This document shows, piece after piece, positions 1 through 64,000 of a stretch of DNA of 64,000 nt (its first letter is position 1; every line of letters starts with the position of its first letter). Under the pieces are notes generated by a model. That model searched no databases, was not told the origin of the DNA, and saw only the letters and a program-made list of their open reading frames with translations. The stretch comes from Mesoplasma lactucae ATCC 49193 (lineage in GTDB: Bacteria > Bacillota_I > Bacilli_A > Mycoplasmatales > Mycoplasmataceae). Made by a program: the position numbers and the translations under genes. The stretch covers positions 124,001 to 188,000 of the forward strand of contig NZ_CP023668.1 in the NCBI RefSeq assembly GCF_002441935.1. The letters are read 5' to 3'.

Positions 1-1536
1 GATTGAAATAGTCCAACTGTTTCTGGCTATAGCTATGGAAGAGATTATAAGAGTGCTTTATATTCTGGGGCTTATTTACCAGATAAAGTTAACCCTTCTA
101 CTTCAATTAGTTTAAAGAAAAATAATAACTACTTTAAAGCCGATGAAACTTACATTAAAAAAATAATCTTAAACTATCCAAAAAACCAGACACCTTCAAA
201 CTTAGCTTTTTTATTTGAAACTAACGATTTATCATTAGCACCAATTTCTTCAACTGATACTCACTCTTGATACAAATACATTGGTAAAGGAAATAATACT
301 GAAACTGCTAAATTTGGTGGAGTTCACGATTCATTCTTAGGAACTCCGTCGACTTCATTCTTACTTTACAATTATGGATATAAAACAAATCCTGATTCTA
401 AAGACCAAAAACCAGAAGACGTATTACAAAATCAAGTTTTAGCTCAACAATCAACAAGAGCTTTAATCTCATATGGAATGGATAGAAGTAAGGCTGCTAA
501 ATTCTTCTCACAAGAACTAGATTCTTCTAAACCATCATCCGCACCATCATCATTATTAAGAAACGTTTATACTACACCAAACTTAGTAAGTGATAATGGA
601 AAAGATTATGTTGAATATATTCAAGATGAATATTCAAAAGAATTTGGACAAAGTAAACCTTCAACTTCAGGATTTAACCCTAAAGGAGATGGAGTAATCT
701 TACAAGATGGTAGTGACGCTTATAAAGAAAATGACGAGTTCGCTTTAAAAACAATTACAGATCCTCAACTTAAACAACAATTCATTGATGCTAAAGAGAA
801 CTACGAAGCTAAAATGCAAATCTTAATGAAACAAGTTAGAAAAGATTCTAAACTTGGTGAAAACCAAACTGTTTCATTCAACTTCTTAGCAAATGGTTCT
901 GATAAAACCACTTTAAACCCAAGATTAAGAGACATGTTTGACTCATTTAGTAATCTTAAAAATAACCCGATTAAAATTAATGTTATGGAATCACAAGACA
1001 GTGGAGATTATTCTACTATTCAACGTACTCCAACTTGAAACATGATGATTGCTGGATGATCACCAGACTATGCCGATCCTTCAACATACTTAAATACAAT
1101 CGGATATGGTGGAGATTATGGAAGTTACAATAACTTAACAAAAATTATTTCAAAAGATAAAACAACTGGTAAATTAAAAGGAAACAATAAGGCTTTTGAT
1201 GCTTTAGCAACTGATTTACAAAGTTATGGCGATGCTTTAAATTTTGCAAATAAAGAATTTGATATCAACACCCGTTTAACAAGTTATTCAAAAGCTGAAA
1301 CCCTAGCTTTATATCAAAAACAATTTATTCTACCAATGTTTATTAAAACACCGGTAGAAGCGCCAGCACTTTCATACTTAGATCAATTCACAAGACCAAG
1401 TGTTGCTTATGGAACTTGCTTTACTAGAATGTCTGGAGTAAAAATGACTCCAAAACTTTGAACCAAAGAACAATATAACCAACATAAGGCCGAATGAGAA
1501 CAAGGCGTAACTGATGCCAATAAACCAAAACAATAA
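1..1536 (+). CDS. oppA: Oligopeptide ABC transporter substrate-binding protein, C-terminal part (5' end outside window)
   Basis: An open frame (TGA read as Trp) enters from the left edge and ends at TAA 1534-1536, giving 511 visible residues. It contains the stretch GWSPDYADPSTYL near residue 352, a hallmark of the C-terminal lobe of SBP family 5 (OppA/DppA) proteins. These are surface lipoproteins that hand peptides to an OppBCDF importer. The start, signal peptide and lipobox lie outside the window, so oppBCDF is probably upstream. A long hairpin terminator follows directly. The insert-rich, mollicute-type sequence makes the substrate uncertain; peptide is the family expectation. Confidence 0.85.
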
Positions 1537-1549
1537 TTAATAAAATGGA

Positions 1550-1600
1550 AATTATTCCAAAAAAGTTCAAAAAAAATGGAACTTTTTATTGGAATGATTT
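1550..1600 (+). terminator. Intrinsic terminator after oppA
   Basis: A long imperfect hairpin with arms ATTATTCCAA..AAAAGTTC and GAACTTTTTATTGGAAT is followed by a T-rich tract. It lies just past the oppA stop codon. Confidence 0.7.
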
Positions 1601-1676
1601 TTATTTGTAACTATTTCAAAATAAGAATATTATAAAAGTGTGGTTGTTAATCACATGTTAATTTATTTCATAATTT

Positions 1677-1682
1677 TATACT
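1677..1682 (+). promoter_or_regulatory. -10 box of candidate small RNA
   Basis: TATACT ends 5 bases before G1688, exactly where the closing helix of the candidate RNA begins. No convincing -35 box is visible. Confidence 0.5.
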
Positions 1683-1687
1683 TTAAT

Positions 1688-1848
1688 GTTAGGCGATAAA
1701 AATAATAATATTTTTGTCTTTGTGATATAAAACTCATTTTATAACTTGTTAACTATTTCCCTTAAAATTAAACGATTAAATCGTTCTTATCCGATGCCTA
1801 ACATCTAGTACTTCGAAGAACAGCTCTTTCCCGGCTGTTCTTTTTTTT
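1688..1848 (+). ncRNA. Candidate structured small RNA, family unknown
   Basis: This 161-base element lies in a 410-base gap between oppA and ftsK and has no coding frame. Its first bases GTTAGGC (1688-1694) pair perfectly with GCCTAAC (1796-1802), and the helix continues with GATAA against TTATC after a small bulge. An inner hairpin (AACGAT/ATCGTT) lies just inside. A strong terminator stem GAACAGC/GCTGTTC followed by eight T closes it at 1818-1848, and a -10 box sits correctly spaced in front. It is not recognisable as SRP RNA, tmRNA or RNase P by conserved motifs. A 6S-like RNA or a mollicute-specific RNA is possible. It could also be an ftsK leader, but the terminator argues for an independent transcript. 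Confidence 0.55.
1818..1848 (+). terminator. Terminator of the candidate small RNA
   Basis: Perfect stem GAACAGC (1818-1824) with GCTGTTC (1834-1840), extendable by AA/TT, followed by TTTTTTTT. Confidence 0.85.
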
Positions 1849-1946
1849 GCGTTTTTTTGAAAAATAGTTTCAGATAGAAACAATTAAGAAAATGGCGTAA
1901 AATCTAGTAAAATAGTTATTAAAGACTATGTAGGTGAAAGATAAAT

Positions 1947-4655
1947 ATGCGAAAAAAGAAAATTAAAGAAATTTCTGGGTCAAATACTGATGGGAGCATT
2001 TTGACTAGCAAGAATTATAACGATGATCGAACAATCATCTTTCAAACAGAGAAAAAACCTCACAAAAAAGATTCAATAGCCTGGTTAGTAGGCTCAATTA
2101 CCTTCTTTTTACTTTTAGTATTATCAGTTGGTAGGTTTTTAACAATAGGAGCATTTTTAGATGATATTTTCTTCAACTTCTTATTTGGTTGATTAAAATA
2201 TCCTGTTTATCTCTTATTATTTGCTTTTGATATCTCGATTTTGGTTGGAATTAAATTCAGAATGAAGAAAAGTTTTGTATTCATGATTCTAGCCATTACC
2301 TTTTCAATAGCATGAATTATTTCAACTTCATTATTATTGAACTTAGATGTTCATAAAGAAGATGGAATAAAGCTTTGAAATAAAGATATTTTTCCAAAAT
2401 CAGTTAGTGTCTACTCACAGAATTGATATGATAACTCAATTTTAGGTACAACCTTCCGAGACGAACCTGGACACAAAAAATATCTGATTTATCCAAGTTA
2501 TGGATATGTGAACTTATATCAAGGTGGAGGATTCATTGGAACTTTCTTAAGTGGAATCTTTGGATATTTAAGTTTACCCGGAAGCTTAGTTTTGGCTTTC
2601 TTCTGTTTATTCTTATCACTTGTTTGATTTTTAACAGGAACACCATTTTTCCTATTCTATTCAAAAGAAAAAAGAAAAGGAAAAAGAGTTCGTGTTTTAC
2701 CTTTAGCTTATAAAAATAATCCTCATGTTAATGGACAAGAAGCTGATAAAACTCCAAAACCATTTATTGAAGATGATGTTGAAAGAACAGATAGACCAAG
2801 ACAAATTGGTCCAAAGAAATCGTTAGCTGATAGTATTGCTTGAAATGAACCAGATGATGATGACTTAGAAACATTTTCAGTTTTAAGAGATAGTGATGAA
2901 ACTGATTATGAAAATGTTGGTAAAAAAATGTTAGAAGAACATGTTCCAGAAAAACCAGCACAACCAACAGTTAGTTTAGATACTAAAACTGATGAACCAA
3001 TTATTGATGATACTTTAGAAACATTTGATTCTTATACTCAAGATTCGATTCATGTTGATAATCTTGATGATTCAATCTTTTATGATGAAATTATGAAAGA
3101 TGAAGAACCAGAACAAAACGATAAAACTGAATATGATTCATTTACTTTCGATGATTTAGATAGTGAGACTCTTGCTACAATTCAACAATTAGAAGAAGAT
3201 GAAACTATTTCAAAAACAGTTGGTAATGACGCTTATCAATTACCAAGTTTAGATCTTTTAAATGATGTGAGAACTGATCCAAGAGTTATTAAACTAAATG
3301 AAGATAATGCCAGACAAAAAGCAGAAGCAATTAATCAAACTTTTGCTGAATTTAAAGTTAATGCTAAAGTTGTTAATACAATAATTGGTCCTGCTGTTAC
3401 TAAATTTGAAATTAAACCTGATAAAGGAACTAAAGCAAACTCAATTGCTAACTTAGAAGCTGATTTAAAACTTGCTTTAGCAACTCAAAATATTCGTATT
3501 GAATCACCAATTCCTGGTAAAAGTTTAGTTGGAATTGAGATTCCAAACGTTAAACCAACAATGGTTGGTTTAAAAGAAATCTTAAGAGATTTACCATCGA
3601 GTGATGCTGATGACAAACTAATCTTTGGATTAGGAAAAGACGTTGTTAATAAATCTATTTTTGGTGATATTCAAAAAATGCCTCACTTACTGGTAGCTGG
3701 AAGTACAGGTTCTGGTAAATCTGTTATGACTAATACTTTAATTACTTCAATTCTTTTAAGAGCAAAACCAAGTGAAGTTAAATTATTATTAATCGATCCA
3801 AAACAAGTTGAATTAGCGATTTATAGTGATGTTCCTCATATGTTAGCTCCTGTTATTTCAGATATGTCTAAAGCTACAAGAGCTTTAAATGTTGTTGTAG
3901 CTGAAATGGATCGTCGTTATAAATTATTTGCTGAAGGTCGTGCTAGAAACCTTGAAGGATATAATGCTAAACAAAAGGATCCAAAAGATAAAGTCCCATA
4001 CTATGTTGTTGTAATTGATGAACTTGCAGATTTAATGATTACTGGCGACAGAAAAGAAGTTGAAGATGCCATTCAAAGAATTACTCAGATGGGAAGGGCT
4101 GCTGGAATTCACTTAATAGTAGCAACTCAAAGACCTTCAGTTGATGTTATTACTGGAGTTATTAAAGCAAATATTCCAACCAGAATTGCTTTTAGAGTTT
4201 CTTCTGGAATTGATAGTCGAACAATTCTTGATGCATCTGGAGCTGAAAACTTAACTGGTAAAGGAGATATGTTATATCGTGCTCCAAATACTACTGATTT
4301 ATTACGTGCTCAAGGAGCTTATCTAAGTGATGAAGAAATTGATCGTGTTGTTGATTGAGTATGTCAACAACAAGATAAGAACTATAATAAAGCTTTTACA
4401 GAACTAAATAGCAAAGTTGCTAATAACAACGCTAATAATGGTAAAGAACATGATGAATTATTTGAAGAAGTTAAACAATTTGCTATTAATGAAGGAGCGA
4501 TTTCAACTTCATTAATTCAAAGAAAATTTAACATTGGTTATAATCGTGCTGCAAATATTGTTGATGATTTAGAAGCAAACCAAATTATTGGTCCACAAAA
4601 CGGTTCTAAACCAAGAGAAGTCTACTTAAAACCAGACCAAGAACGAAGCTTATAG
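1947..4655 (+). CDS. ftsK: DNA translocase FtsK/SpoIIIE
   Basis: The 902-residue protein moves DNA at the division septum. About four membrane segments lie in residues 45-230, followed by an acidic linker (residues 270-420). The motor has Walker A GSTGSGKS at 585-592 and Walker B VVIDELADL around 687-696, and ATQRPSVDVITG is the usual motor sequence. The last ~65 residues form the winged-helix gamma domain (DELFEEVKQFAINEGAIS...). The ATG at 1947 follows AGGTGAAAG. Several in-frame TGA codons encode Trp. The linker is short compared with E. coli FtsK and fits the SpoIIIE-like proteins of Firmicutes. A terminator follows at 4681. Confidence 0.95.
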
Positions 4656-4680
4656 TAATGGTGCTATAATAAAAACAATA

Positions 4681-4717
4681 ATCAAACCTTTAATTAAGAA
4701 TAAGGTTTGATTTTTTT
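4681..4717 (+). terminator. Intrinsic terminator after ftsK
   Basis: ATCAAACCTT (4681-4690) pairs with AAGGTTTGAT (4702-4711), followed by T's. A TATAAT at 4665-4670 lies just upstream and may be fortuitous. Confidence 0.85.
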
Positions 4718-4766
4718 ATTTCAAAAGCATATATTGTTAAAGATTAAAAAAAGGAAATCAAAAATA

Positions 4767-5360
4767 ATGAAACAACAAAAACCAATTACATTAACTTATA
4801 GTACTATTCCAGATGAAAAAGATGCTTTAGATCTTTTTAAACATTTAGATAAGGTAGAAAAAGATATGAATAAAGACTTCAATAAAGAAGAAGGTTTTGA
4901 AGCAATCTTTAGAGAAAAATACCAACCCTTTAAAGAAGATAAAGACTTACAATGAAGTGAAGAACAACCATTAGTAATTCGTTGATCTTTAAGAATGAGT
5001 TTAGAAAAACCAATCAAAGATATTATGATTGATAAAACTGATTCAATTAATCAAAGTTATGAAGAATATATGAAAACTGAAGATCACTTTGATTACACTT
5101 TAATTGATGAAATTGTTAACCGTTTAAAAGATTTAGTAATTGATGTTTATGAAAAACATATTCCCTTTTCTTTTAATGAATTATTTGAAGCATTTAGAGA
5201 AGACCAAAGTTCATTTGGTTTTGATTTATATCAACTAAATGCTGTGAAAACTAGTGAAGGACATATCTTTATTATTGATACTAAATCTGCTGAAGATAAC
5301 GGAATATTACAACAAATTTGTGAAGAAGTTCCAAATAGAATCAAATTACGCAGAAGATAA
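4767..5360 (+). CDS. Hypothetical cytosolic protein
   Basis: The frame encodes 197 residues, acidic and without signal peptide or membrane segment. The ATG at 4767 is preferred over an upstream in-frame ATG at 4707, because AAGGAAA precedes it and the earlier part overlaps the ftsK terminator. Two in-frame TGA codons (around residues 63 and 76) are read as Trp. The N-terminal half is rich in D/E/K and the C-terminal half looks globular (IDEIVNRLKDLVIDVYEKHIPFS). I do not recognise a family. It is followed after 38 bases by a membrane protein gene and may share its transcript. Confidence 0.75.
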
Positions 5361-5398
5361 TTTAATAGATTATAATTTAATAAAAAGGACTTTTATTT

Positions 5399-6796
5399 AT
5401 GCGCGAATCAACTTCTGATAACTTAATTAAATATTTAAACACCCAAAGAAAAAAGTTCTTAAATACAGTTTATATTAACCTTGTTTTACTTACAGGGTTA
5501 TTTATTTTTTTAACATTAAATATTTATTCATCTGTGAAAGATGTTAATAATAGTGCTCCTGACCGTATTTTAATTTATGTAACTTTAGGCTTTTTAATAC
5601 TTTGAAGTAATTGATTCTTTTTAAAGAATTTAATTGGTTCAATTGTAATTAAGAAGTTAGAAAAACTTCTTTCTTCAGATAAAGTAACTGCTTTAGATTT
5701 ATCAAGATTTCCATTATTTTGAATTTTTTCTGGAACTTATTATCATTTAATTGAAGAAGAATTAGATAAACTTATTGATAAGTTTGATTTACATCAGAAA
5801 AAAGAAAAGGCAAACTTAATTTTCTTAAACTTTAAATTAGGTTTTGTTTCTTTCTTCATTTTGTTATGAGGAATTTCATATTATGTTTCAATGGTGATTT
5901 ATTTTAAAAATTCAGATTTTTCATCTCATTGAGAATTAATCTTCGGATTAGTAATGATGATTGCAGCTTTTTTAATTGTTTTTATTTTTACAATTCCAAG
6001 ACAAATTATTATTAATAAAAAATTAAATGATTTAGAAAAACAAAATCTTGATGACTATGATTATTATGAAAATAAACGTTTCTTTGCTATGAGAACTACT
6101 TTAGAAAAACTTCATAAAACTAAAGAAGTAGTTAAAGAAACAAAAGCTGTTGTTAAAGATGGTAAAGATTTAATTAACGATAATAAAAAACTTGTTGAGG
6201 ATTTAACAAAACAAGGAGCTAATAAAGTTGAAATTACAAAAGCTTTATTAGATAAATATAAACCATTTGTTAAAAACTTATTAGAAGATTTTATTACTCA
6301 AAGAAAAGCTGAAATTGCTATAGCTGTTATTCAAAAGAAAAACGAAATTGAAACTAAAAAAGATCTTGCTATAAACACTATTAAAAATAACGTTCAAGAT
6401 GCAAAATTAAAAAAAGAATTAATTAAAACTACGAAGAATGATGCAAAATTAGCTTTAAAAGAAGTTAAAGAAAACAAAGAAGAATACCTAAAATTAATTA
6501 AGGAAAATCTTCCAATATTTGAGAAATTATTGGAAGATTTCCTAAAAAACCATGAAGATGAACTTTATGATTTTGTTGTTGAACAAATTATTGCCACAGA
6601 AAAAGTTGATGAAGAACGCTTCTTAAAGATTGCAAACAAAGCAAAACCATATGTTCAAGATGCTATTAAGCAATTTGTTTCTGAAAACAAAGAAGAAATT
6701 CTAACAACTTTAATTAATGGAAAAAATAAAGCTAAAAACACTAAACAAAATGTAAAAACAAAGATTACTGATAAAAAGGATAGCAAGAAAAAATAG
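5399..6796 (+). CDS. Membrane protein with four N-terminal TM segments and a long charged helical tail
   Basis: The 465-residue protein has two paired hydrophobic segments at about residues 21-45 and 60-85, and two more at about 140-165 and 180-200. From residue 230 to the end it is lysine/glutamate-rich and helical (KEVVKETKAVVKDGKDLIND), ending in a basic K-T/K-D tail. RBS AAAAGGAC precedes the ATG. Five TGA codons in the first 185 codons are Trp. The tail should lie in the cytoplasm. No enzymatic motif is visible and the function is unknown. uvrC starts 20 bases after the stop, so the two are probably co-transcribed. Confidence 0.8.
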
Positions 6797-6816
6797 ACTA
6801 GAAAGGATTTGATATT

Positions 6817-8625
6817 ATGAGTGGAAACATGAAAACCAGCTATAACTCTCCAGAGTTAGAAGCTAAAGTTAAAAACTTGCCACATAAACCTGGTTGTTAT
6901 ATCTACTATAACAAAGAAGGAAAAGTTATTTATGTTGGTAAAGCAAAAGACTTAAGAAAACGTGTAACTTCATATTTTAACCGTGTTCAAAATATCAAAA
7001 CCACAAGATTAGTTCGTGATATTGCTGATTTAAGATTCTTTGTTGTTAACAATGAAGCAGAATCATTTCTTTTAGAATCAAACTTAATTAAAAAATATCG
7101 TCCAAGATATAACATTCTTTTAAATGACGATAAATCTTATCCATATATCACGATTACAAATGAAAAAGATACCCAATATCGTTATGTGAGAAAGTATGAT
7201 AAACGTGCTTTAAGAAACTATGGACCATTTCCCCAAGGAAGTAATGCTAGAAGTATTTTAAGAATTCTTGAACGTTTATTTCCTTTAAGAAGATGTAAAG
7301 GGAATTTAGGAAAACCATGTATTCATTATCATATTGACCAATGTTCTGGTGCTTGTTTTAAAGATGTTCCAAGAGAATATTACATGGAACAAATTAAACA
7401 TATTGATAAATTCTTTAAAGGAAATACTAAAGAAGTTGAAGAAAATTTAAAGAAAAAAATGTATAACGCTTCTGATAATCAACAATATGAAGAAGCTGGC
7501 AGAATTAAAGAACTTTTATTAAGTTTAGATTATGCTTTATCAAAACAAGAAGTAACGATTGATGATGATAAAAACCGCGATGCAATTGCTTATAAACTTG
7601 ATGATGAAAAGATTGTGTTTGTAACTTTATTCTATCGTTCAGGACACTTATTATATAAAGATGAATCTGTTCACAATTACTATGGTCAAGATGTTGAAGA
7701 ATTGGTTGGAAACTATATTAACCAAATTTATCAAAAGAACGTTTTACCAGATCAAATTATTGTTCCAGATTCAATTGATTTATATCAACTAGAAGATAAA
7801 TTGAAACCAATTGCTACACACCCGATTACTAATAAAGAAATTTCTTTATACCATTTAGCAGAAGAAAATGCTGAAGAAGGTTTACATCAAGCACATTTAA
7901 AAGCACAAACTGTTAATAATAATGAAGAAAAAGTTTTACAAGACTTACAAAACCTTTTACATTTGCCAACCTTCCCACAAGACATTGAAATGTTTGATAT
8001 TTCCAATTTAGGAAATGATTTTGTGACTGGAAGTTGTGTTGTTTATAAAGGTGGAAAACCAGATCGTAATTCATTTAGAAAATATAATATTGAAATTGAT
8101 GAACAAGATGATGCTTCAAGATTAAAAAATATGTTGTATCGTCGTTATCAAAAAGCTTTGGTTGAAGAACGCGAACTTCCAGATTTAATTATTATGGATG
8201 GTGGAATGAACCAAGTTCATGCGGCAAAAGAAATCTTATCTAGTTTAGATTTAGATATTCCGGTAATTGGTTTAGTTAAAAATAATCACCATAATACAGA
8301 AAAAATCTTAGACTTAAATGAACAAGAAGTTAGTTTAGACAAACGTTCACCAATCTATAACTTATTAGCAAACATTCAAACAAGAGTTGATACTTATGCT
8401 AAATCTGGCTTTAGACAAAAACAAAACCGTAGTTTTTTAACTAATGAATTAGAACACATTAAAGGGTTAGGAAAAAAGAAAATCCAAGACCTAAACAAAA
8501 CTTATCAAACCATCGGTGATATGAAAAAAGCATCATATGAAGAATTAAATCAAGTTGTAAAGAACAAAGAAACAACTAAAAACTTATATAATCACTTACA
8601 TAATGAAGATTTAGAAAATAAATAA
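6817..8625 (+). CDS. uvrC: Excinuclease ABC subunit C
   Basis: UvrC (602 residues) is the dual-incision nuclease of nucleotide excision repair. The GIY-YIG domain spans about residues 20-100 (GCYIYYNKEGKVIYVGKAKDL). A UVR motif that binds UvrB lies near 200-235. The RNase H-like 5'-incision domain is in the middle (EMFDISNLGNDFVTGSCVV, then IIMDGGMNQVHAAKEIL). The C-terminus has helix-hairpin-helix sequence (HIKGLGKKKIQDL). Length is normal for the family. ATG 6817 follows AGAAAGGA with a 9-10 base gap; ATG 6832 is an alternative start without a better RBS. Confidence 0.96.
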   Translation: MSGNMKTSYNSPELEAKVKNLPHKPGCYIYYNKEGKVIYVGKAKDLRKRVTSYFNRVQNIKTTRLVRDIADLRFFVVNNEAESFLLESNLIKKYRPRYNILLNDDKSYPYITITNEKDTQYRYVRKYDKRALRNYGPFPQGSNARSILRILERLFPLRRCKGNLGKPCIHYHIDQCSGACFKDVPREYYMEQIKHIDKFFKGNTKEVEENLKKKMYNASDNQQYEEAGRIKELLLSLDYALSKQEVTIDDDKNRDAIAYKLDDEKIVFVTLFYRSGHLLYKDESVHNYYGQDVEELVGNYINQIYQKNVLPDQIIVPDSIDLYQLEDKLKPIATHPITNKEISLYHLAEENAEEGLHQAHLKAQTVNNNEEKVLQDLQNLLHLPTFPQDIEMFDISNLGNDFVTGSCVVYKGGKPDRNSFRKYNIEIDEQDDASRLKNMLYRRYQKALVEERELPDLIIMDGGMNQVHAAKEILSSLDLDIPVIGLVKNNHHNTEKILDLNEQEVSLDKRSPIYNLLANIQTRVDTYAKSGFRQKQNRSFLTNELEHIKGLGKKKIQDLNKTYQTIGDMKKASYEELNQVVKNKETTKNLYNHLHNEDLENK

Positions 8626-8634
8626 CCCTATATT

Positions 8635-8663
8635 TTGATTTAACAAATTATAGTAGGTATAAT
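8635..8663 (+). promoter_or_regulatory. greA promoter
   Basis: TTGATT (8635-8640), a 17-base spacer and TATAAT (8658-8663) form a near-consensus sigma-A promoter 33 bases before the greA start codon. Confidence 0.85.
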
Positions 8664-8695
8664 TTAAAAAGTTGAAAATTGGAGGTACTTTTAAA

Positions 8696-9166
8696 ATGGC
8701 AGATAACAATATCATTTTGACAAAAGAAGGATTAGAAGAAAAACGTAAAGAACTACGTCGTTTAATTGACGTAGTTCGTCCACAAGTTATTGAAGAACTT
8801 GTTGAAGCACGTAACCAAGGGGACTTATCAGAAAACGCTGATTATGATGCAGCGCGTAACAAACAAGCTGAAGTTGAAGCAAAAATTAAAAGCTTAGAAG
8901 CGATGATTTCAAAAGCCCAAGTTATTGAAAACAATGGTAAAAAAGGTGAAATCAAAGTTGGGAGTCAAGTAACTTATACTAACGTAAAAACAAAACAAGA
9001 ACACACAGTTAAAATTGTTGGAGGAGTTGAAGCTGATCCTTTCAAAGGATTGATTTCAAATGAATCTCCATTGGCAAAAGCAATGCTTGGTCATAAAGTT
9101 GATGAAACTGTTGAAGTTCGTGATGTAACTAATCCTTACAAAATTAAAATTACACAAGTTAAATAA
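8696..9166 (+). CDS. greA: Transcription elongation factor GreA
   Basis: GreA (156 residues) enters the RNA polymerase secondary channel and stimulates cleavage of backtracked RNA. The N-terminal antiparallel coiled coil carries the acidic tip (QGDLSENADYDAARNKQ, about residues 38-54). The C-terminal FKBP-like domain includes NESPLAKAMLGHKVDE. The start at 8696 follows a perfect GGAGGT; an earlier in-frame ATG at 8672 lies before this RBS and is rejected. It has its own promoter and a terminator, so it is monocistronic. Confidence 0.97.
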   Translation: MADNNIILTKEGLEEKRKELRRLIDVVRPQVIEELVEARNQGDLSENADYDAARNKQAEVEAKIKSLEAMISKAQVIENNGKKGEIKVGSQVTYTNVKTKQEHTVKIVGGVEADPFKGLISNESPLAKAMLGHKVDETVEVRDVTNPYKIKITQVK

Positions 9167-9174
9167 TAATATTG

Positions 9175-9210
9175 CCCAAAAAGAATCATTTACTTCTTTT
9201 TGGGTTTTTT
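9175..9210 (+). terminator. Terminator after greA
   Basis: CCCAAAAAGAA (9175-9185) pairs with TTCTTTTTGGG (9194-9204), followed by six T. Confidence 0.9.
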
Positions 9211-9231
9211 AAAAGAAAGAAGAATTAGAAG

Positions 9232-10110
9232 ATGTTTATTCAAAAAACCTTTAAAAACCATTTACCAACTATTTATTTAATTGGAACTCCAATTGGTAAT
9301 CTTGAAGATATTAGTTTTCGCGCCATCGATACTTTTAAAAGTGTTGATGCGATTTTATGTGAAGATACTAGAACTAGTAGTGTCTTTTTAAAACACTACG
9401 AAATTAATAAACCCTTAATTTCTTTACATAAATTTAATGAAGCTGAACGCGTTGATTTAATTATTGAACATTTAAATAAACATGAAAACCTAGCACAAAT
9501 TTCAGATGCAGGAGTACCAGCAATTTCAGATCCAGGCGCAAAACTAATTAATATTTTAAGATATGAAAGAAACTATGATTTTAACGTCAGTGCGATTAAT
9601 GTTGGTCCTGCTTATATTCATGCGATTTGTATGAGCGGGTTTACTTTAAAAGAAAACTTCTTTTATGGTTTTATTGAAAACAAAAATGATGCTTCAAAGA
9701 AAAAAGAATTAAGAGAAGTTTTTAAAAGCCATGAAAACGAAATTATTTCTTTCTATGAATCAGTACACAGAATTAAGCAAACTATTAATACGATGAATGA
9801 AATTTTAGCTTCAGACACTAGAATTACCTTGAACCGCGAATTAACTAAACTAAATGAAGAAGTCATTTATGGAACTATAAAAGAAGTAAATGATTTTATT
9901 AATAGTGATGACTTTATACAAAAAGGAGAATTTGTCATTGTTATTGAAAATTTAAAAACTAAAAAAGAAGTTTCAGAACAAGAACTAATTGAATTAATGA
10001 ATGAAGAAATCAATAAAGGCTTAAAAGTTAAACAAGCAGCAAGTGTTGTTGCAAATGAATATGATTTAACAAAAAACTATCTTTACGATTTATATTTAAA
10101 AAATAAATAG
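9232..10110 (+). CDS. rsmI: 16S rRNA (cytidine-1402-2'-O)-methyltransferase RsmI
   Basis: The 292-residue protein is a tetrapyrrole-methylase-fold enzyme that 2'-O-methylates C1402 of 16S rRNA with SAM. Signatures are YLIGTPIGNLEDISFRA at the N-terminus, CEDTRTSS near residue 43, and ISDAGVPAISDPGAKL, the SAM-binding loop. Length matches the family. It starts 21 bases after the greA terminator; no strong RBS is seen beyond a purine tract (AAAGAAGAATTAGAAG). Confidence 0.94.
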   Translation: MFIQKTFKNHLPTIYLIGTPIGNLEDISFRAIDTFKSVDAILCEDTRTSSVFLKHYEINKPLISLHKFNEAERVDLIIEHLNKHENLAQISDAGVPAISDPGAKLINILRYERNYDFNVSAINVGPAYIHAICMSGFTLKENFFYGFIENKNDASKKKELREVFKSHENEIISFYESVHRIKQTINTMNEILASDTRITLNRELTKLNEEVIYGTIKEVNDFINSDDFIQKGEFVIVIENLKTKKEVSEQELIELMNEEINKGLKVKQAASVVANEYDLTKNYLYDLYLKNK

Positions 10111-10159
10111 GACAATTTTTAAAATAATTTCTTATACCTATATGGAAAGGAAATTATTT

Positions 10160-10615
10160 ATGCGCAAACTTAATAACCATGAAAAGAAAAAAATAAAAGC
10201 TGGTAAAGGAGCTAGCGGTGCTTTATTTGGCGGAATCGCTAATATGATTAAAGCTGCTGGTAGTTTTATTACTGACTTTGTTGGAACAATTGCTACAACT
10301 GTTTTTATGTTTACTGATAAAGGACATCACGACAAAGCCAGTTATAAAATGGGTTCTAACCAAATAACTATTGACGATCAAAAGAGTAATGAATTAAGAG
10401 AAAAAGCATTAAGTGACCAACAAAAAGAGATTTTAAAACACGATTTAAAAGACAGAGACGAATTAATTAAACAACAACAAGAACCAGAATATAAACTCCC
10501 CCACACCCAACATGAAATAAAAACATATGATTATGACTTACTAGAGCACAACGATGCAGTTTTATCACATACTGAAAATGATTATCAATCTCATGATTTA
10601 TACGATTTCTCCTAA
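10160..10615 (+). CDS. Small protein with double-glycine-like leader and glycine-rich hydrophobic segment
   Basis: The frame gives 151 residues. ATG 10160 is chosen because AAAGGAAA lies just upstream; an in-frame ATG at 10142 precedes that RBS. The N-terminus MRKLNNHEKKKIKAG resembles class II bacteriocin leaders (L-x-x-x-E-x-x-x-I-x-G-G). It is followed by a small-residue-rich hydrophobic stretch (GASGALFGGIANMIKAAGSF) and a second one to about residue 55. The rest is hydrophilic and ends YDFS. No immunity gene or processing ABC transporter is adjacent. The resemblance is by eye only; it may instead be a membrane-anchored cytosolic protein of unknown role. A terminator follows. Confidence 0.7.
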   Translation: MRKLNNHEKKKIKAGKGASGALFGGIANMIKAAGSFITDFVGTIATTVFMFTDKGHHDKASYKMGSNQITIDDQKSNELREKALSDQQKEILKHDLKDRDELIKQQQEPEYKLPHTQHEIKTYDYDLLEHNDAVLSHTENDYQSHDLYDFS

Positions 10616-10636
10616 TGAGAATCTGATAAATCCAAC

Positions 10637-10667
10637 AACATTGTTTTTATAAAATAAATGTTTTTTA
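10637..10667 (+). terminator. Terminator after the 10160 gene
   Basis: AACATT (10637-10642) pairs with AATGTT (10657-10662), with an A/T inner stem, followed by T6. Confidence 0.6.
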
Positions 10668-10672
10668 TTTCC

Positions 10673-10701
10673 TTGTAATCGTTAAATAGGTTTTATATAA
10701 T
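10673..10701 (+). promoter_or_regulatory. rplU operon promoter
   Basis: TTGTAA (10673-10678), 17 bases, TATAAT (10696-10701). Transcription should begin near 10708. Confidence 0.85.
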
Positions 10702-10707
10702 CTATAC

Positions 10708-10834
10708 GTTGAAAAAAGTTTCAACCGCTCTTTTTTATGTTAACAAGCAATTTTTAAGACTAAAGACAATTCAATTTGTTGAATGCTTTTAAATTCACAT
10801 AACAAGGCGAGTCTAGACTGGAGGAAATAGATAG
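10708..10834 (+). promoter_or_regulatory. 5' leader of rplU-prp-rpmA, possible L21 autoregulatory leader
   Basis: About 127 bases lie between the predicted start site and the rplU ATG, unusually long for this genome. It contains a hairpin ATTCAA-TTTG-TTGAAT and ends in the RBS TGGAGGAA. Firmicutes rplU operons are known to carry an L21 leader motif, so the position fits. I did not match the motif base by base. Confidence 0.5.
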
Positions 10835-11380
10835 ATGTTCGCAATTATCAAAACTGGTGGGAAACAAGTTAAAGTTGAAAAAGGAACAGAAATTTTCATT
10901 GAAAAAATCGTTGGAGAAGAAAACGATCAAGTAACTTTCGATGAAGTTTTAATGATCGATGGGACTGTAGGGACACCAACTGTTAAAGATGGTGTTGTTA
11001 CTGGAACAATCGTAAAACAAGGGAAAGGTAAAAAACTACGTGTAGTTAGATACCACCCAAAGAAAAATATTCGTAAGGTATATGGTCACAGACAACCATA
11101 CACTAAAGTAAGAATTGAAGAAATTTCAATTGGAGCACCAAAAGCAACTAAAGCTGCTACTAAACCTGCAGCTGCTAAAACAGCCGCTCCAAAAGCAGCA
11201 AAAACTACTGATACTGCTTCTAAAACAACTACTGCAGCTAAAAAACCTGCTGCAAAAAAAGCAACTACTGCTAAAGCAACTACTGATGCAAAACCTGCTG
11301 CAAAAAAACCTGCAGCTAAAAAAGCAACTACTACTGCTAAAGCAACTACTGCTAAAAAAACCACTAAAGAAACTAAATAG
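10835..11380 (+). CDS. rplU: 50S ribosomal protein L21 with long Ala/Lys/Thr tail
   Basis: Residues 1-102 are canonical L21 (MFAIIKTGGKQVKVEKGTEI; HPKKNIRKVYGHRQPYTKVRI). The family is normally about 100-105 residues, but here another ~80 residues follow, composed almost only of A, K, T and P in KPAAKKATTAKAT-like repeats. The tail resembles histone H1-like basic tails and probably contacts rRNA or DNA on the ribosome surface; this is inference. First gene of rplU-prp-rpmA, with three bases between its stop and prp. Confidence 0.97.
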   Translation: MFAIIKTGGKQVKVEKGTEIFIEKIVGEENDQVTFDEVLMIDGTVGTPTVKDGVVTGTIVKQGKGKKLRVVRYHPKKNIRKVYGHRQPYTKVRIEEISIGAPKATKAATKPAAAKTAAPKAAKTTDTASKTTTAAKKPAAKKATTAKATTDAKPAAKKPAAKKATTTAKATTAKKTTKETK

Positions 11381-11383
11381 TTC

Positions 11384-11698
11384 ATGGTTAAAATTGAATT
11401 AACCAAAAATTCTGGAAGTTTTCAAAAACTTAAAATGACAGGACATGCTGAAAGTGGTGACTTTGGTCAAGACTTGGTATGTGCAGCATTAACCGGAATT
11501 ATTAGTGGAGCTTTGAATGCGTATGACTTAGAGTTTAAAAACCAAACAAATTTATTTGTTGGTGATAATGAAATCGTGATTGAAGTCTTAGACTTAACCA
11601 ATCATGATCTTCAAGAAACTTTTAACTTTTTAGTTATTCAACTAAAAACAATCGCAATTCAATATCCAAAAAATGTTATTTTGAAGGAGGTAAAGTAA
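11384..11698 (+). CDS. prp: Ribosomal-processing cysteine protease Prp
   Basis: Prp (104 residues) removes the N-terminal extension of L27. The catalytic His21 ([12 protein letters not shown]) and Cys33 ([13 protein letters not shown]) are both present with the family spacing. It lies between rplU and rpmA as in other Firmicutes. Its substrate, an L27 with a cleavable extension, is encoded one base downstream, so the pair is intact. Confidence 0.95.
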
Positions 11699-11699
11699 A

Positions 11700-11990
11700 A
11701 TGCGCTTTTTATTAGGATTACAATTTTTCGCTTCTAAAAAAGGAGTTGGGTCAACTAAAAACGGACGTGACTCAGAATCAAAACGTTTAGGAGCTAAAAA
11801 AGCAGATGGTCAATTTGCAAACGCTGGTTCAATTATTTTCAGACAAAGAGGAACTAAAATTCACCCAGGACAAAACGTTGGACGTGGTGGAGATGATACT
11901 CTATATGCTGAAGTTTCAGGAATTGTTAAATACGAATCATTTGGAAAAGGACGTACAAGAGTTAAAATTGTCGTTCAAGAACAAAACTAA
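11700..11990 (+). CDS. rpmA: 50S ribosomal protein L27 with Prp-cleavable extension
   Basis: The 96-residue protein has the extension [11 protein letters not shown] before the mature start [15 protein letters not shown], which reaches the peptidyl transferase centre. The L-Q-F-F-A motif is the known Prp cleavage signal in Firmicutes. The RBS GGAGGT overlaps the end of prp. A terminator follows. Confidence 0.98.
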
Positions 11991-12000
11991 AATTAATAAT

Positions 12001-12032
12001 AAAAACACTTACATTGCTGTAAGTGTTTTTTT
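12001..12032 (+). terminator. Terminator of rplU-prp-rpmA
   Basis: AAAAACACTTACA (12001-12013) and TGTAAGTGTTTTT (12018-12030) form a perfect stem with loop TTGC. Confidence 0.9.
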
Positions 12033-12044
12033 GTTGTTCTAAGA

Positions 12045-12070
12045 ATAAAAAAATGAGGTAAAACCTCATT
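12045..12070 (-). terminator. Terminator of the minus-strand HAD gene
   Basis: AATGAGGT/ACCTCATT stem with a run of seven A on the plus strand, which is a U-run in the minus transcript. Confidence 0.8.
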
Positions 12071-12072
12071 AA

Positions 12073-12780
12073 TTAATCGTCTAACCCTTGAGTTGAAACG
12101 TTTTTGTTTAGATAATCACTAATTCCTTTATTGTTATCTGAAGTAACTTCGTTACATAAGTTTAATAATTCATCAATGGCATTATTAACAGCAACACAGT
12201 GAATTTTTTCGTTTTTGAAGACAGGAATATCATTTTTGTTATCTCCAAAGTAGATTACTTCCTCTTGTTTAATATTAACTTTGTCATATTTTTTCATAAT
12301 TGAAAGAAGGTTAATTAATCCAGTGTTTTTATCATTTCCAACAGCAACACTATCATAGATAACTAAGAATAATTGATATCAAACGTTGAAATCGTTAACA
12401 ATAAATCTAGCATAGTCAACTTTATTGATTTCAACGATTTCATATCTTTTGAAGTCTAATTTTTTAAATGTTTTTTCAACTGTTTTAACATTATTATTTT
12501 GTAAAGCTACAAAGCTTTCATTTGTTATGAAGTTGAAAATAACAGATCCATTAGAACCAATGAATCATTTAGTATATTCAGTTACTCCAATTCCACCTTC
12601 AGTTAAGATTTGATATCCAGCTTGTGGTAAACCACCAGTATCCATAACAAAATAAACTTGATCAGCGACTAATTCAGTGATTGCCATTTGGTTTTGATCG
12701 CTTAGGTTGTAGTCATTTGTAAGTAGGGTACCATCAATATCTGTAGCAATCATTTTAATGTTTTCTAGTTCTTTTCGCAT
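12073..12780 (-). CDS. Cof-type HAD-superfamily hydrolase
   Basis: The 235-residue phosphatase has motif I DIDGTLLT (residues 13-20) with both catalytic aspartates. The C-terminal GDNKNDIPVF carries the Mg-binding aspartates of motif IV. Cof-type members dephosphorylate sugar phosphates, nucleotides or FMN; the substrate cannot be read from sequence. Length is slightly short (usual 260-280). The RBS (minus strand) is AGGAGGT. It is an isolated minus-strand gene among plus-strand ones. Confidence 0.88.
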
Positions 12781-12932
12781 AAAAAACCTCCTAGTTTTGT
12801 GAATGTTTATCTTGATTTTAGCATTATAATTTCTTATTAGAATGTTTTAATTGTTATTCAGAAGATTTTTCTTAAAGCTATTTGATAATGTTATTATTAT
12901 ATAAATACAAAATAGTTTTGAGGAGAGAAAAA

Positions 12933-13940
12933 ATGGTACCAGTAATCATTGTTGTTGTAATTATAACCGCTGTACTTTTAGCAGGAATTTGAATTTCAAA
13001 AATGCGTAGTAAAAAACATAAAAACAACACTAGAAATAATAATGGCAATTTCTCTTCTCGCCAACGCGCTGAAAAAGAGAGAATGAACCGTGGAGCTAAT
13101 CGCCAAACTACTTTTTTTGAGACTCAATCACAAATCTGGTTTTCAAATAGTCAAAAAGTAATTCCGATTAAAAAATATAATTATTCTGAAATTGCTACAG
13201 ACTTTCCCTTCTTTACAAACTTTAATGAAAGTGAAAAGTTTTTACATGATAAGAAAATTTCAGCTCAAAGACAAGTTGAAGCTAAAAGAGCTTTAAATAA
13301 AATTCAAAAAGAATTTAATAAAAGTTTTAATAATGCTTTAGCAGGATTATTTAATTACTTTAATCGTACTTCAGCTAGAATGGATGATAATGTTTTAAGA
13401 TATTTCAACCAATATTATGGTTATTTCTTAAATGTTAACCATGAATTGTTAGAAAGATATTTATACAACACAACAGTTTCGCATGTTATTGAACAAGCTT
13501 TAGGGAAAGGCTTGATTGGTGATGATGGTTATATTAGAGCTGCTTTAAATTCTTATACACAAAGTATTAATGGTGCGGTTAATGAAATTGCTCAACGTAT
13601 TCAACAAGACCAAGCTGAACAAAATCAACAGTTCTTTGATGATTTATTCAGACAATTTAGAGAGGCTTTTGAACAATCGACAAATGGTAGCTATAGCTAT
13701 AGAAGTTCTGAAAGTCACGGATACTACGAAGAGAAAGTTAATGGGAAAACCGTTTTGCAAGCTGCATACACAACTTTACAAGTTGAAGAGAGTGCAACTG
13801 ATGATGAAGTTAAAAAAGCATATAGAAAACTAGCAAAAGAATATCACCCAGATAGAAATCCTTCAAAAGAAGCTAAGGATAAAATGGCTGCAGTTAATAA
13901 TGCTTATGATACTGTTAAAAAATCAAGAAATATGAAATAA
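12933..13940 (+). CDS. Membrane-anchored J-domain (DnaJ-like) protein
   Basis: In this 335-residue protein residues 1-22 form a membrane anchor ([17 protein letters not shown]), followed by a basic N/R-rich linker. A helical region precedes a C-terminal J domain (about 268-335) with the essential HPD in [10 protein letters not shown]. The zinc-finger and substrate-binding domains of full DnaJ are absent, so this is a type III J protein that would recruit DnaK to the membrane. ATG 12933 follows GAGGAGAG. The anchor is reached only when a TGA at codon 20 is read as Trp. Confidence 0.85.
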
Positions 13941-13955
13941 AAGGATATGAAAATT

Positions 13956-14798
13956 ATGGAAGATTTATTAAGAAAAAACGTCAAATTAAATAATGGGATT
14001 GACATGCCAATGGTTGGATTAGGGACTTATAAGATGACTGATCCGGTCGAAGGCGCTAATGCGATTGCTGCTGCAATCAACATGGGTTATCGAATGATTG
14101 ATACTGCTGATTATTACAACAATCAAAAAATTGTTGCTAAGGGAATTGAAAAATCATCTAAAACTAGAGAAGACTTATTTATCACATCAAAAATTTGATT
14201 TACTGACCAAGCTCATGACGATACTATTAAAGCTTTTAATCGTATTTTAAAAGAATTAAAAACTGATTATTTAGATTTAGTTTTAGTTCACTGACCAAGT
14301 GATAAAGGAACTGAATGCTATAAAGCTTTAGAAGAACTTTATAATGATAAAAAAATTAGAGCAATTGGAGTTTCTAACTATCTTGAAGATGATTTAAAGA
14401 AACTAATTTCTGAAGTTGATATTGTTCCAATGGTTGATCAAGTTGAACTTCACCCGTTATTACCAATGGTTGAATTACAAAAATTTGCTACTAAAAATAA
14501 AGTGCATTTGGAAAGTTGAAGAACAATGCTAAATGGTGAAGTTGCTAAAATTCCTTATATTGAAGAATTAGCAGCAAAATATGAAACAACACCTCAAGCT
14601 ATTTCTTTAAAATGAGCATTACAAAGAGGAATTATTATTATTCCAAAATCAGTTCATGAAGACAGAATCAAAGCTAATGCAACTGAAATCAATAAATTTG
14701 ATTTAACAAAAGAAGAAATTCAAAAGATTAATGAACTTGGACCTGAAACTAGATTAGGACCAGATCCTTTAACTTATGGAAAAGAAGAAACTAAATAA
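13956..14798 (+). CDS. Aldo/keto reductase
   Basis: This 280-residue NAD(P)H-dependent TIM-barrel oxidoreductase has the catalytic tetrad: Asp and Tyr in MIDTADYYNN, Lys in LFITSKIWF, His in LVLVHWP. ATG 13956 lies 10 bases after AAGGA and is preferred to ATG 13947, which is too close to it. It resembles YvgN/2,5-diketogluconate reductase-type enzymes; the physiological substrate (probably toxic aldehydes such as methylglyoxal) is inference. Stop is 19 bases before the dipeptidase gene. Confidence 0.93.
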
Positions 14799-14817
14799 GA
14801 ATGGAGAATAATTTCTT

Positions 14818-16179
14818 ATGAAAATAGATGAAAAAGTTTTAATAGATAAATATTTTAAAGAAGCCTATGAACAAACTAAAAAGATTTTATCAATCCCTTC
14901 TTATGCTCAACCAAAAGAAGCTAATAAACCTTTTGGACCTGGAGTTTATGATGTTTTAAACTATGTAATGGATTTAGCAAAATCTTTAGGATTTGAAACT
15001 CATAAAGATGAACAAAATCGTTATGGATTCTTAGATTTTGGTAAGGGTGATGAAATCTTTGTGATTTTAGGTCACTTAGATGTTGTTCCCCCTGGAAATA
15101 TTAAAGAATGAGTTACACCACCATTTACTCCTATTGAACAAGATGGAAAATTAATTGGTCGTGGTGCTTTTGATGATAAAGGGCCAACTATGATGAACCT
15201 TTATGCTTTAAAATATTTACTTGATAATGGGTTTGAACCTGACTATAAAATTAGAATGATTTTTGGTTTAACTGAAGAAACAACTTGAGAATCAATTCAT
15301 GCTTATATTGATGACTATGGGTATGGAAATGTTGCTATGGGTTATACTCCTGATGCAGAATTTCCAGTTGTTTATGCTGAAAAATGAGTTGTTGATTTAG
15401 ATGTTGTTGGTAACTTAGAAACTGATTTTTCTATTAAAGGAGGGGAAGCTTATAATGTGGTTGATGATCTTGTCACTTACAAAGGACCAAAAACCGATGA
15501 TATTGCTACCTACTTAAAAGAAAACAATATTCCAACCTCTTTTAATGATAAAAATGAATTAGTTGTACAAGGAAAAGCTGGACATGGAAGTTTACCTTGA
15601 TTAGGAATTAATGCTGCAACTTGACTAGGAAGAGCTATGAAAAATGTTGGTATTAAAAATGAAGTTGTTGATTCCTTAAACAACATGCATGAAGATTATT
15701 ATGCTAAAAACTTCGTTAAACCAATTGATGACGAAACCGGCCCTTTAACGCAAAACTTAGGAATTATTAATGTTGAAAACGGAAAACAAAAATTCAGTTT
15801 AAACTTTAGGGTTCCAGCGTTAGCAAATCCACAAACTGATTTTATTAAACCTTATACAGACAAAATGAAAGAATATGGATTTGATGTTGAAAACATTAGC
15901 ATTGAAGATCATGTTTATGTTGATAAGAATTCAGAATTAATTAAAAAGATTATGAAAGCATATCAAGAAGTAACTGGTGATTATAAATCAGAACCATTAG
16001 CTATTGGTGGAGGTACTTATGCTAAAGCTATGCCAAATGTTGTAGCATTTGGAGCTGAGTTTGATATGGACCATTCAACAATGCATGCTTACAACGAATT
16101 TGTTTATGTTGATGATCTAAAAAAGATGTTAGAAATTTATACTAAAGCTTTAGTTTTATTAACTAAAAAAGACAAATAA
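14818..16179 (+). CDS. pepV: PepV-like dipeptidase (M20 metallopeptidase)
   Basis: The 453-residue enzyme should cleave dipeptides after oligopeptide uptake. Metal site motifs are VILGHLDVVPPG (His80 region), GRGAFDDKGPTMM (bridging Asp) and LTEETTWES (general base and metal Glu); the dimer/lid region carries GKAGHGSLPWLG. C-terminal GGTYAKAMPNVVAFGAEF and MHAYNEF provide the last ligands. RBS GGAGAA. It works logically with the oppA-type importer at the left edge. Gene symbol by family resemblance. Confidence 0.92.
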
Positions 16180-16193
16180 TAAATATATGATTA

Positions 16194-16218
16194 GACCAGT
16201 TTTTTAGCTGGTCTTTTT
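16194..16218 (+). terminator. Terminator after pepV
   Basis: GACCAG (16194-16199) with CTGGTC (16208-16213), then T5. Confidence 0.85.
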
Positions 16219-16243
16219 AATTGTTTTTATTAAGGTTTTATTG

Positions 16244-16272
16244 TTGAATTAAGAGCGGTTTTTTTATAAAAT
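16244..16272 (+). promoter_or_regulatory. rpsB promoter
   Basis: TTGAAT (16244-16249), 17-base spacer, TAAAAT (16267-16272). Start expected near 16279. Confidence 0.75.
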
Positions 16273-16278
16273 GATTAT

Positions 16279-16414
16279 GTTGTTTATCGTTTAAATGTAG
16301 ATAATCAATACACAAGAGGGAATGACAAGCCGTGTGCTCAAGCTTTTAATATTTGAGTGGTCGTTGTTTAGAACCTTTTGGAAGCTTAACAAACAAAGGA
16401 AGGTATATATAATT
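16279..16414 (+). promoter_or_regulatory. rpsB leader, possible autoregulatory structure
   Basis: A 136-base leader precedes rpsB. CTCAA and TTGAG (within 16338-16356) form a hairpin extendable by CC/GG. ACCTT (16373-16377) can pair with AAGGT (16400-16404), which overlaps the Shine-Dalgarno region AAGGAAGGT. This would permit translational control by S2, by analogy with other ribosomal protein leaders; the specific claim is inference. Confidence 0.45.
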
Positions 16415-17332
16415 ATGTCAAAAGAATTAACTAGAGAAGAATTATGAGACGCTGGTGTTCAATACGGACACCAAACAAAAAGATGAAACCCAAAAATGAA
16501 ACCATACATTTATGGAGTTAAAAATAAAAACCACATCATTGATTTACAACAAACAATGGATGCTTTAACAGAAGTCAAAAAAGTAGTTGCTGACATGGCA
16601 ACTAAAGGTGGAAAAATCTTATTCGTAGGAACAAAAAGAAGTGCTAAACCAGCAATGAAAGAAGCTGCTTTAAGATCACAAAACTTCTACGTAAACTCAC
16701 GTTGATTAGGGGGAACTCTAACTAACATGAAAACTATTTCACACAGAATTAAAACTCTTTGAAATATTGAACAAGAAGAAAAATCAGGACAATTAGCTTT
16801 AAGACCTAAAAAAGAACAAGTTTTAATCTTAAAAGAAAAAGCTAAATTAGAAAAAAACTTAGGTGGAATTAAACAAATGCACAAATTGCCAGCAGCATTA
16901 TTTGTAGCAGATCCTAAAACTGATGAAATCGCAGTTAAAGAAGCACGTAAATTAGGAATCCCAGTTATCGCAATTTGTGATACTAACGCAGATCCTGACT
17001 TAGTAGATTACGTAATTCCAGGAAACGATGATTTAATGGAATCAATCAACATCTTAACTAACGATATCGTTGATGCTTACGCAGAAGCAGCTAACATTAA
17101 AATGGCTCCATCTGTATTAAGAACAAAAATCGTAAAAAGAGAACGTACTGAAGGCGACAACAGAAGACCTTACAACAATAACCGTGGAGATAGAAAACCT
17201 TTCAACCGTGATAACAATGGTGAAAAAAGAACTTTCAACCGCGATAACAATGGTGAAAAAAGAACTTATGTAAAAAGAACAGATAGAACTGATGCACCAA
17301 AAACTGAAAACAAAACAGAAGAAACTAAATAA
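16415..17332 (+). CDS. rpsB: 30S ribosomal protein S2 with basic C-terminal extension
   Basis: The 305-residue protein starts [21 protein letters not shown] and has typical S2 motifs ([62 protein letters not shown]). Four TGA codons are Trp. The family usually ends near residue 250; about 50 extra residues rich in N, R, K and D follow, with [11 protein letters not shown] present twice in tandem. First gene before tsf, the conserved rpsB-tsf order. Confidence 0.97.
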
Positions 17333-17376
17333 TTAATTTAATTTCTAAACACTAAATTAACAGGAGGAAAAACAAA

Positions 17377-18264
17377 ATGGCAATTGATGCAAAACAAGTT
17401 AAACAATTAAGAGAAATGACATCAGCTGGTATGATGGATTGTAAAAAAGCATTAGAAGCAACAAACGGAAATATTGATGACGCTGTTATCTGATTACGTG
17501 AAAACGGATTAGCAAAAGCAGCTAAAAAATCTGATCGTGTTGCTGCTGAAGGTGTTGCTGTAGCTAAACAAGATGATATTAGTGCAGTAATTATGGAAGT
17601 TAACTCAGAAACTGATTTTGTTGCTAAAAACAAAGAATTTATGCAATTAATCGATGATTTAGCTGATGCTTTCTTAGGACAAGAAGCAGTTAGTGCTGAA
17701 GAAGCAAAAGGAATCACTTTAAAATCAGGTGAAACTGTTGCTGAAGCTTTAACTAATGCAACTGCAAAAATTGGAGAAAAAATCGATTTACGTCGTTTAA
17801 ATATCCATACTAAAAAACCTGGAGAAGTTGTATCTGTTTACAACCACGCAAATAACCGTGTTTCAGTAATGTTAGTATTTGATGGAACTATTTCAGAAGA
17901 TGATGCTTATAACGTAGCAATGCACGTAGCTGCTATGAACCCAGCATACATGACAAGAGATGAAATTCCAGCAGACTTCATTGAACAAGAAAAACACGTT
18001 ATCTCAGAAAACACTGATTTAACTGGAAAACCTGAAAACATTAAAGAAAACATCTTAAAAGGTAAATTAAACAAGCGTTTAGCTGAAGTTAACTTACTAG
18101 ACCAAAACTTTGTTTTAGATGAAAACTTCAAAGTTGGAGACTTTATCAAAGCAAAAGGTGGTATTCTAAAAGAAATGATCCGTTACGAAGTTGGAGAAGG
18201 AATCGAAAAAGTCGAAACTGACTTCGCTTCAGAAGTAGCTGCTCAAGTTAAAGGTGGAAACTAG
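17377..18264 (+). CDS. tsf: Elongation factor Ts
   Basis: EF-Ts (295 residues) is the guanine nucleotide exchange factor for EF-Tu. The N-terminal UBA-like domain is [26 protein letters not shown]. The core has the TDFVAKN motif ([15 protein letters not shown]) that contacts EF-Tu, and [32 protein letters not shown]. Stop is 3 bases before the next ATG, so the membrane gene downstream shares the transcript. Confidence 0.98.
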
Positions 18265-18267
18265 AAA

Positions 18268-19020
18268 ATGTTATCAAATATTCTAATGTCAGATAAGGGC
18301 TTTGCAAAAGGTCGCTTAACTGTAAATGGTACTGAAAACACACAATTCTTAATTTTAGGAGTTGTGTTAGCAGTAGTCTGAGCCTTACTAACAGGTATGG
18401 TTCTATTCTACTTATACAAATTTAAAAAAGTTCAAGCAAAAGAAAAATTATATGGAAAACCAATGCTATTCACAACCTTAGGGTTAGGTTTAGTGGTTCT
18501 ATTAATGTGAATTCTAATCTTGGCTTTCTGATCAAAACCAGAATCAATTTTTAAAAATGCAGATAAAGCGTACAGTGCTTTAATCGCAGTAACTGTCATT
18601 GGATTCGTTGCTCTTGCTGTAGCTGTTGTCTTATTATGAGTTAAATTACCCGACTATGGTATTGCTTTTACAGATGATGAAATTTTATTCTTAGGAGAAT
18701 CAATTCCTTACAACAAAATTACAAAAATCGTTAAAGATACAAAAACTGGAAATGTTTATGTAAACTACCTACAAGGTAAAAGAGCTCACAAAAAACAAAA
18801 ATTTAGTTCAACTTCTGTCTTTGGACAATTCGTTTTAGCTAACGCTGAAATAACTGGTCACAAAGTTTCAGAAGAAGATGAATTAAAATACTTTAAATCA
18901 TTAGCTAATGCTGATGCTAAAGCAGAAAAAGAACACGATGCAGAAGTAAGTAGAAAAGTTCAAGAACAAAGTTCTAAACCAAAAACTACTAAAGACGAAA
19001 ATAAAAAAGATAATAAATAG
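18268..19020 (+). CDS. Membrane protein with three TM segments and C-terminal PH-like/charged tail
   Basis: The 250-residue frame is open only with TGA as Trp (four such codons). TM segments lie at about residues 28-50, 68-90 and 106-128. Residues 130-200 (IAFTDDEILFLGESIPYNKITKIVKDTKTGNVYVNY, in parts) look like a small beta-rich domain similar in style to bacterial PH domains; this is a guess. The tail is charged. It starts 3 bases after tsf with RBS AAGGTGG inside the tsf end. Function unknown. Confidence 0.78.
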
Positions 19021-19024
19021 TATT

Positions 19025-19057
19025 AAAATATAGTTCTACGGAACTATATTTTTTTAT
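19025..19057 (+). terminator. Terminator of the rpsB-tsf unit
   Basis: AAAATATAGTTC and GAACTATATTTT pair around the tetraloop TACG, followed by a T-run. Confidence 0.9.
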
Positions 19058-19075
19058 TTGAAAGGGGAATAAAGA

Positions 19076-19666
19076 ATGAAAGACAATAATTCAAACGCTT
19101 ATCTAAATTGAGAGCGTTTTATGTTTTTAGATTTTGAAACTGCAAACTATGACAATGCGAGTGCTTGTCAGTTAGCTTTCGAAGTTTATGAACATGGAAA
19201 AGTTATTTTTAGTTACAACCAATTAATCAAACCAAGCCCTTATTATTTCCATCCGTTTCATGTTAGTGTCCATGGAATTAAACCAGAAGATGTTATTGAT
19301 GCACCTGAATTTGATGAAGTATGAGAAGAAATTAAGCCTTGATTTAATCAAGATACCTTAGTAATCGCTCATAATGCTAGTTTTGATATGGGTGTTTTAT
19401 CAAAAACTTTAGATAAATATGAAATTGAAAAACCACAATTCTACTATGGATGCTCAGTTTTTATGTTAAGAAAAATGACTGATTATCGCTATCCTAGTTA
19501 TTCTTTAGGAAAACTTGCTAACCAACTAGATATTAGTTTTAATCATCATGATGCTATGGCAGATGCTCATGCAATCAAACAAATCATCGATAAGTTTGAT
19601 AATGATTTACCTCACTTTACTAAGAGTGCTTATGAAAAAGGTTATCGTTATAAAAAGTTTAATTAA
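19076..19666 (+). CDS. DnaQ-like 3'-5' exonuclease (DEDDh)
   Basis: This 196-residue protein has exonuclease motif I FLDFETANY, motif II around VIAHNASFDMGVL, and motif III HHDAMADAHA. The His four residues before the last Asp marks the DEDDh class. Family members act as DNA polymerase III epsilon-type proofreaders or as stand-alone RNases/DNases. The short length indicates a stand-alone exonuclease. RBS AAAGGGG. Two Trp are TGA. Confidence 0.9.
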
Positions 19667-19678
19667 AAATAAAGATAG

Positions 19679-19684
19679 TATAAT
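19679..19684 (+). promoter_or_regulatory. -10 box for the TPP riboswitch transcript
   Basis: TATAAT 22 bases before the riboswitch; no good -35 box at the usual spacing. Confidence 0.55.
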
Positions 19685-19703
19685 AAAAGTGAAAAGAATA
19701 AAT

Positions 19704-19784
19704 AAGGGAGCTAGTAAACTGGCTGAGAGTTAGATGTGATCTAAGACCTATAACCTGATTTGGATAATGCCAACGTAGGAAAAT
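19704..19784 (+). ncRNA. TPP (thiamine pyrophosphate) riboswitch
   Basis: The THI-box landmarks appear in order: GGGAG at 19706, CTGAGA at 19723-19728, the ACCTGAT block near 19753, TGGATAATGCCA at 19761-19772 and ACGTAGGAA closing the element. This is the near-universal TPP-binding core. Two terminator-type hairpins follow before the transporter gene, so TPP most likely causes premature termination. Confidence 0.95.
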
Positions 19785-19838
19785 TTATTAAAAGATAAAT
19801 TTTTTTAAATGGCGCATTCTAATTTTGAATGCGTTTTT
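19781..19838 (+). terminator. Riboswitch expression platform with two hairpins
   Basis: AAATTTAT (19781-19788) pairs with ATAAATTT (19795-19802) and is followed by T's. CGCATTC (19813-19819) pairs with GAATGCG (19827-19833), followed by T5. The second is the more stable terminator; the first may be an alternative or part of the antiterminator. Confidence 0.75.
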
Positions 19839-19874
19839 ATTCGAACTGTTTAATTCTTCAAAAGGAATGAAAAA

Positions 19875-20822
19875 ATGGTTTTAACAGATATTAAAAAAGA
19901 AAGTCTAATTAAAAAAACAAACTTAGGTTGAAAGTACTTTTTAAACATGAGCTGAAGTATTGTTGTTTATGCCTTAATTTTGGCTTTAACAATTGTTTTA
20001 AATATTGTCTATAATGATTCTTTAAAGACAAATTCTGGTGCTTTATATTATGTTTGAATTGTTGTAGAAAGTTTTGCTTTAATTGTCTTTTTAGCCTTTA
20101 TTGTAGTTGGTTTGAACACCATCAACTATAGCTGGTATGAATGAAAAGAAAAGTTAATTTATGCTTTTATTAGTTTAAATTTAATTAGAATAATTTATGT
20201 TATTAACTTTGCTGTTAAAAAAGATTATTGAACTTTTAAAATTGAAAAATGAACCACAATGGATTACACCTTAATTGCTATGAGTTATGCAATTTATATG
20301 ATCTTAACTTTTATTTGTAAACAATTAATACCAACTATTCCTATTTTATTTGTGAGTTTGAGCTTTGAATATATTGCTTTGTTCTTTATAGCTTTTATTA
20401 CTGGTTCATTTTTAAAAACCTTTGTAACTGGAATGTTATGTGGATTATCATTGTTATTTTTTCCATCAACTTACTTTATTAATTTTCCACAATTTCTTTT
20501 AGATTATTTAATCCCTAACCTTTGTGTTTCCTTAGCTTGTTTAGTGAACTTTACAAACGATAAACAAAAGAAAATTAGTAAGATGTTTACTTTTATGACT
20601 ATTCCTTATTTAGGAATTTATCTTTCAAGAGTTTTAGCTGGGGTTGTTTTTTATATAACTATGGCTTATCCTGGTTTTCCAGTTTTACTGTATTCTGCTA
20701 TCATAAATGGAATAAATTCCATGTTTGATTATTTAACCTTAAGTTTAATCACTCCAATTATCCTTTGAAGATTATTTTCTTTACAAAAACGATATAAAAA
20801 CAAAATAAGAACCATTAAATAG
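19875..20822 (+). CDS. thiT: ThiT-like thiamine ECF transporter S component with N-terminal extension
   Basis: The 315-residue integral membrane protein is controlled by the TPP riboswitch. The C-terminal ~190 residues (LTFICKQLIPTIP onward) have the six-helix S-component layout. FLLDYLIPNLCVSLACLVN and YPGFPVLLYSAIINGINSM resemble the ligand-binding helices of ThiT. The N-terminal ~130 residues add two or three extra TM segments (SIVVYALILALTIVLNIVY; YYVWIVVESFALIVFLAFIVVG), which canonical ThiT (~180 residues) lacks. It would work with a shared EcfA/A'/T module encoded elsewhere. Thiamine as substrate is inferred from both riboswitch and sequence. Confidence 0.85.
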
Positions 20823-20866
20823 CTTAGTTTAGGCAATTCAATTTACAATGGTTCTTATTTTTTTTA
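20805..20866 (+). terminator. Terminator after thiT overlapping the pyrH promoter
   Basis: ATAAGAACCATT (20805-20816, inside the thiT end) pairs with AATGGTTCTTAT (20847-20858), followed by T8. Confidence 0.8.
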
Positions 20867-20870
20867 TAAT
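20842..20870 (+). promoter_or_regulatory. pyrH-frr promoter
   Basis: TTTACA (20842-20847), 17 bases, TATAAT (20865-20870). The right arm of the upstream terminator lies in its spacer. Confidence 0.75.
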
Positions 20871-20896
20871 TTTAGAAAGAACATCGGAGGAATATG

Positions 20897-21613
20897 ATGG
20901 ATTTAAAATACAAACGCGTACTATTGAAACTTAGTGGTGAAGCATTAAAAGGTGAAAACGAAATTTATGATAAAGAAAAACTTGATGAAATCGTTGATCA
21001 ATTAATTACTTTAGCTAATAACAACCTACAATTAGGAATCGTAATTGGAGGAGGAAATATTTGAAGAGGTAAACTTGCTTCTGATCTAGGAATTCCTCAA
21101 CTTAACGGTGATTATATGGGAATGATGGCTACATTAATGAATGTGCTTGCGTTACAAGCAAGATTAAATGAAAAAGGGTATAACAAAGTTATTGTTTATT
21201 CAGCTTTAGATGTTAGAACCATTTCAAGTGCTTATAACTTTATTGAAGCTAGACAAAAATTAGAAGAAGGATATATTGTTCTTTTTGCAACAGGAACTGG
21301 TTATGGATATTTCACAACTGATACTACTGCTACAATTAGAGGAATTGAAATTGATGCTGATGCAATTTTAATGGCTAAAAATGGAGTTAAAGGTGTTTAT
21401 GATAGCGACCCCAAAGTTAATCCAAATGCTAAATTCTTCGAAAAATTAACATATAATGATATTGTTGAAAAAGATTTACAAGTCATGGATCAAACAGCTG
21501 CAATTTTAGCTAAAAATGGAAATATGAAAATTGAAGTTTTTGACATGAGTGGTAAAGATAATTTAGTAAAAATGGCTGAAGGAAAATTACCTTCAACTAC
21601 AATTTCAAAATAA
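20897..21613 (+). CDS. pyrH: UMP kinase
   Basis: The 238-residue amino-acid-kinase-fold enzyme phosphorylates UMP to UDP. It shows LLKLSGEALKG, IVIGGGNIWRG, and GTGYGYFTTDTTA, the characteristic PyrH phosphate-binding stretch. Two in-frame ATGs exist (20894 and 20897); the second has the better distance from CGGAGG. Followed after 14 bases by frr, a widely conserved pair. Confidence 0.97.
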
Positions 21614-21627
21614 GGAGAGAAAATAAT

Positions 21628-22179
21628 ATGACAACACAAGACATTATTAAACAAACAGAACAACAAATGGATAAAACCATTGATGCGTTTTTAACACACG
21701 TATCACAAATCAGAACAGGAAGAGCTAACCCACAAATGTTAAATGGAGTTTTAGTTGATGCTTATGGTACACCAACTCCATTAAATCAAGTAGCACAAAT
21801 CAGTGCACCTGAACCACAAACAATCGTTGTTAAACCATATGATAAAGGACAAATTAACACAATCGTTTCTGGAATTAACAAAGCTGGATTAGGAATGAAT
21901 CCAATTCCTGATGCTGAAGTTATTAGAATTAATATTCCACCTTTAACTGAAGAAATCAGAAAAGATGTAGTTAAAAAAATGAGAAAAGATTTAGAAGAAT
22001 ATAAAGTACAAATCCGTAACGAACGTCGTAAAGCAATCGGTAATGTTATCAAATCTGATGACTTCTCAAATGATGTTGAAACTCAATTTGAAAAAGACAT
22101 GGATGTAGTTACTAGAAAATACATCGAAAAACTAGATGATGCTGCTAAAGCTAAAGAACAACAATTAATGACTGTTTAA
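21628..22179 (+). CDS. frr: Ribosome recycling factor
   Basis: RRF (183 residues) separates post-termination ribosomes with EF-G. Signature regions are HVSQIRTGRANPQML in helix 1, DAYGTPTPLNQVAQIS and IRINIPPLTEEIRKD. RBS AAGGAGAG. Normal length, complete. Confidence 0.98.
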   Translation: MTTQDIIKQTEQQMDKTIDAFLTHVSQIRTGRANPQMLNGVLVDAYGTPTPLNQVAQISAPEPQTIVVKPYDKGQINTIVSGINKAGLGMNPIPDAEVIRINIPPLTEEIRKDVVKKMRKDLEEYKVQIRNERRKAIGNVIKSDDFSNDVETQFEKDMDVVTRKYIEKLDDAAKAKEQQLMTV

Positions 22180-22195
22180 TTTTTATTGTTGTAAA

Positions 22196-22225
22196 TTGAA
22201 ACTAAACACTAAAAAGGGTTATAAT
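22196..22225 (+). promoter_or_regulatory. Promoter of the lysine-rich protein gene
   Basis: TTGAAA (22196-22201), 18-base spacer, TATAAT (22220-22225). Confidence 0.75.
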
Positions 22226-22257
22226 TATAACTAAATTAAAGAAGAAGAGGTAATCAT

Positions 22258-25212
22258 ATGAAATATGAGATTGGGCAAATCGTTTTAATTAACGATAAGA
22301 ACTATATTGTTTTGGATTTTGAATTTGATAAAAGTGGAGATAAAAAAGCTCCAAAAATTGCTTTAGTTCAAAACTTAAACGATGCAAAAGATATTCAAAA
22401 AGTTAATGTTGAAAATCTTAAATCAGTTGATGGAGTTGGTAAAGTAGTTTCAAGAACTACTACTAAAACAGCTAAACCATCATCTTCAAAAAAAGCTGAC
22501 GTCAAAAAACCAGCTACAAAGAAAACAACAAATTCTAAAACCAAAACAAAAGTTAGCCAAGAAGAAAAAGATCGTTCAATTGCTGAATATTATTCAGATG
22601 AACAATTTAACAATTTCGGAAAAGATTCAGAAAAAAAAGATACCTCAAAATCTTCTTCAACTAAAAAAGTTGAAAAACCTGAAGCAAAAAAAGCAACTAA
22701 AAAAGTTGCTTCATCCGATAAAAAAGTAGTTGAAAAAAAAGTTGAAGTAAAAAAACCAGCTACAAAGAAAACAACTACCAAAACAACAACAACTAAAAAA
22801 GTTGAACCTAAAAAAACAGAAGTTAAAAAAGAAACTGTTAAAAAACCAGCGACCGTAAATGGAGATAGCAGTGAAATTTTATTTAACCCAGAAGCTGCTA
22901 AGAAAACTAACTTCCATGAAGAACGTGTAATTAAAGAAGAACAAAAAGCAGCCAAAAAAGATTTAGCTAAACAAGATGAAAAACTTAAAGCTGAAGCAAA
23001 AGCAATTGATAAAAGAACTGCTGAACTTGAAAAGAAAGCAGATAAAAAAGTAGTTGAAAAAAAACCTGCTAAAGCTAAAAAAGAAAAAGTTAAAAAAGCT
23101 AAAACCAAAAAAGCTGAAAAAGTAGAATCAAAAGAAACTAAAAAACCAGCTAAAAAAGAAAAGGCTGCTAAACCCGCTAAAGCTAAGAAGGCTAAAAAAG
23201 AAAAACCAATTAAAAAGGTTAAATTAGCTAATACTAGAAAACCTGTAGTTAAAGCAAAAGACGCTAACAAAGTTGATCCTAAAAAAGTAGATGCTGCAAT
23301 AGCGGAATTCTATAATGCTATGGATATGGAAAAAGTTGCTCCAAAAACTAATAAGAGTGAAAAATTAAAACCAACCGATCAAAAAGTCGAAGCAATTAAA
23401 AAACCAAAACCCGAAGAATTGAAACAAAAACCAGTTGAAAAATCTGCAAAAGATTATGACAAAATGGTTAAAGAACAACAAAAAGCAATTGATGAATTCT
23501 ATAGTAATGATTTATTCAATGAACCAGTTCAAGCAAGAACACCTAAAAAAGGTGGGGACTTATTAATTCAAGTTAATAACCAAGTTGATATTCAAACTTT
23601 ATCTTCAAATAATAAAAAGCCAGAAGCTAATTTAAAAAAAGAAGCTAATGAGCCAAAACTAAAAGAAGTTAAATCTACAACAACTTATGTTGCTCCGATT
23701 AATGTTACTGATGAAGATAACACTATTACTAAAAGCGATATTAAAAAAGAAAACCGTGAAATTGAAAAAATCGATCGTAAAACAAAAAGAGCTAATAGTA
23801 AATTAATTAGAGAAAATAAAAAGGCTGCAAAAAAAGCAGAACGTGTTGCTAAAGAACAAGCAAAACACATTAAAAAAGAATACAACGAACAACTAAAAGC
23901 TGAAACTAAAGAAATCAAAAAAGATGACCACGAAATCAAAAAAGACGTTAAAGAAATCAAAAAAGATGTCAAAAGCTTCGAAGTTGTAATTGAAAAAGCT
24001 GATAAGAAAATTACAAAAGCTCAAAAGAAAAATGATGAAGAAGTTAAGAAAGAAGTTAAAAAAGATAACGAACTTTCAAAACGTCAAACTCGTAAAGCTG
24101 TAAAAGAAGCTAAGAAACACGAAAAACAATTAGCTAAAGAAAACAAAAGATTTGATGATCATTTAAAAATGCATGATGGTGATGAAATTTGTTCTGAAAC
24201 TACTCATGGAAATAAAAAAGCGAAAAAAGATTTACATAAAGCTGTAAAAGAAAATCGTGAAGTTAACCATGACTTAGAAACTGAATCTAAAAAAGGTCAA
24301 AAAGAATTAGCAAAAGATGCTAAGAAAACTAATAAAGCCTTTGAAGAAAAAGCTAAGAAGCAAGAAGAACAAAAAATTAAAGCTGAAAAATTTGCAGATA
24401 AACAATTAGCACAAGCTGATGAAGTCAATGCAAAAGATAAAGCTAAAGAAAATAAAGAAGCTGCTAAATTAGCCAAAGCTCAAGCTAAAATTGATGCTAA
24501 GAAAGCAAAAAAAGAAGCCAAAAAAGCAAAAAAAGAAACTAGAGAAGCTAAAAAAGAAGCTGATGCAAGAGAATATCGTGAACACCAAGCAAAAGTTAAA
24601 AAACAACACAATGAAACTATCAATCCTACTAAGAAATCAGTAGACAAACAAAATGATGTTAAACCAGCTGTTGAAAAAACTATCGCTGAAACTAAAAAAG
24701 AAATGCCAATCGTTGATGAAACACCAATTGTTGAAGTTAAACAAATTAACATTAACAAAGAAATGAAAACTCAACCATGATTTACTAGTGAAAATCCAGG
24801 TCTTTCACCACAACCAGGTAAACGTAAAGCTGCTAAAAGAGTTAGAAAAGAAGATATCGCTAACTACTATAGTGCTCCAAAAATGGAAGTTGCTAAAGTA
24901 TTACCGTATAATGAAAAACAAAGAATTAAGAAAACTGAATTCTTACGCCATTATCCTTTAAAACTTAAAGCACCATATCCATATTCAAAACACCCAAAAT
25001 TAAAAACATTTAATAAAATTGGGTCTTTAGATGGATGGAAACCAATGGATCTATCTTCAATTAAACCTTCAGATAGACATTGAAAAAAACCTGAACCTGT
25101 TAAAAAAGAAGAAGCTAAAGTAATTAAAGCTGATAGTAAAATAACAGATGTTAAACCAAAAGGTGGAGATACTTGATATGATGAAATCTCTAACTTTAAA
25201 GCTAAAAAATAA
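22258..25212 (+). CDS. Large lysine-rich protein with small N-terminal beta domain and repeated aromatic motif
   Basis: The 984-residue protein has no signal peptide or membrane segment. Residues 1-60 look like a compact beta domain (KYEIGQIVLINDKNYIVLDFEF), in style like an SH3/KOW fold. From there to about 960 it is dominated by K, A, E, with PAKK and KKAEK histone H1-like runs and long charged helices. The short motif I-A/D-E/N-F/Y-Y-N/S recurs at about residues 108, 348, 411 and 867. The C-terminal ~140 residues are less repetitive (FLRHYPLKLKAPYPYSKHPKL). TGA codons near residues 841 and 942 are Trp. It lies between frr and argS with its own promoter and terminator. Function unknown; nucleic-acid binding or a cytoskeletal role is guesswork. 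Confidence 0.85.
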
Positions 25213-25227
25213 TTAAAACTTGCTTAT

Positions 25228-25261
25228 AAATCACCCACCTTAAACGTTGGGTGATTTTTTT
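25228..25261 (+). terminator. Terminator after the lysine-rich protein gene
   Basis: AAATCACCCA (25228-25237) pairs with TGGGTGATTT (25248-25257), then T's. Confidence 0.9.
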
Positions 25262-25320
25262 TACGTTATGAGTTAAAATTGAGTAATGAAACAACTTATA
25301 AAAGAGAAATGAGAAAACGT

Positions 25321-26991
25321 ATGAACAAAACTATTTATCAAGCCTTTAAAGAACTTTTAATTAATGCTTTAAAAGCTGTTGGTGTAGATGATCAAAATCC
25401 ACAAATTGAATTAAATAAAAAAGATATTGATGGTCACTATGCAACAAGTGCTGCTTTAGCTAATGCTAAAAAATCAAACCGTAAACCAATGGATTTAGCA
25501 ATTCAAATTAGAGATGAACTATTAAAACATAATGATGTCATTGAAACTATTGATATTGCAGGACCTGGATTTATTAATGTAACCTTAACTTCTGCTTTTA
25601 TTTCTAAAGTAATGGGGAATATTGATGAAGCAAAAGATAGATATGGTGCTGGAAGTAAAAAAGATTACATCGTTAACATTGAAGAAGTTTCAGCTAACCC
25701 AACAGGATATTTACATGTTGGACATGCAAGAAATGCTGTAATTGGTGATTCACTTGCAAGAATGTTTAAATTTGGCGGGTATGAAGTTCAAACTGAATAT
25801 TATGTAAATGATGCTGGTAACCAAATTGATATTCTTGCTGTTACAGTTCTTGTTTACTATTTAAACAAATTAGGACAAAAAGTAGCTTTACCTGAACAAT
25901 GTTATAAAGGTGAAGGTTATGAAATTGTAGCTGACAGAATCGTTCATGAATATGGAGAAAAATTTAAAGATGCAACTTGAACTGATAATAAAATTGATGA
26001 TGAAGAAACAAACAGAATTTTTAGAGAAAAATCAACTGAATATTTCTTAGATATTATCAAAGCTCAATTAAAAGATTTAGGTGTACAAATTGATTACTAT
26101 AATAGTGAAAAAGAATTATACAAAAATGATGATATTAATAAAGTCTTAACTCGTTTCAAAGAAGCTGGGGCAACTTATGAACAAGATGGAGCTTTATTCT
26201 TAAACACTACTAAGTATGGCGATGATAAAGACCGTGTGTTAATTAAATCAGATGGTTCATATACTTACTTAACTCCAGATTTAGCTTCACATGAAATTCG
26301 TATTCAAAGAACTAAAGCAAATAAATTAATTAATGTTTGAGGTGGAGATCACCATGGATATATTGCTAGAGTTCGCGCTGGGTTAGAATGATTAGGTTCT
26401 CCTTCTGACATTTTAGAAATTGAAATGATTCAAATTGTTCGTGTTATTAAAGATGGTGCTGAATTCAAAATGTCTAAACGTGCTGGAACAGCTGTTTGAT
26501 TAATTGATTTATTAGATATTGTTGGAAAAGATGCTTTACGTTACATGTTAGCTTCAAAAGCTTCAGATTCTCATATGGATTTAGACTTAGATGTTATTAA
26601 ACAAAAGAATGCATCTAACCCAGTTTATTATGCACAATACGCAACTGCTAGATTAAATTCAGTTCTAGAACAAGGTTCAGAACGTGGGTTAAAACCAAAA
26701 TTTGACCAAACTGCTTTATTAAAAGAAAAGAAAGAACAAGATTTATTAATTACTTTAGATAGTTTCCAAGAAACTGTTGAAACTGCAATTAGAAACCGTG
26801 CTCCACAAATGATTACAGAGTACATTCAAACAATCGCTCGTCAATTCCATTCTTACTATGCTGACTTTAAAATTGTTGATGTTGATAATCTTGATTTAAC
26901 TCAAGCAAGACTTGGGTTAGCTGCTTCAACATTACAAGTATTAAAAAACGCGTTTGGATTAATTGGGATTACTCCAAAAGAAGAAATGTAA
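25321..26991 (+). CDS. argS: Arginyl-tRNA synthetase
   Basis: This class I synthetase (about 556 residues) has an N-terminal Add-1 domain, the HIGH motif as [11 protein letters not shown] in [21 protein letters not shown] (two parts), and the C-terminal DALR anticodon-binding helices ([19 protein letters not shown]). The KMSKS position reads FKMSKRAG. The start is uncertain: ATG 25321, ATG 25309 and TTG 25279 are in frame and no RBS is decisive. ATG 25321 gives the usual N-terminus ([13 protein letters not shown]). TGA is Trp at several sites. Confidence 0.95.
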
Positions 26992-27066
26992 GTTCATTCA
27001 AACTTTTTATAATCGAAAAAGTATATTATTAATAATAAGATATATCGAAAATAAGGAGGAAAAGAA

Positions 27067-28578
27067 ATGTTAAATCAAAGTTGAGATTTATACATTCTTT
27101 CCCCCTTATTTTTATTTTTTGGAATAATTTCTGTAGGCTATGTCATCTTAAAAGAACGTTTAAGTTTAAAATGAATTGCCTTTACTTTAGAAATTATTTT
27201 CTTTTGAGTTGCTGCTGGAATAACTTTAACTTGAAATTCCGCACAAATGGGCTGATCTACTTTTTCAAATCCAGTTTCAGTTATGTTGTTGTTTTTTGGA
27301 ACTAGCACTTTGTTTGCTGTATTCTTTAAACCATTAGCAACTTGGTTAACTGGTAAATTACATCATAGACGATGATTTATGTATTTAGGAATAGCAACTT
27401 TAATTCTTGCTATAATCACAACCTTCGCAAATACTGATGGAACAATTGTTGGTTTCATTTTTACAGCTTTATTTTTAGGAATTGCTGTTGCTAATAATTC
27501 TTTATATTTCTTATTTGAAAATGAACAATTCTACTATAGAATTGCACCAACTATGTCAGCAACAATTGTTTCTATCTTTATTTTGTTTGGAACTTTCTTA
27601 GGAAGTTATATTGCACAATTAGAAATCTTTTTATCAAGAAATAATAGTAATAACAATCATGTAATTCTATTTACTTTAGGTTTATTGTTCTTAACTATAA
27701 GTTGTATTTTCTTAACAGTTAATAAGGAAAACCCGACTTGAGTAAGAGGGTTTAATGAAGCCATTTTGGATGAATTACCTAAATATAATTGAAAAGTTTT
27801 AGTAGGATTAGTTGGAGTTACTTTTGCAACAACAGTTATTTTTACAATCACTCAATCATCAATTGTTGTTGATTTCTTAACTGCAAAACTATTACCAAAA
27901 CATCATTTCGATATGGATTTAGTCAGACCATGATTAAATACTTATAGTACTTTTTATTCTGTGCCTCAATTCTTATTTGGATATTTAATCTATAAGAAGG
28001 TTACTGATAAAGTTGGCTATCGTTCAATTATCATAGTTTCTATGTCATTGATTTTCGCAAGTTTAGTTGTTGAAACATTTACAACTAATGCTTATGTCTT
28101 CATTTTCTTTAACTTAATAATTGCCTTAGCGGCTTCACAAGTTTTCTATGCTTTCTTTGCTATGGCTATTATGTGAAACTATAGATCTCATGGATTACCA
28201 ATCACTGGTTTTGTAGCTGGAAGTCAATCCTTAGGACAATTCTTGGTTACTATGATTGTTGGGTCTATAAAAATCAACGATAGAGGCATATTTAAGGACT
28301 TTAACGCGATTGATTTAACTAATGCTGCTAATAACACAGAAGCTATTAATAACTTCGCTAATAACGCTGGAAACGTAATTATGGTTTTATATGCAATCTT
28401 AGCTTTATTTATTGTTTTATTAGCAGTAATTATGTTCTTTACAATGAAGATATACTTTGCTGATGCTATGGATTTAAATAACGCCAGAATAAATATGAAG
28501 AGAATATTAAAAAACGAAATTAAAACAAGTATTAATACTAGAACAACTAGTTCATTGCTTGAAAATAAGGGAGAATAA
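27067..28578 (+). CDS. MFS-like multi-pass transporter
   Basis: The 503-residue protein has about twelve hydrophobic segments spread over its length. A basic cytoplasmic loop after segment 3 (LTGKLHHRRWFMYLG) resembles the MFS G-x-x-x-D/R-R/K loop, and a second similar loop follows segment 8 (KKVTDKVGYRSIIIV). Substrate cannot be told. RBS AAGGAGGAA precedes ATG 27067. Only 2 bases separate it from the next gene. Mollicute MFS proteins of this length are often annotated only as hypothetical permeases. Confidence 0.75.
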
Positions 28579-28580
28579 CA

Positions 28581-29240
28581 ATGATTAAAGAATTAGATAA
28601 AAGTGGATTAGAGAAATTATTTAAAGACGATTTTGTCTTTAAAAGAGTAGAACCAAGTTTTCAAAAAGAGATGTTAGCTCAAATTCCTACCAATAAAGAA
28701 CTCAACCTAGATAGTGTCAATGATCGTAGGGTAGCTATTGAATTTTTAAGATATGTTGAGAAAAAAGATTTTGCTGAGTTAGTGAAATATGAAGATGAGT
28801 TACAACTATTCTTAGTAATAATTGCAGCTATAAATAATCGCCGTAATGTAACTCAATCAGATTTATTAACTTTAACAAAAATTGATATGCCTTTTGACAA
28901 TTGAAACGAAACCATTTTAAAAGATATTAAACAAACTATGTTTTACGAGCTATACATTTATATGGATAAAAACGGTGATATCAAAGATGAAATGACTAAT
29001 AAGTTAGAAAATAAAACCTTAACTAATGAAGATAAAAAACAAGCTAAATCAATTGCTGATTGATGTAATAAGGAAGTTGAATTCTTAGATACTACCCGTA
29101 ATCAAGTACTTGCTGGAACTCAATTTAAGAACATTTTTATGAAAAATGAAATTATTAATTTCTATGATCAATGTCTAGATACAATCAAAAGAAGATTAAA
29201 ATCCCAAGCTTTAGGATTCAGTGTAGCTAGTCAAAGTTAA
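28581..29240 (+). CDS. Hypothetical cytosolic protein
   Basis: The 219-residue, mostly helical, charged protein has no signal or TM segment. RBS AAGGGAG lies inside the end of the upstream transporter gene, so translation is probably coupled. Two TGA (near residues 109 and 161) are Trp. I recognise no domain. The tight coupling suggests a partner of the transporter; this is inference. Confidence 0.75.
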
Positions 29241-29277
29241 AGATTTATACTGAAACAATCACAAAATAAAACAATCG

Positions 29278-29320
29278 TGCTATAATGAAGTTATCAAACT
29301 TTATGACTATAGCATTTTTT
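29278..29320 (+). terminator. Terminator of the transporter operon
   Basis: TGCTATA (29278-29284) pairs with TATAGCA (29308-29314) around an inner AAGTT-ATCA-AACTT hairpin, followed by T6. A TATAAT at 29281-29286 within the left arm may double as the -10 box of the next gene. Confidence 0.75.
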
Positions 29321-29353
29321 ATTTGCGTAGTTATAGAATGAAGGAGATATATA

Positions 29354-29800
29354 ATGAAAAACTTAAATGTTAAAACAAGAAGATTTTTAGCTTCATTTAT
29401 CAACTGAGTATGTATCGTTCCAATTTTTATTAACATCATTCTATGATGCTTTAACAAAGAACCTATTGGTCAACGCTTATTCAATACTGAAGGATTCCAA
29501 AAAGGATCACGTTTAGAAAGATTTGTCTTTGGTCTATTATCATTAATTGTATTTGCTACAATTATTGGATTTATCGTAAACATCTTTTTCTGAGCAAAAG
29601 ATGAAGATTCAATCCCAGTTAGATGAACAAAAGCAATTTTTAAAAATTGAGTAAAATCATCTACTAAACCAACTGCTAAAGCTGATGCTAAAACCACTGA
29701 AGCACCTAAAGCTGATGCTAAAAAAGCCGATGCAAAACCAGCTTCAGCTAAAAAACCAGCTGCTAAAAAAGCTGATTCTAAAACATCAGCAAGCAAATAA
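29354..29800 (+). CDS. Two-TM membrane protein with Ala/Lys tail (RDD-like?)
   Basis: In this 148-residue protein hydrophobic segments lie at about residues 11-32 and 57-80, the first opening with TRRFLASFINW, which recalls RDD-family proteins. The C-terminal ~45 residues are A/K/D/P repeats (KADAKKADAKPASAKKPAAK), similar in style to the L21 tail. RBS AAGGAGAT. Function unknown. A terminator follows. Confidence 0.72.
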
Positions 29801-29835
29801 GCAAGCTTAAAAATCTACTATATAAACACTCTACA

Positions 29836-29868
29836 AAAGAAACGATAGAATTCGTTTCTTTTTTTCTT
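29836..29868 (+). terminator. Terminator after the 29354 gene
   Basis: AAAGAAACGA pairs with TCGTTTCTTT around TAGAAT, followed by a T-rich run. Confidence 0.85.
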
Positions 29869-29888
29869 TTTCTTTCTGGGTTTATAAT

Positions 29889-29917
29889 TTGAATAAGATT
29901 TTTTATTAATATACAAT
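29889..29917 (+). promoter_or_regulatory. guaA-guaB promoter
   Basis: TTGAAT (29889-29894), 17 bases, TACAAT (29912-29917). A second TATAAT at 29883-29888 lacks a -35 box. Confidence 0.6.
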
Positions 29918-29957
29918 TAATAGAAATAAATATTTAAAAAAGATAAATAAGTAATCA

Positions 29958-29985
29958 AAGCTTATCGAGAGAATAAGCTTTTTTT
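29958..29985 (+). terminator. Terminator-type hairpin in the guaA leader
   Basis: AAGCTTAT (29958-29965) pairs with ATAAGCTT (29973-29980), followed by T5. It lies downstream of the predicted guaA promoter and 35 bases before its ATG, so it could act as an attenuator. No purine riboswitch core is visible. Confidence 0.65.
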
Positions 29986-30019
29986 ATTTAAATAAAAAAA
30001 TTAAACAAGAGGGAGAAAA

Positions 30020-31561
30020 ATGAAACAAACACAAATTATTATTCTAGACTATGGTAGTCAATATACTCAATTACTTGCTAGAAGAGTTCGTGATTTACAT
30101 GTCTTAGCTGAAGTTGTTCCTCATAACTTATCAGCTGAAGAAATTAAAAAAGAATATCCGAACCTAAAAGGAATTATTTTAAGTGGAGGACCTGCGTCAG
30201 TTTATGATGATGACGCTTACACTGTTGATACTAAAATCTTTGATATGAACCTTCCAATTTTAGGAGTTTGTTATGGATTGCAATTAATTACTCACTTAAA
30301 TGGTGGGAAAGTTGAAAAAGCTGACAAACAAGAATTTGGTAAAGCACATTTAATCATTGATGAACCAAGCGATTTATTCTTAGATGTTCCAAAAGATAGT
30401 TTAGTTTGAATGAGCCATGCAGATCACATTACTAAAATGCCTACAGACTATATTCAATTAGCACATTCAGATAATTCAATTTCTGCAATTAAACATCAAG
30501 ATAAAGATATCTATGGAATTCAATTCCATGGAGAAGTTACTCACTCAGAATACGGAGTACAAATGATTAAAAACTTTGTCTTTAATATTTGTCAAGCCAA
30601 AGAAGATTGATTCATGGCTGAGTTTATTAAAGATTCAGTTAAATCAATCAAAGAAACAGTTGGTGATGATCAAGTTATTTTAGGATTAAGTGGTGGAGTT
30701 GATTCTTCAGTGACTGCTGCTTTAATCAACCAAGCAATTGGAAAACAATTAACTTGTATCTTTGTTGACACTGGATTGTTACGTTTAAATGAAGGTGATA
30801 AAGTTATGAAACTATATCACGATAACTTTGATATGAATGTTATTAGAGTTAATGCCGAAGATGAATTCTTAGATGCCTTAAAAGGTGTTGAAGAACCAGA
30901 AGCTAAAAGAAAAATTATTGGTAAATTATTTACAGATATCTTCGCAAGAGAAGCTAAGAAATTTAAAAATGCGAAGTTCTTAGCTCAAGGAACTATTTAT
31001 CCTGATGTGATTGAATCATCACGTCAAGGTTCAACTTCTAAAGTAATTAAATCTCACCATAACGTTGGGGGATTACCAGAAGACTTAAACTTCACTTTAT
31101 TAGAACCATTAAGAGAACTATTTAAAGATGAAGTTAGAAGAGTTGGATTAGAATTAGGAATTCCTAAGAATATGATTTATCGTCATCCATTCCCAGGACC
31201 TGGATTAGGAATTAGAGTAATTGGTGAAGTTACAAAAGAAAAATGTGATATCTTAAGACAAGCTGATGATATCTTTATTTCAATGCTAGAAGAAAGAGAC
31301 CTATATGACAAAGTTTCTCAAGCTTTTGTAACTCTATTACCAGTGAAAACTGTTGGAGTTATGGGAGACAACCGTACTTATGAATATGTTTGTGCTTTAA
31401 GAAGTGTAAACACAATTGACTTTATGACTGCTACAATTTCTCACTTCGAATGAAGTTTCTTAGAAGAAGTTGTTAACAGAATTATTAATGAAGTTTCAGG
31501 AATTAATCGTGTGACATATGACATTACATCAAAACCACCTGGAACAATAGAATGGGAGTAA
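30020..31561 (+). CDS. guaA: GMP synthase (glutamine-hydrolysing)
   Basis: The 513-residue enzyme makes GMP from XMP, ATP and glutamine. The N-terminal class I amidotransferase has the nucleophile in LGVCYGLQ and its His in [12 protein letters not shown]. The PP-loop is [15 protein letters not shown]. The C-terminal dimerisation domain is intact ([12 protein letters not shown]; ending KPPGTIEWE). Normal length. Three TGA codons are Trp. guaB follows after 6 bases. Confidence 0.98.
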
Positions 31562-31567
31562 GAAAAA

Positions 31568-32701
31568 ATGGATGCTTTTAAAAACAAAATTATCGCTGAT
31601 GGAATTACCTTTGATGATGTCTTATTAATTCCTGCTAAAAGTGATGTCTTACCAAATCAAGTTGATTTAAAAACTAGATTAACAAAGAATATTAATTTAA
31701 ATATTCCAATTTTATCTGCTGCTATGGATACTGTAACAGCTAGTGAAATGGCTACAGAAATGGCTATTTTAGGAGGAGCTGGAGTAATTCACAAAAACTT
31801 AACAATTGAACAACAAGCTGAAGAAGTTAAAAAAGTTAAAAAAATTAGAGTTCGTAAAGTTGATGGGCAAACAGCTTCAATGGATGAAAACAATACTTTA
31901 ATTGTTGGAGCTGCTGTAAGTACTGGAGCTGATACTTTAGATAGAGTTCATGCTTTAGTTGCTGCTGGAGTTAACTTTATTGTTGTTGACTCAGCTCATG
32001 GTCACTCAAAAGGAATTATGGATACTGTAGCTATGATTAGAGAAGCATATCCAAAACTTGATATTATAGCTGGAAATATTGCTACAAAAGAAGCTGCAGA
32101 AGACCTAGTTAAAGCTGGAGCTAACTGTGTAAAGGTTGGAATCGGTCCTGGAAGTATTTGTACTACTAGAGTTGTAGCAGGAGTTGGAGTACCTCAAATT
32201 TCTGCAATTATGGATGTTTATGATTATTGTAATACCCATGATATTCCGTTTATTGCTGATGGAGGAATCAAATACTCTGGTGATGTTGTTAAAGCACTTG
32301 GTGCTGGAGCAAACGTTGTGATGCTTGGAAGTATGTTAGCCGGAACTGCTGAAGCTCCAGGTGAAGAAATTGAACTTGATGGCAAAATTTATAAAACTTA
32401 TGTTGGAATGGGTTCTTTAGCTGCTATGAATCGTGGTTCAAGTGATCGTTACTTCCAAAAAGGAAATAAAAAATTAGTTCCAGAAGGAATTGAATCAATT
32501 GTTGAATTCAAAGGACCTGTTAGTGATGTTATCTTCCAAATCATGGGAGGATTACGTTCTGGAATGGGTTACACTGGTTCACATAATATTGATGAATTAA
32601 GAACTAATGCTAAATTTACAAGAATTTCTGGAGCAAGCTTAGTTGAATCACATCCACATGACGTGAGAATGTTTAAACAAGCACCAAACTACCGTCGATA
32701 A
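31568..32701 (+). CDS. guaB: IMP dehydrogenase lacking the CBS (Bateman) module
   Basis: The 377-residue enzyme oxidises IMP to XMP, the substrate of the adjacent Gua[17 protein letters not shown] and [14 protein letters not shown] begin the barrel. The catalytic loop GPGSICTTR places Cys at residue 198. The flap region is [18 protein letters not shown]. Most bacterial IMPDHs have ~488 residues with two CBS domains after about residue 90; here only a short linker ([18 protein letters not shown]) replaces them, and the catalytic Cys is displaced by about 107 residues accordingly. All catalytic parts look intact, so it should be active but without CBS-mediated nucleotide control. Confidence 0.97.
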
Positions 32702-32714
32702 TTTGAATAATAAT

Positions 32715-32738
32715 GAAAATACCTGCAAAGGTATTTTT
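32715..32738 (+). terminator. Terminator of guaA-guaB
   Basis: GAAAATACCT pairs with AGGTATTTTT around GCAA. Confidence 0.9.
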
Positions 32739-32890
32739 CTTTTGTCAAAATCCTTGCTTAATTATTTCATAATGATACTTTAAGGCTTTTCTTTGCGTTA
32801 AAATATTATAAATAGTGGCTATTCTACACTGATAAACTTATACTTAATCTATAGGGAGAAAAGCTAAATTAAAGGAGATTGTTTAAAAAA

Positions 32891-33730
32891 ATGGAAAGAT
32901 GATCAGAAATTAAAATATCAGACTTCGATGGGCCGTTTGATTTATTTTATGAAATGATTCGTGAAAAGAAAATCGATATCTTTGATGTCGATTTACTACA
33001 GGTGATTGATCAATATTTGGATTACATTCACCATCAACAATTATTAGATATCGAAGTTGCTGCTGAATACTTTTTGATGGCAGCAACTTTATTGGAAATG
33101 AAATCACGCTGATTACTTCCAAGACAAAAAGAAGTAGCTGAAGATGAGGAAGAATTAAGTTATGAACAATTCGTTCAACAACTTTCAGAAATGCAACAAA
33201 TTAGAAGTGTTAGTGAATTTTTAAATAAGAAACAAGAAGAATATTTTGAAACACGTTCACCACAAAAATCAAAACGTAAGTTTGCATACGAACCAGTTGA
33301 ATTAGAAGAACCTGAATTTTCCGATATGGGTCTTGATATGAACAAGTTTGCTGAAATCTACAAACGTGCTTTAAAGAAACACCAACAAGATTTAATTGAT
33401 AGTGATGATTATGATGATTTTGTTTCAATGGATGATTTCAATACCATTGAAACAAACGTGTTATCACCAAATGAAGTTGCTGGAATTGTGTTAGATAAAA
33501 TGAGAACTGATAGATTAAATGAATTTTCAATTTTTGATATCTTACCAGCTGAAATGTTTAACTTAACAAACTTAATTTCTGTTTTCTTAGCAGCTTTAGA
33601 TTTAGTGAAGTATCAAATCATCACTGTTCGTCAAGATGAAGAACGAGATGATTTATTATTCCGATTTACAAAATATGCTTTAGAAAATCCTGAAGCTGTA
33701 AACGGTTTGGAGGTAGAGAGTTATGAATAA
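32891..33730 (+). CDS. scpA: Segregation and condensation protein A
   Basis: ScpA (279 residues) is the kleisin of the bacterial SMC complex. The N-terminal domain reads FDGPFDLFYEMIREKKIDIFD, which contacts the SMC neck; TLLEMKSRWLLP is also characteristic. The C-terminal winged helix binds the SMC head. RBS AAGGAGAT with a longish gap to ATG 32891. Overlaps scpB by 8 bases, implying coupled translation. Confidence 0.96.
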
Positions 33731-34322
33731 AAAAGAATTAGAAGCAATCATTGAGGGAATGCTATTTGTTAATGGAGATGATGGGATCAGTTTAGCAACT
33801 TTATTAGAAGTTTTAAATGAAGAAAAACCATCTGATATTAAAAAAGCAATTGATGCTTTAGAAGAAAAATATGAAAAAGATGAAGCATCAGCTTTATCAA
33901 TCCAAAGATTTGATAAAAATAAATATCGTTTACAAACAAAAACAAGATATAATGAATATCTAGCAAAACTTAGTTATGTTGATCAACCAAGAAAACTTTC
34001 ACCAAGTATGGTTGAAGTTTTAAGCATCATTGCTTATCAACAACCAATTACCAAATCAAAAGTCGATAAATTACGTAATGCTGATTCAGCTTACCAAATT
34101 CAAAGATTAAAAGAAAAAAAATTAATTAAATCAATTGGTAAAAGCGAAAATAATAATGCTAATCTATATGTGGTTACTGAAAGTTTCTATAAAGTTTTCA
34201 ATTTAGAAAACGGACAAGATGACTTACCAGCTATAGATCTTAGTGATTTAGATTTATCATCAAATCAAAATCAACTAAAAGATAAAAATATATTTAATGA
34301 GGAAAGAGTAAATGAAGAATAA
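33723..34322 (+). CDS. scpB: Segregation and condensation protein B
   Basis: ScpB (199 residues) is a double winged-helix protein that dimerises and binds ScpA. Signatures are LEAIIEGMLFVNGDDGISL and LSPSMVEVLSIIAYQQPITKSKVDKLR (two parts). RBS GGAGGTAGAG. It overlaps scpA by 8 and rluB by 11 bases. Confidence 0.96.
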   Translation: MNKKELEAIIEGMLFVNGDDGISLATLLEVLNEEKPSDIKKAIDALEEKYEKDEASALSIQRFDKNKYRLQTKTRYNEYLAKLSYVDQPRKLSPSMVEVLSIIAYQQPITKSKVDKLRNADSAYQIQRLKEKKLIKSIGKSENNNANLYVVTESFYKVFNLENGQDDLPAIDLSDLDLSSNQNQLKDKNIFNEERVNEE

Positions 34323-35079
34323 TATTGAACGTGTTCAAAAAATCATTGCTAACCGTGGAGCTGTTTCTCGTCGTAGAGCAGAAAAACTTATCGAAGAGGG
34401 AAGAGTTAAAGTCAACGGAGAAACAGTTAAAGATTTAGGAACAAAAGCATCTACTGATGCATTGATTACAATTGATAATCAACCAATCATCTCTGATGAT
34501 AAAAAATACTACTTCTTGTTTTATAAACCAAGAAATGTAGTTTCAACTATGTATGATCCAAAGCACAGAAAAACAATTGCTGACTATTTTAAAAACGTAC
34601 CAGCCAGAGTTTATCCTGTTGGGAGATTGGATTATGACGTATCTGGTTTAATTCTTGTCACAAATGACGGAGAATTAGCCAATTTCGTAATGCACCCAAG
34701 ATACGAATTTATTAAAACTTACCAAGCTTTAGCAAATGGGAGAGTTTCAAAAGGACAAGTTAAACAGTTAACTCAAGGAGTAACTATTGATGAAGATAAT
34801 TACTTTACTAAAGCAATCACTGCTAACTTAGCTAACTATAATCAAGAAAAAGACGAATCTATTGTTGAAATGTCGATTGCTGAAGGTCGTAAACACCACG
34901 TTAAAAAAATGTTAGAAGCTGTTGGAATTGATTTGAAAAAATTAATGAGAACAAAAATTGAAGACATTGAAATTGGTGATTTACGTCCCGGAGAATACCG
35001 TAGTTTAACACCCCATGAAATTAAAACTTTCTATGGAACTTACAACTCTGTAAAACGTAAGGAAGACGAAAACAAATAG
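34312..35079 (+). CDS. rluB: 23S rRNA pseudouridine synthase (RsuA/RluB family)
   Basis: In this 255-residue protein the N-terminal S4 RNA-binding domain is VQKIIANRGAVSRRRAEKLI. The catalytic domain has GRLDYDVSGLILVTNDGELAN with the essential Asp, and the family motif EGRKHHVKKMLEAVG. The scpA-scpB-rluB order is the usual Firmicutes arrangement and supports RluB (U2605) rather than RsuA; the exact target is inferred. Confidence 0.93.
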   Translation: MKNNIERVQKIIANRGAVSRRRAEKLIEEGRVKVNGETVKDLGTKASTDALITIDNQPIISDDKKYYFLFYKPRNVVSTMYDPKHRKTIADYFKNVPARVYPVGRLDYDVSGLILVTNDGELANFVMHPRYEFIKTYQALANGRVSKGQVKQLTQGVTIDEDNYFTKAITANLANYNQEKDESIVEMSIAEGRKHHVKKMLEAVGIDLKKLMRTKIEDIEIGDLRPGEYRSLTPHEIKTFYGTYNSVKRKEDENK

Positions 35080-35135
35080 AACATTAAGTCGTGTATAATA
35101 AAAATTGAATGTTATAAAAGGGGTTGAAATATAAG

Positions 35136-35765
35136 ATGCGTATCGCAATCTTTGGAACAGTTGGGGCTGGAAAATCTACAGTTTCAACTGAAATTAGTAA
35201 ACGATTAGGTTATGAGATTTTCCCAGAACCAATCGATGACAATCCGTATTTTGATGATTATTACAAGGACTTAAAAGGGACTGTATTCAAAATGCAGATT
35301 TATATGCTTGCTGCAAGAAGCAAACAATTAAGACAAGCTGTTAGCTTAAAAAACATTATCTTTGATAGAACAATTTTAGAAGATCCAATTTTCATGCAAG
35401 TTAATCATGATTTAGGAAACGTTAATGATGTTGATTATCAAACATATAATGATTTCTATGAAAATGTTATTATGGAAAACTTAAAACTTCCTGATGAAAG
35501 AGTTAAGTTTGACGTTGTTATTTATTTAAAGTTGCCAACTAAAAAGGCAGAAGAAAGAATTGCAAAAAGAGGTCGTCCTTCAGAACAAATTGTGGACTCA
35601 GAATACTGAGAAATCCTAAATAAACGTTATGAAGACTTCTACAAAAAACACCAAAACGACTTTAACTTTGCAGTAATTGATGCTGAAACTGATGACTTTG
35701 ATAAAGAAATGGATCAAGTTATGGAAGCTATCTATAAAACAGATCCAAGCTTAAGAAAAGCTTAA
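35136..35765 (+). CDS. Deoxynucleoside kinase (dAK/dGK type)
   Basis: The 209-residue P-loop kinase belongs to the deoxyadenosine/deoxyguanosine/deoxycytidine kinase family: GTVGAGKSTVSTEISKRLG at the N-terminus, FPEPIDDNPYFDDYY (substrate-contacting Glu) and IIFDRTILEDPIF (DRS-like motif). KRGRPSEQ is the lid arginine region. It salvages deoxynucleosides, as expected in a mollicute unable to make purines de novo. ATG 35136 is preferred over TTG 35124, which touches the RBS AAAGGGG. TATAAT at 35094-35099 is a likely -10 box. Confidence 0.93.
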
Positions 35766-35771
35766 GATATC

Positions 35772-35801
35772 AAAAACACAAATTAAGTTTTGTGTTTTTT
35801 T
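35772..35801 (+). terminator. Terminator after the deoxynucleoside kinase
   Basis: AAAAACACAAA pairs with TTTTGTGTTTTT, followed by more T's. Confidence 0.85.
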
Positions 35802-35872
35802 ATTGTTTTGTTTAGAATATTAATGTTATACAAACTTTAAAAAATTGAATTTTAAAACAAGGAGGAATAAAA

Positions 35873-36589
35873 ATGGGAAGAGCACACGAAGTCCGCGCTG
35901 CTTCAATGGCAAAAACTGCTGCTAAAAAATCAGCAGCAAACGGTAGAGCTGCTAAAGAAATTTATATGGTAGCTAAAAACGGGGGAACTGATCCAAATGC
36001 TAACTTAGCTTTAAGAGCTGCAATGGACAGAGCTAAATCTAACCAAGTACCAGTTGATGTTATCAACCGTGCGATTAAAAGAGCAGAAGGTGGAGATGCT
36101 GAAAACTTTGTTCAAAACCGTTATGAAGGGTATGGACCTGGAAGTGTTGCAATCATTGTTGATTCATTAACAAGTAACGTTAACCGTGCGATTGCAGAAA
36201 TCCGTGATACTTTTAATAAAAACCATGGAAAATTAGGATCAGCTGGTTCAGTTGCCTTCTTATTCCAAAACTTATCATTATTTGAATTTGAAGGATTTGA
36301 TGCTGATGAAGTATTAATGTACTTAATGGAACATGAAGTCGATGTTAATGATGTTGAACAAGATGATGATGTCGTGATTGTTAAAGCACCATTTACTTCA
36401 TTTGCCTCAGCTAAAGCTGCTTTAGATGAAATGGGAGTTAAAGATTATTTAACTGCTGATATTAAAATGGTTCCAGATGATAATGTAGAAATTTCTGATG
36501 CTGAAGCAAAAGAACAATTAACTAAATTATTAGATAAACTTGATGAACTTGAAGACGTTCAAGCAATTTATCACAACGCAAACTTATAA
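35873..36589 (+). CDS. yebC: YebC/PmpR family regulatory protein
   Basis: The 238-residue protein has the conserved N-terminal KKSAANGRAAKEIYMVAKNG and NLALRAAMDRAKSNQVPVDVI (two parts), then RYEGYGPGSVAIIVDSLTSN and GKLGSAGSVAFLF. Family members were described as transcription regulators and more recently as ribosome-associated factors that help translate difficult sequences; which applies here is unknown. RBS AAGGAGG. Confidence 0.95.
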   Translation: MGRAHEVRAASMAKTAAKKSAANGRAAKEIYMVAKNGGTDPNANLALRAAMDRAKSNQVPVDVINRAIKRAEGGDAENFVQNRYEGYGPGSVAIIVDSLTSNVNRAIAEIRDTFNKNHGKLGSAGSVAFLFQNLSLFEFEGFDADEVLMYLMEHEVDVNDVEQDDDVVIVKAPFTSFASAKAALDEMGVKDYLTADIKMVPDDNVEISDAEAKEQLTKLLDKLDELEDVQAIYHNANL

Positions 36590-36598
36590 TAATTACTT

Positions 36599-36625
36599 AA
36601 CCCATCATTAATCTGATGGGTTTTT
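36599..36625 (+). terminator. Terminator after yebC
   Basis: AACCCATCA pairs with TGATGGGTT around TTAATC, then T's. Confidence 0.9.
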
Positions 36626-36669
36626 AATTTAAAATTAATTTAAATACAAAAGAAAGGAATAAAAGCATT

Positions 36670-37461
36670 ATGAATTTACAAACAACTTTAAACTTAGTGC
36701 TTTTATTAATTCTTTTTTTAGCAATGGTTGTTTTTCTAATTATTAAAATGGTTTATACCAAGAACTTTCAACAACTAGTAACCCCAAGAATCAATTCTAG
36801 AAACATTGTTGTTTCAAACCATGATTTAGATATGATGATTGAATATTATAAAAATCGTTTTGAATTAGATGATTATGAAATAACAAGACCAGATAAGTTT
36901 TTAAACTTTGGAAGAAACTTAAATAAGCATAAAAAACAAATTGCTATTTCAAAAAGATACTTTGATTCTGTTGGCTATGAAATAGATTACTTTATTTCGA
37001 GATTATGATTTTCTTCAAGACAATTAAAAAAAGATAATCAAGTTAAAGTTTATAGTTTGGTTGCTAACTTCTTAATTGGTTTTACAATTTGATGTTATGT
37101 AGCAATCATTGTTCTTCAAATTATTCTTTTTATTATCATTGTTGCTAAAGGTGGTAGTGATATTCAAAACCCATTTTTAAAATTTATTTGAAAAGTTCCT
37201 GTTTTTGATATCATAGCCTTTTGTTTAATTGCTTTACTGTTAGCCTTTTTTCTTTTCTTAAATGAAATGAAAATTGTGATTCAAGATAAATATACAAAAG
37301 ATGTTTTAATGGATTTTAAAGAAAACTTTTTAAACTATTATGATGATTTAAAAGCTGCTATGACTTATGATAGTGAAATTCATTTAAGTTATAACTTTGC
37401 TTTTAAAAATAGAAATGATATTGAAGGAATTAAATGATTAGGTCCTTTTGTTAAATATTAA
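36670..37461 (+). CDS. Hypothetical membrane protein
   Basis: In this 263-residue protein TM segments lie at about residues 8-30, 130-160 and 180-202. The soluble part between the first two (DDYEITRPDKFLNFGRNLNKH; ISKRYFDSVGYEIDYFISRL) is faintly like the region of YugP-type membrane zinc peptidases that carries HExxH, but no HExxH is present. It is therefore either unrelated or a non-catalytic relative. RBS AAAGGAA. Five TGA codons are Trp. Confidence 0.75.
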
Positions 37462-37487
37462 TCATTAAAACTTAATAAGACTAGATA

Positions 37488-37522
37488 CTTTCAAATGAAA
37501 ATGTTATACTTTCATTTGAAAG
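37488..37522 (+). promoter_or_regulatory. Double palindromic operator of the marR gene
   Basis: CTTTCAAATGAAA (37488-37500) and TTTCATTTGAAAG (37510-37522) are exact reverse complements. Each half is itself a TTTCA-NN-TGAAA dyad, their centres 21 bases apart (two helical turns). The -10 box TATACT (37505-37510) lies between them, 10 bases before the marR start. This is the classic layout for autorepression. Confidence 0.85.
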
Positions 37523-37531
37523 GTTTTTTAT

Positions 37532-37981
37532 ATGGAAAAGAAAATTACAAAAAACGATGTTATTTTAACAGTCATTCAATCAAGAGCAGTTCTAACTAAC
37601 CTTAGAGATTATCTTGTCGAACATGCTAAAACAATCAATGTAAATATTAAACCAGAGCAAATCTTTTTATTACTTGCTTTAGGTTATTTTGATGACTTAA
37701 CACAAGAAAAAATTGCTTCTTATTATGGTTATGATAGAGCAACTACTTCAAGAGTTTTAACAAGATTAAGTGATGTTGGTGCGATTGAAATTACAATCGA
37801 TCAACATGACAAAAGAAAAAAGCATCTTGACTTAACAAAAAAAGGAAAAGCCGCTTATGAAGAATTAAAAAACTTACTTTACAAATGATATGAAGGTTTT
37901 GATACTAATAATGAATTAGATGAATCTTTAAAAGAAGGAGTTAAAAATCTTCACGATAAATTAAATATAGAAGGGAAGTAG
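37532..37981 (+). CDS. MarR-family transcriptional regulator
   Basis: The 149-residue winged-helix protein has DLTQEKIASYYGYDRATTSRVLTRLSDVGAIEI (in parts) as the DNA-recognition helix region and HDKRKKHLDLTKKGKAAYEEL as the wing with the conserved D-x-R. It most likely binds the double palindrome just upstream and controls itself and the YhgE-like gene 7 bases downstream. The ligand is unknown. Confidence 0.92.
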
Positions 37982-37988
37982 ATATTCA

Positions 37989-40454
37989 GTGAAAAAAGAA
38001 GATAAAAATAAGAAATCAAAATCATTCTTTAAAAAGCAAAAAGAATGATGAACTAATCTTTTTAAAGGTTATGTAATTGGGATTGAAGATTTATTCTTAG
38101 CAAGTTGAAAGAAAATTGTTGCTTTGGCTTTACTAATTATTCTTCCAGTAGTTTATGCTTGTGTGATGTCTGTAGCTTTTTGAAATCCTTCTGATAATTT
38201 AGGAAGAGTTCCAAGTGCAATCTTTAATGCTGATTATAGTTTCGTTGAAGTTATACAAGCAGAAAAAACAACTGATAATAAATACACCTATAGAATTGGT
38301 GCTTTGATGAGTGAAAATAAAGATCATGTTCTTGGCGAAAAAGAAGATGATGATCTTGATAAAGTGATTGATGGAATTAAAAATAATGACCGATTATTTT
38401 TAAACACAAAAACAAAAGATGGAAATATGCAAGTTACATATAATCCAGAAAATACTTTTATGTTTAAAACAAATTCTTGAGATTTATTTAAGAACTCATT
38501 AATTAAAACTTCTTCTCAACCAGAAAATAATGGTGCAAAATTCAAAATGAGATTTTCTCCAAACAAACAATTAACCTTTAAAGATATTACTTACTTTAAT
38601 AATCAAAGTGATATTCAAAAACATTGAGAAACTGGTAAATACAGTGCTCAAATGAAAATTGATAGGGGTTATGGAGCTAGTCAAGCTGCAAAAATTGGTC
38701 AATTATTAAATGATAATGGTGCAAAAATTGATAATAGAAACCAACCAATCATTAATGGTTTTACAACTTTTGAAAATAATTTTCTAGCTGGATATTTCTT
38801 ACATACAATTACAGAATTTAGTTCAACAATTTTTGAACAACTAACACCAATTGTAAGAGGATTTAATTCAAATGAAATCGCTATGAAATTATTTGGTACA
38901 AAAGGTTCAGTTTTAAATAATCCAGAAAATATGTCACCAAATGATACAAAAGATAAATTTGATAATAATAAATATTATTTAGTGAATGATAGCAATGCTT
39001 TAGATACAACTGGTAAGCTAAAACTTAATAATGAAGATACTTTATTTGGTGATGGTACTGGTCAAAATGGAAAGATACATAATTGATTAAATGCTTTATT
39101 AAATTTAGATAAAGACAATATGAGTCGTTTGCAAGAAGCAATGGCAACATCATTTAACTTCACAAACTTTATGCAAGTAGTATTTACAACTGGAGCTAAA
39201 AATAAAGGCGAACAAGATGTTGCAATGTTTGGAACAAAGGCTTTAGAAGAAATGATGAATAAAGGTAAAAAAGATAATTCAGATGCGTTAATTAAGGCGT
39301 ATCAAGAAGTTATGCATAACGAATTTAAAATTAAAATTAATCCCTTCTTTAAAAATAATAATATTATTGAACAAACTTCAACGATTAACTTAAATAGTTG
39401 GTTTACTAATCAAATGGTAAATAACCCAGAAGCATTCTTTAATCTGAAAATGCCTTATGTTTTAGGTTCTGCTTTTGAAAATGTTCAACGCACAATTAAC
39501 TTAAAAGGATGGGATCCTTCAAAAGACTTAAATATTAATAATAACGACACTAAAAAAGATGGAACCTATGCGACAGTGTATGGAATTGGTTTAGGTGGAA
39601 TGTTCTTAATGATTGGTTTATTTGTTGGAACCACAATGTTAAGAGGGGTTATTAAAAGAAATAAACAATATTCAAAATTAAACTTTGCTAATTGATATAT
39701 TTCTAAAGCAATGATCTTTTCAACTATTGGTTTCTTCCAAGTAACCTTTGCTGTTTGAATTGCTTATGGAACAGTTTGACATAACGTTATGTCACCATCA
39801 ACTGCTGGATATGTTTATCTTTGAACCTTAGCATGCGATTTAGCAATCATTGCAATTTTACAAGGAATGCAATATATCTTTAGTTCTCCTTTATTAGGAG
39901 GAATTATTGGTGTTCTTTATCTAATGTTTAACATTGCTTGTGGAGGTGGAAGTTATCCTGCAGTCATGGAATATGGATTCTTTAGAGTAATTCAATATGT
40001 AATGATCTTTAAATATGTTTTCCAAGGCTTAGACCAGCTTAACTTTGGGTTCAACATTGTTGGTCCAACAAGTTATGGTTCTAATTACATGTTACAAATG
40101 TGAGGAATAATCATAATATTCTTCTTCTTATTCCATGCTTTAGGAGTTTTAGCTTCTAAATGAAGAATTAATCAAGCAACTTATGGTTCATATCTTGGAC
40201 AATATGTTTATCTTGCTTTAATGCAAATGAAACAAACAAAGCAAGCAAACAACTTTAGAATAACTAAAGGTGTTAAGAAAGATGGTCAAGAAAAATACAA
40301 ATATGATTGAAATGCTTTAGATGGTAAATTTGATTTACAACGTTATCTATTAACTCAAGAAATCGTTCGCCAAGATAAAGGCTTTAAATGATATCTTGAT
40401 AAGCGTAAAAAACTTCATCTTGAGGAACAATCAGAAGTTAACAACGATGATTAA
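37989..40454 (+). CDS. YhgE/Pip-like ABC-2 type membrane protein
   Basis: The 821-residue protein starts at GTG 37989, seven bases after marR, with GGGAAG upstream. One TM segment lies near residues 36-65, followed by a large extracellular domain (about 70-525) and about six TM segments (525-730), then a basic cytoplasmic tail. This topology matches YhgE/Pip proteins, which belong to the ABC-2 permease clan and are implicated in export or phage infection in Firmicutes. The MarR-plus-exporter layout suggests drug or metabolite efflux; this is inference. Many TGA codons break the frame under the standard code. Confidence 0.82.
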
Positions 40455-40459
40455 ATATT

Positions 40460-40496
40460 AAAAAAGATTCAGAAAATTAATTCTGAATCTTTTTTC
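40460..40496. terminator. Bidirectional terminator between the YhgE-like gene and ppa
   Basis: AAAAAGATTCAGAA pairs with TTCTGAATCTTTTT. A-run and T-run on the two sides allow it to serve both converging genes. Confidence 0.9.
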
Positions 40497-40519
40497 ATTT
40501 TTATTTTATGGTGTAAGGA

Positions 40520-41086
40520 TTATTTTCCTAAACCTAATCCTTGTTTATGTCATTCTTCAACGATTTGGTCTTTTTCACCAGCTTCAATACGGTCTTTGTA
40601 TTCTTCAAAGCGATCGTAGCATTCTTGTAATTCTTTCATAGCTTGATCTTCATCACTTCAGCTATCAATTTTTACAGTTTTACCTTGTAATTGTTTGTAT
40701 TGTAAGAAGAAGTTTTCAATTTCGTCTTTTCAGTGTTGAGGAACTTCATCTAATTTAGTAAAAGTACTGAAACGAGGATCGTCTGCAAATACTCCAAATA
40801 ATTTAGTATCAATTTCTCCATCATCAATCATGTCAATTGTTCCTAAAATACGAACATTAACTTGAACTCCTGGCATTGTTGGGTAAGTTGCTAAAGCAAT
40901 TACATCTAATGGGTCTCCATCTCAATCAAGAGTGTTTTCAACCATTCCATATTCTCCTGGATAGAAGTTAGCACCATATAAAACACGGTCTAAAACGATT
41001 CTTCCAGTTGTTGCATCAACTTCGTATTTGTTTGAACTTCCCATTGGAATTTCAACGATCATTGGTATTACGTTTGTTTGTTTCAT
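40520..41086 (-). CDS. ppa: Inorganic pyrophosphatase (family I)
   Basis: The 188-residue enzyme hydrolyses PPi in the cytoplasm. The minus-strand translation begins MKQTNVIPMIVEIPMGSSNK. It has the family I signature DWDGDPLDVIAL with the metal-binding aspartates, and YGANFYPGEYGMVENT before it. Four Trp are encoded by TGA on the minus strand, which hides the gene under the standard code. RBS AAGGAAT. Confidence 0.95.
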
Positions 41087-41179
41087 TAATATCTCATTCC
41101 TTTCTTATTAATCTTATAACAGTGAAAAACAAAAATATACACAAATTGTTATAATATAAGTCATAAAAAGAGGGCTAGT

Positions 41180-41905
41180 ATGAATTCAACAAACCAAGAG
41201 AACATAAAACCAAAATACAAAGTTTGAACTAATCATTATGATCTTTCAGAAATTAATCATTCGAACTGAAAAGACTTAATTAAACAAGAATTTAAGATTA
41301 ATACAAAAACAATTACCTTTTTAGCAATGATGTTAACTTTGAACATAATTTTTGAAGTAATTTCTCGTTTTGTTTTAGGCTTATTTCCAGTTGGAGGCTT
41401 CTTAACTTTTAACATCAACTTTTGAATTTATATTATAACTTTTATGGGAGCTGGAGTTTTTTATACCATTCTAATGATAGAAGTCGGAAGTTGATTTAGA
41501 ATGGCTTTAGGAAATGATGCTGTTTCTTGTTTAGCAATTAATTTAAGCGACTTGACAATGTTTTTATTTTTCTTTGTAATCATTTTCTTGATTAACTTTA
41601 CAAGAGTTAAATTAATGAAAATCGAAACCAATAAGCAAAAACAAGTTGGTTATTTAATTTCGTTAATTATTGCTTATGTTTTAGCAACTTTAATAACCTC
41701 TGGAATGGATGTTGTTTATAATAAATATTTCTTAATTGATTTATATTATTCATCTGGTGGAAAGCCAACTGATCTTAAGCCAATTTTAATTACTGTTTTA
41801 TGGTTCAACATCGTTCAATATTTAATTTCTTTAGTTATCTTTATACCAACCTATAAAGTTGATTATCTTCTGGTTAATAAATACTTTGGACAATCTAAAT
41901 TATAA
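41180..41905 (+). CDS. ECF-transporter S component-like membrane protein
   Basis: The 241-residue protein has about six TM segments after a 45-residue hydrophilic N-terminus. LTLNIIFEVISRFVLGLFP followed by a long hydrophobic helix pair resembles substrate-binding ECF S subunits. Substrate unknown. TATAAT at 41150-41155 probably serves as -10 box, divergent from ppa. RBS is weak (AGAGGG). A second such gene follows at 41977. Confidence 0.7.
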
Positions 41906-41918
41906 TTTTTATAAATAA
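41900..41918 (+). repeat. Direct repeat, copy 1 (with TATAAT)
   Basis: TTATAATTTTTATAAATAA overlaps the stop of the upstream gene and recurs at 41943-41961. Confidence 0.8.
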
Positions 41919-41942
41919 CCTTGTATTAACGCAAGACTTAAT

Positions 41943-41961
41943 TTATAATTTTTATAAATAA
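41943..41961 (+). repeat. Direct repeat, copy 2 (with TATAAT)
   Basis: Identical 19-base sequence, 43 bases downstream of copy 1 and just ahead of the RBS AAGGAGAT of the next gene; both copies carry a -10-like TATAAT. Confidence 0.8.
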
Positions 41962-41976
41962 ACAAGGAGATAAAAA

Positions 41977-42891
41977 ATGAAAGAAAAAGACTCGTTAAAA
42001 GAGGCCAAAACACAACTAAATGATTTGTTAAATGAAGACCTTGAGTGTGAAGAGTTAGACACAGTTAATCATGAGCATGATAAAGAAGAAAAAATTCTAG
42101 ATTCTGAACACCATGCTGATAAAGACCACTATCATGGTGTTCACCACTTTGACCGCTATGGGAACCATGATGATGTTAAAAAACAAGATTTCTCTTTAAA
42201 AAATCAATTTAAAACAAGTAAAAGAAGTGAAATCTTTAGAATCTGTGTTGCTGCTGTAATCTTAGCTTTATCAGTTGGATTAAGTGCAATTGATGGATTA
42301 TTAGAAAAACTAACAATTAATATTGGTGGGGTAACCATTGATATGCGTATTTTAGATATCCTTGTAATTATCTTAGGAATTCCATTAGCTGGATTATGAT
42401 ACTCATTAGGAATTGCTATTATTGAACCATGATTCCACTTCTTAATTGATGGAGACCATTCTCCAATCCAAATTGCTTTTGATTCAGTTGGATATGCAAT
42501 TGCTGTATTAGCATTCTTCTTTATCTTTTATGGACTATTTAGAAATTCACCAGTCCATGAAGATCCAAATAAAAAGAAAAGAATTTTTAAAGAATGAACA
42601 CCAGGAGCTATTATCGTTCCCTTACTTGCTGTTATCTTTACTACTATTTTTATCCTTTCTCTATACTTAACTTTTAAATCTGGAGAATCACATGAACATC
42701 ATCACGCTGAAACTGCTCATGCAGATCATGACCATGGTGAAGCCGTAACCCAATGAGATGACTTTACTAATGATAAAGCAGCCGTTATTTTTGGAACTTT
42801 TGGATTACAATTAGCAAGATTCTTAGTGTTCTATATCTTGTTTGTAGTTGTACAAAAGAAAATGAAACCAATTAACCATAGATATCAATAA
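41977..42891 (+). CDS. ECF S component-like membrane protein with two His-rich regions
   Basis: The 304-residue protein has residues 28-62 rich in His/Asp/Glu (HEHDKEE, SEHHADKDHYHGVHHFDR). Then follow about six TM segments with S-component-like sequence (AAVILALSVGLSAIDGLLEKL; MRILDILVIILGIPLAGLWY). A second His-rich loop (GESHEHHHAETAHADHDHGE) lies between late TM segments at about residue 233. The His clusters suggest metal binding, perhaps Zn, Co or Ni; the ECF assignment and metal role are both inferred. A terminator overlaps the stop. Confidence 0.78.
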
Positions 42892-42907
42892 AATTGATAT
42901 CTTTTTT
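42880..42907 (+). terminator. Terminator after the His-rich membrane protein gene
   Basis: AGATATCAAT (42880-42889) pairs with ATTGATATCT (42893-42902), followed by T5. Confidence 0.88.
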
Positions 42908-43020
42908 ATTGTCTAAGTTTAATTAAACCTAATTGGTTAATAAGTCTTACTTATTACTTTATAATATATAGTGTAAAAGAATAGAATGATTTTAATTTAG
43001 ATTGGAGATATTTCTAAAAG

Positions 43021-43698
43021 ATGAGCGATAAACAATCAAGAACATCTAGAAACGCTGTTTTATATAAACAGTTAGATGATCACCAATCAAAAATGTCTAA
43101 TGAATGAACTGATGCTGCTAATAACTTACAACAAAAGTTATTGAGCTTAAGTAATTCTTTTTTTAATATCGTTTATCAAAATATTGATGTTGATATGCAT
43201 CAAGATGATTTATATAATATTCAATCAACTTCTTATGACGAGAAGTTAACTTCAATTAGAAATGATTTACAAAACATAATGATGGAATTAAATGACATCA
43301 CTGATAATCAAATCAGTGGTGATCTTTTAAAAGAAAATAGTTATGCTTTAAAACCTAATGAATATTCAATTGCGATTGAAACTAGACTAAATGAAATCGA
43401 AAGAGATTTAGAAAGTATAACTTCATTAAGACAAGCTAAAAAAGAATTTGTAAATGCATTTGAACAAACTTCTGGTGAGATTAAAAATAAAGTTATTTTA
43501 AATGACAAAATTCTTAAAAATAATGAACTTAGTTTTCGTGTTAAAGTTGAAGAGCAAAAGAAAGAAAACAAAAACAACATTACTAGGATTAAAAAGAATT
43601 TAAATTCTTATAAAACAAAATGGATTTGATATGTAGTGGTTGTCGGTCTTTGTGTGATTGGAGCAATTCTTGCTATCGTTATTCCATCTGTAATTTAA
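43021..43698 (+). CDS. Tail-anchored coiled-coil protein
   Basis: The 225-residue protein is hydrophilic and helical with heptad-like pattern to residue ~200 (RLNEIERDLESITSLRQAKK), then has a single C-terminal TM segment (WYVVVVGLCVIGAILAIVIPSVI in parts). It therefore probably faces the cytoplasm. RBS TTGGAGAT; TATAAT at 42960-42965 is a possible -10 box. Function unknown. cmk follows after 22 bases. Confidence 0.78.
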
Positions 43699-43720
43699 AA
43701 AGGAAGGGAATTTGAGAGAT

Positions 43721-44392
43721 ATGAGAAAAATTTGTGTAGCAGTTGATGGAACTGCTGGAAGCGGAAAAACTTTTATTTTTAAACAAGTAGCTGAAAAGGT
43801 TAACTATGAACTATTTGATACTGGTTTGCTTTACCGTGCTTTTACTTATTATTGTTATTTAAATAAAATTGATTTTAATAACAAACAAGCTGTGATTGAT
43901 TCAATTAAAAATTTTAAATTTGATATTAAAGATAAAAAAGTTTTAATTGGGGATAATTTAGATATCACTGATAAACTTTCAACTGATGCAGTCACTGATA
44001 ACATTAATAAGATAACAATCATTCCTCAAGTTAGAGATCACATGAATGTGATTGAGAGAGAAATCGGATATCATCCAGGAATGATTGAACTTGGAAGAGA
44101 CATTACAACTGTTGTTTTACCTGATGCTGATTTAAAGATTTATTTAGATGCGCCTTTAGAAGTGAGAGCTAAACGCCGTTATGAACAAAACTTATCAGAA
44201 GGTATTAATGAAAGTTATGAAGAAGTTGAAAGAAAAATAGAACAACGAGATCATACTGATAAAACTAGAGAATTTGGGCCTTTAAAAGTAGCAAGCGATG
44301 CTTGATACTTGGATAGTGCTGATTATGATTCTCCAGAAATATTAGTCGATAAGATTGTTGAAAGAATTAAGAAAATAGAAAAAGAGGTGTAG
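43721..44392 (+). CDS. cmk: Cytidylate kinase
   Basis: The 223-residue CMP/dCMP kinase has P-loop VDGTAGSGKTFIFKQV, FDTGLLYRAFTYY (substrate-binding region), GRDITTVVLPDADLKIYLDA and AKRRYEQ. ATG 43721 is chosen; an in-frame TTG at 43712 is closer to the RBS AGGAAGGG and remains possible, adding three residues. The cmk-der order is conserved in Firmicutes; der begins 4 bases after the stop. Confidence 0.95.
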
Positions 44393-44395
44393 ACA

Positions 44396-45709
44396 ATGGC
44401 AAAAAGAAAGGGAATTGTTGCGATTGTTGGACGTCCTAATACTGGTAAATCATCATTGTTTAACCGTATTATTAGAGAGAAAAAATCAATTGTAGAAGAT
44501 AAAAACGGAGTTACAAGAGACAGAATTTATGGAAATGCTGAATGATTAACTCGTCAATTTATCGTTATTGATACTGGAGGGATTACTTTACAAGATGAAC
44601 CCTTCGCAAAAGAAATTAAAGCGCAAGCTGAAATTGCGATGCAAGAAGCTGATGAAATCATCTTCTTATTAGATTACAAACAAGGAATCACACCAGATGA
44701 TGAAGCGGTTGCAAGATTACTTTATAAATCTGATAAACCTGTTGTTTTAGCGGTTAATAAATATGACCGTCAAGATCCAAATGCATCTCCTTACGAATAC
44801 ATGAGTTTAGGTTTTGGCGAACCTGTGATGATTTCATCAACTCATGGGATTGGTGTTGGAGATTTATTAGATAAAGTTATTCATGAAATGCCTCCAATTG
44901 AAGAAGATGCTGATGAAAATAACACTAGAGTTGCTATTATTGGGAAACCAAATGTTGGTAAATCTTCATTAGTAAACTCAATTTTAGGTGAGGACAGAAT
45001 GATTGTTTCTGATATTGCTGGAACAACTCGTGATTCAGTTGATACAAAAATTAAACGTGACGGTAAAGACTACACTTTAATTGATACTGCTGGGTTAAGA
45101 AAAAAAGGAAAAATCTACGAAAACGTTGAAAAATATAGTTACCTTAGAACTGTTAGTGCTGTTAACAGTGCTGATGTAGTTGTTTTAGTTTTAGATATGA
45201 CTAAAAAAATTACAGATCAAGATACTAATATTGGTGGAATTGCTTTTGAAGAAAGAAAACCAATTATCATTGTTGGAAATAAATGAGATTTAGTTCCTGA
45301 TAAAGAAAAAGCAATCGGAGAAAAAACAGAAGAAATTAGAGCCTATTTCAAATACTTACAATATGCACAAATCTTATTTACTTCAGCTCACGATAAAACT
45401 CGTGTTTACAAGTTATTTGATGATATTGATAACATTAAAGCTGCTTTAAACAGAAAAATTAAAACAAGTGTTCTAAATGAAGTTTTAAACCGTGCACAAT
45501 TATTAAATCCTGCTCCAAAACACAACGGAGGAAGATTAAAAATTTATTATGCTTCACAAGTTCAAGCTTACTTACCAACTTTTGTTTTCTTCGTAAATAA
45601 TCCTGACTATGTACACTTCTCATACAAACGTTATTTAGAAAACCAAATTCGTCAACAATTTGGTTTTGAAGGTGTACCAATGAATCTGATTTTCAGAGAA
45701 AGGAAATAA
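44396..45709 (+). CDS. der: Ribosome-assembly GTPase Der (EngA)
   Basis: The 437-residue double GTPase works in 50S assembly. The first G domain has [12 protein letters not shown] and DTGGI; the second has [24 protein letters not shown] and VGNKWDL. The C-terminal KH-like domain ends with NLIFRERK. Length normal. Stop is 6 bases before gpsA. Confidence 0.97.
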
Positions 45710-45714
45710 TTAAA

Positions 45715-46713
45715 TTGAATAATATGCAAAAAAACATCACTATTATTGGAACTGGAGCTTACGGAACAGCTTTGGCGAATGTCTTAGCTGATAAAGGAAA
45801 TAATGTTGTAATGTATGGTGTTGTTGAACAACAAGTTGATGACATTAGCATCAATCATATGAATCAATCATTTTTTAGAGATTTAAAATTAAATGAAAAT
45901 ATTCAGGCAACAATGGATTTTGTTGCAAGCTTAGAAAAAGCTGAATATATCGTTTTAGGAGTGCCAACAAAGGCATTACCTTCAGTTTTAAAAGACTTAT
46001 CTAAATATCTAAAAAAAGAAGTTGTGATTATCAATACTGCTAAAGGGATTGATGAACAAGACGTTGATTTATTATCAAAATACATTATTAATACTCTACA
46101 ACCAACCAGATATCTAAAAGGATATTGCGGATTATATGGTCCAAGTATTGCTTCAGAAGTTGCAAGTCGTGAACCAACATATGTTAATATCGCATCTAAT
46201 GACATTGAATTAGCAAAAGAGGTTTGTGATGTTTTCACAAACGAATACTTCTTTGCTAAACCTTCAAACGATCTTCCTGCTTGTGAAATTTCAGCTGCGT
46301 TAAAAAACGTCATTGCAATTGCGGCTGGAATGATTGATGAATCAGGATTAGGTGATAATGCACATGCTTCATTATTAACTTATGGATTAAACGAAATCTA
46401 TAAAATTGCTAAAGTATTTGGCGCTAAACACGATTCATTTACTAACTATGCAACAATGGGGGATTTGGTTTTAACAGCCTCATCTAAGAAATCAAGAAAT
46501 TATACTTTTGGTCGTATGATTGTCCAAGAAAACTCAGCTAAAAAAGCTAGAGAAGACTGTGATTTCACAGTTGAAGGAGTTGGAACTTGTGAAGTTGCGA
46601 ACAAAATTTTAGACAAATATCACGTAGAATCTAAGCTTTTTAAAGTAATGTACGAGATAATTTATCAAAATAAAGCACCAAAAGCCCTATTACAAGCCCT
46701 TTTTACACTATAA
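45715..46713 (+). CDS. gpsA: Glycerol-3-phosphate dehydrogenase [NAD(P)+], TTG start
   Basis: The 332-residue enzyme makes sn-glycerol-3-phosphate for phospholipids. The Rossmann motif is IIGTGAYGTALANVLA; GLYGPSIASEV and CEISAALKNVIAIAAGM contain the catalytic Lys. TTG 45715 is chosen because AAAGGA ends 10 bases before it; the ATG at 45724 is 19 bases from that RBS. Confidence 0.95.
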   Translation: MNNMQKNITIIGTGAYGTALANVLADKGNNVVMYGVVEQQVDDISINHMNQSFFRDLKLNENIQATMDFVASLEKAEYIVLGVPTKALPSVLKDLSKYLKKEVVIINTAKGIDEQDVDLLSKYIINTLQPTRYLKGYCGLYGPSIASEVASREPTYVNIASNDIELAKEVCDVFTNEYFFAKPSNDLPACEISAALKNVIAIAAGMIDESGLGDNAHASLLTYGLNEIYKIAKVFGAKHDSFTNYATMGDLVLTASSKKSRNYTFGRMIVQENSAKKAREDCDFTVEGVGTCEVANKILDKYHVESKLFKVMYEIIYQNKAPKALLQALFTL

Positions 46714-46781
46714 GCCACACATTCACTAAATGATAATGTTATAATTTGAAAGAATCAAATACATAGAAAGTGGTATATATT

Positions 46782-47057
46782 ATGACAAAAAAAGAATTAG
46801 CAGTTAAAGTTGCTGAAGCAAACGACTTAAGTCAAGCAGCTGCAGACAAAATTATTACATCTGTATTCGCAACTATCTCTACATCTTTAGTTAAAGGGGA
46901 CGAAATTATGATCCCTGGATTTGGAAAATTCAGCATCTCACACAGAGCTGCTCGTACTGGACTAAACCCAAGAACTAAAGAAAAATTAACTATCCCTGCT
47001 TCTAAATCAGTTAAATTTAAAGCCGGAAAACAATTAAAAGAATCAGTAAACAAATAG
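46782..47057 (+). CDS. hup: DNA-binding protein HU
   Basis: HU (91 residues) starts MTKKELAVKVAEANDLSQAAADK. The signature region GFGKFSISHRAARTGLNPRTKEKLTIPASK contains the beta-arm with its R-x-x-R-x-G-x-NP motif. TATAAT at 46740-46745 supplies the -10 box. ATG 46782 is used rather than an in-frame GTG at 46770. Confidence 0.97.
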   Translation: MTKKELAVKVAEANDLSQAAADKIITSVFATISTSLVKGDEIMIPGFGKFSISHRAARTGLNPRTKEKLTIPASKSVKFKAGKQLKESVNK

Positions 47058-47097
47058 TTTATCGATAAGTTTATTAGTTAATCATATTTTTATTAAG

Positions 47098-47122
47098 GAA
47101 GCTATAAAAAGCTTCTTTTTTT
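47098..47122 (+). terminator. Terminator after hup
   Basis: GAAGCT (47098-47103) pairs with AGCTTC (47110-47115), then T7. Confidence 0.85.
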
Positions 47123-47165
47123 GTGTGATAATTTTTATATTAGGGAAAACGGGGTTATATTTAAC

Positions 47166-47708
47166 GTGCTTATTGAATTATTACACAATGGTGTCATAAA
47201 TAAAGAAACTTTTTTATTACAAAACTATAAGAAAATTGGTTTGAATGAAAACCAAGTAATTATTATTCTCTCAGTTTTAAAAAGATGTGAAAATAACGAT
47301 AAAACCTATATTACTCCAGAACTTTTTGCTCCATACATGACTATTCCTTTAGATGCTATCAGTGATGAAATTGATGATTTAGTTGAAAAAGGATTAGTTA
47401 AAGTAACTTCAAAAAACTTAATCTTTGATGGTGTTTATGAAGCTATTGCCATTAAGTTAGAAATTGAAAGAGAACAACAAGAAGGCGAAGAATTTATCGC
47501 GAAATTAAATGCTAATCTTCAAGAAAATATCTCTTATGAAGATTTAGCTTATCTAAAGACTCTTTTAGCAACTGGTTATTCTCGTGAAAAGATTTTAAAA
47601 ACTTCAAAAGAAGGCCAAGTTAAAACTTTTAAAGATTTAAAAAACAAAATTCTTAACAAGAATGCAAAAAAGCCATCAATCATTATGTATGATTGGTTAA
47701 ACGATTAA
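47166..47708 (+). CDS. dnaD: DnaD-like replication initiation protein
   Basis: The protein has about 180 residues. The N-terminal winged-helix half (NGVINKETFLLQNYKKIGLNE) and the C-terminal DnaD domain (ISYEDLAYLKTLLATGYSREKI; TFKDLKNKILNKN) match DnaD, which helps load the helicase at oriC. The start is uncertain: GTG 47166 fits a start near GATAAT (47125-47130) and family length, while TTG 47121 lies at the end of the hup terminator. The 3' end overlaps the converging recU by 26 bases. Confidence 0.85.
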   Translation: MLIELLHNGVINKETFLLQNYKKIGLNENQVIIILSVLKRCENNDKTYITPELFAPYMTIPLDAISDEIDDLVEKGLVKVTSKNLIFDGVYEAIAIKLEIEREQQEGEEFIAKLNANLQENISYEDLAYLKTLLATGYSREKILKTSKEGQVKTFKDLKNKILNKNAKKPSIIMYDWLND

Positions 47709-48189
47709 ACTCTTTTAAATAATCTAATTCTAGATGACTATTTATAAACAGTTCCGCCGTATTTTCAATGAACCATTCTAAAGGAATGGTTTTTTTAAAC
47801 TTTATAAAGTAGTTTTTCATTAGTAATCAGTCGCAGATAAAGAATCTCTCTTCACTTGAAAAATAAACAATGATAAAAGCAATTCCATGATTATCAACAA
47901 TCCGATTAAGTTCAGTGATCTGATTCTTTCTTAGGTTTTGATATGAGAAACTATCTTTAATGGTTTCTTTGGCTTCAAATTCAAAATAACAACCTTTGTA
48001 ACAACCAACATAATCGCAGTTGCTTCCTTCTTTAAAAATAGCTTTATTGATTAAATTATCGTTTGCTTTAATTAATTTAATGTTAGTTGGTATTTTATTC
48101 ACGATTGCTTTATTACTATCAATATATTTTTGGTTAGTTATGTTTAAGACTTCTTCTAAGAAAAGTCCTTTGTTTTTAATTGGGTTCAT
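47683..48189 (-). CDS. recU: Holliday junction resolvase RecU
   Basis: The 168-residue protein has RecU motifs: GLFLEEVLNITNQKYIDSNKAIV, IPTNIKLIKAN (KxPTP-like), NCDYVGCYKGCYFEFEAKET with the catalytic D..E-x-K set, and QITELNRIVDNHGIAFIIVYF. Three Trp near the C-terminus or before it are TGA. RBS AAGGAGAAA. dnaD, recU and gpsB are also neighbours in Bacillus, where recU aids recombination and segregation. It converges on and overlaps dnaD. Confidence 0.92.
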
Positions 48190-48285
48190 AAATTTCTCCT
48201 TTCTCTCTATATAGGTATAAGAGAAAAATTTAAAAGTGTATCATTAAAATAACAAAAAAATAAAAAAGGAATGAAAAATTTAGTT

Positions 48286-48678
48286 ATGGTAAAAATTTTA
48301 AACTTTGATGAAGATGCAATTCGTACAAAGGACTTTCAAATCGTTGATCGTGGGTATAACCCAAAAGAAGTCGATGCTTTCTTAGATCAAGTTAGTGAAG
48401 ATTATGAATGATATGATAATGAAGTTTCACTTTTAAAAACTTCATTAGAAGAACAATATAAAGAAAATCAATCTTTAAGAGACCAACTAGTTGAACTTAA
48501 AAAACAATTAACAGATAAAGTTCAAACAGAAGGTAAGCAAACCAAAGAAACCTTTTCTAATCCAGATATGGTGAAAAGAATGGCAAACATGGAAAAAGAT
48601 ATCTATGATTTAAAACAAGATATTGGTTTAATTGCTTCTTCTTTAAGTACTTTGGTTAATAACAACAAACAAAATTAA
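48286..48678 (+). CDS. gpsB: DivIVA/GpsB-family cell division protein
   Basis: In this 130-residue protein the N-terminal domain has KDFQIVDRGYNPKEVDAFLDQV, the DivIVA/GpsB lipid-binding signature, followed by a coiled coil (LLKTSLEEQYKENQSLRDQL) and a C-terminal helical segment. ATG 48271 in the same frame is an alternative start, but AAAAGGA directly abuts it; neither start has ideal spacing. A terminator follows. Confidence 0.88.
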
Positions 48679-48689
48679 AAACTCTATCA

Positions 48690-48727
48690 AACCCTTTGTA
48701 ATATTGAAAACAAAGGGTTTTTATTTT
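48690..48727 (+). terminator. Terminator after gpsB
   Basis: AACCCTTTGT pairs with ACAAAGGGTT, followed by T-rich sequence. Confidence 0.88.
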
Positions 48728-48878
48728 TATTCTAAATTAGTTAAAAAAACTTGTATGTTTTATTTTGTGACTTTCTCAAAATAAAGTTATAAGATTTAGA
48801 AACAACAAACAAATTTAACTCTTGAGAGTTTAAATATGATTTTATAGAAAAATAGCTAATAAAAGAGAGGAAAGAAAT

Positions 48879-49262
48879 ATGACAAAAAGGCTTTTATCGA
48901 CCCTTACAGCTTTAATAGTAGCTCCAGTTTTAACAACTAGTGTTGTTAGTTGTTCAAGAGAAAACCACAATGAATTAAGGCTTAATTTTGAAGGAGAAAC
49001 CAGAACTAAACTAAGTTATTCTAAAGCTTTAGAATACAACTTAATTGCATATAACGAAGAAAAACAAGAATATGAATTATCTCATCCGAATGAAACAAAA
49101 AGCGACTTTGATAAAAACGTTACGATTGTGTTTGAACTAAACGATAAAACAGAAAACGAAATTCTTGTAAAACTTGAAAACACTGATAAAACATTTAAAC
49201 ATGTTTTAATGTTTACTTTAAATCAAACTAAACTAAAAGTGATGAACTTCACTTCAGATTAA
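48879..49262 (+). CDS. Small lipoprotein, divergent member of the island's lipoprotein family
   Basis: The 127-residue protein has signal peptide MTKRLLSTLTALIVAPVLTTS with lipobox SVVSC (Cys25). The mature part (LSYSKALEYNLIAYNEEKQEYEL; VTIVFELNDKTENEILVKLEN; FKHVLMFTLNQTKLKVM) follows the layout of the core domain in 52728 and 51624: K-A-x-x-L/Y-x-L-I, aromatic residue, beta strands. RBS GAGGAAAG. Surface-exposed; function unknown. Confidence 0.85.
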   Translation: MTKRLLSTLTALIVAPVLTTSVVSCSRENHNELRLNFEGETRTKLSYSKALEYNLIAYNEEKQEYELSHPNETKSDFDKNVTIVFELNDKTENEILVKLENTDKTFKHVLMFTLNQTKLKVMNFTSD

Positions 49263-49269
49263 CTTATTA

Positions 49270-49322
49270 AACCTTGAAAAACCTTTTTTCAGCAATGAGA
49301 AGATGTTTTTCAAGGTTTTTCT
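49270..49322 (+). terminator. Terminator after the 48879 lipoprotein gene
   Basis: AACCTTGAAAAA pairs with TTTTTCAAGGTT with a 25-base loop, followed by T5. Confidence 0.7.
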
Positions 49323-49426
49323 AATAGTTGCTAATAAAAACCAACTTTTTAAAAATATTTTGTATTTTTATTACTGTTTTATATCAGAACTTTCTAAAAA
49401 CTAATGCTTTTTGGTGAAATTTTTCC

Positions 49427-49432
49427 TATAAT
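49427..49432 (+). promoter_or_regulatory. -10 box of second candidate RNA
   Basis: TATAAT; transcription would begin near 49440. No clear -35 box. Confidence 0.5.
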
Positions 49433-49439
49433 AAAGTGT

Positions 49440-49550
49440 GTGAAGCAAAGCATCCGATTTCAGATTTTTGCTTCTTAACTTTTTTAAATAAAAGGGAAAA
49501 GTTAACTGATGTTTTCTTTTAGTATCTTTTATGTTTTTATCGGATGAAAT
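49440..49550 (+). ncRNA. Candidate structured RNA or regulatory leader with pseudoknot potential
   Basis: GAAGCAAA (49442-49449) pairs with TTTGCTTC (49467-49474). Its loop holds CATCCGAT (49451-49458), which is exactly complementary to ATCGGATG at 49539-49546. Between them TTAACTTTT (49475-49483) pairs with AAAAGTTAA (49497-49505). The combination of hairpin plus distant loop pairing is pseudoknot-like. It may be a leader of the tiny frame at 49561 or a free RNA. By eye only. Confidence 0.42.
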
Positions 49551-49560
49551 ATAAGGATAA

Positions 49561-49668
49561 ATGAAGAAAAGAAATAATAAAAATAATCAAATTATTAAAT
49601 ATAAATTAACAATTTTATTTTTAAATGATGTTTGATTCACTATTAAAATTAAAAGAATCTTTTTTTAA
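49561..49668 (+). CDS. Doubtful 35-residue frame
   Basis: The ATG is preceded by ATAAGGATAA and the frame is basic (MKKRNNKNNQIIKYKLTILF). Composition is ordinary for this AT-rich DNA, so it could be chance or the broken 5' end of an old gene. Confidence 0.22.
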
Positions 49669-50384
49669 AAATAGATAAAACTAAATATTAATAATATCTT
49701 TTTTCATTGATCTTGTTTGTAATTGTTTAGTTAGATCTTTTTTAAAATGTCGAAAGGTTCTTTTATTAGTGAATTTAATAACTGATTTTAAATAAACGTT
49801 TATATAGGGAAAAACTTTAAAAATAATATCTAATTCAGATGTTTTAAATAATAGGTAATTATAAAAAAGTACTTTTTAGTGGTTTAAGACGGACTTTTGA
49901 GAACCTATGATCTTTTAAGATATTTCTGTTCTTAGTAAAACAATTTTTATAAGTAATAAAATTAACATTAATAAATTAACAAATGCTTATATTTAACGAT
50001 TATTTTGATTCAATCTTTTAAATAGGATGGTTTAAATTATCTTGTTTAAAGTCTTTGAGTTTAAGGGCAAAGACTTTATTTAAGTTAAACTATTTTATAA
50101 AAAGGTATTCTTTTCTTCAGGTAAGAATAATTCAGTCGTTTTTAGTTTATAGGTTTTCTTATATATGGTAGTTAAGCTTAACTTAGTCATGAAGATTATT
50201 TATGAAGTTATTGAATTAGACTTTTGTCAGAACTATTTTTCTTTTCAAAAGAAGAGTAGAAAAGTCTCTTTTGATTAGCACAACCTTCAAAAAGATTTTC
50301 ACAAATTGATTTTGTTAAGACTTGATTATTGTTTTTAGAAAAAATAACTTAAGTTAGAACAGTTAATAGTTTCTAATTTACATG

Positions 50385-50413
50385 ATCCAAGAATTTCGGT
50401 TCTTGGATTTTTG
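50385..50413 (+). terminator. Orphan terminator
   Basis: ATCCAAGAA (50385-50393) pairs with TTCTTGGAT (50400-50408), followed by T's. No gene ends within about 700 bases upstream. Confidence 0.75.
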
Positions 50414-50570
50414 TTTGTTTAAATTATTTCTTCTCATATAGGAATAAGATAAAAAATTAAAATTGTCTCAAATTATTTTAAAAAAGTTTCATCTTATTCT
50501 AAGGCCTTTATAATAAGGTCGGTTTGAATATTTCTTAAATTGAAAAAGACACAAATTGAAACAAAAGGGG

Positions 50571-50610
50571 TTTACATGTCTCTTATTGGTGTATAATTAC
50601 CAATAAGAGA
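50571..50610 (+). promoter_or_regulatory. Lipoprotein promoter inside a 12-bp-arm palindrome
   Basis: TCTCTTATTGGT (50579-50590) and ACCAATAAGAGA (50599-50610) are exact reverse complements flanking GTATAATT. The -10 box TATAAT is 50592-50597, and TTTACA (50571-50576) may be the -35 box with a short 15-base spacer. Likely a repressor operator or a structured 5' end. It lies 83 bases before the 50680 gene. Confidence 0.75.
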
Positions 50611-50679
50611 AGACGTCCAAAACATTAGGTCTACTTCTTCTCGATTATTTATATATAAAAGATATAGGAGAACATAGAT

Positions 50680-51219
50680 ATGAAAAAATTCTTATCAATC
50701 TTAGCTGCAGTTGGATTAACTGCAACTACTTCAACTGCTGTAGTAGCATGTGCTACTGAATCAAAAACAGCTACTGTTGACGCAACTGCAAAAACAGCTA
50801 CTTTAAAATTAGATGCTAAAGAAGCTAAAAAATTAGGTTTAATCAAAGATGCACCTAAAACATCTGCTGATGGTGATAACACTGGAGCAGGAGATGGTAA
50901 AGATAAACCAACTACACCACCTGCTGGTGATGGTGGATCAACTGGTACACCAATTACTGCTAAATATGTAGCAGGAGACAACACTAAAGCTGTTGCTGAT
51001 AAAATCGGAGACGCAACAATTACTGTTACTGGTTTCGATAAATTCGACGCAAACACTGGTGAAGTTACTTTAACTTTCACTGCAACTGCAGAAGTTAAAA
51101 AAGGTAAAAAAATCAAAGTTACTTTCTCAAAACAAGATGATAGCAACAAGAAAACTCTTGATGCTAAATTAGACAAAGATTTACCAGCTACTGGAACACC
51201 TGAAGCTCCAAAAGCTTAA
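50680..51219 (+). CDS. Lipoprotein of the island family
   Basis: The 179-residue protein has signal MKKFLSILAAVGLTATTSTA with lipobox AVVAC (Cys24). The first 84 bases are identical to those of the 51624 gene. The core motif KTATLKLDAKEAKKLGLIK is followed by a G/D/T/P-rich hinge, then a beta-rich part (DATITVTGFDKFDANTGEVTL; KKIKVTFSKQDDSNKKTLDAKL in parts). RBS AGGAGA. Surface-exposed; function unknown. Confidence 0.9.
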   Translation: MKKFLSILAAVGLTATTSTAVVACATESKTATVDATAKTATLKLDAKEAKKLGLIKDAPKTSADGDNTGAGDGKDKPTTPPAGDGGSTGTPITAKYVAGDNTKAVADKIGDATITVTGFDKFDANTGEVTLTFTATAEVKKGKKIKVTFSKQDDSNKKTLDAKLDKDLPATGTPEAPKA

Positions 51220-51242
51220 TTAATCTTTTTAATTAATATTTC

Positions 51243-51270
51243 AAAATAGAACTTCGGTTCTATTTTTTAT
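51243..51270 (+). terminator. UUCG-capped terminator
   Basis: AAAATAGAAC, loop TTCG, GTTCTATTTT, then T-rich tract. Confidence 0.92.
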
Positions 51271-51394
51271 TTTGATTTAGTTGTTAAAAACAACTAAATG
51301 TATACAATCCAAACGATAATTAAGTTTTATTTTTTCAATAATCTTATGAATAATTATGCTTTATGAAAAAAGGTTGAGAAATTTAAGTTAAATC

Positions 51395-51423
51395 TTTAAC
51401 AACAAGTTAAAACCGACTATAAT
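51395..51423 (+). promoter_or_regulatory. Promoter of the 51624 lipoprotein gene
   Basis: TTTAAC (51395-51400), 17 bases, TATAAT (51418-51423), giving a leader of about 194 bases. Confidence 0.65.
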
Positions 51424-51623
51424 AACTAATAAGTAATGGGATTTAGAGAAAATTAAATATTTTTATTTATTCTGTTATTTAAGAATTAAAAAACAAGTTA
51501 TTAAAAAGAGAAAAATAACATTCAAATATATTAAACACATTATTTTTAGAACTAAAATTTAGATTTCTTTTTGAGAGAAAAAAAGATCCTTTTTAATAAC
51601 ATAGAAGAGAGACATACAAGATT

Positions 51624-52583
51624 ATGAAAAAATTCTTATCAATCTTAGCTGCAGTTGGATTAACTGCAACTACTTCAACTGCTGTAGTAGCATGTGCTAC
51701 TGAATCAGAAAAAGCAGACGTTGATGCTGCTACTAAAACAGCTTCAATCAAATTAGATTCAAAAAAAGCTGAAAAATTAAAATTAGTTAAAAAAGACAAC
51801 GACGGAAAATGAGTTGCTGGAGATTCTGTTAGTGGTGTTTCAGACAACATCAAAGACAACACTGTTACTGTAAAAATCGGTGATATTGCTGCTAATGGAG
51901 ATGTAACTGTTTCAGTTCAAGCAACTAAAGAAATTGCAAAAAACAAAACTGTTAAAATTCAATTTAAAGATAAAGACAACAAAAACACTAAAACTTTAGA
52001 CTTAAAATTAAAAGAAGCATTACCAGGAACTGCTACTGGAGTGAAAGCAATTACTGCAACTGCCAACCCAACAACAATCACTACCAAGGATGGAACTTCA
52101 ACTATTACTGTAGATACTGAATTTACAACAGCACCTGGATTAAATGCCACAAGTTCAGATGATAATATCGCAACTGTTAAAAACAACAATAATGGAACAT
52201 TTACTGTTACTGCAAAAGGAAATGGTACAGCACATATTACTATCTCATCTACTGATACTGCTAAATTCTCAAACGGAACAGTAGACGTTACAGTTAATAT
52301 TCCTGCTGCTAAAGAAGCAATTACTATTTCTAACACAGGAACATCAATTACTACTAAAGATGGTCAAACAACTATTACTGTAGGTGAAAAATTCAAAGCA
52401 GCTAAAGGATTAAAAGCTGAATCTTCAAAAACAGGTGTAGCAACAGTTACTGATAAAGCAACTGATGCAGGTGTTTTCACAGTTACTGCAGTAGGAAATG
52501 GTCAAACAACTATTACTATTTCAGCTGATGACTTCTCACCAGTAACTCTAGATATTACAGTTAATATTCCTGCTCAAGATTAA
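51624..52583 (+). CDS. Lipoprotein with two Ig-like (BIG2-like) repeats
   Basis: In this 319-residue protein the leader is identical in DNA to that of the 50680 gene (84 bases). Core domain: KTASIKLDSKKAEKLKLVKK, Trp from TGA, then GDVTVSVQATKEIAKNKTVKI and TKTLDLKLKEALPGT. Two tandem ~90-residue repeats follow (about residues 140-230 and 231-319), each with ITTKDG-x-T-ITV, A-P/K-GL-x-A-x-SS, V-x-V-x-G-N-G and DVTVNIP. These fit BIG2-type surface domains. Possible adhesin; inference. Confidence 0.9.
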
Positions 52584-52712
52584 TTATTTCTAAATAATTA
52601 ATAAGTTATCAAAAGAACCTTAGGGTTCTTTTTTTATTGCAAGTAAAAGAAATATCTTGTTAAAACTAGTAAGATAAATATAACTAATCCTTTTTAAATT
52701 CAATTAAATAGA
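52584..52712 (+). repeat. Post-lipoprotein block 1, copy A
   Basis: Nearly the same sequence as 54794-54920, starting TTATTTCTAAATAATTA and including the terminator and AACTAGTAAGATAAATATAA. Confidence 0.8.
52612..52637 (+). terminator. Terminator after the 51624 gene
   Basis: AAAGAACC pairs with GGTTCTTT, followed by T's. Confidence 0.85.
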
Positions 52713-52727
52713 AAGAAATGATCATTT

Positions 52728-53141
52728 ATAAAAAAGTTTTTAAGTTTATTAACAACATTTGGTTTAACAACAATTACTACAACTAATGTTATTAGTTGTA
52801 GTAATCACATTAAAACTATTAAGGTATCTGAATTTAACAATGATAAGACAGAAGCTTTTTTAACTTTAGACTTTAAAGAAGCTAAGAAGTTAAAACTAAT
52901 TAAAAAACAAAAAGATAAATATATAACTGATATTAACTTTCAAATAGTAATGAAGTCTAAAGAATTAAATGATCTTATGATTACTAATAACTTAGTAATT
53001 GATAAATACTTTGGTTATATAACTTTTAACTTTACAACTAATAAGAAAACTTCTTTAAATACAATCTATCAATTCACATTAAATGATAATCAGATGTTAA
53101 AGATTGAATTTAAAGAAGTCTTATTACCAAACAATAATTAA
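52728..53141 (+). CDS. Lipoprotein frame with ATA at the expected start
   Basis: The 137-residue frame reads (I)KKFLSLLTTFGLTTITTTNV-ISC, a good leader and lipobox (Cys24). It continues into the family core (FLTLDFKEAKKLKLIKKQKDKY) and ends without Ig repeats. At the initiator position the DNA reads ATA, not ATG. Table 4 lists ATA as a possible start, but the other family members use ATG, so the gene may be a silenced allele. The nearby ATG 52718 is in another frame and ends quickly. Confidence 0.65.
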   Translation: MKKFLSLLTTFGLTTITTTNVISCSNHIKTIKVSEFNNDKTEAFLTLDFKEAKKLKLIKKQKDKYITDINFQIVMKSKELNDLMITNNLVIDKYFGYITFNFTTNKKTSLNTIYQFTLNDNQMLKIEFKEVLLPNNN

Positions 53142-53373
53142 TAAGTAATTAATTAAATCATTTAAATGAATTAGAACTTTTTTATTAAAAAGGTTCTTTT
53201 TTGTTGCTAATAAAAACAATCATCTTTTAAAGTCACTTGTTTGCTAGTATGATTGAACTAAGAATTAAAGAACAAAACAATAAGAGCGATTTCTTATTTT
53301 TTTGTTTTCTCTTTATATATAAAAAAATAATAGATAAGGACATAACTATTATGAAAAAACTATTAAGTATTTT
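53096..53373 (+). repeat. Duplicated cassette block 2, copy A
   Basis: It corresponds to 54943-55263: end of a lipoprotein gene, terminator, spacer with TTTGCTAGTATGATTGAAC, and the leader start of the next lipoprotein gene. Copy A lacks the 17-bp-arm hairpin present in copy B. Confidence 0.85.
53171..53205 (+). terminator. Terminator after the 52728 gene
   Basis: AGAACTTTTT pairs with AAAAAGGTTCT (one wobble), followed by T6. Confidence 0.75.
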
Positions 53374-54490
53374 AGGAGCGATTGTTTTAACAACAACAGT
53401 TTCTAGTGCTGTTGTTGCTTGTGCAACTGAATCAGAAAGCGCAGACGCATACGTTGACGTTGCTAATAAAACAGCTTCAGTAAAATTAGATTCAAAAAAA
53501 GCTGAAAAGTTAAAATTAATTGTTAAAGGCAATAATGATGAAAAATGAGCTGCCGGAGATTCAACTAAAGCTGTTTCAACTAACATCAAAGACAACGCTG
53601 TTACTGTAACAATCGGAGCTATTGACCATGCAACAGGTGATGTATCTATTACAGTTCAAGCAACTAAAAAAATTGAAAACAACAAAACAGTTAAAATTCA
53701 ATTCCAAGATAAAGATAGTAAAGATACTAAAACTTTAGACTTAAAATTAAATGATGCATTACCTGGAACTAATAAAGACTTCACAATTGATCAAAAATCA
53801 GTTACAGTAGCAAAAGATGCTACTGCTACTGTTAACGTCACAGTTGGTCGAAATGCGCCAAACTTTAAAGTTGAATCAAAAGATAAAACTAAAGTAACTG
53901 TTACAAACGATGGTGGTGTGATTACTATCATTGGTGTAGACGTAACTGATACTCCTATTAATGTTACAGTTTCAGCTGATGGATACAATACAGTTAATAT
54001 TGCTGTAACTGTTGAAAAGGGAACTATGACTTTTGGTAGTGTAACTATGAAAATAAGATCTGCTGCAGGCATAATTGGAGCACCTGCTGGTGCAACAATC
54101 GAAGTTAAAGATGGTGGAGATTTCGCTAAAGCAGTAATTGATGAAAATGGAATGATCACTGTAACTGCTAAAGCTGCCGGAATTGCGCACTTTACAGTTA
54201 AAGCAACTGATTACAATGATGCAGTTTTAACTATAAATGTTATTAAAGCCGATGCTGAAGATATACCTTTATCCTCTAGTAGGATTGAAGTAGCTGCCAA
54301 TGCTGGTGTTCAATCAATTACTGGATTACCAACAGGAACAAAAATTAAAGCTGCACCTAATAAGGATGTTGCAACTGCTGAAATTGAAGGTGCAACATTA
54401 AAAATTACTCCTATTGGTAAGGGAACAACTTGAATCCTTGTTGAAGCTATAGGATTCTATGATACTATGATCAACGTAACTATCACTTAA
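53351..54490 (+). CDS. Lipoprotein with Ig-like repeats, shortened by an internal stop
   Basis: The 379-residue protein has leader MKKLLSILGAIVLTTTVSS-AVVAC, then the family core (KTASVKLDSKKAEKLKLIVKG, Trp by TGA, KTVKIQFQDKDSKDTKTLDL in parts). About three Ig-like modules follow from residue 140. ATG 53351 is chosen; the in-frame upstream ATG at 53237 is not part of a leader. After TAA 54488-54490 the same frame continues for about 49 codons of typical module sequence, so the protein seems truncated. Confidence 0.88.
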
Positions 54491-54793
54491 GCTCCAGAAC
54501 AAGACATTCCATTTACAGGTGTAACTGCTGGACAAGAATTTGATGTTACTCAAGGTACTACAACAAAAACAATTGAGTTAACTAATATACCCATTCACTA
54601 CAAAAAACAGATTTACTGTAACACCAACCCAAGCTAATTCTAAAATTACTGCACAATTAGCGGTGATAACACAACATTAGACAACACTATTCCTGCTGAT
54701 GCTGATATTGATACAACCGTATCATTTAAATTAACTGCTAAAGATTATGTTGAATTTACTTTCACAGTTAAAATAATTGGATCAACTAAATAG
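54491..54793 (+). pseudogene. Decayed 3' module of the 53351 lipoprotein gene
   Basis: Directly after the TAA the frame encodes APEQDIPFTGVTAGQEFDV and more module-like sequence. It then needs two frame changes (near 54597 and 54660) to reach FKLTAKDYVEFTFTVKIIG and the stop TAG 54791-54793. The endpoint has the usual K-I-x-G-S-T-K ending. The intact ancestor therefore had one more Ig-like module. Confidence 0.75.
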
Positions 54794-54920
54794 TTATTTC
54801 TAAATAATTAAATAAGTTATTAAAAGAATCTTATAGTTCTTTTTTTTGTTGTAAAGTAAAATAACATTTTCTTAAAACTAGTAAGATAAATATAACTAAT
54901 CCTTTTAAAAATCAATAAAA
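54794..54920 (+). repeat. Post-lipoprotein block 1, copy B
   Basis: Diverged copy of 52584-52712, including a weakened terminator (54822-54847). Confidence 0.8.
54822..54847 (+). terminator. Weak terminator, copy of that at 52612
   Basis: AAAAGAA pairs with TTCTTTT; the GC pairs of the copy A stem have been lost. Confidence 0.5.
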
Positions 54921-55020
54921 TTGAATTAGATGATCATAGTTTGTTAAAGATTGAATTTAAAGAAGTGTTAAAACCAATCATCATTCCTAAGTAATTAATT
55001 AAATCAAAATAGAATGAATT

Positions 55021-55053
55021 AAGAACCTTTCTAAATCAAAAGGTTCTTTTTTT
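55021..55053 (+). terminator. Terminator in cassette copy B
   Basis: AAGAACCTTT pairs with AAAGGTTCTT, followed by T7. Confidence 0.85.
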
Positions 55054-55115
55054 GTTGCTAATAAAAACAATTATCTTTTAAAGTCTTTTGTTTGCTAGTA
55101 TGATTGAACTAAGAG

Positions 55116-55159
55116 AATTCTTAAAAGCCATTCTTATTTAGAAATGGCTTTTAAGAATT
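55116..55159. repeat. Hairpin element with 17-bp perfect arms
   Basis: AATTCTTAAAAGCCATT (55116-55132) and AATGGCTTTTAAGAATT (55143-55159) are exact reverse complements around a 10-base loop. The homologous place in copy A (near 53258-53271) reads ACTAAGAATTAAAG without it. Confidence 0.85.
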
Positions 55160-55240
55160 AAAGAACAAATAGATAAGAGTGATTTCTTATTTTTTTGTTT
55201 TCTCTTTATATAAAAAATAATAGATAAGGAAATAACTATT

Positions 55241-56124
55241 ATGAAAAAACTATTAAGTATTTTGGAGCAATTGGTTTAGCAACAACCACAACAAGTGCTG
55301 TTGTTGCTTGTGGAAATACTAGTACTAAATCAGAAATTCCAGACAGCGGTGATAATTCGAACAAAACAATTTCTGATTTAAAAAATAAAATTGATGGGCT
55401 AGATAAAGAAGTTGAAAATCTTCAAGGAAAACTTCAAAGCTCACAAGCAGAAAGAGATAAACTCCATACTGAAATTACTAAACTTCAAGCTCAAATTGAA
55501 GATTTAACTGACAAATTAATTGTGGCTATTAACGCTTTAGATAAAGCAGAAGGAATTATTGATAACAATAACTTTACCCTTCCAAATCAAAGTATTTTTG
55601 TAAACGATCAACTAACAATTGATAATGTTTATATAAATGGAGTTAATAAACCAATACCTGTTAGTGAATTAGAAGACTTTAAATTAACCACAACAAATAT
55701 TAGTGAAAATATTATTCCAGCAACAACTAGTCTAAACAACATCATTGTAAAAGATAAACCAGGACTTTTACTTGTTACAGCAACAGCAAAAGGATTTAAT
55801 CCGACAACCTTCAAATTAGAAGTTAAAAAATTAGGAACTTTAACACCAAAAGCTAATGGTTTAACTAAACAAGATAATGGTGAATATTCTTTAAATGTTC
55901 TTCTGAATGAAGCACCTTTATCAATTGAATTAGATAAAGATGTTAAGTTAACCACAACTGATAAAATCACTTACGATAATAAAATTTTAAATGTTACACC
56001 ATCAATAGATTCAAATTGAATTTCTATTTTAAGAATTGCTAGTGGAGATACTAAAGTTACAATTAATATTCATGGTTATGAACCATTAATCATTAATGTC
56101 TTAGACAATAGCAAAACTGCTTAA
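55241..56124 (+). pseudogene. Lipoprotein gene with 1-base frameshift in the leader
   Basis: ATG 55241 starts MKKLLSIL and then runs into TAG. Compared with ATTTTAGGAGC in the 53351 gene, the sequence here is ATTTTGGAGC, one A short. Restoring the frame gives GAIGLATTTTSAVVACGN (lipobox VVAC), a short coiled coil (LDKEVENLQGKLQSSQAERD), and two Ig-like modules to TAA 56122-56124, about 294 residues in all. The layout is a small version of the giant lipoprotein at 56504. It is either a pseudogene, a phase-off allele or a sequencing error. Confidence 0.82.
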
Positions 56125-56191
56125 AATCACACTTATTTATACTATTTCTAAATATTATTTAGAGTAATTATAAACAAGTAAATACTTTTAA

Positions 56192-56219
56192 AAAACTAGA
56201 TGAAAAATCTAGTTTTTTT
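56192..56219 (+). terminator. Terminator after the 55241 pseudogene
   Basis: AAAACTAGAT pairs with ATCTAGTTTT, followed by T's. Confidence 0.88.
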
Positions 56220-56246
56220 CATTAAAAATGAGATATGATAATAAAA

Positions 56247-56297
56247 ATGCTTGCAAAAGTAGCGTTGGTTTTTAACGTACTTCAAGAAGCGTTTTTT
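56247..56297 (+). ncRNA. Short two-helix hairpin RNA candidate
   Basis: AAATGCTT pairs with AAGCGTTT (one wobble), enclosing AAGTA-g-CGTT/AACGTACTT, and ends in T6. TATGATAAT (56234-56242) could be its -10 box. It may be simply a second terminator. Confidence 0.4.
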
Positions 56298-56321
56298 ATG
56301 GGGTTAAAAGACCCATTTTAA
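56298..56321 (+). terminator. Third terminator-like hairpin
   Basis: ATGGG pairs with CCCAT, followed by TTTTA; weak. Confidence 0.4.
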
Positions 56322-56351
56322 AAAACAAAGACAGGATCTAAAAATGGTTTG

Positions 56352-56380
56352 AAAAAGACTTATGAAAAAGTCTTTTTTCT
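56352..56380 (+). terminator. Fourth terminator-like hairpin
   Basis: AAAAGACTT pairs with AAGTCTTTT, followed by T's. Confidence 0.7.
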
Positions 56381-56503
56381 ATGGTTAAGAAACTTTATTA
56401 AAAGCAAAATTTTAGCAAAGACAGGGAAAGAAAAGATTAATACTTTTAATGATTTTAAAAACAAATTTTTAGGTGATATTTTTTATAAAGGAAATTTAGA
56501 ATT

Positions 56504-59500
56504 ATGAAGAAATTTTTAAGTATATTAGGGGCAATTACTTTAACAGCAACTTCTACTAGTGGGGTTGTTTCTTGTGGGGTTACAACTATTAGTCAATTAC
56601 CAGATGATAATGATAATAATCTTGCTAACATGAGAAAAGAGATTGCACAACTTCGTGCAAGTAATAAAACCTTAACAGATGATTTAGCTTCTAAACAAGC
56701 TGACTTAAATAAAGCAGAAAGTGATCTTAAAGATACTAGAGCGAAACTAACTAAGGCACAATCAGACTTAAGCCAAAAACAAGCTGAAATTGATAGTTTA
56801 AAAGATAAAGTTCAATCTTTAACAAAACAATTAAGTGATTCAGAAGAAACAAATAAAACTCTACAAACAGAATTAACTAACACTAAAGAAGCTTTAGCTC
56901 AAAAAGAAAAAGAAGCAGAAGAATTAAAGGGCAAAGTTGCTAACCTAACAGGGCAACTTTCTGCAATGAAAGATTCTTATGAAGCTGCTATGGATTATAT
57001 TCGTTTCTTATTAGCCGTTAACTTCGATTTAAATGAAGCTAAAAATAAAGCAGAAGACCAATTACGACAAGCTAAAAAAGATAAAGCAGAAGCTCAAAAA
57101 AGAGCAAATGAATTAGATCAACAATTACAAGAGTCTAATCGTGAATTAAAAAAAGCAGAATCTCAAAGAGATGAAGCTCAACAAAGAGTTAGAGATTTAG
57201 AAGCTATTAATAATGAATTAACTGCTACAAATAAAACTCTTAGTGACTCACTAAAAAAAGCTCAAAAAGATCTTGCTAATGCTCAAACTGAAATCGATAG
57301 ATTAACTGAAGAAAATGGTAGATTAACTAGAGAACGTAATGAAGCAAAAGGTGAAGTTGCTACCAAACAAGCTGAAATCGATAGATTAACTAAAGAAAAT
57401 GGTCAATTAACTAGAGACAAAGAAACTTTAGAACATGAAAAAGACGAAGCTATTGCCGCACAAAAAGAAGCAGAACGCCAAAGAAATGAACTTCAAGGTC
57501 AATTAACTGAGGCTGAAAATAAATTAACTGAAGCTGAAAGAGAAAAAAATGCAGCAGATGAAAAAGTTAGTGGTTTAGAAAACCAAATTCATTCTAAAGA
57601 TGGACAAATTGCTGATTTAACCGATAAATTATCAGAAGCTAAAGAAGCCGCTAAAAAAGCTGATGAAGCTAAAGAAACAGCTGAACGTGAAAGAGACGAA
57701 CTTAAAGGCAAATTAGATGCTGCTAATAAAACCATTGGTGAAAAACAAGCTGAAATCGATAGATTAACTAATGAAAACGGTCAATTAACTAGAGACAAAG
57801 AAACTTTAGAACATGAAAAAGACGAAGCTGTTGCCGCACAAAAAGAAGCAGAACGCCAAAGAAATGAACTTCAAGGTCAATTAACTGAGGCTCAAGGCAA
57901 ATTAGATGCTGCTAATAAAACCATTGGTGAAAAACAAGCTGAAATCGATAGATTAACTAATGAAAACGGTCAATTAACTAGAGACAAAGAAACTTTAGAA
58001 CATGAAAAAGACGAAGCTGTTGCCGCACAAAAAGAAGCAGAACGCCAAAGAAATGAACTTCAAGGTCAATTAACTGAGGCTCAAGGCAAATTAGATGCTG
58101 CTAATAAAACCATTGGTGAAAAACAAGCTGAAATCGATAGATTAACTAATGAAAACGGTCAATTAACTAGAGACAAAGAAACTTTAGAACATGAAAAAGA
58201 CGAAGCTGTTGCCGCACAAAAAGAAGCAGAACGCCAAAGAAATGAACTTCAAGGTCAATTAACTGAGGCTCAAGGCAAATTAGATGCTGCTAATAAAACC
58301 ATTGGTGAAAAACAAGCTGAAATCGATAGATTAACTAATGAAAACGGTCAATTAACTAGAGACAAAGAAACTTTAGAACATGAAAAAGACGAAGCTGTTG
58401 CCGCACAAAAAGAAGCAGAACGCCAAAGAAATGAACTTCAAGGTCAATTAACTGAGGCTCAAGGCAAATTAGATGCTGCTAATAAAACCATTGGTGAAAA
58501 ACAAGCTGAAATCGATAGATTATCAGAAGCTAATGGTAAATTAACAACTGAAAGAGATGACTATAAAAATAAATGAGAAGAAGCTCAAAAAGATCTAGAC
58601 AAAACTAATAAATGACTTGAAGAAGCCCACAATAAAAATGTAACAATAACAAATGAACGTGATGAATTAAAAATTAAAGTTAATGATTTAACTAAAGACA
58701 AAGAAAACCTTCAAACTAGTCTTGATAACGAAAAAGCTGTTGTTGAAGGGCAAAAAACTCAAATTGAAAGTTTAGAAGAACAAATTCAAAGATTAAAAGA
58801 TAGTTCATCAACTTCTGATCAAGAAAAAACTGAAAAAATTAAACAACTTGAAGATGAAATAGCAAAACTTGAGAAAACTATTAGAGAACAAGGAACCGCT
58901 ATTTCAAACCTTGAAAATTCTTTACAAGAAAAAACTAATGAATTAAAAGAATCTGATAAGAAACTAAAAAAAGCTCAAGCTGACTTGGAACAATCTCAAC
59001 AAGAAGTCAGAACTCTAACCACTGAACGTAATGGGTTAAAACAACAAGTTCAAGATCTAGAAGGCAACTTAAGAGTTGCAAACCAAAAACTGGAAGAAAG
59101 TTCAGCAACAATTAAAAAATTACAGGACGAGGTATCTACTTTAAATATTAGAGTTAATTTTTTAGACAATCAACTTAAAGCTGCTGCTGCTGAAATTCTT
59201 AGATTAAATAAAGAATATGAGGAAGCTTGAAAGACAGTTCGCGACCTAATTCTTAAAACTCAAGAATTAGAACAAAAAATTAATAAACAAAAAGCTGAAC
59301 TTGAAAAAGCAGAAGCTGAAAATGAAGCTTTAAAAACACGTGCTGAAAAAGCGGAAGCAGAAGTAACTAGATTAACTGGTGAACTAAATGCTGCTAAAGA
59401 TGCACTTACAAAAGCAGGACAAACAATCACTGAAAAAGACCAAGAAATAACTAGACTAGGTAAAAAAATCACTGAACAAGAAACTGCAATCAAAAACTTA

Positions 59501-62500
59501 ACAAGTGAACGCGATTCTGCCCAAACACGTGCTGATTATTTAGATAATCAACTTAAATCAGCTGCTGCTGAAATTCTTAGATTAAATAAAGAATATGAGG
59601 AAGCTTGAAAGACAGTTCGCGACCTAATTCTTAAAACTCAAGAATTAGAACAAAAAATTAATAAACAAAAAGCTGAACTTGAAAAAGCAGAAGCTGAAAA
59701 TGAAGCTTTAAAAACACGTGCTGAAAAAGCGGAAGCAGAAGTAACTAGATTAACTGGTGAACTAAATGCTGCTAAAGATGCACTTACAAAAGCAGGACAA
59801 ACAATCACTGAAAAAGACCAAGAAATAACTAGACTAGGTAAAAAAATCACTGAACAAGAAACTGCAATCAAAAACTTAACAAGTGAACGCGATTCTGCCC
59901 AAACACGTGCTGATTATTTAGATAATCAACTTAAATCAGCTGCTGCTGAAATTCTTAGATTAAATAAAGAATATGAGGAAGCTTGAAAGACAGTTCGCGA
60001 CCTAATTCTTAAAACTCAAGAATTAGAACAAAAAATTAATAAACAAAAAGCTGAACTTGAAAAAGCAGAAGCTGAAAATGAAGCTTTAAAAACACGTGCT
60101 GAAAAAGCGGAAGCAGAAGTAACTAGATTAACTGGTGAACTAAATGCTGCTAAAGATGCACTTACAAAAGCAGGACAAACAATCACTGAAAAAGACCAAG
60201 AAATAACTAGACTAGGTAAAAAAATCACTGAACAAGAAACTGCAATCAAAAACTTAACAAGTGAACGCGATTCTGCCCAAACACGTGCTGATTATTTGGA
60301 TAATCAACTTAAAGCTGCCGCTAGTGAAATTCTTAAATTAAATAAAGAAATTGATGACTTAACTACTCTTACAGGTCAATTAATTATTAAGAATCAAGAA
60401 CAAGCAAATTTAATTAAGCAACAAGAAGCTGAAATTGAAGCTAATAAAGCAAAAATTAAAGAATTAGAACAACAAGCAATTCTTGATAAAGGAACAATTG
60501 AATCTTTAGGACAAGAACTTGAAACTGCTCAAAATAATCTAAAAGAAGCTATTAAAACTATTGGTGAAAAGGATGAAGAAATTTCTGGTTTAAATACTAA
60601 GATTGCTGAAAAAGACAAAGAAATTTTTGATCAAAAAACTACTATTGATAATTTAGAAAAACAAGTTGGTAAATTAACAAAAGACTTAGCAAAAGCTAAA
60701 GAAACACAAGATACTTTATCTAAAGAAATTAGTAGTTTAACTGCTGATAATTTAGCAAAAGACAAAGAAATCACTGATTTAAAAAGAACTAATGCTGATT
60801 TAGATGCTAGATTAACTGATGCTTTAAATAAAATTAAAGGATTAGAAAACCAAGCGACAATTGACAGAGATACAATTGAAGATTTAAGACATCAAAAAGA
60901 TGCTTTACAAGAAGAAGGAATTAAAGCTACTGAAGAAATTGATAGATTAACTTCAGAAGTTAATGACTTAAAAAATAAAGTTAGTGATTTAGAAGAACAA
61001 GTTGGACAAAAATTTGACAATATTAATGATTTAATTATTTATCGTGGTCAAACAGATACACCAAAAATCAAAATCAAAGGTTATAGTAAAGAACTTGATT
61101 GAGACGGATTTACTAATGCAGAATTAAAGGTCTCAACAAAAGAAGGTAATCCACAAGACCTTGTTTCAATTAATGAAAACAAAGTTACTGGATTAAAAGC
61201 TGGAACAACAACTCTTATCTTGAGTGCAGATCAATTCTCACCAAAAGAATTTAGTGTTACTGTAAAAGACATTGAAGATCCAATCACTCCAGATACTGGT
61301 GACAACAACGGATTAGAACCAACAACTCCAGTTCCAAATAATCCAAACAACAATAATCCATCTGTTACAAAAGCATATAAATTAGATTTATATGAAGACG
61401 AAATTAAAAACATTACTTTTGCTAAAAACGTTTCATTAAATGATAAAAACGTTTTAAACTCAAATAATAAAGTTGCTAAAACTTCAGAAGCTACAAACAT
61501 TTTAACAATTGAAGCTTTACAAGAAGGAACTGCAATTATTAATGTGCAATTAGTAGAATTCTATAATGTTGAAATTCAAGTAAATGTTAAATCAAGAACT
61601 GATGTTAACATTCCAACTGATGGTGGAAACTCAGGAATTACAAAAGATCCTAATAAAAATAATGAATATTCATTAGTGATGAAACAACATCAAACTAAAA
61701 ATATTAATTTAGGAGTTACTTTAAATAATCCTGAATTTAGTCAAACAAATATTTCACAACCTGGATTAACTAGTTTAGTTGAATCAAGTGTTAATGGAGA
61801 TATCTTAACTATTATTACTAATGAATATGGAACTGTTGATTTAACTATTAAAACAGTTGAACACCAACCAATCATTATTCATATCACCGTTGAACAAGAT
61901 GCCGTTGTAAAAGACCCATCTGAAACTGGAAATGAACCAGGTGAACTACACAAAGACAAAGAAAAACAAGGTGTCTACAACTTAGATATGTGAGTTGGCG
62001 ATCCTGCTAAAGTCTTTGAATTTGGAGACGGAATTAACTTTAATGATTGAGAATTTAATCCTGGTAATAAAGCTTATGTTCAAGCTTCAGTTAAAGGAAG
62101 CAAGTTAACTATTAAACCAGTTGCAATTGGTGACACTCAAGTTAGCTTACATAAAGTTGGATATATTGATATTGTTATTAACATTTCAGTTAAAGACAAA
62201 GCTACAACTAAACCAACTGGTCCAAACTTAACACCAGATAAGGACGGAACTTATATTTTAAATACTTATGTTGGAATTACAAAAGATATTACTTTTGATG
62301 AATCTATTAATTTAAGTTCTAATGTAGCTAATGTTAACGTTGCAAATAATGGAAACAACGAAAACATAACTTATAGAAAAGATAAGAATGTTTTATCTGT
62401 TACTGGTAAAGTAGCTACAAATAACAATCCTGTTATCATTACAGTTCAATATCCTGGATATGATGAAATTACTATTAAGGTAAATGTTCAAAAACTTGAT

Positions 62501-63931
62501 GTTCCAACAGTTACAGTTCCAGATAACAATCCAGGATGAAATAACAATGGAAATAATCAATATACATTAAATATGTTTAAAGGTGATAGTCAAACTATTA
62601 GTTTTGGTTTAATTGATTTACCTAAAAAAACCGCTTTAACTAATAGTGACCCTAATGTTGTTGATGCACGTATTGAAGGAAAATTTGCCTTAAATAACCT
62701 AGTTGTTATAGATGCTAAAAAGACTGGAAATTCTATCATAACTGTTAAAAAAGAAGGTATTGAAACTGTAACAATTAATGTTTTTGTTACTGAAAAACAA
62801 ACAATCAAAATCGATGATAATAAATCAGACAATAATAACTTAACTGATGGTGTAGATGAATTCCACAAGAAGCTAAGCATTTATCAAGGAACTTCTGACA
62901 CATTTAACTTCGGTACATCAATTACTTCTGATAATCTAAAAAACACAAATAATACTATCGCTTCAATAGAAGCCTTGGGAGATGTTGTTAAAGTAAATGC
63001 TTTGAAAACTGGGACAACAAAAATTACTATTACAAAACGTGGATTTAATGACTTAACAATTGATGTTACTGTTTTACCAACAAGAAATATCCCAGATGAA
63101 CCAATCGGAGATATTGATGGATCAAATAACCATTACTCAATGATTATTGATGTTGAAGATACTAATAAGATAACTTTCCCACATGTTGATTTAACTAATG
63201 GAAAAATCAGCGTTGTTGATATAGACCAAAATACAAAAGCAAAACACGTATCTTATAAAGTTGATAAAAATAACTTAAGCGTTACTGGATTATCAAAAGG
63301 AAAATCAAAAATGACTATTAATGTTCCTGGTTATAATGAAATCACAATTGATATCACTATTAATCAAAAACAAATGATTCCAGAAGGTGGAGGAGTTATT
63401 CCAAGTGGTGATGGATACAATGTAACAATGAGACCAAATGTTCACCAAAAATTTGATTTAGGAAATATTAGTGGGTTAACTCAAAAAGATGTTGTCTTTG
63501 ATTCAAACTATGTAATTGCTAGATTAGATGGAAATACTTTAGATGTTTATACTCTTCAAACTCCAACTGATAGAACAACAATTACTATTAAGAAAAAAGG
63601 ATATGAAGATCTAAAAATTAATATTAGAATCCTTAATACTCCACTTGGAAAAGTTACTATGAGTACTAATAAGGTAGACTTAAAAGTTGGTGAATCACAA
63701 ACTATTGAAATCACAAACTGAACAACTTTAGTAACTGGTTATGATTTAACAATGAATAATGTAAGAGATGATCAAGGAAGAAGAATTCAAACTAATCCTT
63801 ATTACGTTGTTCAAGTTCAAGATCACGGTCAAGGTAAAATTCAATTAACTGGAATGAAACCTGGAACTTCTGAACTTACTGTTTCATTTAACGGTGGTTA
63901 TTCAACTGTAAAGATTACTGTAACAAAATAA
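56504..63931 (+). CDS. Giant coiled-coil lipoprotein with tandem repeats and Ig-like modules
   Basis: The 2475-residue lipoprotein has leader MKKFLSILGAITLTATSTSG with lipobox VVSC (Cys24). Residues ~40-1505 are an almost uninterrupted coiled coil (heptad L/I with E/K/Q/A), including four identical 63-residue units and three identical 126-residue units. From ~1505 to the end there are about eight beta-rich Ig-like modules of ~100-120 residues, each beginning with Y-x-L-x-M/L-x-x-x-Q/D and ending T-I-x-V, joined by P/N/G/D-rich linkers. One frame is open to TAA 63929-63931 with TGA as Trp. RBS AAAGGAAA. A rod presenting Ig modules away from the membrane is the natural reading; adhesion to host cells is inference. 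Confidence 0.9.
57707..58521 (+). repeat. 189-bp tandem repeat array (4 full copies plus partial)
   Basis: Units begin at 57707, 57896, 58085, 58274 and 58463 (partial, to about 58521). Each full unit encodes 63 residues starting GKLDAANKTIGEKQAEIDRL. The four full copies appear identical at the DNA level. A diverged unit lies just upstream at about 57367-57520. Confidence 0.95.
59192..60325 (+). repeat. 378-bp tandem repeat array (3 copies)
   Basis: Units start at 59192, 59570 and 59948, and a fourth start at 60326 diverges at once. Each encodes 126 residues (EILRLNKEYEEAWKTVRDLI at the start, with one TGA Trp). Copies look identical apart from a few bases at the outer edges. Confidence 0.95.
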
Positions 63932-63971
63932 AAACCTTTTTTAACACTTAAAAATTACATAATTCTTAAAA

Positions 63972-64000
63972 GAACTAAGACCTTAGAAAAGTCCTAGTTC
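63972..64000 (+). terminator. Probable terminator of the giant lipoprotein gene (cut by window edge)
   Basis: GAACTA-A-GAC pairs with GTC-C-TAGTTC at the very end; any T-run lies outside the window. Confidence 0.6.

Follow-up and report, generated by a model that had tools for sequence, protein, structure and literature searches.

Does the gap between oppA and ftsK in Mesoplasma lactucae hold a gene of its own, and if so, what might its product do? A preliminary description of this locus, which lies in a 64,000-nt stretch of DNA analysed as a whole (the window), had proposed a free-standing structured RNA. To us the gap looks like the site of a real, folded, non-coding small RNA gene that is specific to its genus; the RNA, with the oppA terminator on one side and the ftsK promoter on the other, is probably free-standing, non-coding and structured, with a length of about 160–210 nt (Table 1), and we infer that transcription yields it as a separate molecule. 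Independence is supported by a terminator of its own, by neighbours set apart through the oppA terminator and promoter-like boxes before ftsK, by conservation with compensatory change in a congener, by the lack of any Rfam match and by the location of the housekeeping RNAs elsewhere in the genome.

A predicted structured RNA between two separated genes

The gene upstream, oppA, is the last of an oppBCDFA-like operon, whose upstream members oppB, oppC, oppD and oppF were named from gene order and by eye. Pfam searches of the downstream gene recover the FtsK alpha, motor and gamma domains, and these reading frames stay open only when TGA is read as tryptophan. The two TAAAAT boxes ahead of ftsK, a hexamer that also lies upstream of the RNase P RNA of this genome, fit the TAWAAT box reported for Mesoplasma florum, where no conserved −35 element accompanies it (PMC7745072).

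Table 1. Features of the oppA–ftsK region, in window coordinates; G001 is the congener used for comparison.
Feature	Position	Strand	Basis or remark
oppA, C-terminal part (solute-binding protein family 5)	1–1536	+	ORF with TGA read as W; Pfam PF00496, E 4.8e-12
oppA terminator hairpin, separating oppA from the RNA	1543–1606	+	MFE −23.6, z −8.12 (1540–1612)
Candidate −10 box TATTAT, start near 1638–1640	1628–1633	+	promoter scan 9/12
5′ hairpin GUGUGGUU-GUU-AAUCACAU (or DNA palindrome TGTGGTTGTTAATCACA)	1638–1656	+	folds in both species
Other candidate −10 boxes: CATAAT 1669–1674, TATACT 1677–1682	1669–1682	+	read from the sequence; no TGN extension
Closing helix, 5′ strand (UACU..AUGUUAGGC)	1679–1694	+	pairs with 1796–1809; perfect 15-bp helix in G001
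Inner hairpin 1	1695–1718	+	length not conserved, G001 having a 6-nt insertion
89-nt core, identical in G001	1704–1792	+	species alignment
Inner hairpin 2 (AUAUAAA/UUUUAUA region)	1726–1743	+	invariant; predicted fold
Single-stranded loop with CUAUUUCCCUUAAAA, invariant	1744–1770	+	27 nt; left unpaired by either species' fold
Inner hairpin 3 (AACGAU/AUCGUU)	1771–1785	+	invariant; predicted fold
Closing helix, 3′ strand	1796–1809	+	three G001 substitutions in 1796–1802, pairs kept, one compensatory with 1691
Intrinsic terminator, UUUCCC in loop, T run	1815–1848 (hairpin 1815–1843)	+	terminator scan; one C-G pair is U-A in G001
ftsK promoter-like −10 boxes, TAAAAT twice	1898–1903, 1908–1913	+	promoter scan
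ftsK	1947–4655	+	PF01580, PF17854, PF09397

After a 5′ hairpin, the transcript would form a junction of three hairpins and an invariant unpaired loop, enclosed by the long closing helix, and it would end in the terminator hairpin. The heart of the closing helix, proposed in the preliminary description, is where it had been placed, with GTTAGGC at 1688–1694 and GCCTAAC at 1796–1802, 101 bases apart; it grows outward by AU/AU to 9 bp and then by UACU/AGUA (1679–1682 with 1806–1809). Inside it the fold yields three hairpins, in keeping with the inner hairpin described earlier, and the strong terminator likewise holds up at 1815–1843, followed by T; this is the sole + strand terminator in 1200–2200, a range in which shuffled sequences average 0.3 (both strands). 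The RNA region folds with an MFE of −35.8 kcal/mol (z −5.48), and 1686–1804, with the terminator left out, still gives z −5.09. The target z of −4.83 in a scan of 119-nt control windows (both strands of the 64-kb window, 20 shuffles) is equalled by 30 of the 2,130, which places the fold in the top 1.4%, so that structure by itself is not unique and the fold alone is no proof. The strongest folding outliers of the window are 6426–6604 (z about −7.9, + strand), which sits within a coding region, and 55086–55235 (z −7.2/−6.7, both strands). By blast and by a covariance model built for this RNA (R1), the RNA is a single-copy element of its genome (G000; one contig of 837,471 bases).

A closing helix, a multi-helix junction and a terminator, with ftsK adjoining on the same strand in both species, are also what a cis-acting leader of ftsK would present, that is, a riboswitch or attenuator in which a junction-type aptamer is followed by a terminator. 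We nevertheless regard such a leader as improbable. No strong antiterminator is visible by eye, just a 6-bp GUUCUU/AAGAAC pairing; the closing helix does not overlap the terminator; and 103 nt, with two promoter-like boxes, separate the terminator from ftsK. The element is moreover missing from the ftsK upstream regions of 36 relatives from other genera (best score 13.4 bits). Of these 36, nine had both neighbours listed by the ORF scan; counted to the first possible start codon, six of the nine have a gap of 61–102 nt before ftsK, and the other three have gaps of 161, 191 and 283 nt.

Conservation in a congener

All conservation results compare two sequences, G000 and G001, the latter being the sole other genome of the genus compared. 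Gene order in G001 is the same (oppA–RNA–ftsK). Between the two species the proteins on either side are 46–52% identical (OppA 205/441 residues; N-terminal part of FtsK 194/375) and the spacers flanking the RNA on both sides align poorly, while stretches of 43 nt (1639–1681) and 89 nt (1704–1792) are identical. By blastn the RNA region is 89% identical over 1650–1847; the RNase P RNA of the same species pair is 78% identical, with a longest identical run, taken from the alignment, of about 25 nt. As far as this alignment goes, RNase P RNA, though essential, is the less strictly conserved of the two RNAs in the pair.

The substitutions that do occur respect the predicted pairing. All 9 pairs of the closing helix survive four substitutions, one pair being altered on both sides: GUUAGGC/GCCUAAC becomes GUUGGGC/GUCCAAU in G001, with one A-U to G-C change, two G-C to G-U changes and no pair broken. 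The terminator of G001 adds a C-G to U-A double change and a further pair altered on one side. Over the whole structure of 40 pairs, two differ at both bases and three at a single base, while none is broken; all 80 of 80 cells are paired (100%), against 41–59% with slid partners. Simple simulations put the chance that four random substitutions leave the whole closing helix intact at 0.031, and that three leave the terminator helix intact at 0.077. Two sequences make for a weak shuffle control, which is not decisive (150 of 500 shuffles were as good), and the compensatory change proposed as a check on the helix at 1688/1802 is borne out in the relative on that two-sequence footing. The G001 region folds with z −7.05 on the sense strand and −3.63 on the antisense strand, and its G-U pairs would make sense only on the + strand.

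Two readings in which the identical blocks reflect something other than RNA structure can be weighed here. The first is a conserved DNA element (an operator, or a replication or segregation site) whose folding is incidental; it would account for the near-palindrome TGTGGTTGTTAATCACA, the same in both species, and for identical stretches without covariation. We consider it very improbable, as the G-C to G-U and double changes suit a + strand RNA, a T-run terminator is present, and the palindrome pattern is not enriched genome-wide (forward matches 24 against 25 in the control, reverse matches 26 against 27). We accordingly rejected the palindrome as a regulon marker; its only match without a mismatch in the genome is 1639–1655 itself. 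The second is a gene for a short peptide, such as a type I toxin, and a 12-codon frame with a TTG start (LSLWYKTHFITC) is indeed shared by both species. That frame has no ATG start, and several other frames vary in length between the species, which makes a peptide gene scarcely credible; codon-level constraint on the frame is invisible, because it lies inside a wholly identical block.

A third reading accepts the RNA and takes it for a ribonucleoprotein RNA of housekeeping type, abundant and fixed in sequence by a protein, RNA polymerase or ribosome partner. Its stricter conservation, set beside the RNase P RNA of the two species, speaks for this, as does the conservation of stems, which base pairing would let covary. 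We hold it nonetheless to be rather unlikely: by sequence none of the other genera tested has the RNA, an odd pattern if it were of housekeeping type, and it has neither a 6S-like rod nor a known partner.

The 5′ end and promoter

The preliminary description had a −10 box direct transcription from position 1688. The box, TATACT, is present at 1677–1682, and a start at 1688 is doubtful and probably wrong; the promoter can be read in three ways, with candidate starts at 1638–1640, 1680 and 1688, and conservation favours another than the last. An earlier start is indicated because the closing helix continues outward beyond 1688 (1679–1682 with 1806–1809) and in G001 forms a perfect 15-bp helix (−17.9 kcal/mol, against −9.2 for the inner 9 bp), and because the identical block reaches back to 1639, the site of an 8-bp hairpin. 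The basal G-U pair of this hairpin becomes A-U in G001, and the near-palindrome at 1639–1655 is unchanged. The hexamer TATTAT (1628–1633) is kept in G001 while its −35 is not. Probably, then, the RNA runs from 1638 to 1848, about 210 nt, with TATTAT as its −10 box, a candidate promoter with neither a clear −35 element nor a TGN extension. As an alternative, 1639–1655 might bind an activator, its position being about −41 relative to the start at 1688, whose promoter would lack a −35.

Known RNA families and distribution

Covariance-model searches with Rfam bring no family to its cut-off at the locus, and the standard housekeeping RNAs sit elsewhere; the preliminary description had recognised none of them at the locus by eye. 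Under gathering and permissive thresholds alike, the locus gave only sub-threshold chance matches in both species, all of which we rejected: MicX (11.3 bits in both, gathering score 75), sbrA (15.2 and 13.2 bits, gathering score 45) and mir-202 (23.7 bits, E 0.0044, gathering score 51), the last spanning the terminator into the downstream spacer. The MicX and sbrA matches recur in both species because the core or terminator is common to both. Bacterial SRP RNA (RF00169; G000:C1:698095-698191, 60.3 bits), RNase P RNA (RF00011; G000:C1:197885-198248, 252.7 bits) and tmRNA (RF00023; G000:C1:615374-615796, 96.5 bits) map to other loci, and ARAGORN found no tmRNA in the window. 6S RNA forms an extended rod in which a central bubble separates two helices. 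The RNA at this locus would share with it the character of a small stable RNA with a closing helix, but a multibranch junction of three hairpins is predicted here in both species instead of the rod; the 6S model (RF00013) has no match at the locus or anywhere in the G000 genome, and matches 5 of 14 control genomes. Elsewhere in the window, a TPP riboswitch (19694–19799, 65.8 bits) and a ribosomal protein L21 leader (10713–10824, 38.2 bits) score above their gathering scores.

Searches beyond the genus drew on overlapping genome sets (40, 60, 60 and 41 genomes), the larger R1 searches running under stricter filters. With blastn (E 0.01), 24 of 40 genomes gave some match, which outside G000 and G001 amounted to AT-rich pieces of 19–64 nt. 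The R1 model (E 1) hit 11 of 60 genomes, scoring 197.8 bits in G000, 194.5 in G001 and at most 23.3 in the rest; none of the four best other matches, which we inspected, combines closing helix, core and terminator. Within the family, R1 (E 0.05) matched 3 of 41 genomes, none convincingly outside the genus. A pattern search allowing three mismatches matched 3 of 60 genomes, the third (G005) at chance level, since a reversed control also matches 2 of 60. An exact 20-nt core pattern occurs in four unrelated records among genome contigs and in none among viral contigs; R1 scores in those four are at most 18.2 bits, a value that in one record (L083) sits on the pattern match itself. Plasmids and phages gave no match to the RNA. 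A second blast match in its own genome (G000:C1:531958-532009, 78%) lies between other genes, resembles no such RNA by eye and was set aside as an AT-rich chance match. As far as sequence can tell, the RNA would be confined to the genus; a strongly diverged homologue would escape such searches.

Possible functions and related systems

Staphylococcus aureus RsaA and RsaE and Listeria LhrC have an intrinsic terminator and unpaired pyrimidine-rich CCC loops, and are not known to need Hfq. The RNA described here is like them in its intrinsic terminator and unpaired pyrimidine-rich CCC loops, and unlike them in lacking an Rfam sequence match and in being far more invariant, stems included. MCS4 RNA of Mycoplasma capricolum, attributed to Ushida and Muto, is reportedly an abundant small RNA outside the standard set. 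Likened by description only, both would be small RNAs of related mollicutes outside that set, but family genomes beyond this genus yield no convincing R1 match. Three papers (PMC3961350, PMC4132741, PMC9217828) deal with C-rich antisense sRNAs, with UCCC loops, in low-GC Gram-positive bacteria. Predicted sRNAs of Mycoplasma, as presented in PMC5088518, come from other species and are likened here by description, both they and this RNA being lineage-specific in Mollicutes. For M. florum, PMC7745072 mentions transcription starts in intergenic regions, shortly ahead of terminators, as possible small RNAs, and PMC5726471 reports two highly expressed non-coding RNA loci found in two Spiroplasma species, tmRNA and RNase P. 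Literature searches limited to open-licence papers turned up nothing on this RNA, a weak negative.

Our best guess is that the RNA, whose UUUCCCUU loop is invariant, may be a riboregulator. It would work in trans by offering the loop CUAUUUCCCUUAAAA to the Shine–Dalgarno regions of mRNAs or to a protein. The loop at 1744–1770 and the terminator loop each contain UUUCCC, and the second copy would be presented alongside the first. The opp operon would be the first mRNA target in view: in both species the oppB Shine–Dalgarno region holds an 8-nt perfect match, AAGGGAAA, to the loop. The oppB start regions of the two species (L105:1090-1122 and L106:1050-1083) have the purine stretch AAGGGAAAGGAA in common. 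When paired with 50 start regions from the window, the loop does not outdo its shuffled versions, and a match of at least 8 occurs in 4 of the 50. The oppB match is equalled nominally by 73 of 2,000 shuffles, a match to any opp gene in both species by 467 of 2,000 (not significant) and the mean of all ten opp genes by 167 of 2,000 (not significant). The oppB match is thus a lead only, since these target tests are not significant and the opp genes were chosen after the synteny had been seen.

Invariance inside the AU-rich stems is greater than a simple base-pairing sRNA needs, and because stems are as invariant as loops, a protein or ribosome partner is a serious rival. Given a free RNA, we tentatively put base pairing first and an RNA bound by protein or ribosome a close second.

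Mollicutes have few regulators and near-minimal genomes. In such a cell, an RNA present in one copy and more constant than RNase P RNA between two species with half-diverged proteins points to a role closely guarded by selection. The RNA is small, mapped to the base and has a clear predicted structure. It might even represent an undescribed RNA class of one mollicute genus, held under constraint above that of RNase P RNA as an essential or near-essential ribonucleoprotein or as a global riboregulator of a near-minimal cell, a reading that we consider doubtful.

Follow-up and report, generated by a model that had tools for sequence, protein, structure and literature searches.

Close to the end of the window (the whole 64,000-nucleotide stretch of DNA analysed here), a single gene encodes a lipoprotein of 2475 residues that combines a very long heptad rod, exact tandem arrays and an Ig-like tail. 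The locus raises the question of how such a chain could be arranged at the surface of a cell, and how its length could change. A sequence-only reading had envisaged a straight stalk carrying Ig modules. Here we find that the rod and the arrays hold up well, while the topology is probably better described by an out-and-back antiparallel hairpin, which we infer to be the likeliest arrangement of the rod, with a probability of roughly 0.57. The features on which the argument depends are the following.

56504..63931, + strand: lipoprotein gene, 2475 aa, a single frame in genetic code 4
56504..56575, + strand: lipoprotein signal peptide up to lipobox Cys24 (NF038029)
56603..61039, + strand: proline-free coiled-coil rod with a single register break, aa 34-1512 (COILS-type score and Fourier phase)
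56603..58795, + strand: N-arm of the rod, aa 34-764 (731 aa; register analysis)
57351..57542, + strand: earlier copy of the 189-bp unit, since diverged (95.6% identity across its central 160 bp)
57705..58522, + strand: array 1, 189-bp unit (63 aa, 9 heptads), 4.33 copies, zero mismatch (self-comparison, w[i]=w[i+189])
58613..58891, + strand: central cassette, about aa 704-796, common to two paralogous rods (paralogue comparison)
58796..58819, + strand: sole register break of the rod, the turn KDSSSTSD at aa 765-772 (register analysis; AlphaFold loop 767-771)
58820..61039, + strand: C-arm of the rod, aa 773-1512 (740 aa; register analysis)
59183..60297, + strand: array 2, 378-bp unit (126 aa, 18 heptads), 2.95 copies, zero mismatch (self-comparison, w[i]=w[i+378])
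61043..63928, + strand: about ten bacterial Ig-like modules, aa 1514-2475 (alignment, AlphaFold of one module, fold matches and profile matches)

The lipoprotein gene, its setting and its Ig-like tail

The frame is open throughout under translation table 4 only, with ten TGA codons read as Trp. Residues 1-24 score 31 bits against the mollicute lipoprotein signal model NF038029 (LP_plasma), above its cut-off of 24, and the product is best explained, judging from its sequence, as a membrane-anchored surface lipoprotein of a wall-less bacterium, probably of the family Mycoplasmataceae in the GTDB sense. About a dozen lipoprotein genes lie in a row around it, with an HU-type gene on one side and cinA-recA on the other. 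The genome has no clear MreB gene: its sole match to the family is a weak one whose start sequence marks it as DnaK, which makes it unlikely that the organism is a helical spiroplasma. Within the 280-bp leader of the lipoprotein gene, the 10-mer CAAAGACAGG is found twice, at 56326 and 56416 (90 bp apart), and this 10-mer occurs nowhere else in the window; an Rfam search at the leader returned no match. The lipoprotein gene immediately upstream (55241-56124) encodes a short coil and Ig-like modules and has a frameshift within its signal-peptide codons, so that start and body are in different frames; decay to a pseudogene, a sequencing error or phase variation could each explain this. Elsewhere, we noted a TPP riboswitch (19694-19799, +) ahead of a gene for a membrane protein at 19875-20822, an L21 leader at 10713-10824, and a 984-aa protein rich in Lys, Glu and Ala (22258-25212, +) with several degenerate tandem repeats of 21-48 bp.

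The tail had been described as about eight Ig modules. Their Ig-like nature stands and the number does not, as we count about ten, with the fold predicted for one and the rest assigned by alignment, which gives 75-95 residues for each and linkers rich in Asn, Gly and Pro. AlphaFold, run on one module together with its siblings, yielded a seven-strand all-beta domain (pLDDT 75.7) that matches Ig-like domains, such as the Ig domain of the lambda tail-tube protein gpV (TM 0.64), as an Ig-like beta-sandwich should. Pfam Big_2 (PF02368) is absent among the best 25 of 36 families for the 2475-aa protein, and genome-wide it is found only at C1:529265. Matches to the Ig region occur in 4 of 198 genomes of the order (E<=0.001), and relatives possess Ig-like lipoproteins that do not have this rod. 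The only congener examined contains no homologue of the Ig region; its syntenic recA-cinA locus carries other lipoproteins, and the contig ends there. A scan of contigs with the Ig region, from which records of the organism's own lineage were possibly left out, found no relative.

A continuous coiled coil with one central break and two exact arrays

A COILS-type score (MTIDK table) describes the rod as a single continuous coiled coil with one register change at aa 769. Because this method still reports coiled coil along half of a shuffled sequence of identical composition, we place the weight on the matrix-free Fourier phase rather than on coil probability. The phase lies at 1.1-1.35 residues to about aa 720 and at 0.6-0.8 after aa 769, and within each stretch (aa 34 to ~720 and 769-1503) it is steady to ~0.2 residue, with peak periods of 3.4995 and 3.5005 and an amplitude at least 10 times the shuffled mean. 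Not one of the 1479 rod residues is proline, and the one break falls mid-rod, with 731 residues before the turn and 740 after it. The lipoprotein signal and this almost unbroken coiled coil thus bear out the earlier description of a rod-like lipoprotein. An identity with SMC/Rad50 was considered and rejected (239.6 bits against a cut-off of 567, over coiled coil only, with the genome's own SMC encoded elsewhere), and matches to ATG16, tropomyosin and SMC were judged to reflect coiled-coil bias.

The genome encodes rods of graded length, namely 192 residues in L093 (410 aa), about 345 in L002 (1691 aa, directly downstream), about 766 in L094 (907 aa, 1031-3754, - strand) and 1479 in the 2475-aa protein. 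L094 and L002 each have one register change, at the homologous stretches INSADKND and INNSDKND, with arms of 379/382 and 158/180 residues, respectively. At the DNA level the two match only over a 230-bp cassette around the turn (75% identity), their arms having diverged, and the rod of the 2475-aa protein has a weaker version of the same cassette. A profile built from the three cassettes finds the cassettes in this genome and a partial match in the short upstream lipoprotein; among 59 relatives it gave no convincing match, only a weak one to a different, shorter coil in another genus.

Both arrays proposed earlier (4 x 189 bp and 3 x 378 bp, nearly identical inside each) turned out to be exact, over 818 bp and 1115 bp; TRF was also run on the window. 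Neither array contains a single internal difference, synonymous sites included, which supports the claim that they expanded recently. Since the units correspond to 9 and 18 heptads, the register is kept at every junction, as had been argued from the unit lengths, and coiled-coil prediction passes straight through both arrays at all of them. The older copy of the 189-bp unit lies two units upstream of array 1, 378 bp before an exact copy, and the 837-kb genome holds no further copy. In our proposal, tandem duplication of 9- and 18-heptad blocks would recently have enlarged both arms, lengthening the stalk without breaking the heptad register, and recombination could reverse the process, so that rod length would be expected to vary in populations. 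As an idea only, 126 residues of two-stranded coil span ~18.7 nm, on the order of one superhelical turn, and 63 residues ~half of that; supercoil geometry, and not register alone, may dictate the unit sizes. Separately, the C-arm of L094 has its own repeat at 126-residue spacing (80.5% over 390 bp), with a near copy in the N-arm, and the 18-heptad unit thus recurs in a rod of different sequence.

Short-read assembly is known to struggle with exact tandem arrays of this size (0.8 and 1.1 kb), and copy errors made in assembly could have produced perfect repeats. We regard such an artefact as highly improbable here, because the genome is in a single contig and the unit lengths preserve both frame and heptad register in both arrays. 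Real earlier duplications are also recorded in the older diverged copy, at the same spacing, and in the diverged repeat of L094 at 378-bp spacing.

Hairpin or straight stalk

If the rod folds as an out-and-back hairpin, the chain would leave the membrane at Cys24 and extend outward as a ~730-residue helix, reverse at the short, conserved mid-rod loop, which would form the distal tip, and return as another helix, of about 740 residues, zipped antiparallel to the outgoing one. Such a stalk would be about 110 nm long (0.1485 nm per residue), with the ten Ig-like modules hanging from its base, near the membrane. We favour this arrangement, and judge the straight stalk carrying Ig modules to be the less likely shape, because the single mid-rod break is conserved, the cores of the two arms are complementary and AlphaFold predicts a hairpin.

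When a rod folds back at its turn, core residue i faces residue C-i, and we scanned all register-compatible values of C for matches between polar core positions. Of 115 values for the 2475-aa protein's rod, i+j=1543 ranks first, and the offset that corresponds to it, +6 from the loop, ranks first of 84 in L094 and third of 24 in L002. Shuffling of heptads gave p = 0.0004 for the 2475-aa rod, 0.0006 with the array copies collapsed, 0.001 when the loop neighbourhood was also removed, and 0.022 without any array residue; the corresponding values were 0.0014 for L094 and 0.12 for L002. Restricting the test to the central pairing gave p = 0.0017 for both the 2475-aa rod and L094, 0.18 for L093, and no core signal in the rods of L002 (0.69) and L109 (0.78), which counts against the hairpin. 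In another genus, the orthologous coiled-coil lipoproteins L098 (2017-4413, - strand; 798 aa) and L102 (784 aa), which are 49% identical, gave 0.06 and 0.10, and the tropomyosin control gave 0.63. Combined by hand with Fisher's method, the central-pairing p values come to about 2e-4. SMC arms were uninformative as a positive control, since they are short with many register breaks and leave the test little power. The same central antiparallel pairing ranks second in L098 (C=527) and first in L102 (C=499), though weakly in both.

AlphaFold, given aa 600-939 alone, returned two helices joined by a 5-residue loop at 767-771 (pLDDT 93.4, pTM 0.59); as it was run on one chain, the choice of a homodimer was closed to the model. 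The nearest solved structure to this hairpin is the stalk of PrgA (Z 19.1, rmsd 5.4, 340/340 residues), and the other close structures, a chemoreceptor and the arms of Smc and Rad50, are likewise out-and-back helices. Because matches between long helices come cheap, we treat these as consistent with a hairpin rather than decisive.

In a parallel, in-register coiled coil, a residue at g attracts the e' residue five places on; SMC arms are antiparallel and tropomyosin is parallel. By this measure the charges point the other way. With arrays collapsed, the g-e' (i to i+5) charges of the 2475-aa rod are attractive at -0.134 per pair (z about -3.6 to -3.7; -4.25 pooled over three rods), which places it between 16 SMC arms (-0.027, SD 0.048) and tropomyosin (-0.33), and the antiparallel e-e' and g-g' pairings show no attraction. 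Hairpin pairing would, in addition, bring together some Lys-Lys or Lys-Arg pairs in the core. These charges, together with Ile, Leu and Asn at a and Leu at d, would suit a parallel in-register homodimer, in which the stalk would be straight, hinged at its midpoint and about 220 nm long and would carry the Ig modules at its distal end, as in streptococcal M proteins. Yet a parallel dimer leaves unexplained the position of the sole break, central in the two longest rods and close to central in the third, and the appearance of the antiparallel core match at one offset. The parallel-type charge signal and the lack of antiparallel charge attraction hold our estimate for the hairpin at the level given above, keep the parallel dimer as a live rival that we consider distinctly less probable, and leave room for hairpins that pair further, for example with two hairpins joining into a four-helix bundle in the manner of chemoreceptor dimers. 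A bundle of this kind could combine antiparallel core matching with a measure of parallel charge pairing; both signals are present, and the best fold matches include a Thermotoga chemoreceptor (Z 16.1, rmsd 7.2 over 309 residues). Long helices give unspecific fold matches, though, and we think a bundle improbable. The position of the Ig modules follows the model, at the base of the stalk in a hairpin and at its tip in a parallel dimer.

The hairpin, if correct, has consequences for how the gene can evolve. Pairing at i+j=1543 puts array 1 opposite array 2, so the copy numbers of the two arms should co-vary, with two 63-aa units needed for each 126-aa unit to keep the arms flush. Two gene segments far apart would then have to grow in step for the length to change, which poses a directly testable evolutionary puzzle, and the obvious candidate for a binding or turn-forming part would be the conserved tip cassette. 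The idea that extra copies are exactly balanced between the arms was dropped, because the outcome depends on how partial copies are counted. More tentatively, and with the odds somewhat against it, these proteins might represent a class of mollicute lipoproteins in which an antiparallel hairpin stalk zips onto itself, carries a conserved tip cassette in mid-sequence and has both arms re-sized by whole-heptad duplication. By analogy, the stalk may serve as an adjustable spacer, a shield or an adhesive stalk.

Relation to known surface stalks

The closest structural parallel is enterococcal PrgA (6z9l), whose protease domain is held up by a stalk about 40 nm long (PMC10588982). On the hairpin reading, the two would share an out-and-back helical surface stalk, and the AlphaFold hairpin aligns over 340/340 residues to chain positions 134..698. 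In contrast to PrgA, the 2475-aa protein has no protease domain at the tip and no LPXTG, is lipid-anchored, carries tandem arrays and an Ig tail, and has a predicted stalk 2-3 times longer; it scores 40.3 bits against the PrgA surface-exclusion family model TIGR04320, below the cut-off of 70. In the streptococcal antigen I/II family, the N-terminal part of the chain probably pairs with the part that follows the tip domain, placing the tip in mid-sequence (PMC7726212). The hairpin reading would likewise put the tip in mid-sequence, but the 2475-aa protein does not have the polymer-adhesin tip domain, and both of its arms are heptad helices. Among mollicute proteins, the NCBIfam 'helix-rich protein' of Mycoplasma (TIGR04523) resembles it as a long helical protein, with a score of 191 bits that reflects coiled-coil bias and falls below the 270-bit cut-off. 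The Vsa surface lipoproteins of Mycoplasma pulmonis likewise come from a mollicute and contain tandem repeats, and the repeat number determines both shielding and adherence; these repeats are 10-19 aa long and lie at the C-terminus in up to 60 copies (PMC6080569), whereas the blocks here are coiled coil of 63 and 126 aa.

In Periscope Proteins (SasG, Rib, Sgo_0707), near-identical long tandem repeats form a surface stalk and their copy number sets its length; the defining repeats are longer than 50 residues and at least 80% identical (PMC8201768). The 63-aa and 126-aa units, with 100% identical DNA, lie well within these limits. Periscope repeats are folded domains in monomeric rods, and the definition omits coiled-coil multimeric stalks such as TAAs (PMC9704523). 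Here, the units are slices of one coiled coil instead of individually folding domains in a monomeric single-chain rod, and the 2475-aa protein therefore falls outside the class, although by analogy it may work like a periscope protein. Where the known length-variable periscope stalks are built of folded domains, this one, if our reading is correct, would change length by whole-heptad slices of a continuous coil, and it would do so in a cell with a very small genome that encodes rods of graded length. Its unusual length, and the ease with which it could be re-sized, would set the predicted stalk apart within a kind of surface stalk that is already known.
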